Part shown: positions 1 through 37,905 of the stretch, in pieces
Layout of the letters: the number at the start of each line of letters is the position of its first letter
Numbering within the stretch: the stretch's first letter is position 1
Source of the DNA: a virus
IMG/VR virus record: IMGVR_UViG_3300045141_000102
Coordinates: 1-37,905 of that record
Length of the DNA stretch: 37,905 nucleotides
Strand: one strand, 5' to 3'
Notes under the pieces: generated by a model
What the model saw: the letters and a program-made list of their open reading frames with translations, nothing else
Databases searched by the model: none
What the model was told of the DNA's origin: nothing
Translations under genes and position numbers: made by a program

Positions 1-132
1 AAAATATGAATGAAGTCTAATACGTGATAGTCCACCTTCGTCTTTCGGTGTGTCTTTACCGCATCGTTGACAAAAACGTGAACTACTTTCTTGTGTCTTA
101 ACTGAGCTATCTTTATCCCAGTATCTATCCAT
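1..132 (-). CDS. Zinc-ribbon protein, N-terminal part (continues at 37905)
   Basis: The frame starts at ATG 132-130 (MDRYWDKD) and is still open at base 1 after 44 codons. It contains one CxxC knuckle (FCQRCGK). If base 1 is joined to base 37905 the frame stays open for 25 more codons, adds a second CxxC (FCKLC) and ends at TAA 37828-37830, giving a 69-aa four-cysteine zinc ribbon. It lies between an HNH gene (149-517) and the small terminase (37400-37816), all on the minus strand, a usual place for small DNA-packaging accessory genes. The six bases at the two ends are identical (aaaata). If they are an assembly overlap, two codons (YF) drop out and the frame is unchanged. Function unknown; metal and nucleic-acid binding is inferred from the cysteines only. 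Confidence 0.75.
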   Translation of the reverse strand, partial: MDRYWDKDSSVKTQESSSRFCQRCGKDTPKDEGGLSRIRLHSYF

Positions 133-148
133 TATCGAATCAGTCTTT

Positions 149-517
149 TTATTTTGTCGTTTGTGTCGCTTCATTTTCTAAATAAATCTTAATAAGTTTA
201 TAATCCAAAGGCGTCTTGTCTACATAATTAGCCCTTAATCGAAGCTGGTTATAGGAATCTAACCCTAGTTCTTGTTTAACCCATTCGGCTGCTTCAATGG
301 GATGTTTATGCCACCAGTGGAAATGACATCGGTAACAGAGAAGGAGTAGGTTAGGTAAGTGGTATCTAAGCTTTTGATATGTTCCTTTGGGGTAGATGTG
401 AGCGGCTTGAAGTTTATTTGTAGACTTACACCGCCGGCATACTCCGTTATCTCTTGTGTATACGGCCTCATGGAGTAATCGTTCAAGTGTTCGTTTTTCA
501 TGTTCGGATAGTTTCAT
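149..517 (-). CDS. HNH endonuclease
   Basis: The 122-aa product has an HNH core: CRRC (about residues 27-30), QAAHIYPKG (the first catalytic His near residue 40), then LPNLLLLCYRCHFHWWH with CYRCH as the second zinc knuckle and the final His. HNH enzymes beside terminase genes nick or cut DNA during packaging in several phages (established for HK97-type systems). Here it sits one small gene upstream of terS in the leftward late operon, so a packaging role is the best inference; a free-standing homing enzyme is the alternative. It ends at TAA 151-149, 17 nt before the zinc-ribbon gene starts. Confidence 0.85.
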   Translation of the reverse strand: MKLSEHEKRTLERLLHEAVYTRDNGVCRRCKSTNKLQAAHIYPKGTYQKLRYHLPNLLLLCYRCHFHWWHKHPIEAAEWVKQELGLDSYNQLRLRANYVDKTPLDYKLIKIYLENEATQTTK

Positions 518-578
518 TTAATAATCAAATATACATTAAACCCTATAATAACAGAATCTAGTATAGATAATAATAGAA

Positions 579-1061
579 TCATGTGCCGTATAAACATACT
601 ACAATATCTATTTTATGTATAAATTTTAAATATCTCATATTTCTATCATGCCTTATGTGACAAGAACGACATAACGAAATAAAATCTCTTAAATCATAGT
701 TATACATACCAGAAATACTAGCCCAATCATATTTTTTATTTTTAGAACCGCAAAATTCACAATAGCCTGCCGTACCTTTTTTGGTTCTAACCCAACGATG
801 TAAATCTAAGTAAACTTTATTTATGGAAAACTTTTCGTCCGATAAATAAAGAATTTCTCTAACTTTTTTAAGAGTTTTTTCAGTATGTTTAATACCAAGT
901 CTACGCTGATTGCCCATCAATGATTTACTAATTTTTTCCTTTTGTTCATTTGTACGAACCTTACCACTGTTAGCTATACCAATCTTTTGTTTCGTTTCAT
1001 CAGAATGTTTATGCCCAAAAAATGGATTTTTACCAGTAAGTTTATTAATACCCATTGGCAT
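579..1061 (-). CDS. NUMOD3-HNH homing endonuclease
   Basis: The product begins MPMGINKLTGKN. I chose ATG 1061 because it follows the TAA of the M23 gene (1068-1066) by a few bases; a longer frame to 1181 would run inside the M23 gene. Residues about 15-65 carry NUMOD3-like repeats (GHKHSDETKQKIG, GIKHTEKT), a DNA-binding module of phage homing endonucleases. The C-terminal part has CEFCGS ... DFISLCRSCHIRHD, an HNH zinc-binding core. It probably recognises and cuts phage DNA lacking this insert. It is inserted between the lysin and the packaging genes, and is visibly AT-richer than its neighbours, which fits recent acquisition. It is a free-standing gene; no intron boundaries were seen. Confidence 0.8.
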   Translation of the reverse strand: MPMGINKLTGKNPFFGHKHSDETKQKIGIANSGKVRTNEQKEKISKSLMGNQRRLGIKHTEKTLKKVREILYLSDEKFSINKVYLDLHRWVRTKKGTAGYCEFCGSKNKKYDWASISGMYNYDLRDFISLCRSCHIRHDRNMRYLKFIHKIDIVVCLYGT

Positions 1062-1065
1062 ATAA

Positions 1066-1629
1066 TTAATTTCCGTACAAATTCTTAAATTGTTCCTCTG
1101 ATATTCCTTGTAATCGTCCTTCATTAGTGAGTTCTCGTAAGACAGTATCAATAAGCGGATTATGACCCGTAGAATCAACATGAGAGTCTATAAACACCGC
1201 CTTACCGTTTTCAATCTTATACACCTCACCATGTGATTGTACTCGTTGTACGTAATTAAGCGGCCAGAAACCCCAGTCATATGTTTCGGGGTCTAAACGA
1301 ACTCCTTTTCTGAAAATCTGTATGTGGAGATGAGGCCCCGTAGTAATCTCACCAGTATTATCAGTTATAGCACAAAGTTCCCCTGCTTTATGTTTCCCGT
1401 CAGTTAAAATGTATCTCTCTAAATGGGCAAATTCTATCTGGTCTCCGTTAGATTCCCTATTAAGCCGTAACCAATTCCCCCCTTGATTACCAAAATATGT
1501 CGTAATATTCCCATCAAAGGGTAAATAGAGGTTATCTTTATCAGCTGTATAATCAGCAGCTGCCCCTAAACCAGCAGCAATATGAGCAGCTGCGCCTCTA
1601 ATTAACTTTCTACTTTTTAACGGGAACAT
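1066..1629 (-). CDS. M23-family peptidase-like endolysin
   Basis: The second half matches the M23 (lysostaphin-type) metallopeptidase pattern: FDGNITTYFGNQGG, EFAHLERYI, GELCAITDNTGE, and the zinc-binding TTGPHLHIQIF with its HLH motif. The protein would cut peptide cross-links in the cell wall for lysis or entry. The first zinc-ligand motif (HxxxD) is not clear: the nearest candidates lie in AAHIAAGLGAAADYTAD, so activity is not certain. I place the start at 1629 (MFPLKSRK), 187 aa, because AGGAGAAAG stands just before it; the longer frame to 1674 lacks such a site. It overlaps the upstream small gene by 20 nt and is the second gene of the leftward transcript. There is no obvious signal peptide, so a holin would be needed. 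Confidence 0.75.
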   Translation of the reverse strand: MFPLKSRKLIRGAAAHIAAGLGAAADYTADKDNLYLPFDGNITTYFGNQGGNWLRLNRESNGDQIEFAHLERYILTDGKHKAGELCAITDNTGEITTGPHLHIQIFRKGVRLDPETYDWGFWPLNYVQRVQSHGEVYKIENGKAVFIDSHVDSTGHNPLIDTVLRELTNEGRLQGISEEQFKNLYGN

Positions 1630-1786
1630 CTTTCTCCTTTGGCTTTTCCACAGGCAAGGCTGTGAATAACCCATTAAGCTTCTGCTGTAAGATAGCCACA
1701 GTGGTAGCTTCTTGTCCCGTAATCTGAACCCTAGCGAGAAGGGTCAAAAGTGTCCGGTAATCGTTTTTATCTAATGTATGTGACAT
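1610..1786 (-). CDS. Small protein, first gene of the leftward operon
   Basis: This 58-aa frame (MSHTLDKNDYRTLL ... VPVKK) was found by hand between the divergent promoters and the lysin gene. AAGGA directly precedes ATG 1786. It is mostly helical and amphipathic (LLTLLARVQITGQEATTVAILQQKLNGLF) with a Lys/Pro-rich tail, and has no transmembrane segment. It overlaps the start of the M23 gene by 20 nt, so translation is probably coupled. Being first in the late transcript next to a lysin it could be a lysis accessory or regulator, but the sequence itself gives no family. Confidence 0.6.
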   Translation of the reverse strand: MSHTLDKNDYRTLLTLLARVQITGQEATTVAILQQKLNGLFTALPVEKPKEKDVPVKK

Positions 1787-1814
1787 TCCTTAGATTTTTA
1801 ATGGTTATGTCTTT

Positions 1815-1843
1815 ATTATAAACCCCTCTTGTAGATAATACAA
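1815..1843 (-). promoter_or_regulatory. Sigma70-type promoter for the leftward (late) operon
   Basis: On the minus strand a -35 box TTGTAT (1843-1838) and a -10 box TATAAT (1820-1815) are separated by 17 bp, near-consensus spacing and sequence. It reads toward the 1610-1786 gene and would drive lysin, packaging and head genes through the window ends. It overlaps the oppositely directed promoter at 1829-1856, so occupancy of one may exclude the other. Confidence 0.75.
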
Positions 1844-1856
1844 GATGTGTTATACT
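1829..1856 (+). promoter_or_regulatory. Sigma70-type promoter for the rightward (early) operon
   Basis: A -35 box TTGTAG (1829-1834) and a -10 box TATACT (1851-1856) are separated by 16 bp and point at the replication initiator gene. A short inverted repeat (TTGTA gataa TACAA, 1829-1843) covers both this -35 and the -35 of the opposite promoter; it could be an operator, though it may simply reflect the two overlapping -35 boxes. Transcription would begin near 1863. Confidence 0.65.
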
Positions 1857-1926
1857 TCTATTGTTCATTCACAGAATGACATCACTCGCACAAATCACTG
1901 CTCTCTTTTTTTATAAAAACCAAGTA

Positions 1927-1991
1927 GGCAATCGTTGGAAATGTGGTTTCTACGAGAGTAGTGTCCATGTGCGACCAACGGTTGCCTTTTT
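1927..1991 (+). terminator. Stem-loop with U-tract in the leader of the replication operon (possible attenuator)
   Basis: GGCAATCGTTGG (1927-1938) pairs with CCAACGGTTGCC (1975-1986) over 12 bp with one U-G wobble, and TTTTT follows directly (1987-1991). An inner hairpin CTAC-GAGA-GTAG (1950-1961) has a GNRA tetraloop. It lies between the rightward promoter and the initiator start codon at 2006, so it can act as a transcription attenuator or as a stabilising 5' structure. Confidence 0.65.
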
Positions 1992-2005
1992 GGTGTAAAA
2001 TTATT

Positions 2006-2752
2006 ATGGCAAGTCCTCAAAAAGAAAACGGATATACAGCTATCAACCATGAGTCAATGGAGCATCTTTTACTATTACGTTTTGGCTCAGAAATACCTTT
2101 ACAAATATGCCTTTTTATATTAAGAAAAACATGGGGATATGGGAAAAAAAACGATATAATATCTCTAACCCAATTTCAAAAAGCTACGGGAGCAAGTAGA
2201 CCAACTGTCGTTTATTGGTTAAAACTGCTAGTTAAACACCTATTACTAGTTAAAGGGATACAACCAACAAAACTTGGCTATAGTTGGCAATTTAATAAGG
2301 ATTGGGAGCAATGGAAGTCACTAGTTAAACCCCTTAAACTAGTTAAGAGTAGACCATTCACTAGTAAAACCCCTTTAACCGCAACTAGTAAAACCCCTTT
2401 AACACACAAAAGAAAGAAAGAAAATATAACAAAAGAAATATTGTCGTCTAACGACGACGGAAGGGATTACAATCAAATTCTTATAAAAAGCCCTATAAGG
2501 CATATACACATAATCGGACTATATTGGAGTTTAAAAGGCATTATGTTTGAAAACAGAGTTTCAGCTAATAAAGCCATTAAACGTGAGGTTAAGCCTGCCT
2601 CTAATTTAAAAGATTATAACGATGAACGTATTTTAGGGGTTATGAAATACCTAGAAGATACCGCTGATTACAAATGGACACTTGAAACCGTTATAAAGTT
2701 TATAGATGAACCAAAGGTTTTAACATTTATCAAACAACAATATGGCAAATAG
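2006..2752 (+). CDS. Replication initiator, lambda O-like
   Basis: The 248-aa product begins MASPQKENGYTAINHESMEHLLL and continues ILRKTWGYGKKNDIISLTQFQKATGASRPTV, which matches the N-terminal domain of phage replication protein O (Phage_rep_O) with a winged-helix DNA-binding fold at about residues 50-95. It should bind iterons and recruit the host helicase system. The start at 2006 is chosen over an upstream in-frame ATG (1943) because conservation begins here and the region before it is the leader stem-loop. The middle of the gene contains repeated ctagtTAAA blocks (see 2228-2403), as lambda ori lies within gene O. Its TAG overlaps the next gene by 11 nt. Confidence 0.8.
   Translation: MASPQKENGYTAINHESMEHLLLLRFGSEIPLQICLFILRKTWGYGKKNDIISLTQFQKATGASRPTVVYWLKLLVKHLLLVKGIQPTKLGYSWQFNKDWEQWKSLVKPLKLVKSRPFTSKTPLTATSKTPLTHKRKKENITKEILSSNDDGRDYNQILIKSPIRHIHIIGLYWSLKGIMFENRVSANKAIKREVKPASNLKDYNDERILGVMKYLEDTADYKWTLETVIKFIDEPKVLTFIKQQYGK
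2228..2403 (+). repeat. Iteron cluster inside the initiator gene; likely replication origin
   Basis: Copies of the block CTAGT(T/A)AAA start at 2228, 2246, 2321, 2361 and 2385, and a partial CTAGTTAAG at 2339. The last two (2361-2379 and 2385-2403) are identical over 19 nt (ctagtaaaacccctttaac) and lie 24 bp apart. In protein they give TSKTPLT twice. An A-rich tract with purine bias follows (about 2404-2445), as in the AT-rich unwinding region of lambda ori. The cluster is seen directly; the origin role is inferred from the lambda analogy. Confidence 0.65.
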
Positions 2753-3143
2753 CATACTGGAAATGATACGAGTTAAAAAGTCTCCGGCCGAAATTCAAAA
2801 GGCGGCCGAACAATGGTTTTATGACCATGATTACCATCCTACTAAAAACTTCTCATGGGTAACTGATGAGGATTATAGAACTCATAGATTTTTACGAGAT
2901 GATATTGGCATACCTATGGTAGAAAAAGAAATTATAATGGAAAAAGAAGAAATTACCTTTGACGCTTTTGGTAAGGAAAAAAAGAAAATTAAACGTACAA
3001 AGGTCATTGCTAAAGTACCTACTGATGAATTTCAACAATGGTTTAAGAAGGTGCGGCCAAATGAATATGAGAATTCCCTAAAGGAAAAGGCTAAAGAATA
3101 TAGTGACATGTCTTTCGATTCCCTTATTGCTTCAATGCCTTGA
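2742..3143 (+). CDS. Conserved-looking protein following the initiator
   Basis: The 133-aa product is rich in charged residues (EKEIIMEKEEITFDAFGKEKKKIKRTKVIAK in the middle). It starts 11 nt before the initiator gene ends, so the two are translationally coupled. A lambda-like layout would put a helicase loader here, but I see no Walker motif or other feature to support that. The second half (TDEFQQWFKKVRPNEYENSLKEKAKEYSD) is helical. Function unknown; role in replication inferred from position only. It ends in TGA, used here as a normal stop. Confidence 0.6.
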   Translation: MANSILEMIRVKKSPAEIQKAAEQWFYDHDYHPTKNFSWVTDEDYRTHRFLRDDIGIPMVEKEIIMEKEEITFDAFGKEKKKIKRTKVIAKVPTDEFQQWFKKVRPNEYENSLKEKAKEYSDMSFDSLIASMP

Positions 3144-3252
3144 CTTTATTTCTATTACACTGTAATATTATATTAAGAGGGTAGTAATAAAGACTAGACC
3201 TGTAGATAACTCAAGAAAGTACCGTAAAAAACAGCTAAGTTAAGCTAGAATA

Positions 3253-3360
3253 AAGAGATGGAGTATTCAATCTTTTCATTCTGGGTTAACCCCAGTAAGG
3301 ATTCTCTGCCCGTCATGGACGGCTGACGCTATTTACGGCGGGCAGGGTCTCCTGTCTCTT
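3253..3360 (+). ncRNA. Structured leader RNA upstream of the Cys-rich gene
   Basis: The 3144-3381 stretch has no gene. Its second half folds: AAGAGATGGAG (3253-3263) pairs with CTCCTGTCTCTT (3349-3360) with one bulge and one wobble. Inside are CTGGG-TTAAC-CCCAG (3281-3295) and CTGCCCG (3306-3312) with CGGGCAG (3339-3345). The inner part of the last stem has two mutually exclusive hairpins, CCGTC/GACGG (3310-3322) and CGTCA/TGACG (3311-3328), the kind of alternative pairing a switch would use. The closing stem ends 21 nt before ATG 3382. No known riboswitch class was recognised. Confidence 0.55.
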
Positions 3361-3381
3361 AACCAATATAAATTTATAACT

Positions 3382-3594
3382 ATGACAATAACATTAGAAC
3401 AATTAGGGATAAAAAGCCCTACAGAGTTTATTAAAAACGAATTAGGAGAAATAGATGTTAACCCTATTACCGGTAAACTGTCAGACTATCACTTAGAGAA
3501 TTGCAATGGTTGTTCTCTTTGCGAGAAGTTTTGTCCTGAAAATAATTGTGGTAATCCTATTTGTTGCGATGAGGAACGATGTAATGAACACTAA
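3382..3594 (+). CDS. Small cysteine-rich metal-binding protein
   Basis: The 70-aa product has ten cysteines in its second half, ordered NCNGCSLCEKFCPENNCGNPICCDEERC. The CxxCxxCxxxCP order recalls ferredoxin-type Fe-S ligands but the spacing is not a clean match, so zinc binding is equally likely. The first 35 residues (MTITLEQLGIKSPTEFIKNELGEIDVNP) look globular. It follows a structured leader RNA and overlaps the next gene. Function unknown. Confidence 0.65.
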   Translation: MTITLEQLGIKSPTEFIKNELGEIDVNPITGKLSDYHLENCNGCSLCEKFCPENNCGNPICCDEERCNEH

Positions 3595-3871
3595 TATGTT
3601 AATAACCTACGATAAAATTACCGATAAGCAAATAAATTATCTTCTCTGGCAGATAAAGAAGATACTCAACGGAGATATTGGAAGCGATGAAACACAGAAG
3701 ATAGCGTTAGATTTATTCCCCGAAGATATAGAGAACGGAGTAAATAAGGTCTGGTTACATGCTGAGGAGAAGTTAAGAGAATTAACAAAAGATGAGGCAA
3801 GCGGAGTAATACAATTATTCTACGATGAAAAAGTAGATGAGGGATTTAATCAACTTATAACTATTTTATGA
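3584..3871 (+). CDS. Hypothetical acidic protein
   Basis: I place the start at 3584 (MNTNMLITYDKITDKQINYLL) because GAGGA (3571-3575) lies 8 nt before it; a longer frame from 3506 would run inside the preceding gene and has no such site. The 95-aa product is helical and acidic, with no recognisable motif. Its TGA overlaps the next ATG (ATGA at 3868), which couples it to the repeat-protein gene downstream. Confidence 0.6.
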   Translation: MNTNMLITYDKITDKQINYLLWQIKKILNGDIGSDETQKIALDLFPEDIENGVNKVWLHAEEKLRELTKDEASGVIQLFYDEKVDEGFNQLITIL

Positions 3872-4647
3872 TTTCATACTTAGGAAAAACAAAACTAAAG
3901 ACGATGTTCGTGAAAGAGATTGAGAATCATCGTAAATTAGATATGATTATTCAAGGTACGTATGGTCAAGAGAATGGCACATGGAAAGGCTGTGCGGTAG
4001 GTTGTTCTATTCACTCATTAAATATCAAACTGAAAAAGAATTACTCAACATCAGACCATTCGGTGTATGAGAAAGAACTTGGTATCCCTGAATGGCTTGC
4101 GAGGTTAGAAGATATTATCTTTGAAGGATTGAGTGTTGAGGAATCAAAGAAATGGCCTGAACAATTTGCTAAGGCTATTCCTGTTGGTGTGAATCTTGAA
4201 CCAGTGAAATGGAAGTTCTGTGCGTTTATTCTCAAAGAGAATATCGAACTAGTTTTAACCTTAAAGATTAGTGACGAATTGAAGAAACAAGTAGTTGATT
4301 CTATTCGTGGGGTTTTGAGATTGAATGAGTCGGCTATCAAAACTGGTATTTGGGACGATTCAGCAGCAGAGTCAGCAGCAAGGTCAGCAGAGTCAGCAGC
4401 AAGGTCAGCAGCATGGTCAGCAGAGTCAGCAGCAGAGTCAGCAGAGTCAGCAGCAAGGTCAGCAGCATGGTCAGCAGAGTCAGCAGCAAGGTCAGCAAGG
4501 TCAGCAGCATGGTCAGCAGCATGGTCAGCAGAGTCAGCAGCAAGGTCAGCAGAGTCAGCAGCATGGTCAGCAGAGTCAGCAGCAAGGTCAGCAGCATATA
4601 CGAAATACGCCAAAGAATTATTAAGATTAATTAAATTACAAAAATAA
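3868..4647 (+). CDS. Protein with a globular N-domain and an Ala/Ser repeat tail
   Basis: Residues 1-164 form a globular domain with KGCAVGCSIHS, YEKELGIPEWLARLEDIIFEGL and FAKAIPVGVNLEPV. From memory this is a widespread uncharacterised family in phages and bacteria that often ends in Ala-rich repeats. Residues 165-243 are a repeat of SAAx and SAx units where x is E, R or W. The last residues (YTKYAKELLRLIKLQK) form a charged helix. An Ala-rich repeat of this kind would be helical, with R/E/W on a regular face. No function is known. The N-domain Cys and His residues could be functional but no catalytic signature was recognised. Confidence 0.75.
   Translation: MISYLGKTKLKTMFVKEIENHRKLDMIIQGTYGQENGTWKGCAVGCSIHSLNIKLKKNYSTSDHSVYEKELGIPEWLARLEDIIFEGLSVEESKKWPEQFAKAIPVGVNLEPVKWKFCAFILKENIELVLTLKISDELKKQVVDSIRGVLRLNESAIKTGIWDDSAAESAARSAESAARSAAWSAESAAESAESAARSAAWSAESAARSARSAAWSAAWSAESAARSAESAAWSAESAARSAAYTKYAKELLRLIKLQK
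4360..4596 (+). repeat. Repeat array 1: TCA GCA (GCA) + AGG/GAG/TGG
   Basis: The 237-bp array is built from TCA GCA GCA N or TCA GCA N, where N is AGG (R), GAG (E) or TGG (W). Twenty-two units are present in irregular order, and the last ends in TAT. The constant codons hardly vary while the third codon changes, so the variation is non-synonymous. Several other frames stay open only because the repeat contains no stop; these are shadows. Confidence 0.85.
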
Positions 4648-4648
4648 T

Positions 4649-5218
4649 ATGCCTGTACCAAACGACTTGAGGGTAGATAAGAAAGAGGGTAAAACTTATC
4701 CTCCTCTACCAAAAGACATTTACCAAGTAGAGTTGTTAGATGTCGGCTCACAAGATAGACCAACCTATGCAACCCGAAATAAACCAGAAGCAGAACGAGA
4801 AATTGAAACAGTATTAACCTTTCAGTTTACTTTACTCGACGGTAAAGACGGTGAAACTAATTTACGAGGACGTAATGTATGGGCTAATTTCATTCCAACC
4901 TATTTGTATATTGGAAAAAATGGAAAGAATAAACTATACCGAATTATTGAAGCCTTACTAAAACGTGAGATAAAACCCGAAGAAGAAGCAATAGGAGTCA
5001 CCGGAGAACAACTGAATAAACTTATCGGCCATCAATGCCGCATTTCAGTAGAGCCAAAAGTATCGGGAGAAAAATCATTTGACAACATTACTGACTGGTA
5101 CAAATCAAATACTGAACTGAACTCATTAACTGTTGAAGAAAAAGAAGAAGCACGAGTGAAAGTAAATGATGAGAAGAAATCTGAAGAAGAAGTAGACTTA
5201 ACTGATATACCCTTCTAG
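4649..5218 (+). CDS. SSB-like single-strand DNA-binding protein
   Basis: The 189-aa product has a predicted beta-rich core (PKDIYQVELLDVG, ETVLTFQFTLLDG, NVWANFIPTYLYIG, GHQCRISVEPKVSG) followed by an acidic tail ending EEEVDLTDIPF. The final D-I-P-F is the hallmark of bacterial SSB C-termini, which dock DNA-metabolism partners. The core resembles phage SSB-like proteins rather than the standard bacterial OB sequence. It follows the repeat protein by a stop-T-ATG junction and fits the replication operon. Confidence in ssDNA binding comes mainly from the tail. Confidence 0.7.
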   Translation: MPVPNDLRVDKKEGKTYPPLPKDIYQVELLDVGSQDRPTYATRNKPEAEREIETVLTFQFTLLDGKDGETNLRGRNVWANFIPTYLYIGKNGKNKLYRIIEALLKREIKPEEEAIGVTGEQLNKLIGHQCRISVEPKVSGEKSFDNITDWYKSNTELNSLTVEEKEEARVKVNDEKKSEEEVDLTDIPF

Positions 5219-5219
5219 T

Positions 5220-5471
5220 ATGAACTCAATTACCATTCGCAAGCCGTTATACTCAAACTTCTGTTATATCCGTGACCGTGTATTATTCGAGGCTATCCGT
5301 AATGGTAATCAGTTAAAAGTAATCGTCCCCAATGGTTCAGCAATCATAGACCCACAAGAATGGATTAGAACAGGTAAGAAAATGGAGAAGGTGTTCAAGA
5401 TAAAAAATAGGCCGATGCAATTGTGGGGAAATTATCTACCGATAAATGAAAACCAAGATGCAATGTTATGA
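5220..5471 (+). CDS. Hypothetical protein
   Basis: The 83-aa product (MNSITIRKPLYSNFCYIRDRVLFEAIRNG) has alternating hydrophobic stretches suggesting a small alpha/beta fold, and no recognised motif. It begins one base after the SSB-like gene stops (TAG-T-ATG) and ends in an ATGA overlap with the next gene. DNA-metabolism context only. Confidence 0.6.
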   Translation: MNSITIRKPLYSNFCYIRDRVLFEAIRNGNQLKVIVPNGSAIIDPQEWIRTGKKMEKVFKIKNRPMQLWGNYLPINENQDAML

Positions 5472-5608
5472 AAAAATGTAAACATAGTTATACCGATATA
5501 ATTGAAATAAAAATTATAGAACCAAAAATCATCTGGAAAATAGTAGTATGTAGTAAATGCCTTAAAGAAAAAAAGACAATATCATTCTACAAAAATGAAA
5601 CCCTATAA
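5468..5608 (+). CDS. Tiny zinc-binding protein
   Basis: This 46-aa frame (MKKCKHSYTDIIEIKIIEPK ... VVCSKCLKEKKTISFYK) was found by hand. CKH at the N-terminus and CSKC further on can together form a small zinc ribbon, separated by a beta-rich stretch. It overlaps the gene before it by ATGA and the next gene by 14 nt, a tightly coupled position that supports it being real. Function unknown. Confidence 0.6.
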   Translation: MKKCKHSYTDIIEIKIIEPKIIWKIVVCSKCLKEKKTISFYKNETL

Positions 5609-6068
5609 ACCAAAAGAATCAAAGTGGTATCTAACCTTAATATGGGTCTACTTTTTCATCACCCTTACTATCCTCGCTGTAATGATTTGGTTCGCACCTA
5701 GAGCTGCAAGTATGCCCGATACCCCATCTAACGCCGTAGGCACCTTAAAATCGGTTTTTCAGACTATACGGATAGGTACGGTTACCGCTTATAGCTCTGA
5801 AATAGGTCAAACAGATACTACGCCATTTATTACCGCTTCTGGCAAATCTGTGCGCAATAGTATTATAGCCAATAATTGCTTGAAATTTGGTACAGAAGTT
5901 GGTGTATATCAAGGTACTCTGCGCAATGGTGATAAAGTATTTAAGGTATATGATGTTGAAGATAGAATGAACCGACGATTTGACTGCTCTCACTACGATA
6001 TCTGGAATCAAAATAAAACTGAAGCATTAAAGTTCGGTAAGCAAAAGTTAGAAATAAGAATACTATAA
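5595..6068 (+). CDS. Membrane-anchored 3D-domain (cell-wall active) protein
   Basis: Residues about 12-34 form one transmembrane helix (WYLTLIWVYFFITLTILAVM), followed by a linker. From about residue 57 is a 3D (Asp-Asp-Asp) double-psi beta-barrel domain: GTVTAYSSEIGQTDTTPFITASGKSV, then VYDVEDRMNRRFDCSHYDIW and ALKFGKQKLEIRIL. The three domain aspartates appear as D in GQTD, D in VYDVEDRM and D in HYDIW. Such domains belong to the RlpA/MltA-like superfamily and act on peptidoglycan. An outward-facing anchored form could remodel the wall during infection or help lysis. It is unusual that this lies in the rightward replication operon rather than next to the M23 lysin. Confidence 0.75.
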   Translation: MKPYKPKESKWYLTLIWVYFFITLTILAVMIWFAPRAASMPDTPSNAVGTLKSVFQTIRIGTVTAYSSEIGQTDTTPFITASGKSVRNSIIANNCLKFGTEVGVYQGTLRNGDKVFKVYDVEDRMNRRFDCSHYDIWNQNKTEALKFGKQKLEIRIL

Positions 6069-6069
6069 T

Positions 6070-6444
6070 ATGTTTTGGAAAAAATATAAACCAAGTCACA
6101 TTGAGAATATATACGATATTCTTACGGCAAATAAATTAACCATTCCACCAACCGAAGAAGTCTCCTGTTCTGTATGTAAACACCGTATCTTAAAATCAGA
6201 TGCTAAGACGGTTAAGGGAGATGAAGTTTCCGTTGATAGAAAACCATTAGTAATAGGAAATATTGGAGATTCTGTTTACTATTGTCCTGAACACAAACCA
6301 CCGTATGATGAGACTAGAATGTGTTATCCGTCTGAATGTTTAGTCGGTGGAATTGGCTGTACAGGACAGCACAAAAGAAAATACTACAAAATAATCCCCG
6401 AACATAAAGTAGAAGTAGACGAGAAAGGAAAAGAAATTAAATGA
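6070..6444 (+). CDS. Cys-rich zinc-ribbon protein
   Basis: The 124-aa product has SCSVCKHRILKSDAK near residue 33, YYCPEHK near residue 76, and MCYPSEC...GIGCTGQHKRK further on. The CxxC/CxxH pairing suggests a treble-clef or ribbon zinc site. It begins one base after the 3D gene and overlaps the next gene by ATGA. No enzyme signature seen; function unknown. Confidence 0.6.
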   Translation: MFWKKYKPSHIENIYDILTANKLTIPPTEEVSCSVCKHRILKSDAKTVKGDEVSVDRKPLVIGNIGDSVYYCPEHKPPYDETRMCYPSECLVGGIGCTGQHKRKYYKIIPEHKVEVDEKGKEIK

Positions 6445-6647
6445 AACCCCTCACCTCAAAACAAGAAACAGTATTAAACTATATACAGCACTTTCAAGAT
6501 GAGTATACTATGACACCCTCACTAACTCAAATAGCAATTCGGTTTAATTTTACGAAGACTTCAGCGAGATGGCATGTAAACCAGTTAGTGAAGAAGAAGA
6601 AGTTGAAACAAAATAAGAAAGAGTACCGGAAGTTCTTGATAAAATAG
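6441..6647 (+). CDS. LexA-type winged-helix DNA-binding protein
   Basis: The 68-aa product is almost only a LexA N-terminal-like winged helix: LTSKQETVLNYIQHFQDEYTMTPSLTQIAIRFNFTKTSARWHVNQLVKKKKLKQ. The pattern 'LT.kQ..VL.yI......PsltqIA..f......arwHv..L.kk..l' is the LexA DNA-binding family. There is no cleavage or dimerisation domain, so it would be a small transcription regulator. It stands just before the structured RNA region at 6659-6906 and may control phage transcription. Confidence 0.7.
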   Translation: MKPLTSKQETVLNYIQHFQDEYTMTPSLTQIAIRFNFTKTSARWHVNQLVKKKKLKQNKKEYRKFLIK

Positions 6648-6658
6648 TCCTTTGAGAA

Positions 6659-6906
6659 GATAGTGAGTTTCGTGAGATGGGACTGATATGCAATCTGATG
6701 TGGATTCAGGATTGTAATAGTCCACGCCCGTCTCACATAGCTCATTATCTAAGTGGTCTGGGTCTTACGGTTAAGTCACGGGACAATGTGCGGAACAGTC
6801 ATCGTGGTAACATCGAGCTTAACTGATGAACAAATGACGTCAACAAAATCATCGGGAGCTAACAAGCCTTGCTCAACGATTCCGCCCGTAAGACTTAGCC
6901 CACTTA
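6659..6906 (+). ncRNA. Large two-domain structured RNA
   Basis: The gap 6648-6928 holds no gene but two adjacent long stems. Stem A: 6659-6681 with 6727-6749, 23 positions with three G-U pairs and two mismatches, capped by inner pairs GGACT/AGTCC and CAATCTGA/TCAGGATTG. Stem B: 6750-6770 with 6886-6906, 21 positions with two G-U pairs and one mismatch. It encloses GCGGAA/TTCCGC and GAGCTT..TGATGA/TCATCG..GAGCT. The two stems touch at 6749/6750 and could stack. Wobble-preserving pairing implies selection on RNA. Stem B ends 22 nt before ATG 6929. I recognised no known RNA family. Confidence 0.75.
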
Positions 6907-6928
6907 ACAATCCTAATTAAAAGAGTAT

Positions 6929-7249
6929 ATGAAAAAAGAAACGTCATTAGAACTCACTGCCGAGTTTACTGGCACTGGTTCACCATCTTCCCTCCCTTTC
7001 GAGGTTGGCGAGAAGTATTTTATCCGCACGGTTACTTACTTTGCTACAGGCAAGGTTAAGAAAATTGTGGGCAAGTTCCTTGTGTTAGAGGATGCCGCAT
7101 GGGTTGCTGATACTGGTCGTTTCAGTGGAGCAATCAACGAAGGAGTTTTGAATGAGGTTGAGCCAGTAGAAGTTGAGATGTATCTTAATGTCGATTCAAT
7201 AACAGATGCTTTCCAATGGAAGCATCCGCTTCCTCGTGAACAAAAATAG
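6929..7249 (+). CDS. Conserved phage protein of the 'DTGRF' type
   Basis: The 106-aa product contains GEKYFIRTVTYFATGKVKKI, VLEDAAWVADTGRFSGAI and LNEVEPVEVEMYLNVDSITDAFQW. From memory this matches an uncharacterised phage family usually encoded near DUF6948 proteins, as here (8009-8377, with the HNH gene between). It is beta-rich with no catalytic signature. AAAAGAG lies just upstream of ATG 6929, which follows the structured RNA by 22 nt, so that RNA is its leader. Function unknown. Confidence 0.7.
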   Translation: MKKETSLELTAEFTGTGSPSSLPFEVGEKYFIRTVTYFATGKVKKIVGKFLVLEDAAWVADTGRFSGAINEGVLNEVEPVEVEMYLNVDSITDAFQWKHPLPREQK

Positions 7250-7250
7250 T

Positions 7251-7765
7251 ATGCCAAGGGGTATTTACCAAGGTAATAAGGGGAAGAAACTATCAGAAGA
7301 ATCCAAAGTAAAAATTGGTAATGCTTCTCGTGGAAGAAAATACTCAAAGAAAATTAGAGAAAGATTTAGTAAATCTCAAATTGGGAACAAACACAATCTT
7401 GGCAAACACCATTCAGAAGAAACAAGAAATAAAATCAGACTTGCTCACTTAGGAAAAACATCTGATAAAAAATCATTATCAAAAATGGGCTTACACAATC
7501 CGAATTGGAAGGGCGGGATAACGCCAATAAATAAAAGGATTAGATGTTCAAGGGAGTTTAAGTTATGGCGTGAGGCAGTTTTTGAACGAGATAGGTATAC
7601 TTGTGTTTGGTGCGGTATAAAGGGAGGAGAATTACACCCAGACCATATTAAGCCATTCGCTTACTTCCCTGAACTGCGATTTGCTATAGATAACGGTCGA
7701 ACTCTGTGTGCTAACTGCCATAGAACTACAGATACATGGGGATTTAAGAGAGCAGAAGTAATCAT

Positions 7766-7769
<4 letters not shown>
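7251..7769 (+). CDS. NUMOD3-HNH homing endonuclease
   Basis: The product from ATG 7251 (MPRGIYQGNKGKKLSEESK) is 172 aa. NUMOD3-like repeats occupy about residues 10-85 (GKKLSEESKVKIGNASRG, GKHHSEETRNKIRLAHLG). The HNH core follows: WREAVFERDRYTCVWCGIKGG, LHPDHIKPF, NGRTLCANCHRTTDTWG, with CxxC, the DH pair and CxxCH all intact. It has inserted between two genes normally close together. It ends at TGA 7767-7769, which overlaps the ATG of the array-2 frame. If that TGA were read through, the same frame would continue as an uninterrupted Gly-Arg repeat to TAA 7986-7988. Confidence 0.8.
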
Positions 7770-7972
<203 letters not shown>

Positions 7973-7979
7973 ACACACA

Positions 7980-8012
7980 CCCCCTTAAAGGATTAAAGAA
8001 AAAGAGATATGA
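7980..8012 (+). repeat. 33-nt direct repeat, copy 1
   Basis: Starts ccccctTAAAGGATTAAAG and ends AAAAAGAGATATGA; identical over 33 nt to 8681-8713. It follows array 2, contains the stop of the Gly-Arg frame (TAA 7986-7988), and supplies the ribosome-binding region (AAAGAG) and start codon of the DUF6948-type gene at 8009. Confidence 0.9.
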
Positions 8013-8377
8013 AATATCCTAAATCATTGAAGATAGACGGCGTGGAGTATATCCCTGCGTCCTCTGTCAAGGAGAAAGCTGAGGACTTGGATGGTATGGA
8101 CTATGTGATTGTCCGCACTTATTCCGCTGGCGTATTCGCTGGCTATCTAAAATCACGAAAAGATAAAGAGGTTGTTTTGGTTAATGCCCGTAGATTGTGG
8201 TACTGGACTGGTGCTGCAAGTCTTTCACAACTTGCAATGGAGGGAGTAACCAAACCAACTGAATGTAAGTTTTCTATGGAGGTTAATTCAATAACCTTAA
8301 CCGAAGCAATCGAAGTTATTGAGGCTACCGAAGAAGCTAAAGAATCCATTGATTCAGTAACTATATGGAAAGTTTAA
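8009..8377 (+). CDS. DUF6948-type conserved phage protein
   Basis: The 122-aa product carries DYVIVRTYSAGVFAGYLKSR, VVLVNARRLWYWTGAASLSQ, LAMEGVTKPTECKF and a C-terminal ILTEAIEV-like segment (SITLTEAIEVIEATEEAKES), which from memory are the signatures of DUF6948, an uncharacterised phage family. The compact, nearly invariant 'RRLWYW.GAASLSQLA' stretch suggests a binding surface. The Shine-Dalgarno region comes from the 33-nt repeat. Its last 13 nt overlap the start of the Gly-rich repeat gene. Companion genes upstream (6929) and downstream (8365) look like a recurring cassette. Function unknown. Confidence 0.75.
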   Translation: MKYPKSLKIDGVEYIPASSVKEKAEDLDGMDYVIVRTYSAGVFAGYLKSRKDKEVVLVNARRLWYWTGAASLSQLAMEGVTKPTECKFSMEVNSITLTEAIEVIEATEEAKESIDSVTIWKV

Positions 8378-8679
8378 TCACTGAAGAACAAATGAAAGGA
8401 ATTGGCTCTGGCTCTGGCGATGGCTATAGCGATGGCTATGGCTCTGGCTCTGGCGATGGCTCTGGCTCTGGCTCTGGCTCTGGCTATGGCTATGGCGAAG
8501 GCTATGGCTCTGGCTATGGCTATAGCGATGGCTCTGGCTATGGCGATGGCTATGGCTCTGGCTCTGGCTATGGCTATAGCGAAGGCTATGGCTCTGGCTC
8601 TGGCGATGGCTCTGGCTCTGGCTCTGGCTATGGCGAAGGCTATAGCGAAGGCGATGGCGATGGCTCTGGCTATGGCTAA
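8365..8679 (+). CDS. Gly-Ser/Tyr/Asp/Glu repeat protein
   Basis: The 104-aa product starts MESLITEEQMKGIG and is then entirely Gly-x dipeptides, x = Ser, Tyr, Asp or Glu, ending GSGYG. It is predicted to be disordered and acidic. Ser replaces Gly only in the motif Tyr-Ser-Asp/Glu (four times or more), so the pattern is not random. It starts 13 nt inside the DUF6948-type gene, so it is coupled to it; a second ATG at 8392 is possible. From memory, Gly-rich proteins of this sort accompany DUF6948 genes in other phages. Function unknown; a phase-separating or surface-sticky role would be speculation. Confidence 0.65.
   Translation: MESLITEEQMKGIGSGSGDGYSDGYGSGSGDGSGSGSGSGYGYGEGYGSGYGYSDGSGYGDGYGSGSGYGYSEGYGSGSGDGSGSGSGYGEGYSEGDGDGSGYG
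8404..8678 (+). repeat. Repeat array 3: GGC + TCT/TAT/GAT/GAA
   Basis: About 46 hexamers of GGC (rarely AGC) followed by TCT, TAT, GAT or GAA. The AGC codon always follows TAT and precedes GAT or GAA. As in array 1 one codon is constant and the other is drawn from a small set, with amino-acid-changing variation. Other frames (Ala-Met/Leu, and antisense Ser-His/Gln) are open only as a by-product. Confidence 0.85.
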
Positions 8680-8680
8680 C

Positions 8681-8713
8681 CCCCCTTAAAGGATTAAAGA
8701 AAAAGAGATATGA
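8681..8713 (+). repeat. 33-nt direct repeat, copy 2
   Basis: Identical to 7980-8012, starting two bases after the stop of the array-3 gene. It gives the ribosome-binding region of the following small membrane protein. One extra C precedes it. Both copies follow a low-complexity array. Confidence 0.9.
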
Positions 8714-8716
8714 CTT

Positions 8717-8908
8717 ATGAACAAAAAGAAAATAAATCAATGGTTCTTTCTACTTCGATTCATTGCGCTACTTGCTATTGTGGTGTGGGTAAGTTGGGTA
8801 ATAAGTTTAAGGACAGGTATGGTGATGTTTGGGAACGAACAGATGCCTTTACTGTTCGTAGGATTTCTGATGGGAATGTTGGCGGGTGGTTTGGAGGACA
8901 AGGATTAA
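8717..8908 (+). CDS. Small two-helix membrane protein
   Basis: The 63-aa product has a basic start (MNKKKINQW), two hydrophobic segments (FFLLRFIALLAIVVWVSWVISL and MPLLFVGFLMGMLAGGL) joined by a short loop, and an acidic end (EDKD), the shape of a small inner-membrane hairpin protein. An overlapping frame from 8710 to 8919 (MTYEQKENKSMVL ... GGQGLTPA, 69 aa) starts with better spacing to AAAGAG and also looks protein-like (KFKDRYGDVWERTDAFTVRRISDG). I prefer the membrane frame for its clear topology, but both could be translated. Confidence 0.5.
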   Translation: MNKKKINQWFFLLRFIALLAIVVWVSWVISLRTGMVMFGNEQMPLLFVGFLMGMLAGGLEDKD

Positions 8909-9021
8909 CTCCCGCCTAACCCCTTTTTTGAAGAACTCCCTATCAACTAACGGATAATAATAAGATATGAACCTAACCAGCTTATTCACTAACTTGAGAT
9001 AAGGACTAATTAGACTTAAAA

Positions 9022-9216
9022 ATGAATAATATGACAACAAAGATAATTGAACTGATTTACACTGAAGAACGCAGGGGTTTAGGAACGAAAGAAGACGTGA
9101 TGCGCTTGTGTCCGCAACTGTGGACGAAAGAGGGTACGCTCGTAGCAGAATACGATACCGTAACGAAAGAACAATTATTCAATCCTGATTACTCAGACCT
9201 AACCAACAATAGATAA
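9022..9216 (+). CDS. Small conserved-looking phage protein
   Basis: The 64-aa product (MNNMTTKIIELIYTEERRGLGTKEDVMRLCPQLWTKEGTLVAEYD) resembles, from memory, short phage proteins with 'EERRG.GT..D..R..PQLWT..G.LVAEYD'. A second ATG at 9031 is equally possible. A weak hairpin (CTTAT 8981-8985 / ATAAG 8999-9003) ends 18 nt upstream. The preceding gap 8920-9021 contains only an 11-codon frame at 8967. No known function. Confidence 0.6.
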   Translation: MNNMTTKIIELIYTEERRGLGTKEDVMRLCPQLWTKEGTLVAEYDTVTKEQLFNPDYSDLTNNR

Positions 9217-9220
9217 AGAG

Positions 9221-9415
9221 ATGAAGAACGTACCAAACTGCTCGAACTGCTGGGATAAAGGATATTCAACACATTACGAGGGTGCTTCGTATGCAATGCC
9301 TGATTTTATAGGAGATAAGAAGTACAAAGTTTCTGATGAGGGAATACGAATAATCTTCTGCCGTTGTAAACGTGGTCAGTTTCTCAAAAGAAATCCAAAA
9401 AAGATAATTCTATGA
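9221..9415 (+). CDS. Zinc-binding small protein
   Basis: The 64-aa product has NCSNCWDKGYSTHYEG at the N-terminus and FCRCKRGQFLKRNP near the end: two CxxC/CxC pairs bracketing a beta-rich middle, as in a small zinc finger. AAAGAG directly precedes the ATG. Its TGA overlaps the next ATG (ATGA). Function unknown. Confidence 0.6.
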   Translation: MKNVPNCSNCWDKGYSTHYEGASYAMPDFIGDKKYKVSDEGIRIIFCRCKRGQFLKRNPKKIIL

Positions 9416-10092
9416 ACAACGAACTCAAACAATCTATACTGGCAGATAGGGAGGATGTTATGAACGATTATTTAAGCAGAAAACCTGAAAACTGTAACCA
9501 TAAAGATGAAGAAAGTGGTAAAATAGCTTATAATGGAGGATGGAAATTAACTGGCGAAATGTTTACTTGTTATTTTTGTGGAAAAGACATTACTGAACTT
9601 TTAAACCCCCAATCCCCAGAAAAGAAGCACGACATTCACAACGGAACTCCCTGTACAGAATGTGGTGAACACTTTTGGGTTGAAGAAACCGCCACGCACC
9701 CAGAAAAGTTTAAGGAAGTGTTGGAGGAGTTTGATAAGGATTTTGGCCAAAACCTAATTGCTCAAAAAACTAAATTGTATTATGACGGGAAATATTCTAA
9801 GGGCTGGAAACAGGATAGTGAAAATGCTATTCAAGAAGTAAAAAAAATACGCCAGTTCCTCCTCCTTAATTTAGAGAAAGCAAGGGAAGAGGGATATAGA
9901 ATAGGTCGTTCAGTTAGAGATTTGAAAAAAGTTAACCTAATGGCTGACCATATCCGTCAGGAAGAAAGGCAGAGAGTTATAGAAATTATTGAAGATATTA
10001 TAGAAAAACCTGCTGTGTGGTATGAAACAAAAATAATGAGCAAAGCAAGGATTTTAATTTTACAAAGCCTAATAAATAAGCTAAAGGAATGA
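9412..10092 (+). CDS. Zinc-finger and coiled-coil hypothetical protein
   Basis: The 226-aa product carries ENCNHKDEE with TCYFCGKD (about residues 27-60), then TPCTECGEHFW (about residue 82), so two zinc sites are possible. Residues about 100-226 are charged helices (VKKIRQFLLLNLEKAREEGYR, ADHIRQEERQRVIEIIEDIIEKP) suited to a coiled coil. No enzymatic motif. It is coupled by ATGA overlaps on both sides (9412, 10089). Function unknown. Confidence 0.6.
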   Translation: MNNELKQSILADREDVMNDYLSRKPENCNHKDEESGKIAYNGGWKLTGEMFTCYFCGKDITELLNPQSPEKKHDIHNGTPCTECGEHFWVEETATHPEKFKEVLEEFDKDFGQNLIAQKTKLYYDGKYSKGWKQDSENAIQEVKKIRQFLLLNLEKAREEGYRIGRSVRDLKKVNLMADHIRQEERQRVIEIIEDIIEKPAVWYETKIMSKARILILQSLINKLKE

Positions 10093-10340
10093 ATATGAAG
10101 AAGATATTTAGAAAATTAGCGATAAAGTTTTTTTCAAGATATATTATTGTTCTTGGGGTTCAGTCAGAAATAAGTAACGAAATGCTTGAATTTAATAAAA
10201 ATGTAAAAACAATGATTAAACAGGAGATGTTAAGAAAAATAGTGGATGAAATGATGAAAAGGGAATTGGTAACAATCTCTGAAGAAGATAATATAAGGAC
10301 TGGCGGTAGACGATATTCCGCAAAAATAAGAATTATTTAA
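10089..10340 (+). CDS. Hypothetical basic protein
   Basis: The 83-aa product starts MNMKKIFRKLAIKFFSRYIIVLGVQ, an amphipathic basic segment, followed by helical EISNEMLEFNKNVKTMIKQEMLRKIVDEMMKREL and a short beta-like end (GGRRYSAKIRII). It may associate with the membrane or nucleic acid. Overlaps the gene before by ATGA. Function unknown. Confidence 0.55.
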   Translation: MNMKKIFRKLAIKFFSRYIIVLGVQSEISNEMLEFNKNVKTMIKQEMLRKIVDEMMKRELVTISEEDNIRTGGRRYSAKIRII

Positions 10341-10359
10341 CCCCCATCCCTAAGAGAAG

Positions 10360-10485
10360 ATGAAAAAACTCCTCATCGCCGCTATCATCCTCTTTACCCT
10401 TGTTATTCTCCTTGAGATAGTACAAGTAGTATTTCTGTATGGGGTGTATAATGCGGTAACAGAGCCGTATAGTTTAATGAAATAA
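10360..10485 (+). CDS. Single-pass membrane peptide
   Basis: This 41-aa frame (MKKLLIAAIILFTLVILLEIVQVVFLYGVYNAV) was found by hand; a gene of this size is easily missed. AAGAGAAG stands immediately upstream of ATG 10360. One long hydrophobic helix (about residues 4-30) follows a Lys-Lys start, which could also act as a signal anchor. It could serve in lysis timing or superinfection exclusion, but this is inference from its shape alone. Confidence 0.55.
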   Translation: MKKLLIAAIILFTLVILLEIVQVVFLYGVYNAVTEPYSLMK

Positions 10486-10488
10486 TAT

Positions 10489-10626
10489 ATGAATAAAACA
10501 ATTCCTGAATACGAAATTTTTGCCATTCTCATTAATGGTAAGAGAAAAAAACTACCTTTTAAAATAAGAAGCGGAGACCAACTAGCTTATAAAATAAGAG
10601 AAGTAAAACGAAAACGTCAGAAGTAA
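10489..10626 (+). CDS. Small basic protein, last gene of the rightward operon
   Basis: This 45-aa frame (MNKTIPEYEIFAILINGKRKKLPFKIRSGDQ ... REVKRKRQK) begins three bases after the preceding TAA, with no strong ribosome site (coupling likely). It is basic, with a beta-like first half and a Lys/Arg tail, suggesting nucleic-acid contact. It is the last rightward gene before the convergent region. Function unknown. Confidence 0.5.
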   Translation: MNKTIPEYEIFAILINGKRKKLPFKIRSGDQLAYKIREVKRKRQK

Positions 10627-10665
10627 TATCTCCCGACGTTCCGTTCTCCAATCCTTCTGTACCTG

Positions 10666-10683
10666 TTGGGTAACGAGACCCGA
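10666..10683. terminator. Hairpin in the convergent gap
   Basis: Between the rightward operon end (10626) and the leftward operon end (10707) lies TTGGGT-aacgag-ACCCGA (10666-10683), 6 bp including one wobble. No U-tract follows on either strand, so it is at most a weak or factor-dependent terminator. Nothing else is evident in this 80-bp gap. Confidence 0.3.
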
Positions 10684-10706
10684 AGATAATATGAAGGCTT
10701 AAAAGA

Positions 10707-10865
10707 TTACTTACCCGCTATACCAGCCCTTAAACCTGCACCAATTAAAGCAGTTGAGAGTAACTGTAAGAATACCGATGAATCAACTTGACCTGATGCA
10801 AATAACCAAAAACCTGCTAAAATAGTAAGAGCTGCTACTATGTATGTTTTGTATCCTACGAGCAT
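10707..10865 (-). CDS. Holin-like small membrane protein
   Basis: This 52-aa frame (MLVGYKTYIVAALTILAGFWLF ... LLSTALIGAGLRAGIAGK) was found by hand. It has two hydrophobic segments (about residues 8-22 and 30-46) joined by a short polar turn (ASGQVDSS). The end 'LIGAGLRAGI' is, from memory, typical of small phage holin-like proteins. It is the last gene of the leftward operon and lies near another lysis-type membrane protein (11300-11530). It would let the M23 lysin reach the wall. The real holin could also be one of the membrane proteins in the rightward operon. Confidence 0.6.
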   Translation of the reverse strand: MLVGYKTYIVAALTILAGFWLFASGQVDSSVFLQLLSTALIGAGLRAGIAGK

Positions 10866-10911
10866 ATATTTTTTATTTACTTATTAAGTAATTCGGCCTT
10901 TTAAGGTTGGG

Positions 10912-10989
10912 ATTGAGGGGAGAGGGTTTTGCACGGGGCGGTCGGGAATGACCGTAGGTGGGCGTAGTGTGGGATTCTCTCCCCTCAAT
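10912..10989 (-). terminator. Long GC-rich stem-loop downstream of the 62-aa gene
   Basis: ATTGAGGGGAGAG (10912-10924) and CTCTCCCCTCAAT (10977-10989) form a perfect 13-bp stem. An inner CGGTC/GACCG hairpin lies at 10939-10954. The stem starts 5 nt after the stop codon of the leftward gene at 10995. No U-tract directly follows on the minus strand, so it may be a terminator without T-run, a 3'-stabilising structure or a processing site. A near-palindrome (TTACTTATTAAGTAA) lies at about 10876-10890. Confidence 0.55.
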
Positions 10990-10994
10990 GGGTT

Positions 10995-11183
10995 TCAAGG
11001 AGCGTCGAGCTTGATTGCGATGCGGTGTCCGCCAAGTTTAATTGCCTCGACGTGTACGTTCGGGCGCTTCTTCATCAGAAATGCCCATTGGTGCATTGCG
11101 TCATCGTCTGGTGAGACGATAGGCGTGGTAACGAACTTTTTGGAGTTAGCCTCCATTGCCTCGACAATCAATATCAGTTGCAT
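10995..11183 (-). CDS. GC-richer small protein between two stem-loops (moron-like)
   Basis: The 62-aa product (MQLILIVEAMEANSKKFVTTPIVSPDDDAMHQWAFLMKKRPNVHVEA ... HRIAIKLDAP) has the clearest Shine-Dalgarno in the window (AAGGAGAAGCC before ATG 11183). It is predicted alpha/beta. By eye the gene is about half G+C, clearly richer than the AT-rich flanks. It sits between the holin-like genes, flanked by a 15-bp-stem leader (11201-11288) and a 13-bp-stem element (10912-10989). These are the marks of a 'moron', an added self-contained unit. No family recognised. Confidence 0.7.
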   Translation of the reverse strand: MQLILIVEAMEANSKKFVTTPIVSPDDDAMHQWAFLMKKRPNVHVEAIKLGGHRIAIKLDAP

Positions 11184-11200
11184 GGCTTCTCCTTATGTTA

Positions 11201-11288
11201 GTCGTCTATAGCTCGGCTCAAAGCGTCGATATTTTAAGCCGAGTATATCCCCTATGAAGAGATATTGCTCTTTCGAGCTATAGACGAC
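11201..11288 (-). ncRNA. Three-way-junction leader RNA
   Basis: A perfect 15-bp stem (GTCGTCTATAGCTCG 11201-11215 with 11274-11288) encloses two hairpins on the minus strand: AAGAG-CAATAT-CTCTT and CTCGGCT...AGCCGAG. The second competes with the inner end of the closing stem (shared CGAG), so two folds are possible. The element ends 17 nt before ATG 11183 and just before its AAGGAG site. Known riboswitch signatures were not seen. Confidence 0.65.
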
Positions 11289-11299
11289 CAACGAAAGAA

Positions 11300-11530
11300 C
11301 TATTTTTTTAAGAAACTAGAAACAAGTATAAAGACAACTGGTAGTAATAGTACTACTATGACCGCAAGTCCACCAGTGACGAATCCACGCCATACCATAA
11401 GGGAGTCTACTCGCCCATTTGTCTTCATTGTCTGTGTCTCAACACGTAATACAGAGTCTTTAATATCTGAAATATCTTTTGATATTAATTGTAATGCTGT
11501 ATCAAGTTCATTATTCGTCTTTTCAGCCAT
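11300..11530 (-). CDS. XhlA-like membrane protein (lysis accessory)
   Basis: The 76-aa product has a charged helical N-half (ELDTALQLISKDISDIKDSVLRVETQ) that could form a coiled coil, then one C-terminal membrane helix (GFVTGGLAVIVVLLLPVVFILVSSFL) ending in KK. That layout is the haemolysin XhlA family, which works with a holin in some phages. It follows the fibre gene by TGA-T-ATG and is near the holin-like gene at 10707. Confidence 0.65.
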   Translation of the reverse strand: MAEKTNNELDTALQLISKDISDIKDSVLRVETQTMKTNGRVDSLMVWRGFVTGGLAVIVVLLLPVVFILVSSFLKK

Positions 11531-11531
11531 A

Positions 11532-14285
11532 TCAATTTATTTGCATTATAAAACCGCCGACGTCGTACGTTTCTGAGCCAACACCCACCACCGTCGTCTT
11601 AACAGTAATAGAAGTATTAAATTTCGCACGAATCGTCATCGGAGGGAACGTGAATCCACCAGTTGTCGAAACAGCCGCAGTAGTAAGACCTTCACCAAAG
11701 AATGATTGTGTCCGTGTCGTAGATGTCTCATCGGTATAGGTAACTTGTAGGGTAATAGTATTTACTGAAATAGCTGTTACGGTAAGATAGCCGCCTACAT
11801 TAAATGTGTGATAGGCACTGTCGTTTACCACTGTAACGGTAGTGACCGAGGACACAGCTGCGGACTGTGCTGTTAAGTCATTAGAAGCTACCACCGTAGG
11901 GATACCCGCTCCTAATAATGAAGATGCGCCCGTTCCTCCTCGTGACGTAGCAAGAGTTCCAGACCACCCTAATGTCAAAGATGCAGCATGTAGTAACGCA
12001 GTGGTAGGAGAACCACCTAATGTCAAAGTTACATTCGTGTCGTCTGTCTTCGTGAGTGCAGAACCTGTTGGAATGTCAGAAGTAAGAGCTATTATCCCAT
12101 CTGCATCAGGAGCCATCAATGTACGGAGTGCGGTAACCAGTAGAGAGGTATCAAGAACCATTGGAAATATTCCAGGAGTCCCATCTTGAAATTGAAGTGT
12201 TCCCTTCTGTCCTGAACCAGTACCTTGTCCTGCGTAAAAGAATACACCTCCACCATCAGAATCAGTACCAACCGCACTGCCAGCGTGAAAGATCATAGTT
12301 GAGCCTGCTCCACTGCTACTCCCACCGTTTCCTCCTAAGAATTGGAACGTACCACCATGACTATTTTCTCCTCCGGTACCTGATTGGAATAAAAAGTTAC
12401 CACCATGACCAATGGCAGAACCAGAGCCAGAAATGAAACTTAAGTCTCCGCCATTATTCACACCAGTAGCACCAAATGCTTGTCCTGTTGTGACACTAAA
12501 TCCGCCTCCATCTCCTCCTGTTTGCCCGCCAGCTCCTCCTTGCATTGCAAATCCACCACCGCCACCACTACCATTCACATTCCCATCACCAGCGGCCATT
12601 GTGAATCCGCCACCAGGCCCATCACCGATACTGTTGTTTCCCGTACCAGCGGTCATGAAGTAATTACCACCTGACCCACCTACACCTGCCGTAAAGGTAA
12701 AGTCCCCACCTGCGCCTCCAGTCCCCGATTGATTCCGACCAGTATTGATAGTTATGTCGCCGGCATGGCCATCGCCGATTGCATCTCCCGCTATAATTTG
12801 AATGAGGCCACCAATAGCGCTTCCTCCGAAGCCAAAATCAACACCATTACCTGACAGTATTGCTATATTTCCTCCCCCTCCATCTGATGCTCCGTCACCA
12901 GCGAGAATAAGTATGTTCCCTCCCTGACTTCCATCGGGAGAACCTTGACCCGAAACTAAATTTGCTCTCCCGCCAGGCTGTGTTCCTGAACCAGCACCTG
13001 CGGTAATTAATATAGCGCCACCAACATTATCTCCGGACACTGCTGAACCTGCCGTCCACGTAGTGTCGGTGTTGGCGTTTCCGTTAGGGGTTGAGAGGAC
13101 AAAGGTTCCCGTGAGGTTGGGGAACGTGAAAGTTTTATGAGCAGTCGTGATACCTGAAAAATCTAAGAATCCACCAAACTCACTCGTACCCATCAAAATA
13201 GAGTTATCTGTGGTGTTAAGAAGTGGATGAGTCAAAGATGTTCCTCGTCCTATTGTTATAGAACCATCAGCACCAGTATTTTTTAAATTAAGTCCAAGCA
13301 GATAAGCAAATCCTATAGCACCTTCGGCTATGTTACTATCTCCCATCATTACAACGCCCGTTGCCGAACTTCCTCCAAATGACCTTACAATGCTACTCGA
13401 GCCTATAATTATATTATCATAGCAATCGGACTCAATAGTATTTGAATTACCTATAATCTGAGAATCAGAAGCACCGCCCTGAATTTCGTTTGTATTTCCA
13501 ATTACTGTAGCATCGTTTACAAGTCCAATAGTGTTGGCAACGCCAGTGGCAAATGAATTAGTACCATTTATAATATTTGAATTTCCTGAAATTATACTAT
13601 TACTCCCTGAAATTGAGCTTCCAAGTGTGTTACCCGTACCAGAGACAATCGAGTTTGTCCCTGCTACACTATGCCCTGTTCCGAGGGTAACTGATGATAA
13701 TATTTTATCAAACGTAAAATCAGCACTGCCCCCAAACACACCTCCATCATTGAATTGGATAGAGGTGTCGGGACTACTAGGTACTGCATTTATAATAGGA
13801 TTAACAGGGTCAGTAGAATCTACAGTAATATTGTTACCGGCAACTATAGTGTTAACTTGCCCACCACTAGTAGCTACATTCCCTGCCCTCCACTTCTTTA
13901 TGGTCGTATCATAAATTAACGCCTGTGAGTTTAAAGGATTTTTAGCATCAACATCATACAGAGCATCTAAGGTACGAGGAAGAAATGAAACTGATTTGAT
14001 TGTTTCATCTATAGCTTCTAACCCCTTAATCGCATTTACATCTAACCGCTCATCTCCCTGTAGGGTTTGTAGCTTATCACGTACCTCAATAGGAGTATCA
14101 GGAGAACCGTCTTTGCCATCAAGACCTGGTAAACCTATACCATCTTTCCCGTCAGCTCCATCCTTTGGCAAGGGAAAATCAACACCTGGTATAGGAGTTT
14201 TGCCATCGGTCCCGTCCTTACCATCGTGTAAATCAAGGGCAGTTTTGAATTGCTCCTTATCAATATCAATAGTTATATCAGTCAT
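11532..14285 (-). CDS. Large collagen-like, Gly-rich tail fibre
   Basis: The 917-aa product opens with a short domain (MTDITIDIDKEQFKTALDL) and a collagen-like stretch (GKDGTDGKTPIPGVDFPL, GADGKDGIGLPGLDGKDG). A long region of imperfect Asn/Gly repeats (GNSNIINGTNS, VIGNTNEIQGGASDSQIIGNSNTIES) and Gly-Gly-rich repeats (GGGFTMAAGDGNVNGSGGGGGFAMQGGAGG) follows, typical of beta-helical or trimeric adhesive shafts. The last ~150 residues look globular and may be the tip. It probably binds the host surface. It overlaps the preceding gene by ATGA. The repeats make it prone to recombination. Confidence 0.75.
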   Translation of the reverse strand: MTDITIDIDKEQFKTALDLHDGKDGTDGKTPIPGVDFPLPKDGADGKDGIGLPGLDGKDGSPDTPIEVRDKLQTLQGDERLDVNAIKGLEAIDETIKSVSFLPRTLDALYDVDAKNPLNSQALIYDTTIKKWRAGNVATSGGQVNTIVAGNNITVDSTDPVNPIINAVPSSPDTSIQFNDGGVFGGSADFTFDKILSSVTLGTGHSVAGTNSIVSGTGNTLGSSISGSNSIISGNSNIINGTNSFATGVANTIGLVNDATVIGNTNEIQGGASDSQIIGNSNTIESDCYDNIIIGSSSIVRSFGGSSATGVVMMGDSNIAEGAIGFAYLLGLNLKNTGADGSITIGRGTSLTHPLLNTTDNSILMGTSEFGGFLDFSGITTAHKTFTFPNLTGTFVLSTPNGNANTDTTWTAGSAVSGDNVGGAILITAGAGSGTQPGGRANLVSGQGSPDGSQGGNILILAGDGASDGGGGNIAILSGNGVDFGFGGSAIGGLIQIIAGDAIGDGHAGDITINTGRNQSGTGGAGGDFTFTAGVGGSGGNYFMTAGTGNNSIGDGPGGGFTMAAGDGNVNGSGGGGGFAMQGGAGGQTGGDGGGFSVTTGQAFGATGVNNGGDLSFISGSGSAIGHGGNFLFQSGTGGENSHGGTFQFLGGNGGSSSGAGSTMIFHAGSAVGTDSDGGGVFFYAGQGTGSGQKGTLQFQDGTPGIFPMVLDTSLLVTALRTLMAPDADGIIALTSDIPTGSALTKTDDTNVTLTLGGSPTTALLHAASLTLGWSGTLATSRGGTGASSLLGAGIPTVVASNDLTAQSAAVSSVTTVTVVNDSAYHTFNVGGYLTVTAISVNTITLQVTYTDETSTTRTQSFFGEGLTTAAVSTTGGFTFPPMTIRAKFNTSITVKTTVVGVGSETYDVGGFIMQIN

Positions 14286-14530
14286 TTCAGTCTTAAAGTA
14301 ACGGTTAGAGGTTTTGAAAGTTCTTCTTTTATCTCTTGTAGTAATTCATTCGTAGCTGTGAGGTCTACTTCTGGCGGTTCAGGAAAGTTACTCACTTCAA
14401 TAGAACCTAAAGGTTTAAGCTCATCAAGTTTTGAGACAATATCAGAAGTTTGCTGTTGACGGTCTTTACGAGTCGCTTGAAACAGCTTGCTATGTAGTAA
14501 ATCTTGATGTTCTTGGTCGGTCATTGACAT
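14282..14530 (-). CDS. Small protein preceding the fibre
   Basis: The 82-aa product (MSMTDQEHQDLLHSKLFQATRKDRQQQTSDIV ... ELLQEIKEELSKPLTVTLRLK) is mostly charged helix with a short beta-like C-terminus. It is coupled by ATGA to the fibre gene, so a virion or fibre-assembly role is plausible. No motif recognised. Upstream, 14531-14630 has no minus-strand gene; the plus strand has a 23-codon hydrophobic frame (14559-14630). Confidence 0.5.
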   Translation of the reverse strand: MSMTDQEHQDLLHSKLFQATRKDRQQQTSDIVSKLDELKPLGSIEVSNFPEPPEVDLTATNELLQEIKEELSKPLTVTLRLK

Positions 14531-14630
14531 TTAAGTAAATAGGTGGTAAAGCGGATATATGGTACAAATTATTCTAGCTATAGTAATTGGAATCGCCATG
14601 GAGAAGTGGTGGAAAGAACATGGACATTAG

Positions 14631-16607
14631 CTATTGTCTAAAGGTTTTTGCTAATGTTTGGGTTATAAACTTTTGTACACTAACTCCTTTAGGAACAATC
14701 AAATCCCCTGAATCAATCTTAGACATTATTTCTTTAGTTTTAGATACTATATCATTTCCTTTTGTTATTGCTTCCTCTAAATTTGAAACATTTGTATTAG
14801 TTATAGAATCGGACGTATAAGTCCTCATCATCTGTCCTGGTTTTGGAATCTTAGAACCTGGTATAGCTAAATCGGAAGGTTGATAACCTTTTGGTACTCG
14901 TACAGGTTGTCCAGTGGCAGCATAAGGGGCTTGTAGAACTCCAGATTCTGGTTGTGGCGCACCAGCAATAATTGGTGCAGCAGGTAAAGCTAATCTCGTT
15001 GCCTGTTCAGCAGCAGCAGTCCCGATATAATCTTGTACTGCATTAAAGGCTTCTGGATTTGTAACTTGTAGATTCTGTAAGAAAGTATTTTGAAATTTAT
15101 TCGGTAAAGATTCAAGCCAGCCTTCTAATACACCACCAAGATGATATCCTCCGACTCCGCCCATAATTCCACCTCCCATCATACTACCAACACCAGCACC
15201 TGATACTTGTGCAGCTTTTTTTGCAATCCTAGTAGCAATACTTACAGGTGCTCTCTTTCCATTTAAAGCATCAAGATAGTTTGCTGCCTGGAATTGTTTT
15301 GATTGTTCGGTCAAGAACTCTTTAATCGGAAGGTTATCAGGTGCATTATTTGTTAAGTAACTTCGTGCTGCATCTGCGAGTGCTTTATTCTTTACAGCTT
15401 CCATATTAGTAGCAATATCCCCGACAGGGCTATATTTAGAATTCATATCACGTAAAATCTTTTCATCTAAAGATTGTGATAACTTAATTCCATTAGGATA
15501 TTGTTTTTCAATAATAGGATTCAACTCATCTAATTTTGATATAACACTTGCTTTTGTTTCTGGAGTAAGTGAAAAATCAGATTGCACGTTACTTTTTGCA
15601 GAAGAAATATAATCTGAAACTTTTAATGGAACAACTGCAGGGTCAGCAGCCTGTAATGAAGGACGAAGTAAATCTTGCGAAGCCTTTCCCATATCATCAC
15701 GCAAGTTTTGAGCCAATTCGTCAGTAACATACTTACCATCTTGAGTAACTGACTGAGGAGAAATCCGAGTATTCTTTAATACTTGTGAAATATCATTACC
15801 TTGTTTAGCAGCATTGTCATAAATAGCTTTTGCTTTAATATATCCTGGCTTCTGTGCTGGTAACGCCCAATCATTCGCTGCTTTATTGATTAAATTATTA
15901 GCAGCAGCATTTTTAATATCAGGAATAACATTTTTAACTGCATTAACATCAGTAGAAAGAGCTTCCCCAATAGCTTGTTTTGTTTGTGGAATGACTTGAG
16001 ATGGATTAGTCATATTTGAGGGACTAATACCTATCTTTTCTATTTGACTATTCGTTCCTAATAATGCCAGTATATTCATTCCAGCTTCTAAATCCTTTGC
16101 AGCATTCGGATATTGTTGTTTTAAATTATTATACGCCTGTAATGTTGATTCGATAATTTGTCCTGCTTGGTCACCAAAATTGCCACCTACGGGATTAGGT
16201 ATTTTTTGTGCTACTTTCATTGCATTAGAAAACACTGGCTGTAAAGCAGTAGAAATAGGATTCAAAGCAACACTTGCTACATTACCTACTTGCCGTATAC
16301 CTGTTTCAAACATTCTTCCAATTCCTGCACCGATATTTCCCTTTTCAGCAGCAGTACCAATATCTTGCCCTGCCGATTGCGCTTCATTTATGGCATTTTG
16401 GCCGCCTTGTTGCATTGCGTTACCCCATTGAGTACCAATATTATTAAAATAATTACCGATTCCGTTTATTGTTCTATCTAATATTCCTTGCTTTGGTTGT
16501 GCTTGTTGAAAAACACCAGGTTGATTATTCCCACTAGCCCAAGACCCAACACCTGTTTGAGGTGCTGCCGACTGTCCTATTGAACTTGCCCAATCTCCTA
16601 TAGCCAT
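14631..16607 (-). CDS. Probable internal virion (ejection) protein
   Basis: The 658-aa product begins MAIGDWASSIGQSAAPQTG, followed by Gln/Asn/Gly-rich and Ala-rich helices (GQNAINEAQSAGQDIGTAAEKG), long amphipathic helices, and a short Gly/Met segment (GAGVGSMMGGGIMGGVGGYHLGG, about residues 470-490) that could insert in a membrane. Size, helix content and position next to the 851-aa protein fit the ejection proteins of podoviruses. No enzymatic motif. It begins after the 851-aa gene by a stop-T-ATG junction. Confidence 0.55.
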   Translation of the reverse strand: MAIGDWASSIGQSAAPQTGVGSWASGNNQPGVFQQAQPKQGILDRTINGIGNYFNNIGTQWGNAMQQGGQNAINEAQSAGQDIGTAAEKGNIGAGIGRMFETGIRQVGNVASVALNPISTALQPVFSNAMKVAQKIPNPVGGNFGDQAGQIIESTLQAYNNLKQQYPNAAKDLEAGMNILALLGTNSQIEKIGISPSNMTNPSQVIPQTKQAIGEALSTDVNAVKNVIPDIKNAAANNLINKAANDWALPAQKPGYIKAKAIYDNAAKQGNDISQVLKNTRISPQSVTQDGKYVTDELAQNLRDDMGKASQDLLRPSLQAADPAVVPLKVSDYISSAKSNVQSDFSLTPETKASVISKLDELNPIIEKQYPNGIKLSQSLDEKILRDMNSKYSPVGDIATNMEAVKNKALADAARSYLTNNAPDNLPIKEFLTEQSKQFQAANYLDALNGKRAPVSIATRIAKKAAQVSGAGVGSMMGGGIMGGVGGYHLGGVLEGWLESLPNKFQNTFLQNLQVTNPEAFNAVQDYIGTAAAEQATRLALPAAPIIAGAPQPESGVLQAPYAATGQPVRVPKGYQPSDLAIPGSKIPKPGQMMRTYTSDSITNTNVSNLEEAITKGNDIVSKTKEIMSKIDSGDLIVPKGVSVQKFITQTLAKTFRQ

Positions 16608-16608
16608 A

Positions 16609-19164
16609 TTATTTTATTTGTAACCAATCTCTTAAACCTGTACTTGGATTAATTTTCATTTCCCAAACTGAACCATCTGTCCCGTAAATATGCCCCCCTA
16701 TAGGAGCCGTAGAACGATATTTATCCATTGCAGCTTGTGTTTGAGGCAATATAGATGAAGTATTTGTTGTAGTTCCTCCAAGTCCTCCTTGTGATGTTTG
16801 TATCTGGTCAATATTCCCGAATAATCCTTTCAAAGCATCATTGTAAGATGTTATAGTATTGTGCATTTCAGGAGTTGCTACGTTATCAATATAGCTATTA
16901 ACTGCCGAAGTACTTAAACCTCTACCGATAAGTTTCTGTATCTCATCATTTGCACTAACTGTAACACCACTTGCCCCATATTGACTGTTAACAACCTTAG
17001 CATAATTAGTAAGTGTTGTAGTAAGAAGTCCTAAATAATTATTTACATCAGCATTACCTGTCATTGCTATCTGTCCTGTTCTTAAGAAGGCATTAAGTGC
17101 AGGCATAGCAACTTGCCAGCTATTTGCGTCCATTTTAGCTCCAGCCTGTTTAAGAAGGTTAAAGTCAGCAAGTGTCTTATTTTCTGATACTTGTAATTGT
17201 GAACCTTGTGTTTGTAATGTCTTATATGCTGCCTGTTTAGCTTTAGAATCAGTTAAAGTAGCTGCAAATTGTGAGCCATCTATACCAAGAGTAATTGCAT
17301 TTTGTGCCATCTTAGCAAGTATAGATTCCTTAGCTGCAACAGCAGCTTGCCCCATACCAAGTGAAGGAATAAGGCTATTCATATTTACCCCAGAAGCAGA
17401 AGCCTCCGCCCAGAAGTTTACAATAGCAGGATTCTTAAATCCTAAAGTCGTATCATTACTAGAACTCTGAACATATCCTTCATGTTGTGCTATTGCCTGT
17501 GCAACACTTTGTAAAACATTTGGGTCTTTTAATTGTTCCTGTAAAGATTTATTAGGGTCAAGACCAATATCAGAAGCTGAATAAGAACCATTTCCATTAT
17601 AAATCTTTATAGCAGCGCCAGCCTTAATGTTCCCTTGATATGATTGATAAGTAGTTAATACTGTCTTGATAGCATTAATACCATTTTGAGGGTTATCGAA
17701 TATAAGATATTTATTACCATTAGGGGAAGAATCAACACCAATAACACCAGGTAATTTTACACTTGTTGATGTTGCCAAAATTGCACCAGGGTTTGAATCC
17801 CTAACTGGAATATTAATACCTGAATTATTAGCACCCACATTATAGGTCGGCATACCAAAAGTATCTCCAATTTTCATACCAAGATTTATATTTCCTTGTG
17901 TTCCACTTGGATTATAGGTATAAGCTAATGAGCCATCTGGATTCTGGAAAGCATAATCTTTAATAGTATTTCCATTTGCATCAGTATGTGAACCCGTCTC
18001 AATAGGCTTCTGGCCTGCGTAAGGATTCTTAGCTAAGAACGCTGCCGCCTTCTGTGCTGCTTGTACCAAACTATCATTAGTAGTTATGCCAGCAGTCGGG
18101 TATTGAAGCATCAGATTCATAGCCGATTTTTGTGCATCAAGTTTAATCTGGTCTTGTTGTGCTTGTGCGGCCATCTTTGAAGCTGCTAATTTCTCAGAAG
18201 CATTAAGATTATTTTCATTAATCTGCAATAATTGAAGTTTATTATTTATCTTATTCTGTGCATCTTGGAATTGTAACTGAACTGTTTGATTCACTAACTG
18301 CTGTGCCATCTGGTAATTACCCTGCTGTCTCGCAGCTTGTATCCCTAACTGTGAAGCCTGTAACTGTTGCGCCATCGAAGAAGCAGAATAGAACTCTGCT
18401 GGCGTGCCTTGTTGTACTCCTTGAGCTACATTCGTGGTATACAGGGCATTTAACTGGTCAATCTGTTTCTGTGTCTTTTGTAAATCAGCTAATTGACCTG
18501 CCGTATTATATTTAAGGTCTGCTTGATTCTGTAAATCAACCATTGAGGGTTCAGCATTCATGGCTCCCGTAAGGTCAGCTTGTGATTGGTCATATGATTT
18601 TTGAGCAGCAATAACAGCAGGGTCTTGTGAATAATCACCAGTAACTGATAAATCTTGTGGTTGGGAGGGAGTAGAACCCGTAGGAGCAGCGCCAGAAGGA
18701 GAACCACTAGTAGTCTTAGGTATACCAGCTAAATAGCTACCTGCAGGTCGTTGATTCGCTGGCAATCCAGCAGGTAAGGGTTTCCCGTCCGGCCCGAAAA
18801 CCTGAATCTTATCAAACGCACCCTGTTGTAATGCCGTTGTATTATACTGTGCGCCATTAATCTTTTGATAACCTCCAGGTAATGAAGCTGTAGCAGCATC
18901 AACGGCTGCCGTAGGCGAAGCAGTAGGAGTAGCCGTCTTTAAAGTACCCAAAGAAGCCATAAATCCACTAGGATTTGCTGCAGGTTGTGATTGAGGAAGG
19001 TTTAAAGACCCACCATTTGTTATTTGACTGGTAGGTACGGGACTAGAAGTTGTGGGGGCGGGAATAGTATTCCCCGTCCCTCCTGGAATATATGCGCCTG
19101 GTGAACCTAACGAGTATGATTGTTGAAATGAAGTTTGAGTTGGTGTAGCAGTTGCTGTCGCCAT
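16609..19164 (-). CDS. Large virion protein with a putative wall-degrading segment
   Basis: The 851-aa product has a low-complexity Pro/Thr/Gln start (residues 1-200), a Gln-rich coiled-coil (about 205-345), and a segment RDSNPGAILATSTSV ... KYLIFDNPQNGINAIKTVLTTYQSY ... LDPNKSLQEQLKDPNVLQSVAQAIAQHEGY (about 450-560). From memory this 'NPGxI ... yaiFdnpe.Gi.Ai...l..Y' arrangement occurs in virion-associated peptidoglycan-acting proteins. The rest is helical. I infer an ejection protein that opens the wall during DNA entry. The catalytic residue is not evident to me. Confidence 0.6.
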   Translation of the reverse strand: MATATATPTQTSFQQSYSLGSPGAYIPGGTGNTIPAPTTSSPVPTSQITNGGSLNLPQSQPAANPSGFMASLGTLKTATPTASPTAAVDAATASLPGGYQKINGAQYNTTALQQGAFDKIQVFGPDGKPLPAGLPANQRPAGSYLAGIPKTTSGSPSGAAPTGSTPSQPQDLSVTGDYSQDPAVIAAQKSYDQSQADLTGAMNAEPSMVDLQNQADLKYNTAGQLADLQKTQKQIDQLNALYTTNVAQGVQQGTPAEFYSASSMAQQLQASQLGIQAARQQGNYQMAQQLVNQTVQLQFQDAQNKINNKLQLLQINENNLNASEKLAASKMAAQAQQDQIKLDAQKSAMNLMLQYPTAGITTNDSLVQAAQKAAAFLAKNPYAGQKPIETGSHTDANGNTIKDYAFQNPDGSLAYTYNPSGTQGNINLGMKIGDTFGMPTYNVGANNSGINIPVRDSNPGAILATSTSVKLPGVIGVDSSPNGNKYLIFDNPQNGINAIKTVLTTYQSYQGNIKAGAAIKIYNGNGSYSASDIGLDPNKSLQEQLKDPNVLQSVAQAIAQHEGYVQSSSNDTTLGFKNPAIVNFWAEASASGVNMNSLIPSLGMGQAAVAAKESILAKMAQNAITLGIDGSQFAATLTDSKAKQAAYKTLQTQGSQLQVSENKTLADFNLLKQAGAKMDANSWQVAMPALNAFLRTGQIAMTGNADVNNYLGLLTTTLTNYAKVVNSQYGASGVTVSANDEIQKLIGRGLSTSAVNSYIDNVATPEMHNTITSYNDALKGLFGNIDQIQTSQGGLGGTTTNTSSILPQTQAAMDKYRSTAPIGGHIYGTDGSVWEMKINPSTGLRDWLQIK

Positions 19165-19188
19165 ATTTTAGTTATAACAGATTATGTA

Positions 19189-19629
19189 TCAGTTCACAAT
19201 TAACCAATCAGCGCTTGATGAAGTTCCTGTAGATATATAAATGTCTGGTGCCCCCGAAAGGTCAATATAACCAAGACCTATCTTTAACGGCGTTGAGGTA
19301 GGTGCACCTTGTCCTGAAGTCCATAAAGAAACTACACCAGATTGATTAGCAAATTGAAAGTTCTTATCTGAACCTTGTACATCAGTTAAATCTAATACCC
19401 CATTTACAGTAGAACCCCTGGTGGGAGCTACTCTGACCCTACCCTCACGTCCCGTATTGAATTTAGCACCAGAACCAGTAAGTAGTAACGCCGACCACCT
19501 AGTAGAGGGGTTATTATTAGTACCTGCTGGTTTTATAAGAACTGACCAACGAGTTGAAGGGTTATTATTCGGCCCCGAAGGTTTAACTAATGCCGACCAG
19601 CGAGTTGAGTTATTAGTCGTTATACTCAT
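19189..19629 (-). CDS. Tail protein with a 17-residue tandem repeat
   Basis: The 146-aa product starts MSITTNNSTRWSALVKPSG and repeats the unit TRWS(A/V)L(V/I/L)KP(S/A)G(P/T)NNNPS with two full copies and a partial third in residues 8-55. The rest (GREGRVRVAPTRGSTVNGVL ... VSLWTSGQGAPTSTPLKIGLGYIDLSGAP) is a beta-rich fold typical of virion decoration or fibre proteins. It overlaps the preceding gene by ATGA. The repeat may be a length-variable linker. Confidence 0.6.
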   Translation of the reverse strand: MSITTNNSTRWSALVKPSGPNNNPSTRWSVLIKPAGTNNNPSTRWSALLLTGSGAKFNTGREGRVRVAPTRGSTVNGVLDLTDVQGSDKNFQFANQSGVVSLWTSGQGAPTSTPLKIGLGYIDLSGAPDIYISTGTSSSADWLIVN

Positions 19630-20750
19630 GAAGCGGTTTGAGATATATCTACTAAGTCATCAGTGGCTATATTATCTATATGAGTAAGGTCACTCCCCGT
19701 AACATTAGTATCAGAAATGGTTACAACCGAACCACCATTTGCTGTGTTTAAACGGCTTCTGAATACCCGTGAGTTACCAGAACCAGGAGCAGATTCAAGG
19801 TTAACGGTAAAGTTTTTGAAAGGAATGGTAATATCACTAAGATATTCTAATTGTCTATTTGCTTCTGTTGCGTTAAAAGTTCCGTTGGTTATATCGTTAC
19901 CATGCAAATATCCGTATTCGGAAACACCAGAATTATTATTAGAAGCTGACTCATAGACACCTCCAATCATCTGTTCATTATTATTGGTAGGAGAGAAGGC
20001 TATAGAAGAAGTGATTTCTGTAGACCATGGCCCTCCTCCACCACCAGAAACAGTTTGAGAAACGGTTAATGTATCTCCTATAGAAAAAGATATTGATAAT
20101 CCCAAAGATGATAAAACAACTTCTGAATTATTGGTTGTAGTTATAATACTAGATGCTTCTTCCACTCCGTTTTTATAGATACTATATGTTCTTGTCCCTG
20201 AATTACCTATACCGCTTTGTAAAATATAAAACTTATTTATTACTCCCGAAGTGGTACAATAAAATCTTCGTAAAGATTCAGTAAGAGATGAGTTATTATT
20301 ACAAGCAGGATAAACGTAATTTTTAACACCATCAGAAGGAGTCGTCATGGAATTTTGACTCTTACCGACTATAAATGATTCATTATCATTATCAGATATA
20401 AATTTAAATGACCACGTAATTTGTCCTCCGCTATGAGAGGGAATATAAATACCAATCGTTTGGCCCGCAGAACACGTCAATGTAGTTATATCATCACTAT
20501 CGACAACCCCAGCTGAATTACTTAGATTTATTGTTTTTAAAGTACTAGTACTAGAATTAAAAATTCCAAAGGTTTGACTTGATAAGGTACTAGTATGAGT
20601 GATTCTAAAATTTTGAAATACTCCGGCATAAGGACAAACAAATACATCACTAGAAACAAATTCTGAATTACCATCATTAAATCCAAACGGAAAAGAAGTA
20701 TTATTAGTCCCCGTTTGCATGTTAGATTTTCCAAATATCAATGTTACCAT
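19626..20750 (-). CDS. Beta-rich tail protein
   Basis: The 374-aa product is rich in Ser/Thr/Asn and beta strands (LRRFYCTTSGVINKFYILQSGIGNSGTRTYSIYKNG), a pattern of structural tail or fibre proteins. There is a Gly run (TVSGGGGGPWS, about residue 235). It lies between small tail genes and is coupled by ATGA to the next one. No family recognised with confidence. Confidence 0.55.
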   Translation of the reverse strand: MVTLIFGKSNMQTGTNNTSFPFGFNDGNSEFVSSDVFVCPYAGVFQNFRITHTSTLSSQTFGIFNSSTSTLKTINLSNSAGVVDSDDITTLTCSAGQTIGIYIPSHSGGQITWSFKFISDNDNESFIVGKSQNSMTTPSDGVKNYVYPACNNNSSLTESLRRFYCTTSGVINKFYILQSGIGNSGTRTYSIYKNGVEEASSIITTTNNSEVVLSSLGLSISFSIGDTLTVSQTVSGGGGGPWSTEITSSIAFSPTNNNEQMIGGVYESASNNNSGVSEYGYLHGNDITNGTFNATEANRQLEYLSDITIPFKNFTVNLESAPGSGNSRVFRSRLNTANGGSVVTISDTNVTGSDLTHIDNIATDDLVDISQTAS

Positions 20751-20754
20751 ATAA

Positions 20755-21231
20755 TTATACTTTTAATATTGAATAATTCCATACTATAGTTTGATTAGCC
20801 TTACCTTGTACCTGCAAATTAATCGCCCCCGCAATAGCAGTATAATCACAATCCCAATTATCATCACGCATAGTATACATATCTTGTACTTGTCCGATAA
20901 GTGAAATATCTCCTGCATTATTTCTAAATGTAGCTCCTAATACAAATCCTGCAAATAACTCATCTTTAACGTCTACTGCTTCAATCTTTGTCATAAAGTA
21001 AGCTGCTTTATCTTTCGGAAGTGCATAAATAGATAGTAGTTTAGGATTACCATCAGTGGTAGTCACCGTTCCCGTAATTTCTCCATTATTTATGTTTGTA
21101 TTTGAACTATTGGTACTTAACAATGGAGAATCAATGCCATTATGAGTGTGATACGACACTGGCGCTTGTGGGTTTTGTGCCATACTAGCGTCAGAGATAG
21201 GCAGTAATGGATTTGGTAAAATAGTATCCAT
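20755..21231 (-). CDS. Tail-fibre-like protein
   Basis: The 158-aa product contains VSYHTHNGIDSPLLS (about residues 26-40), a His-x-His-Asn-Gly motif frequent in phage tail-fibre ends, followed by beta strands (GEITGTVTTTDGNPKLLSIYAL, AGFVLGATFRNNAGDISL). It is compact and probably structural. The preceding gene stops one base before its ATG. Confidence 0.55.
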   Translation of the reverse strand: MDTILPNPLLPISDASMAQNPQAPVSYHTHNGIDSPLLSTNSSNTNINNGEITGTVTTTDGNPKLLSIYALPKDKAAYFMTKIEAVDVKDELFAGFVLGATFRNNAGDISLIGQVQDMYTMRDDNWDCDYTAIAGAINLQVQGKANQTIVWNYSILKV

Positions 21232-21232
21232 A

Positions 21233-22693
21233 TTATAGAGACAATTTGAACATGAGGCGTTTTAATTCTGGGCTTAAATTAGACGTTCCATTCGTCAATT
21301 CAATCCTAAACTGAATAAATACCGAACTTGTAATAACTGACGCTGATTTATTAAATGACAACACTCCCCCCTCGGTAGAAAACGTATACGAACCTAATGT
21401 AGTAAATGAATCGGATAAGTTCTTCCGATATTTTATATTAATCCCTTGTCCCGATACTAATAATTTAGTAAAGTAATTTTCCATTTGTTGGAATGTTCTA
21501 TTACCAAGTGATTCACCAACCTCATACAACGGAGAGTCTATAAATCCGAAGGTATATTTATGCTGATTGTCCATTTTATCAATCCCATACGTTGACCCTT
21601 GCTTCCAGCCATTTAGATAAATATCTCTATTCGTAGAAAGCAGTGCGCCCATAACCCCCGTATCAGTCCCCGTAGATATAAGATTCTCTAACTGTAAAAC
21701 ATTCTTACCCGTAGAAGGATAAAGACTATACACACCCCCATTTGTAGAACATCCGCTAACACCAAAGAAAATCTTACCCCTATGATAAATCATAGCCCCT
21801 GGATTGGTGAAAATAAACGCTCCACCATCAAGATTATTTACATAGTTTGGTATCTTTGAAATCTCAATAAACGACGTAGAATCACTTTCAAATATCTTCC
21901 CTTCAATACCAGCTTGGATATAAAGCCTATTATTCAACGACAGCATTGCATTTACTCCATTTTCATTCATTCGTAAAGGGATACCTATTGTTAAAGCGGG
22001 ACGAGCAAAAGGATAAAGGTCAGCTACTTTAAACTCATAGATATTCGACCCCTTCCATGTTCCCACCATCAAAAATTGTCCTAAATCAGCAATAGATTTT
22101 GTTCGTAAATCAGAGGGTAGAATACAAACATCAGGAACCCATACAAACGATGAAGCGTTCGCAGGGTCAAACGGAGCTATTGATGATTGCCATTGAACCC
22201 GTGCAATCGTATTATGATTACAAATATAAAGGTCATTATCCACCGACTCTAACATAGTATGATATAAATCAGTGGTCAAAGTTTGAAAATTGGTCGTCCA
22301 AGTAGGAGAATTTGAAAGCGGCCCATACACATCTAAAGTAGAACTAGTAGCAACCCATAAATAATCCTGCCAAAGTCCTATCCCTTCACCTATACCCGAT
22401 GAATTACCTGTTACTACTGACCATGTTGTTCCGTCATCGGTCGAGTGATAAACCTTTGCTGTGTCCCCATACGCCCAAATAGAATTAGTATTTTTAGGGT
22501 CACGTCGGAAACCAATTATCAAATCAGTTACCGTTGAACCAGAAACTTTTGTCATTAACTGATTAAGACGTACTGAACCTGGATTGGTAGAAATATCAAC
22601 ACAGGACATATTGCCAAAACCAAGAACAGGATGCGGCGCAATACCCATCGACCACGATTCAATTATCAATTCTCCGTCAGTCGCTTTAGCCAT
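21233..22693 (-). CDS. Beta-propeller-like tail protein
   Basis: The 486-aa product has repeated segments of the BNR/sialidase-type pattern (AYGDTAKVYHSTDDGTTWSVV, LWQDYLWVATSSTLDVYGPLSNS, YHRGKIFFGVSGCSTNGGVYS), where 'S.D.G.tW' is the Asp-box. The gene lies among tail genes and most likely encodes a propeller-like tail or hub protein. The C-terminal ~90 residues are a separate beta domain. Start overlaps the preceding stop (TGATGG). No catalytic residues argued. Confidence 0.6.
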   Translation of the reverse strand: MAKATDGELIIESWSMGIAPHPVLGFGNMSCVDISTNPGSVRLNQLMTKVSGSTVTDLIIGFRRDPKNTNSIWAYGDTAKVYHSTDDGTTWSVVTGNSSGIGEGIGLWQDYLWVATSSTLDVYGPLSNSPTWTTNFQTLTTDLYHTMLESVDNDLYICNHNTIARVQWQSSIAPFDPANASSFVWVPDVCILPSDLRTKSIADLGQFLMVGTWKGSNIYEFKVADLYPFARPALTIGIPLRMNENGVNAMLSLNNRLYIQAGIEGKIFESDSTSFIEISKIPNYVNNLDGGAFIFTNPGAMIYHRGKIFFGVSGCSTNGGVYSLYPSTGKNVLQLENLISTGTDTGVMGALLSTNRDIYLNGWKQGSTYGIDKMDNQHKYTFGFIDSPLYEVGESLGNRTFQQMENYFTKLLVSGQGINIKYRKNLSDSFTTLGSYTFSTEGGVLSFNKSASVITSSVFIQFRIELTNGTSNLSPELKRLMFKLSL

Positions 22694-22986
22694 CAGTTTT
22701 TAGTTTGGTATGTATTTGTAGAATCAGAACTCTCATTCACAAAAGAACTATTCTTATCATACTGATATGTAGCCCCAGACGCATTAGAAGAAAGACTACC
22801 ATTCATCGTTAAATGAGTAGCATCAGTAATAACCGTCACCTGCATTACCTGACCATTTATAATAATAGGGTTACCGACAACAAGCTCAGTAGTAAAAAGT
22901 GTATTAATACCCGTTACTGCCGTACCCGAAGATGATACCGTCCCCGTTCCAGTATAATATGATTTTGATGAAAAACTATCTGACAT
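22693..22986 (-). CDS. Small virion beta protein
   Basis: The 97-aa product (YYTGTGTVSSSGTAVTGINTLFTTELVVGNPIIINGQVMQVTVITDATHLTMN) matches, from memory, a short beta-sandwich found in many phage tail and fibre proteins ('GTVSvsGt.VTGtGTlFttel.vGd.i.i'). It is preceded on the minus strand by the structured region 23005-23234, whose stem ends 18 nt before its ATG. It is probably a structural tail component. Confidence 0.6.
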   Translation of the reverse strand: MSDSFSSKSYYTGTGTVSSSGTAVTGINTLFTTELVVGNPIIINGQVMQVTVITDATHLTMNGSLSSNASGATYQYDKNSSFVNESSDSTNTYQTKN

Positions 22987-23004
22987 TTCATTTTAATTAC
23001 CATT

Positions 23005-23234
23005 AACGCCGCATCCCCACCGTGATAGCTACACGGAGGGAAGCAGCAAGCTATGTAGTTAGACAAGTACATCTCCTACTGCTCCCACCGTAAAGCCAGT
23101 ATTTAATGAAAGTTATAAGTTAATTGGCGGCGTTTTATTCTCTCGGGAGAGCTGTACTCTATTTTTATACCGCCCGTCAGGACTGATTACCTGGCAAGAT
23201 AGAGTACATATCACGGGAGAGAAATACAATTAAC
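23005..23234 (-). ncRNA. Structured intergenic RNA in the late operon
   Basis: The 326-bp gap 22987-23312 has no gene. AACGCCGC (23005-23012) pairs with GCGGCGTT (23127-23134). An adjacent domain has GTTAATTG (23119-23126) with CAATTAAC (23227-23234), enclosing TTCTCTC/GAGAGAA (23138-23144/23217-23223), a perfect 10-bp TGTACTCTAT/ATAGAGTACA (23153-23162/23199-23208) and CAGG/CCTG. CCGTG/CACGG (23020-23036) is a further hairpin. The first domain ends 18 nt before ATG 22986. Read on the minus strand it is a two-domain leader like 6659-6906. Known class not recognised. Confidence 0.6.
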
Positions 23235-23312
23235 CTTTGAAGTCCCAGTTTTTACCGTTGTCTAGCACTTATATCAACGTGTCTAACATTGTAAGGTTCA
23301 TATTTATTTTTA

Positions 23313-24083
23313 TTATTCACGAATACTATTACGACGAGAAGAAATAGGTATCAGTCGTTGTCTTTGGTCTTTGTTTCGGTTAGCTATCTCCCAACCAAGA
23401 TTATGTATAAATTCTTGTTTCTTTGCTACTAAAAAGGGTAATTGCTTCATTCCCTTGATTGAAGCCCATGCCTCAGACATCTCCAAAGGTAATAAATAAT
23501 GTAAATTAGAGGGAAAACCAGGCTGTTTTGTAGTATCACTACTTACAAAATCCGACTTATCACGTTGGAAGAATAATTTTAGGCCATTTGTAGCCGTAAC
23601 TTGTGCGTCTAAAGGAGCCGGATAGAGAAAAATAGAATTAGCTAGTTGCTTATACCATTTTGGAAAACCAGGTTGATTAAAAGTGTTCTCTAACGGATTC
23701 TCAACCATAGATTCACTAATAGGATATACTGTCTGATAATATCCATTAGCATCTAAGATATTAACTTTTATAAGCCGTAAAAATGTTGCAGCATTTAATC
23801 CAGAAGCAGCCACGGGTAAAGAATAATCAGATTGCTCGCTACCTGGTGTAGTAACCAAGTTTTTTGTTGCTATAGGAAAATTGGTATAGTTAAAATCGTC
23901 CCATGTATAATCCCCCTCATTTTGCATTATAAGAGAGACTATATTGTCGTAAGAACGGTTACAGAGGTTGGTGAATTGTGACTTTAATACTGAATTTCCG
24001 GTGATTCCACCATCTCCGAGGTCTAAAAGTAGTTCGCAGGTCTCCAAGATTCCATCTTTCGTCGAGGTATTCGAGAATTGCAT
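23313..24083 (-). CDS. Head-tail adaptor-like protein
   Basis: The 256-aa product (GILETCELLLDLGDGGITGNSVLKSQFTNLCNRSYDNIVSLIMQNEGDYTWDD) resembles gp4-like adaptor or head-completion proteins of podoviruses: helical first part, then a beta-rich middle (LRLIKVNILDANGYYQTVYPISESMVENP, NSIFLYPAPLDAQVTATNGLKLFFQR) and a charged C-terminus (NKDQRQRLIPISSRRNS). It should sit under the portal to hold the tail. Identification rests on length, composition and location before tail genes, so it is moderate. Confidence 0.55.
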   Translation of the reverse strand: MQFSNTSTKDGILETCELLLDLGDGGITGNSVLKSQFTNLCNRSYDNIVSLIMQNEGDYTWDDFNYTNFPIATKNLVTTPGSEQSDYSLPVAASGLNAATFLRLIKVNILDANGYYQTVYPISESMVENPLENTFNQPGFPKWYKQLANSIFLYPAPLDAQVTATNGLKLFFQRDKSDFVSSDTTKQPGFPSNLHYLLPLEMSEAWASIKGMKQLPFLVAKKQEFIHNLGWEIANRNKDQRQRLIPISSRRNSIRE

Positions 24084-24086
24084 AAT

Positions 24087-25226
24087 TTATAAGTATTTAT
24101 TGAACATATCTCTCCATTTCCATGCGTGGTCTTTTATCTGCCAATTATCCCGTATAAAAGTATATGCATTATCAGCAAGCTCACGCCTCAAGTCTGGTTT
24201 CAATATAACACTTTCAAGGTGTTTAAACCAGTCATCTTTACTTTCACATAATAAACCAGTCTTTTCATGTTGTATCGTTGGTGTTCCCTGTATACGTCTA
24301 TAGTAGGGATAAACCTTTGAGGCTATAGTAGGAATACCCACCATTGAGTAATCGTACCATTTGATATGGCTCTTACCATGATTAAACGGCTCATTAACCA
24401 AAGGAGCGATACCAATATCCCAACCCATAGAAAATAGATGTTGAGGGAACCCGAACCAGCTTTGAGTACCTCCGTAGAACCATAATTGATTTAAAATATC
24501 TCCCTTAGCATAACTTTGTATCTTCTGCATAACCTTTTCTATGTTCTTAGGGTCAACAGCACCACAAATCTCAAATTTAACATTCGGGTATTTCTCTAAT
24601 ATCTGTGCTATAGGTTCATAAATAAGCTCTAAATCATCATCATGAGTTATAGAACCCATATATCCTATACGAATTTTATTATCTTTAAAGATTCTACGCT
24701 TAAACTTCCAATCGTTAACATCATTACAATTAGGCAATACGTCTATAGTAGGGTTTGCAAACTGCATTTTAGAATAAGTATCTTTTAAAGGCTGTGTAGA
24801 AACTGTAATTCCATTAGACAAGGTAATAAACGACCCTAAGAAGTATCGCCCCCCTTTAAGCTCAGCATAACTTTCAAAAGCAGGGTTATCTTTTCGTATT
24901 TCTAAATAATTATCATCAAGGTCAACGACAACTTTCTTTTTAAAATGGTCAGCCATAGCAAGTAAATTAGAACCTGCCGCACCATTATCTATATGCTTTG
25001 AGAATATAAGGTCATAGTTCTTTGCCATGTAGATATAGGCTTCTTCACCTGTTTTAAACTTCTCCATCCAAGTTTTACCCCAAAAATCAATATCAAACCA
25101 TTCTGTAAGGTTCTCCATAGGTTTAATAAGCCGATAATAAGGTATCGCTCCATAATGACCTGTCTTTTTACGATAGTCGTTAATCGCCCAACTGCTATCT
25201 AGCGCACATATCTTAGGTTTAATCAT
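24087..25226 (-). CDS. Glycosyltransferase (GT4-like)
   Basis: The 379-aa product has a GT-B-like layout: an N-domain (LIFSKHIDNGAAGSNLLAMADHFKKKVVVDLDDNY) and a C-domain beginning at IRIGYMGSITHDDDLELI, with EICGAVDPKNIE, WDIGIAPLVNEPFNHGKSHIKWYDYSMVGIPTIASKVYPYY. The last piece is the nucleotide-sugar site of family 4-type enzymes. It would add a sugar to a phage or host glycan. First gene next to the tail genes and last in the direction of transcription of the 6-kb glycan cluster. Confidence 0.75.
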   Translation of the reverse strand: MIKPKICALDSSWAINDYRKKTGHYGAIPYYRLIKPMENLTEWFDIDFWGKTWMEKFKTGEEAYIYMAKNYDLIFSKHIDNGAAGSNLLAMADHFKKKVVVDLDDNYLEIRKDNPAFESYAELKGGRYFLGSFITLSNGITVSTQPLKDTYSKMQFANPTIDVLPNCNDVNDWKFKRRIFKDNKIRIGYMGSITHDDDLELIYEPIAQILEKYPNVKFEICGAVDPKNIEKVMQKIQSYAKGDILNQLWFYGGTQSWFGFPQHLFSMGWDIGIAPLVNEPFNHGKSHIKWYDYSMVGIPTIASKVYPYYRRIQGTPTIQHEKTGLLCESKDDWFKHLESVILKPDLRRELADNAYTFIRDNWQIKDHAWKWRDMFNKYL

Positions 25227-25606
25227 ACTGTTCTAGCTGGATTACCTCTGACGATAACTCCTTTAGGAATATCTCTAACCACCACCGAGCCAGCACCTAT
25301 TAATGCACCATTACCAATCCTAACAGGCAAAATAATAGCTCCACAACCTATTGAGACATTATCTTCTACAACACCGCCATTAACTTTCCATTCAATACCT
25401 ACTTGTGGGTAAAGGTCATTAACAAATCTAACACCAGGCCCGATAAAAACATTATTACCTATCTTCCAACCAGGCGGTATTGATACATGACATTGTATAT
25501 TACAATTCTCACCAATTTTAGGTTCTCCTATGTCACAGAAGGCTGAAACTTTTGTACTTTCAGGTATATTACCTTCGCCCCATACATTAGCTAATGGATG
25601 TATCAT
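25223..25606 (-). CDS. Left-handed beta-helix acyltransferase
   Basis: The 127-aa product is built of hexapeptide repeats (IGENCNIQCHVSIPPGWKIGNNVFIGPGVRFVNDL, VSIGCGAIILPVRIGNGALIGAGSVVVRDIPKGVIVRGNPARTV). The ending IxGNPA is a hallmark of sugar O- or N-acetyltransferases (WbbJ/WecD types). It would acetylate a sugar made by the neighbouring enzymes. It is shorter than typical (about 180) but complete in its core. Coupled to the glycosyltransferase by ATGA and overlapping the epimerase by 20 nt. Confidence 0.8.
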   Translation of the reverse strand: MIHPLANVWGEGNIPESTKVSAFCDIGEPKIGENCNIQCHVSIPPGWKIGNNVFIGPGVRFVNDLYPQVGIEWKVNGGVVEDNVSIGCGAIILPVRIGNGALIGAGSVVVRDIPKGVIVRGNPARTV

Positions 25607-26456
25607 TTATTTCAGATAACATTTTAGTAATTCCTTGTTCAAAGTTATATTCTGATTTGAAGTTTAACATTCGTTCAGCCTTACTAGTGCCATACACAAA
25701 TCTAATCGGGTCAACAGTTCTTGTATTTCCTATCTCAACTGGCGTAGTAAAGCCCATCTTCTCACAAATAATCCTTGATACTTCAGAAGCCTTTAATTCT
25801 TCACCACTTCCTATGTTATAAGTTTGATAATATTTATCCCATGTAGCTTCTAAGGCTAATACATTTGCTCTGGCGATATCATCGATGTAGCAGAAGTCGT
25901 TAGATTGTGACCCACCATATAAAGTAGGTGTAATCCCTCGTTGTATTCGTTCAACAAACGCTCCTACTATTCCATGTCCTCGTTTCTCTTTTCCATAAAT
26001 GTGAGCATACCGAAGTATAATATAAGGATTTTGTTGTCGTTTAATATACAGTTCACCTAAAAGTTTAGTACACGCATAATGTGAGTTACCACTTACAGGA
26101 AAATCTTCAGTAATAGGAGGAGTCTTTTCAATAGGCATATATACTGACCCTGTAGAGGCATAAACAATAGGGATATGATACTTAGCAGCCACTTCAGCTA
26201 CATTCTTAGTACCTAATACATTAGTCTCAAAGGCAAGTTGAGGGTCTCTATCTGAATCAGCAAAGCGAGCAATGGCTGCAAGATGCAAAATCCTATCTGG
26301 ACTAATCTCTTTAATACATTCTTCAAAGAATTTTTTATCTCGAATATCATTATGTTCCATTATATCGAAACCAATAACTTCATGACCTTTCTCCTCAAGT
26401 AATTTTTTTGTAGCACTTCCTATAAAGCCGAGATGGCCTGTGAGAATTATTTTCAT
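25587..26456 (-). CDS. NAD-dependent sugar epimerase/dehydratase
   Basis: The 289-aa product is an extended short-chain dehydrogenase: GHLGFIGSATKKLLE (Gly-rich NAD site, residues 7-21), DIRDKKF, LHLAAIARFADSD, YASTGSVY, and the catalytic YACTKLLGE (YxxxK). These are UDP-glucose 4-epimerase/dTDP-glucose dehydratase features. It supplies an activated sugar for the local glycosyltransferases. Ends in TAA; overlaps its neighbours by ATGA at 26453. Confidence 0.85.
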   Translation of the reverse strand: MKIILTGHLGFIGSATKKLLEEKGHEVIGFDIMEHNDIRDKKFFEECIKEISPDRILHLAAIARFADSDRDPQLAFETNVLGTKNVAEVAAKYHIPIVYASTGSVYMPIEKTPPITEDFPVSGNSHYACTKLLGELYIKRQQNPYIILRYAHIYGKEKRGHGIVGAFVERIQRGITPTLYGGSQSNDFCYIDDIARANVLALEATWDKYYQTYNIGSGEELKASEVSRIICEKMGFTTPVEIGNTRTVDPIRFVYGTSKAERMLNFKSEYNFEQGITKMLSEINDTSIS

Positions 26457-27214
26457 AAACTTTCAAATAATTTTATTATATGATGAGTGTCAATAAAATC
26501 ATCCCAAAAGTAACTAGCCTCTGGTATTGGAGGAGTATTAATCTTAGATAAAATATCAACCAAGTGAGGCTCAATCTTAACACAATAAGGTAAATCCTGT
26601 GTGTTTAATACAGTACGCCCTGCCGTTAAAAACTCCATCGCAGTATGTGATAATCCATCATGAATGGGCGCTCTAATTAACACCTTACTTTGTATTATAA
26701 TATCCTTCACATCAACAAACTTTAATTCTTCAGCAGGTTTATCAAGCCATAAAAAAGGTTTTCCGTATTCCTTTTCAACTTCTTTCATAAGGTCATATCT
26801 AAAAAACTCATGTCGTGCTGGTGGCATATACACACAAACCCTGTCACCTAATGGAGGTACATACCCAAAATAATGTTTAGGTGTCCACGTAACCATTTTA
26901 GCTTTAATTCCTATACTCGCAAGCTCTGGTATCAAATTAAACCCGTCTGCTAAATGAATAGCCTCTTTATATGTTTTCATCTCACCGTTATATCCATTCT
27001 CAATAGCATTCTTAACATCAGTACCACCCCAATGTATTATCTTAGTTGTTGCTCCTTCAAAGTAATTTCGTATCTCCTCAATCTTATCACCACCACCACA
27101 AATATATCTTACTGGTTTATTCGATTTTTCGGTAACTCGAATACCAGTCTGTTTAGCTATTTCATCAATAAACAACCAACCCCACCCCCAACCGTCAATC
27201 ATATCGCTTGTCAT
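26453..27214 (-). CDS. Probable glycosyltransferase (GT-B-like)
   Basis: The 253-aa product starts MTSDMIDGWGWGWLFIDEIAKQTG. I choose ATG 27214 because GGAGAGG lies about 7-13 nt upstream; a frame to 27280 would overlap the next gene further. It has an apparent Rossmann segment (RYICGGGDKIEEIRNYF), and a C-part with IIQSKVLIRAPIHDGLSHTAMEFLTAGRTVLNTQDLPYC, which resembles the donor-binding end of GT-B enzymes. It lies between the epimerase and a GT2. The exact family and sugar cannot be told. Confidence 0.55.
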   Translation of the reverse strand: MTSDMIDGWGWGWLFIDEIAKQTGIRVTEKSNKPVRYICGGGDKIEEIRNYFEGATTKIIHWGGTDVKNAIENGYNGEMKTYKEAIHLADGFNLIPELASIGIKAKMVTWTPKHYFGYVPPLGDRVCVYMPPARHEFFRYDLMKEVEKEYGKPFLWLDKPAEELKFVDVKDIIIQSKVLIRAPIHDGLSHTAMEFLTAGRTVLNTQDLPYCVKIEPHLVDILSKINTPPIPEASYFWDDFIDTHHIIKLFESL

Positions 27215-27887
27215 AATCAATTCCTCTCCTTCGTAATACTTCTCTACAATTAATAATCTGCCGTTCTGTTTTAAACTCACGGGTTAAATCACCAGTCCTA
27301 AATGTCCATAAACAATCTTCTAATAGCTTGAAAGTAAGACCTCTCTCCCAAGCAGTAAGCATAAGTTCCCAATCAACAGCACTCTCGAGAGATTCATCAT
27401 AATAAGGCATCTTAGATTTACGCCATAGAGAACCACCGTGAGGAATACATTGATTCTTTAACAGCTCTTTATATTCAGTTACTTCCTGTACTTTACTGAC
27501 CCCAACAGTATTTTTATATTTATGGTCAAACTCCTCATAATTAGTATACACTACATCAGCATTAGTCTCTTGTTGATAATCAGATACCTTTTGTAACGCA
27601 TACTCATCAATCGCAAGGTCATCGCTTCCAAAGGGTATTATAAAATCACCAGTAGAGTTTTCTAACGCTAAATTAAATGCCGCACTTATTCCTTTATGTC
27701 GTTGTCGGATATAACGGGCGTGAGGAAACTTAGAAACAACCTCACGTAATGATTTAAAACTTCCATCATCAACTACCACAACCTCAAAATCCTCATAAAT
27801 CTGATTTTCAAAAGACTGTAATGTTTCTTGTAATAAATCCTCCCTGTTATAAACAGGTATATTAACTGATATTCTTAGGGACACCAT
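27195..27887 (-). CDS. Glycosyltransferase family 2
   Basis: The 230-aa product shows GT2 (GT-A) motifs: ISVNIPVYNREDLLQETLQSF, EVVVVDDGSFKSLREVV (metal-binding DxD region nearby), FIIPFGSDDLAIDEYALQKVSDY and HGGSLWRKSKMPYYDESLESAVDWELMLTAWERG. This family transfers a sugar from a nucleotide donor to a growing glycan. It overlaps the methyltransferase start region by 26 nt, suggesting co-translation. Confidence 0.85.
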   Translation of the reverse strand: MVSLRISVNIPVYNREDLLQETLQSFENQIYEDFEVVVVDDGSFKSLREVVSKFPHARYIRQRHKGISAAFNLALENSTGDFIIPFGSDDLAIDEYALQKVSDYQQETNADVVYTNYEEFDHKYKNTVGVSKVQEVTEYKELLKNQCIPHGGSLWRKSKMPYYDESLESAVDWELMLTAWERGLTFKLLEDCLWTFRTGDLTREFKTERQIINCREVLRRRGIDYDKRYD

Positions 27888-28383
27888 ACACGGTTAAATA
27901 AATTTGACCATTATCATTCTGTCTAAGCTCATCTATGATATGCCAATTAGAAAGTAACTCTTTAAACTTTTCCTCATTTAAATTAGTAATCCTATAAATA
28001 TATCCATCATTAGGGTTTGGGTCTATGGGGGCTGAAATAACAATTACTTTATCCTTTATTCTATCCAAAAACCTTTCAGGTTCTTTTAAATGACATAATG
28101 CCTCTAAACACACAACTCCCTCAAATCCGAAGTAATCAAATTCTTGTATATCAGACCTTATAGCAAGCACTTTATACTCACTAATGGCATATTCAACCGC
28201 TTCACCCGATATATCAATACCTAATACCCTATTTTTAAGGTCTGTAAGTAATTTAACACCATATCCCATACCACAACCAGCATCAGCAATGTTCATATCC
28301 TTAAACTTCTTACATGCAAAGTTATAACGTTCTATAGGATAAAACATTCGGTTCTTTAGGGCGTCATTTCGTTCCTCAATCAT
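27862..28383 (-). CDS. SAM-dependent methyltransferase
   Basis: The 173-aa product has the class I motif MNIADAGCGMGYGVKLLTDL (motif I, residues 30-49), RVLGIDISGEAVEYA (acidic end of motif II) and GFEGVVCLEALCHLKEPERFLDRIKD (motif IV-V region). In the glycan cluster it probably methylates a sugar or a lipid-linked glycan. It is coupled by ATGA to the aminotransferase-like gene upstream. Confidence 0.8.
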   Translation of the reverse strand: MIEERNDALKNRMFYPIERYNFACKKFKDMNIADAGCGMGYGVKLLTDLKNRVLGIDISGEAVEYAISEYKVLAIRSDIQEFDYFGFEGVVCLEALCHLKEPERFLDRIKDKVIVISAPIDPNPNDGYIYRITNLNEEKFKELLSNWHIIDELRQNDNGQIYLTVYGVPKNIS

Positions 28384-28976
28384 AGTATTAAACTTAAATC
28401 TCTATACTCAGCCTCTTGCGGAGGATTATTTTTAGGTAATACTGATAAAAGCCATAGACCCCTAGCCGCAGAGATAGGGTCAAGGTACATATGGAATGCA
28501 GGAGTTTGTATTGGTTCAGTCATTACATCAGCTCCTTCAGTTCTACCATCAAATCTAGCCCTTCTAAACCAATCGGCAGCCTCTTTATTATCAGTTAATA
28601 TGGCCCCACCCTTACCCATAGAAATATGTTTTGATATTTGAAAACTAAGACAAGTAAAAGTACCTTTTTGATACATACCGCTAGTCAACCAACGAGCTGA
28701 ATCTATTATTCTAGTAGGATTAATCATATAACTTCCCTTCCAATCATCATCTATCCATTCAATTCTCATCCCTGCGTTTAGAGCAGCTTGTGCGACACCT
28801 ATATAAGTTCTTTTTGGTAAATTAATTATATTTTTCCAATGAATGGGGAATAATTTCTCGTATATAAAACATAAAAAGAGAGCATTAGAACAAGAATCGA
28901 CACTTACTACGTAAGGAGCGCCAGTATAATTGGATAGTTCTTCTTCAAATCCTCGAACAATATCAAATGGTTTCAT
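28380..28976 (-). CDS. Short DegT/DnrJ-type aminotransferase
   Basis: The 198-aa product resembles the DegT/DnrJ/EryC1/StrS sugar aminotransferases: YVVSVDSCSNALFLCF (PLP-binding start), LPKRTYIGVAQAALNAG, then SFQISKHISMGKGGAILTDN, where K in SFQISKH is the likely PLP lysine. Typical members are about 370 residues; this one lacks the C-terminal domain yet ends in a normal overlap (ATGA) with the next gene. It may be a reduced enzyme or need a partner; the small 115-aa gene just upstream is a candidate. Confidence 0.65.
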   Translation of the reverse strand: MKPFDIVRGFEEELSNYTGAPYVVSVDSCSNALFLCFIYEKLFPIHWKNIINLPKRTYIGVAQAALNAGMRIEWIDDDWKGSYMINPTRIIDSARWLTSGMYQKGTFTCLSFQISKHISMGKGGAILTDNKEAADWFRRARFDGRTEGADVMTEPIQTPAFHMYLDPISAARGLWLLSVLPKNNPPQEAEYRDLSLIL

Positions 28977-29310
28977 AAACTTTTTCTATTATTTTTGAAT
29001 CAATTCCCTTAAACATTTCTTTCTTCATAAAATCAATAACAAATCGTGGCATATCTTCTAATATAACTGCATAAGGCATAGAGCCATCCAAAACACCATC
29101 TTCATACATTTGCATATGAATACCCCGCCATCGTTTACCCTCAATCAAAGCTTCAAAACCTATAGATTTTCCTTCTGGAGATAGCCCACGTTCAGAATAA
29201 TTAAAAAAATGTTCAATATCTTCCTCAGTAATAACTAACTCTTTATATGTTTTAGGTATAAAAAACTTTACAGTCTCTAAATCTTTAAATTGTTTTTCAG
29301 ATAGATTCAT
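28963..29310 (-). CDS. Hypothetical protein within the glycan cluster
   Basis: The 115-aa product (MNLSEKQFKDLETVKFFIPKTYKELVITEEDIEHFFNYSERGLSPEGKSIGFEALIEGKRWRGIHMQMYEDGVL) contains no motif I recognise. It is alpha/beta with aromatic residues in the middle. Overlap with both neighbours (14 nt and ATGA) indicates that it is a real, co-translated member of the cluster. It could be an accessory of the short aminotransferase. Confidence 0.55.
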   Translation of the reverse strand: MNLSEKQFKDLETVKFFIPKTYKELVITEEDIEHFFNYSERGLSPEGKSIGFEALIEGKRWRGIHMQMYEDGVLDGSMPYAVILEDMPRFVIDFMKKEMFKGIDSKIIEKVYETI

Positions 29311-30200
29311 AAAAGTTTATATACCGATTCTAAAATCATGGCAACTTTCTCCCACGTCATACCTTCTAACTGTTTTTTAAATGTATCATCTGGTTTACTT
29401 GCTAATGCCTGTAATAAAGACCTCTCAATACTATCCTCATCGTTATAATTCATTCTAAAAAAAGGTATATCCCATTCACAACCATTCGTCATGATAATAG
29501 GTTTACCTTGTGACCCTGCTTCCATTACAGTAAGCGGCATAATTTCTTTATATGAAGGACAAGCATATACCTTACAACCAGCATAATACTTTTTTAATTC
29601 CTCTTTTCCTATTACGGGAATTACTATTGCCCCTTCTTTTTTAACCAGTTCAGCATACTCCCCCCCAGCACCTATACAAACATATTTTAGACCTAATTTT
29701 TTACACACCTTTGCCACCGCCAGTTGCCCTTTGTTTGCATCTATACGCCCAACCGTAAGGATATCAGAAGGATAAGTAACAGATACCGGCTCAAACCACC
29801 AAGAATTAATTCCATTAGGGATAATGACAATCTTATTATCAGGTATCGTTAAATGCCGTCTCACACGTTCTAACTCTCCTTCAGTTAAAAAAATACACTT
29901 ATGAAGCTCATTAATCATAGCCTGTTGTATCTCATAACTCACATATTGGTCTGTTTCATGATAAATCATAGAACACACTACCTTTTTACCCTGTTGTCGT
30001 GCATTCCATACATGGTATTTAGTCCAAGACATTGAGAAGTTAAAGCAATGAACTATATCAGCCTTAATATCAATTACTGGGTCAAAATAAAACTCAGTTT
30101 TAATACCAAGTTCCTCTAATGCCTTACGAGTAGAATCTAATTGAATAGAATCACCACCAACCCAACTAGAGCTATCCCTATTCTGAAATAATATTGTCAT
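29307..30200 (-). CDS. Glycosyltransferase family 4
   Basis: The 297-aa product follows the GT4 pattern: LFQNRDSSSWVGGDSIQL at the start, DIVHCFNFSMSW, IIPNGINSWWFEPVS, ILTVGRIDANKGQLAVAKVCKKLG, and YKEIMPLTVMEAGSQGKPIIMTNGCEW (the conserved E-x7-E region). It transfers a sugar from a nucleotide donor. It is the first glycan gene in the direction of transcription, coupled by ATGA to the small gene upstream. Confidence 0.85.
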   Translation of the reverse strand: MTILFQNRDSSSWVGGDSIQLDSTRKALEELGIKTEFYFDPVIDIKADIVHCFNFSMSWTKYHVWNARQQGKKVVCSMIYHETDQYVSYEIQQAMINELHKCIFLTEGELERVRRHLTIPDNKIVIIPNGINSWWFEPVSVTYPSDILTVGRIDANKGQLAVAKVCKKLGLKYVCIGAGGEYAELVKKEGAIVIPVIGKEELKKYYAGCKVYACPSYKEIMPLTVMEAGSQGKPIIMTNGCEWDIPFFRMNYNDEDSIERSLLQALASKPDDTFKKQLEGMTWEKVAMILESVYKLL

Positions 30201-30382
30201 TCGAATTTAGAATTAGCCCAGTGACATACTTTTTTATATCTTTCATACCACAAATAGGCTATTGAAGCTTTATGAATATTAGTATTTCCGTATCGTTTAT
30301 CATTAAAATACTCAAATTCAGCAGATGCTTGCGTCATAAGAGTACCAGCTTTTCTCCATAACCATTTATATAACTTCTTCAC
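30197..30382 (-). CDS. Small hypothetical protein
   Basis: The 61-aa product (MKKLYKWLWRKAGTLMTQASAEFEYFNDKRYGNTNIHKASIAYLWYERYKKVCHW) is basic and aromatic, and could sit at the membrane surface. It overlaps both its neighbours by ATGA. No family recognised. Confidence 0.5.
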   Translation of the reverse strand: MKKLYKWLWRKAGTLMTQASAEFEYFNDKRYGNTNIHKASIAYLWYERYKKVCHWANSKFE

Positions 30383-30735
30383 GAAATTATCTTATTTGAG
30401 TAAGGGTAAAAATCTTTCTTCATTTCAGCCTCACTAAACTCACCTAACCCCATCTGCGCTCTGTAATCTTCACTGCCTTTATTCATCCCAGCCACAATAT
30501 GTTTAGCCATAGCCATAGCTTCTCCTATAGTTCTATGGCGTAAAAAGTTACCAGAGGTAGGATGTTCAAAACCATAACTATCATTCTTGTCTTTATAGAG
30601 GCCATTTGCAGGTATTGCAAACTGATAGACACCTTTAAAAAGAACAGCAGCCGTTAAAGAATCTTGCTTTGCTCTCATAACCTGAAATTCAGGGTTAAGT
30701 TTCCTGATTTCATTTTCGAATTCGCTTAAGGTCAT
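30379..30735 (-). CDS. Hypothetical protein downstream of capsid
   Basis: The 118-aa product from ATG 30735 (MTLSEFENEIRKLNPEFQVMRAKQDSLTAAVLFKGVYQFAIPANG) looks alpha/beta. I choose 30735 because it overlaps the preceding TGA (ATGA); an upstream ATG at 30777 is inside the previous gene. Highlights: FEHPTSGNFLRHRTIGEAMAMAKHIVAGM. Function unknown. Confidence 0.55.
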   Translation of the reverse strand: MTLSEFENEIRKLNPEFQVMRAKQDSLTAAVLFKGVYQFAIPANGLYKDKNDSYGFEHPTSGNFLRHRTIGEAMAMAKHIVAGMNKGSEDYRAQMGLGEFSEAEMKKDFYPYSNKIIS

Positions 30736-30890
30736 ATATTTTTTTGATAAACAATAATCATTTTTGCTCCATGACAACTAGGGCAAACCCGTTCTTCATA
30801 AATTGCCACATCTCTTATTTGTTTACCTTTCCCACCACAAAGAGGGCAATCAATATATGCCTTCTTTATTTCACTTTCTTTATAGTTCAT
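30732..30890 (-). CDS. Small DnaJ-type zinc-ribbon protein
   Basis: This 52-aa frame (MNYKESEIKKAYIDCPLCGGKGKQIRDVAIYEERVCPSCHGAKM) was found by hand. CPLCGGKGK and CPSCHGAK are paired CxxCxGxG-like knuckles, as in the DnaJ zinc centre, so it likely folds as a two-knuckle ribbon. It follows the capsid gene and a strong hairpin (30891-30953) and is coupled by ATGA to the next gene. Function unknown. Confidence 0.6.
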   Translation of the reverse strand: MNYKESEIKKAYIDCPLCGGKGKQIRDVAIYEERVCPSCHGAKMIIVYQKNI

Positions 30891-30953
30891 GTATTTGCTT
30901 TCAAATTGCGCTTGGAGGGTTCAATTTGAATAAACTCCCCAAGCAACAAATAC
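30891..30953 (-). terminator. Stem-loop after the major capsid gene
   Basis: GTATTTG (30891-30897) pairs with CAAATAC (30947-30953). Inside, GCTTGG (30910-30915) pairs with CCAAGC (30939-30944) and extends with G-C and G-U pairs. The structure lies between the capsid stop (30972) and the zinc-ribbon ATG (30890), and touches the ATG. With no U-tract it is more likely a processing or stability element than a classical terminator; it could lower expression after the highly expressed capsid gene. Confidence 0.5.
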
Positions 30954-30971
30954 TTAATTAAAGTATTAACA

Positions 30972-31889
30972 CTAAGCCGTCGCTCCACTTTGAATCACTT
31001 GTATCCAACTAGAATTAAGTACCTTAACCGCAAAGAATGCTTTCCAACCCACAGTTGAATAAATATCCAATGGGTTTGAAGTATCCTGAGGGCCAGGGGT
31101 CTTAATATAGATACGATTACCTGGTTGATTATCCAGAGAAACCGTACCATAGGCATTTTTACCGAATACGAATGTATCGTAAACGGTAACTGTTGAAGAA
31201 ACGGTGAAACCGTTATTAGTTTCTACAAACTCAACTCCATGTAACTTACCAACAATACCAGCTTTTAACTGGGTCGGGTCAGTATAGATAGAGATTGAAT
31301 TCAACCACTCGGTATTCCCAAAAAGGTCGTAAGACGCATTTGGCTGGATAATACCCCTGTAATAACCGTTATCAAATCTCTGTGCTTTTGCAAGTTTCAA
31401 GATTCTAACAGCCTTACGAATTGCAGCACCTGACAATACGTCAGTAGCAGCAATAGCGGTTAACGTAGTAGCAGTAACTAACTGTGCAGTTCCATTGGTC
31501 AGCTCATTACGAATAAGCGTGTCCAAACTTTCTCCACAATTCTGACCATGTACCTCAACGTGTTCTTTTAAGTTCAAATCAAGGGAAGTAAGGTCAAACA
31601 AATCTGATACTGCTGTCCAGTTACCAAACGTTGCAACCGTAGCTGAAACTTGGGTAGTGGACATATCAACAGCAGCAGAAACTGTAGAACCTTCGGTCAA
31701 CGCAGTCGTTGCGACAGCAAGAGGAGTGAAACGATTCCACTTAACGGTAACACCCATGTTACCAGGAATAGTCTTCCTCTGTGCGCCGAAGTCATGCGAT
31801 AACATTAACTTAGCTCTATCTAAAAACACTCGGTCATAAAAAAGGTTCATGACATTAGATAGGCCAGTTGTAGTTGTTACACCTGCCAT
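30972..31889 (-). CDS. Major capsid protein, N4-gp56 family
   Basis: The 305-aa product fits the N4-gp56 major capsid family from memory: TTTTGLSNVMNLFYDRVFLDRAKLMLSHDFGAQRKTIPGNMGVTVKWNRFTPLA, then TTALTEGSTVSAA, SATVATFGNWTAVSDLFDLTSLD and LDTLIRNELTNG. It assembles the HK97-fold shell. It follows the scaffold gene (31937-32434) with a hairpin leader (31912-31946). Length is near the lower end for the family. This is the best marker of virion type: N4-like head with podovirus-like tail genes. Confidence 0.8.
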   Translation of the reverse strand: MAGVTTTTGLSNVMNLFYDRVFLDRAKLMLSHDFGAQRKTIPGNMGVTVKWNRFTPLAVATTALTEGSTVSAAVDMSTTQVSATVATFGNWTAVSDLFDLTSLDLNLKEHVEVHGQNCGESLDTLIRNELTNGTAQLVTATTLTAIAATDVLSGAAIRKAVRILKLAKAQRFDNGYYRGIIQPNASYDLFGNTEWLNSISIYTDPTQLKAGIVGKLHGVEFVETNNGFTVSSTVTVYDTFVFGKNAYGTVSLDNQPGNRIYIKTPGPQDTSNPLDIYSTVGWKAFFAVKVLNSSWIQVIQSGATA

Positions 31890-31911
31890 ACTATTTAACT
31901 TTCAATGTACT

Positions 31912-31946
31912 AGAAGTGCGAACCTTTACAGCAGAATTACACTTCT
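31912..31946 (-). promoter_or_regulatory. Hairpin before the capsid gene
   Basis: AGAAGTG (31912-31918) pairs with CACTTCT (31940-31946), a perfect 7-bp stem spanning the scaffold stop codon. It ends 22 nt before ATG 31889, the same distance as other structured leaders here, and may control or stabilise the capsid message. Confidence 0.45.
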
Positions 31947-32434
31947 GGGGTAACCATCTCCTCAAACTTATCCAATGGGATAGTTTTCAAGTCCTTAGCT
32001 GAATACTTCTGGAATATCGGACTCTTAGCTGTACCCGTTGGAGTGGCGCTTTTAGATTTTTCCTCCTTACGTCTAATCTCGATAGCCTTTTGGACTAACG
32101 GATTCTGTAAAGCGGTCTTACCGCCAAGCTCCATTATCTCATTAATCTCATCGTTCGAATACCCATCGGCCTTCAGTTCAATCCTATCAAACCTCTCATC
32201 GGAAGCTGTAGAAGATGACCCTTGTGAATTAGTTTCTGTGGGTTGCAGCTTACGCTTCAACTCTTTATTCTCAGCCGCTGTGCGGTCAGCATACTTTTTA
32301 TATTCGTCTGCTTTTTCCGCTTTCTGCTTCAGCGCCTCGATATCCACTTCAGATTGAATGGTATCAGATTGAGTAGAGTCTGATTGCTCCCCAGGATTCA
32401 AAGCATCCTGTTGCTCGTTGTCTGTGTCTTCCAT
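31937..32434 (-). CDS. Scaffolding protein
   Basis: The 165-aa product is hydrophilic and acidic at the start (MEDTDNEQQDALNPGEQSDSTQSD), with a coiled-coil helix (VDIEALKQKAEKADEYKKYADRTAAENKELKRKLQ), a flexible Ser/Thr linker and a helical C-end that may bind capsid. Its composition, size and place between portal-side genes and the capsid are those of a phage scaffold. No protease was seen in the head cluster. Confidence 0.7.
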   Translation of the reverse strand: MEDTDNEQQDALNPGEQSDSTQSDTIQSEVDIEALKQKAEKADEYKKYADRTAAENKELKRKLQPTETNSQGSSSTASDERFDRIELKADGYSNDEINEIMELGGKTALQNPLVQKAIEIRRKEEKSKSATPTGTAKSPIFQKYSAKDLKTIPLDKFEEMVTPEV

Positions 32435-32440
32435 AGACGT

Positions 32441-32546
32441 ATCGGTTCAAAGGTTGCCGATTCCTCATTATTCCGTCAAAGGGACGGACACCCATGTAGC
32501 GAGTTAGAAGTAGCTCACTATAAGTTGGTGGGGTTAATCCACCAAC
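32441..32546 (-). ncRNA. Four-hairpin leader of the scaffold gene
   Basis: In the gap 32435-32555 four hairpins follow one another (plus-strand positions): GTTGGTGG/CCACCAAC (32524-32546), AGCGAG/CTCACT (32498-32519, one wobble on the minus strand), TCCGTC/GACGGA (32472-32488) and ATCGG/CCGAT (32441-32461). The last ends 6 nt before ATG 32434, where a Shine-Dalgarno would lie. The element could time scaffold and capsid translation. A minus-strand frame of 61 codons here (32364-32549) is probably a shadow. Confidence 0.5.
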
Positions 32547-32555
32547 CAAACTAAG

Positions 32556-32867
32556 CTATAACTTACCTGAATAATTACCTGGCATTACTCCACCCTCAGT
32601 ATTGTTAGGGTCACCATAGGTCAATGGTGTAATTGGTGTTGCTGCTGGGATACCTGAACTGTTTTCACCACTCGGTGCATCACCATTAAGTAAAACCTGT
32701 TCGCCATTAACGCTGTGCATTGGTGTACCACTAGGGCCGGATAGGTCAGTAGGGGAAATCTTAGTTTTCCCACCGGCTGACTGATTAGGCGCTTCAGTGT
32801 TGTTTGGGTCAGACATGCCAATCTCTGGCAATGAGCTGTCTGACGGTAGATTTGAGAATACTCCCAT
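32556..32867 (-). CDS. Pro/Gly/Asn-rich head-region protein
   Basis: The 103-aa product from ATG 32867 (MGVFSNLPSDSSLPEIGMSDPNNTEAPNQSAGGKTKISPTDLSGPSG) is rich in Pro, Gly, Ser and Asn, with no clear fold, and contains DPNNTE twice. An upstream in-frame start (32897) lies within the previous gene, so 32867 is preferred. It sits between portal-side genes and scaffold. Probably a disordered accessory; function unknown. Confidence 0.5.
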   Translation of the reverse strand: MGVFSNLPSDSSLPEIGMSDPNNTEAPNQSAGGKTKISPTDLSGPSGTPMHSVNGEQVLLNGDAPSGENSSGIPAATPITPLTYGDPNNTEGGVMPGNYSGKL

Positions 32868-32871
32868 ATTA

Positions 32872-32991
32872 TTAAGGTTTAACATCGAATGAATCACCTA
32901 CAACGGGTGTAATAGGTGTTACCGTACCAGCAATCTCGACATTAAATTGCTGTGCTAATGCCTGTAAGGCAGTTAGTAATTCTGGTGTCAT
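32872..32991 (-). CDS. Very small hydrophobic-helix protein
   Basis: The 39-aa product (MTPELLTALQALAQQFNVEIAGTVTPITPVVGDSFDVKP) starts at 32991, one base after the TAA of the previous gene (TAA-T-ATG). A longer frame to 33174 overlaps that gene and is not favoured. It has an amphipathic helix and a Pro-rich tail. Function unknown. Confidence 0.5.
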   Translation of the reverse strand: MTPELLTALQALAQQFNVEIAGTVTPITPVVGDSFDVKP

Positions 32992-32992
32992 A

Positions 32993-33202
32993 TTATTGTT
33001 CCTCCGTATAATCTTCTTTATCTTTAGTGTAATCGACCCCCTCCATGCGAGGTAACACTTTGTCATGTTTATAGTATTCATTTGTTTCATCCTGTAAATT
33101 CTCAGGATACAATTCGGCCTTTCCTGTTTCCTCATTTGCAGGGTCATCACTTGGCGGAAAGTTCTGGTGTCCAAATGGTGTCCCGAATGGTTCTGGTGTC
33201 AT
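32993..33202 (-). CDS. Acidic head-region protein
   Basis: The 69-aa product (MTPEPFGTPFGHQNFPPSDDPANEETGKAELYPEN ... DYTKDKEDYTEEQ) is very acidic and Pro-rich, largely disordered. It is joined to its neighbours by stop-T-ATG and stop-TAAT-ATG style junctions. Function unknown; probable capsid accessory. Confidence 0.5.
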   Translation of the reverse strand: MTPEPFGTPFGHQNFPPSDDPANEETGKAELYPENLQDETNEYYKHDKVLPRMEGVDYTKDKEDYTEEQ

Positions 33203-33206
33203 ATTA

Positions 33207-33395
33207 TTATTTTATTAATTTAGGTTCTAACTTATCAAGTGGCATTGTTTTTGCCATCTTCATTGTTACCTTACCACTTTTTACTTTATTTGGTAATGCC
33301 TTAATGGAAGGAGTTTTACTAGCGAACTCTTTGGCAAGTTTTGGTTTTTGAGAGAACATATATTTTGCTTGTGCTTTACTTCTAAATGGAGACAT
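33207..33395 (-). CDS. Small basic SKAQ-type protein
   Basis: The 62-aa product begins MSPFRSKAQAKYMFSQKPKLAKEFASKTPSIKALPNKV. From memory, phages often encode short basic proteins with 'F.SKAQ.kyMf...P..AkefA..TPs.k.LP.kv'. It may bind DNA or capsid. It follows the 49-aa basic gene with one base between. Confidence 0.6.
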   Translation of the reverse strand: MSPFRSKAQAKYMFSQKPKLAKEFASKTPSIKALPNKVKSGKVTMKMAKTMPLDKLEPKLIK

Positions 33396-33396
33396 A

Positions 33397-33546
33397 TTAT
33401 TTTACTCGTTTAAGATTAGGATTAGACCCCTTTGCTTTCGCTGAAGCATTACGGGTAGCTGAAGCAAGGATAGCTCCCGCTTTCTTCATTCCATATTTCT
33501 TAGCAATCTTACTTTGTACTGCTTTGAAACCAGGATGTTTACTCAT
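33397..33546 (-). CDS. Small basic protein
   Basis: The 49-aa product from ATG 33546 (MSKHPGFKAVQSKIAKKYGMKKAGAILASATRNASAKAKGSNPNLKRVK) overlaps the TAA of the previous gene (ATGAGTAA), which fixes the start over ATG 33582. From memory similar short 'KK.GaILA..TR.AS..Ak..NP.L.rV' proteins occur near portal genes. Basic, probably DNA-associated. Confidence 0.6.
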   Translation of the reverse strand: MSKHPGFKAVQSKIAKKYGMKKAGAILASATRNASAKAKGSNPNLKRVK

Positions 33547-33787
33547 ATGTTTTCTTATTATCTTTATTAACGGGCAATACAAAGCCCATATCTTGTAGTA
33601 ATTCCTTTAAGAACTTAACCGATTTAGCCCTAGCAAGAGCCTCAACACCAACCTTATCAACTGACCGTGCATCTAAACCGTCAACAGAATTAATCTCATT
33701 CAATCGTTGAGTAACCAAGTAATTTAATACCTGAAAACCCTTAGTACCTTGTATCTCGGCTATAGCATTTTGTTCTAAAGCAGTCAT
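33539..33787 (-). CDS. Hypothetical protein after portal
   Basis: The 82-aa product (MTALEQNAIAEIQGTKGFQVLNYLVTQRLNEINSVDGLDARSVDKVGVEALARAKSVKFLKELLQDMGF) is helical. It is coupled to the portal by ATGA and overlaps the following gene. Probably virion-associated; function unknown. Confidence 0.5.
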   Translation of the reverse strand: MTALEQNAIAEIQGTKGFQVLNYLVTQRLNEINSVDGLDARSVDKVGVEALARAKSVKFLKELLQDMGFVLPVNKDNKKTYE

Positions 33788-35775
33788 TGTTGTTGTCCTT
33801 GATTATTTCCTTGTTGTGCCATTTGTGGCTGTTGTTGCGGAGGATTCATGCCAGCACCTTCAAGCATCTCAGCTTGATATTCTTTTGGTACGTCCTTAAA
33901 GTCAATATTCTGTCTTAATGTCCTTCTCTGACCCATCTTAAACATCATATCGTACATTTCTTGGGTAATCTCGGCTTCAGCATTCTCAAGCTCACTAATT
34001 GACATACCCATTGCCGATAACATTTTAAAGATAAGTCTCTTAGTAAGTGGGTTCATCAACGCTAATGGATTTCCTTGAATCATCTTTAGAACCGCCGAGA
34101 CGTTATTTAACCAGGTCTGTACATTCTTAGATTCTCCCGTTACTTCTAAACTCAATTCATAATCAAGATTCTTGAAAAAGTCCTTCTCAATATCAATCCA
34201 CATCTGCGACCCTTGCTTCTGGTAAAGTTGTAAATACTTTTGCTTCATCTGTTTGTATTCATCATCAGTAGGTATATCAAAATTACCGGATAGAATTTGC
34301 TGTCTAAGATATCCATCAACAACCCGTTCCCGTAATTTAGCCATCTCTTGCATATCACCACTAAACCTTAAAACGTGGGGGGACATAATCTTTTTCTGTA
34401 GGTCGGGAAATACTAAATCTTGTATAAAGTCAGTAAGGAAAATACCAAAATTCTCTTTTTTGTAATCATACACACCAGCCGACATTGCGGTCTGTTGATT
34501 AACTGCACCTAACGTAGCACTTGCCGGAGGAGCTTCACCACCTAATAGGTCAGCACTAAAGGTTTCACGGTCAGCATGCAGCTCATACTCCTTAGCCAAT
34601 GTCTGCATCTCACCTAATGCCTTATTTTGATTATCTAAACGGTTAATAGGCGCAGCAGCCTTTAAAATCTCACCGTTATCTACATCAGTAAGTATATTCT
34701 TAGCAACCATATCTGTAGCTGTTTGAAACAGAATAAGAGAAGCAAGTTCAGCAGCTTTATCTTCTTGGTCTTTGGTTTTATTAACCATTCTCTGGTCTTC
34801 AAAGGTGTCTTCAATAACTCCAATACCAAGCCATCTACCTCGTGTCTTTCTAAAATGCACTTCCTTAAACGGGTCATCATCTTCAGAAAGTTCCTCGGAG
34901 AACAAAATTATACCTGGTGAATGAGGTGCATCATTAGGATTTGGTGCTTGTGGCTGTACGGTAGACCCTCCTACTACTGCATCAACACCAGCTACAATAA
35001 AACGCCCATATACAAAGTCATCATCGGATTCACTCCCATCACCAACCAAAACGCCATCATTCTCAAAGTAACTCCGTGGTACTTCCGCATAGCGTTCATA
35101 TACCTCTACATATGGTGTCCCATGCTGTATATTTAATTGTCCCGCATCCTCATAGCTCTTAAAGCTCGATTGTGCAAACTTCTCAATAGCCTCTTTGGTA
35201 TTTGTCCAGGCGTCCATCTTCCGTAGTTCTTCTGGTGTCATGAAATGCTTAATAATCTTATACCGTGACTTCTTTAGATTATCGGCCGACTGCTCACAGA
35301 AGAAGTATCGAAGGTCAATAAGTTCAGACCCTTCTTTTGTCTTTCTAAGAACACACGAACCGTAGACCGGAAGTTCATCAGCAATCTGATTTAAAATAGC
35401 ACTAAACCTATTCTCTTTGCCTTTCGGCTTCTTCGTAAGCCATGCTTTCAGTTCCTTTTCAAGTAAAAATACATTCCACTCAGTAGCTTGGTTCTCAGGT
35501 ATCAGTAAAAAGTCCTTCGTATCAATATCAATTTGTTTTGAGGCGATAGTTGCTCGTCTTTTCCCTATTGTCCAAAATACCTTCTTACGGGTAATGCCAT
35601 TAATTGTTTCGTAATCGCCATCGCTATAATGTCCGTTATAGTATTTATGTATCTTCTTTATAGTTTGGTATTGACTAAAAAAGAAACCATCCACGATTTG
35701 AATGGTATTATATAAAAAATCTTGTCGTTCTTGTCTAATAGCGTCAAATATAGTAGTTGGATAAGTATAGGCCAT
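33784..35775 (-). CDS. Portal protein
   Basis: The 663-aa product begins MAYTYPTTIFDAIRQERQDFLYNTIQIVDG and carries a portal-like layout: an N-terminal domain (GRWLGIGVIEDTFEDQRMVNKTKDQEDKAAELASLILFQ at about 310-350), a long helical stem, and a Gln-rich end (PPQQQPQMAQQGNNQGQQQ). Position after terminase and before head genes, size and fold features support the call. It forms the dodecameric ring through which DNA enters the head. Start follows the 122-aa gene, and its TGA overlaps the next ATG. Confidence 0.75.
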   Translation of the reverse strand: MAYTYPTTIFDAIRQERQDFLYNTIQIVDGFFFSQYQTIKKIHKYYNGHYSDGDYETINGITRKKVFWTIGKRRATIASKQIDIDTKDFLLIPENQATEWNVFLLEKELKAWLTKKPKGKENRFSAILNQIADELPVYGSCVLRKTKEGSELIDLRYFFCEQSADNLKKSRYKIIKHFMTPEELRKMDAWTNTKEAIEKFAQSSFKSYEDAGQLNIQHGTPYVEVYERYAEVPRSYFENDGVLVGDGSESDDDFVYGRFIVAGVDAVVGGSTVQPQAPNPNDAPHSPGIILFSEELSEDDDPFKEVHFRKTRGRWLGIGVIEDTFEDQRMVNKTKDQEDKAAELASLILFQTATDMVAKNILTDVDNGEILKAAAPINRLDNQNKALGEMQTLAKEYELHADRETFSADLLGGEAPPASATLGAVNQQTAMSAGVYDYKKENFGIFLTDFIQDLVFPDLQKKIMSPHVLRFSGDMQEMAKLRERVVDGYLRQQILSGNFDIPTDDEYKQMKQKYLQLYQKQGSQMWIDIEKDFFKNLDYELSLEVTGESKNVQTWLNNVSAVLKMIQGNPLALMNPLTKRLIFKMLSAMGMSISELENAEAEITQEMYDMMFKMGQRRTLRQNIDFKDVPKEYQAEMLEGAGMNPPQQQPQMAQQGNNQGQQQ

Positions 35776-35783
35776 ATTAGTTA

Positions 35784-36152
35784 TTAAGAACTTTCATATA
35801 AATACATTCTAGGATTCCATATATTTAAAAAGGTTATTGGCTCCCAATTATTCAATTTTCCAACTCGTATACGTGAAGTATACCCAACAGGAACATATTT
35901 TCTCCAGCCATCTTTATATGCTTGTTGTTTACTTTTAAAAAAACCTAATTTAATTAATAAATCGATAAAAGTAGTTTCAGGCTCTACAAAAATAATAGTA
36001 GAATCTAGCCATGAAATTCTACTATGTTTACCAAAACCTAAAAGTTTTATATCCTTTTTTTTAAACTCATTAGTCTTAAAAACAACATCAATTTCATTGC
36101 CATTCATTTCATTATCCCCCTTATAACCTTCTGTATACTTTTCAAACCACAT
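35784..36152 (-). CDS. Hypothetical protein between terminase and portal
   Basis: The 122-aa product from ATG 36152 (MWFEKYTEGYKGDNEMNGNEIDVVFKTNEFKKKDIKLLGFGKH) is placed one base after the terminase stop (TAA-T-ATG); a longer frame to 36188 overlaps terL. It is AT-rich compared with the flanking genes, which hints at late insertion. The middle (FIDLLIKLGFFKSKQQAYKDGWRKYVPVGYTSRIRVG) looks like a small DNA-contact module, but no nuclease motif was seen. Confidence 0.5.
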   Translation of the reverse strand: MWFEKYTEGYKGDNEMNGNEIDVVFKTNEFKKKDIKLLGFGKHSRISWLDSTIIFVEPETTFIDLLIKLGFFKSKQQAYKDGWRKYVPVGYTSRIRVGKLNNWEPITFLNIWNPRMYLYESS

Positions 36153-36153
36153 A

Positions 36154-37461
36154 TTATTCTCTATTCCCTTTATTCGCCCTCGCCTCATAAACCCTATTAT
36201 TCTGCTGCGTCATATAGTTATTTTGAAATTGATTATAAACCAAAGCAGCATAGCGATGCTCATCAGCAAAATGTGATGTCCAGTCATGTAGAGGAACATT
36301 CTTAAATATTTTATTTTCCTCATCGTATACCCTCGTATACTGGGGTATTGCTTCAAGCCATTCAGCACAGTGTGTTTTATCGACATATAATCGTTTGAAA
36401 AGTCTTCGACCTGCCTCAATTCCATCCTGTATAGAGATATTAGGTACTATAGTAAACTCAATTCCTAAGTCCTTAGCAACCTCTAACCGTGATTGATTAC
36501 CGGTAAGGCTATAATCGCTTACTTGTATATCGTGTGGTGCGAAGTGTCTACCATAGGTATACCGCTTTTTCTTGATTTCCGCAATCCAATCAGGTAATCC
36601 TTTCTTATTCCCCGATAAATAATCTATCTTCCTGACCGTTATGCCATTACTTTGATAGAAACCTATGCAATTAGTGTCATCTTTACCCAAATCCCATACT
36701 GTATGTACCAACATTCGTGGGTCATAGGGAACATCAACAAAATGCTGTTCCTTTTCAGCCCAATCAACTTCTTGCCAGTAGATAGACCCTTGAATAGCTG
36801 ATATAAAAGAACAATAAAACTCCTGCTGAATCATGTCTTCGGACATACCGGACTTACGTTCTTCATCTATATCGCCCAAAGTCAATACTTTTGTATCATC
36901 AATAGTCAGCTTCTCAACAAACCAAGCAGGATTCTGTTTTGCCATTTCATATAGCTTATATCCATGATTTTTACCTCTAGGTGTATAGTTAAAAATAGCC
37001 CACCCCTTGTTTTCAGCCAATACAGGACGCATATATTCCCAACCTTTAGGGTTCTGTAAGCTATACTCACTAAATACAATTCACTTAGGGTTTGTACCTA
37101 CTAATTTATCAACATCATCTAAACCAACTACTTGGAATAAACTACCATTCTTAAACTTAATCTTCATCTCAGTGTCATTCGGCTTTCCTTGTAATAAAAC
37201 TTTAGGAAAGTAATCAAGATACTTTACACCGTCTTTTCCTCTACCTTCCCAAAGTGCTTTCTTAGCTTGGGCATATGTTGGGAATGCATAGTAATAATTC
37301 CCTACATTTAAAGCCATTTCAGCAATAACTAAATTAAGACAGACAATATCTTTGCCTGCCCTACGATGATACAGCATTATTAACCGCCTCACGCCTCTAT
37401 CAAACGCCTTCAGGAGATTTATCTGATAGGGACGGGGTTTGAACATCCCCTCTATCGTCAT
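36154..37461 (-). CDS. terL: Terminase large subunit with an in-frame TGA
   Basis: Two adjacent frames (37461-37081 and 37032-36154) are one reading frame split by TGA 37083-37081. Joined they give 435 residues: Walker A HRRAGKD (residues 32-38), GTNPK then TGA at position 127, then IVFSEYSLQ (Walker B), AIFNYTPRGKNHG (coupling motif), VHTVWDLGKDDTNC (first nuclease Asp, about residue 257), APHDIQV and HDWTSHFADEHRYAAL (later nuclease acids). From memory the family has Gly at position 127 ('GTNP.GivFSEY.L'), so the TGA replaces a glycine codon (GGA by one base). Without read-through the N-part lacks Walker B and the C-part lacks Walker A. It overlaps terS by 62 nt; ATG 37446 is another start. 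Confidence 0.8.
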
Positions 37462-37816
37462 AGTTCACAATCTTTAATGCAATAGCAGAACCTTCTTCAC
37501 CGCCTTCTAAACCAATCTTTTGCCGTGGCATACCATCAATATAACTCCAAAGAGTTCTCCGAATATCATGTCCATCAAGTGAATCTTGTATTATATTATC
37601 AGCTAATACTTCAATAGCCTCACGTTTACCATCAGGCTCTAACTCTTTAAGTTTACGTTTAATTACTGTAGTAAGACTAATAGAACCTAATTGCTTACCT
37701 CCTACTTTCGGGTGTCCTTTAACAAACTTACCATTCTCATCATGTAACACAATTTTATCACTATTCTGTGACAAATCAGGTTGTATATCTTCTTCAATTA
37801 AAATAGGTTCTTCCAT
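37400..37816 (-). CDS. terS: Terminase small subunit (DUF5681-like)
   Basis: The 138-aa product (HDENGKFVKGHPKVGGKQLGSISLTTVIKRKLKELEPDGKREAIEVLADNI) has the basic 'FVkGHpKvGGkq.Gs.SLtT.ik..L' start that, from memory, belongs to the DUF5681-like group associated with terminases. It lies directly before terL with a 62-nt overlap and should recognise DNA for packaging. It ends in TGA. A ribosome site (AAAGAAAT) lies upstream of ATG 37816. Confidence 0.65.
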   Translation of the reverse strand: MEEPILIEEDIQPDLSQNSDKIVLHDENGKFVKGHPKVGGKQLGSISLTTVIKRKLKELEPDGKREAIEVLADNIIQDSLDGHDIRRTLWSYIDGMPRQKIGLEGGEEGSAIALKIVNYDDRGDVQTPSLSDKSPEGV

Positions 37817-37827
37817 ATAGTATTTCT

Positions 37828-37905
37828 TTATGATTCAGTAGTACCATTTTTCTCCACTTCCTTCAAGCATAGTTTACAAAAAAATAGTTGGATATAGTCA
37901 AAATA
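37828..37905 (-). CDS. Zinc-ribbon protein, C-terminal part (continues from 1)
   Basis: Minus strand from 37905 to TAA 37830-37828, read YFDYIQLFFCKLCLKEVEKN with the CKLC knuckle. It continues in frame from the 1-132 feature when the ends are joined. It ends 11 nt before the small terminase start. See the note at 1-132 for evidence of circularity. Confidence 0.75.
   Translation of the reverse strand, partial: YFDYIQLFFCKLCLKEVEKNGTTES

Follow-up and report, generated by a model that had tools for sequence, protein, structure and literature searches.

Why should the gene for the large terminase subunit (TerL) of a virus contain an in-frame TGA? The question is raised by IMG/VR record IMGVR_UViG_3300045141_000102, whose 37,905 nucleotides are referred to here as the window. 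We conclude that this TGA is very probably an isolated nonsense codon of the assembly with no programmed role (probability about 0.92), being either an error in the contig or a genuine inactivating mutation of the terminase. The features that bear on this conclusion are as follows.

36154–37461, minus strand: TerL frame of 435 codons with one interruption, recognized by translation, by its match to phrog_2 and by tblastn relatives.
37081–37083, minus strand: in-frame TGA, codon 127, placed by translation and alignments; close relatives encode Gly here.
37084–37461, minus strand: upstream part of TerL, residues 1–126, with a Walker A-like motif, HRRAGKD (assigned by eye).
36154–37032, minus strand: downstream open reading frame (ORF) of 292 amino acids, read from the next in-frame ATG and starting past the Walker B stretch.
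37400–37816, minus strand: ORF that overlaps TerL and lies directly upstream of it, a putative small terminase by its position; a family search with this ORF gave no match.

Translation of the minus strand from 37461 to 36154 reveals the TGA as the sole internal stop, positioned between GTNPK and IVFSEYSL. It directly precedes the predicted Walker B strand (IVFSEYS, assigned by eye), and as the sequence stands it parts Walker A from Walker B, so that the two motifs are not carried by one polypeptide. When the stop is read through, residues 5–410 match the PHROG family phrog_2, terminase large subunit, with an E-value of 4.7e-28. By tblastn, 557 phage records match TerL, many of them annotated as such; the match to the family extends over most of the length of the protein. 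A comparison of TerL by sequence with solved structures gave no match. Both the translation and the alignments agree with the claim of an earlier note on this DNA that the two terminase halves form one frame broken by the TGA only.

The residue expected at codon 127 was sought in a first set of relatives, comprising 79 viral contigs with TerL homologues of 33–74% identity (viral-contig scan, tblastn). Gly occupies the position in 78 of 78 true alignments; a single Thr at this column is an artifact, contributed by a second alignment that falls within an insertion of locus L075, and is left out of the 78. All four Gly codons are used at the site (43 GGC, 13 GGT, 11 GGA and 11 GGG), and none of the 79 relatives has an in-frame stop within the aligned TerL. 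In a wider set, Asp is found at the column in a clade at about 36–42% identity (13 alignments, 'INPIDVVFDEYS'), and three very distant alignments carry another residue. In these alignments, Gly is characteristic of the close family but not of all terminases, and a stop is seen in this window only. The statement in the earlier note that the family has Gly thus holds for the close family but not for the more distant clade.

That note had also proposed that the base at this codon be looked up in close phages. Gly is present in relatives up to ∼74% amino acid identity, which is the closest TerL relative found, in searched sets that may omit near-identical records. No near-identical phage was recovered by a pattern scan for the exact flanks with the codon left open, by searches of genome contigs, by a nucleotide-level search of a phage DNA collection, or with the 851-amino-acid late protein as a query. 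The upstream ORF used in the same manner returned three weak relatives only.

Identity to the closest relatives is 60–67% upstream of the stop and 68–77% downstream. Both halves of TerL are thus conserved as a functional protein, with no relaxation of the downstream half. Since this half does not show decay, the stop is either very recent, or present in a minority variant, or an error. Synonymous sites are saturated, which makes dN/dS uninformative and precludes finer dating.

The simplest explanation consistent with these observations, the isolated nonsense codon, can be divided into two versions. A single-base contig error, made in sequencing or assembly, is in our judgement slightly better than an even bet. 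When single substitutions fall at random in the late genes, about 4.5% of them create a stop, and one nonsense codon is therefore compatible with a modest number of such errors across 38 kb of contig. Coverage near contig ends is often low, and the TGA lies 822 bases from the end of this contig, a point in favor of an isolated nonsense codon. Against it, contigs usually carry the majority base, and the case for an error is itself indirect. We judge the second version, a real defective variant in one genome or in a minority of the population, to be a serious possibility of clearly less than even odds. In such a variant, the upstream fragment without Walker B would be an inactive ATPase, and hence a phage with the TGA version could not be expected to package DNA by itself.

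Next in order is the proposal that the UGA is read through, by leakiness or by program (for example by near-cognate tRNA-Trp), to yield a low amount of full-length terminase. Among stop codons UGA is generally the leakiest, the next base here is A, and both TerL halves are conserved. However, the stop is found at this site in none of the 79 relatives, so that stop and context have not been kept as programmed read-through would lead one to expect. A stimulatory RNA structure is not evident downstream, as folding of the 83 bases that begin with the TGA does not surpass that of shuffled sequences (z = −1.2, with 25 of 200 shuffles as good), although some read-through sites need no structure. Moreover, read-through would usually place an amino acid different from the conserved Gly beside Walker B. 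We consider this proposal improbable. Still less credible is the particular form of it in which the single UGA before Walker B caps the terminase at a low read-through level and ties packaging to the leakiness of UGA in the host or to a suppressor tRNA. If read-through did operate, it would represent an unusual translational control of packaging.

A wider recoding has even less to recommend it. UGA might be read as an amino acid by host or phage (Gly, code 25; Trp, code 4), or the code might switch in the late genes. Stop reassignment in late genes, including TGA to Trp, is known in crAss-like phages (PMC7886860), and the terminase is a late gene. Recoded phages, however, carry the reassigned stop in many genes, whereas the window has a single case, and none is seen in the other conserved late genes. 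We compared the ORFs of all related loci with the window, and the TerL TGA is the only coding-strand stop that is broadly supported as an interruption (104 tblastn alignments run straight across it); the remaining stops in these alignments mark gene ends, are shadows on the antisense strand or come from isolated weak matches. This test covers conserved genes, and much of the tail region (11.5–21.9 kb) is unmatched among related loci; the long ORFs of that region (917, 658 and 851 amino acids) are themselves open.

Nor is TGA avoided as a terminator. It terminates 24 of the 54 called genes (with the TerL TGA counted), compared with 22 for TAA and eight for TAG, and is used regularly in the late block as well. 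Four-base stop/start overlaps number 14, of which 13 are ATGA and one is GTGA. These terminator and overlap totals are approximate, since the 54-gene list is our own selection from the ORF table. They bear out the earlier description of TGA as an ordinary stop, with slightly fewer overlaps than the “about fifteen” ATGA cases reported. There are also no tRNA genes within the window, and hence no suppressor tRNA there. Taken together, these findings leave recoding with practically no probability. Of the three readings put forward earlier, a one-base nonsense mutation and an assembly or sequencing error are both supported. The third, which combined read-through, a suppressor tRNA and a host with UGA as Gly, is disfavored by the normal use of TGA, the single case, the relatives without a stop, the window without a tRNA gene and the lack of RNA structure. 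Selenocysteine at the TGA was likewise rejected, because the relatives have Gly and not Cys.

That the terminase is active as two separately translated polypeptides is almost certainly wrong: the TGA is indeed flanked by two ORFs, but Walker B falls between the end of the upstream one and the first ATG (37032) of the downstream one, so that neither carries this motif, and the relatives lack a stop here. Inspection of the sequence between the TGA and the ATG at 37032 showed no ATG, GTG or TTG in frame, and the downstream ORF (36154–37032) is not plausible as an independent gene.

An intein or intron at the TGA site was also considered and rejected, since relatives align straight across the site with no inserted sequence. 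Probable inteins are present in the TerL of two relatives. In L071 (2431–4881), an insert of ∼360 amino acids lies within the Walker A region (HRR^CLGGD...VVHN^SGKD), with a LAGLIDADG_3 match above the cut-off and weak matches to intein-splicing families. The insert in L075 (3603–5972) also matches LAGLIDADG_3 but sits at a different site, between GSDNYA and SLRGTNPRG, a short distance ahead of the TGA column of the window.

Elsewhere in the window, ORFs at 579–1181 and 7206–7769 both carry NUMOD3 motifs, and one of the two also has an HNH domain; they are probable homing endonucleases. An ORF at 3868–4647, on the plus strand of the early side, weakly matches tail-fiber families and is set apart from the late gene block. 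Between the head and tail genes (23313–30200) is a block of sugar-modifying proteins, with glycosyltransferases, a nucleotide-sugar epimerase, a hexapeptide-repeat protein, a methyltransferase and an aminotransferase-like ORF.

An isolated nonsense codon of this kind has little significance beyond annotation. It does show that a lone in-frame stop in an uncultured contig, even at a critical codon, should be compared with relatives and with reads before recoding is proposed.

Among known systems, the recoded crAss-like phages with TGA as Trp (PMC7886860) likewise have an in-frame TGA in a late gene. In those phages, however, reassignment extends over the late-gene portions of the genome, whereas here one codon is affected and TGA is a normal terminator. 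Literature searches on TerL with a read-through stop recovered examples of whole-genome or late-gene recoding and none that involved a single codon. The closest terminases, 69–74% identical in amino acid sequence along the gene, are those of L004/L082 (IMGVR_UViG_3300032323_003045), L083 (IMGVR_UViG_3300005683_000606), L002/L081 (IMGVR_UViG_3300037141_000045) and L003. Unlike that of the window, all are uninterrupted; the TGA column is Gly in L002, L003 and L004, and L081–L083 share a 663-amino-acid ORF and the major head protein with the window. More distant are two proteins annotated as terminase large subunit, from Podoviridae sp. ct3Et533 (MW202510; 43.7% identity) and Pelagibacter phage HTVC010P (KC465898; 34.9% identity). 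Both are uninterrupted, and they read GTNPIGVVFSEYS and YLDGCVIDEYA, respectively, at the site where the window has its stop.
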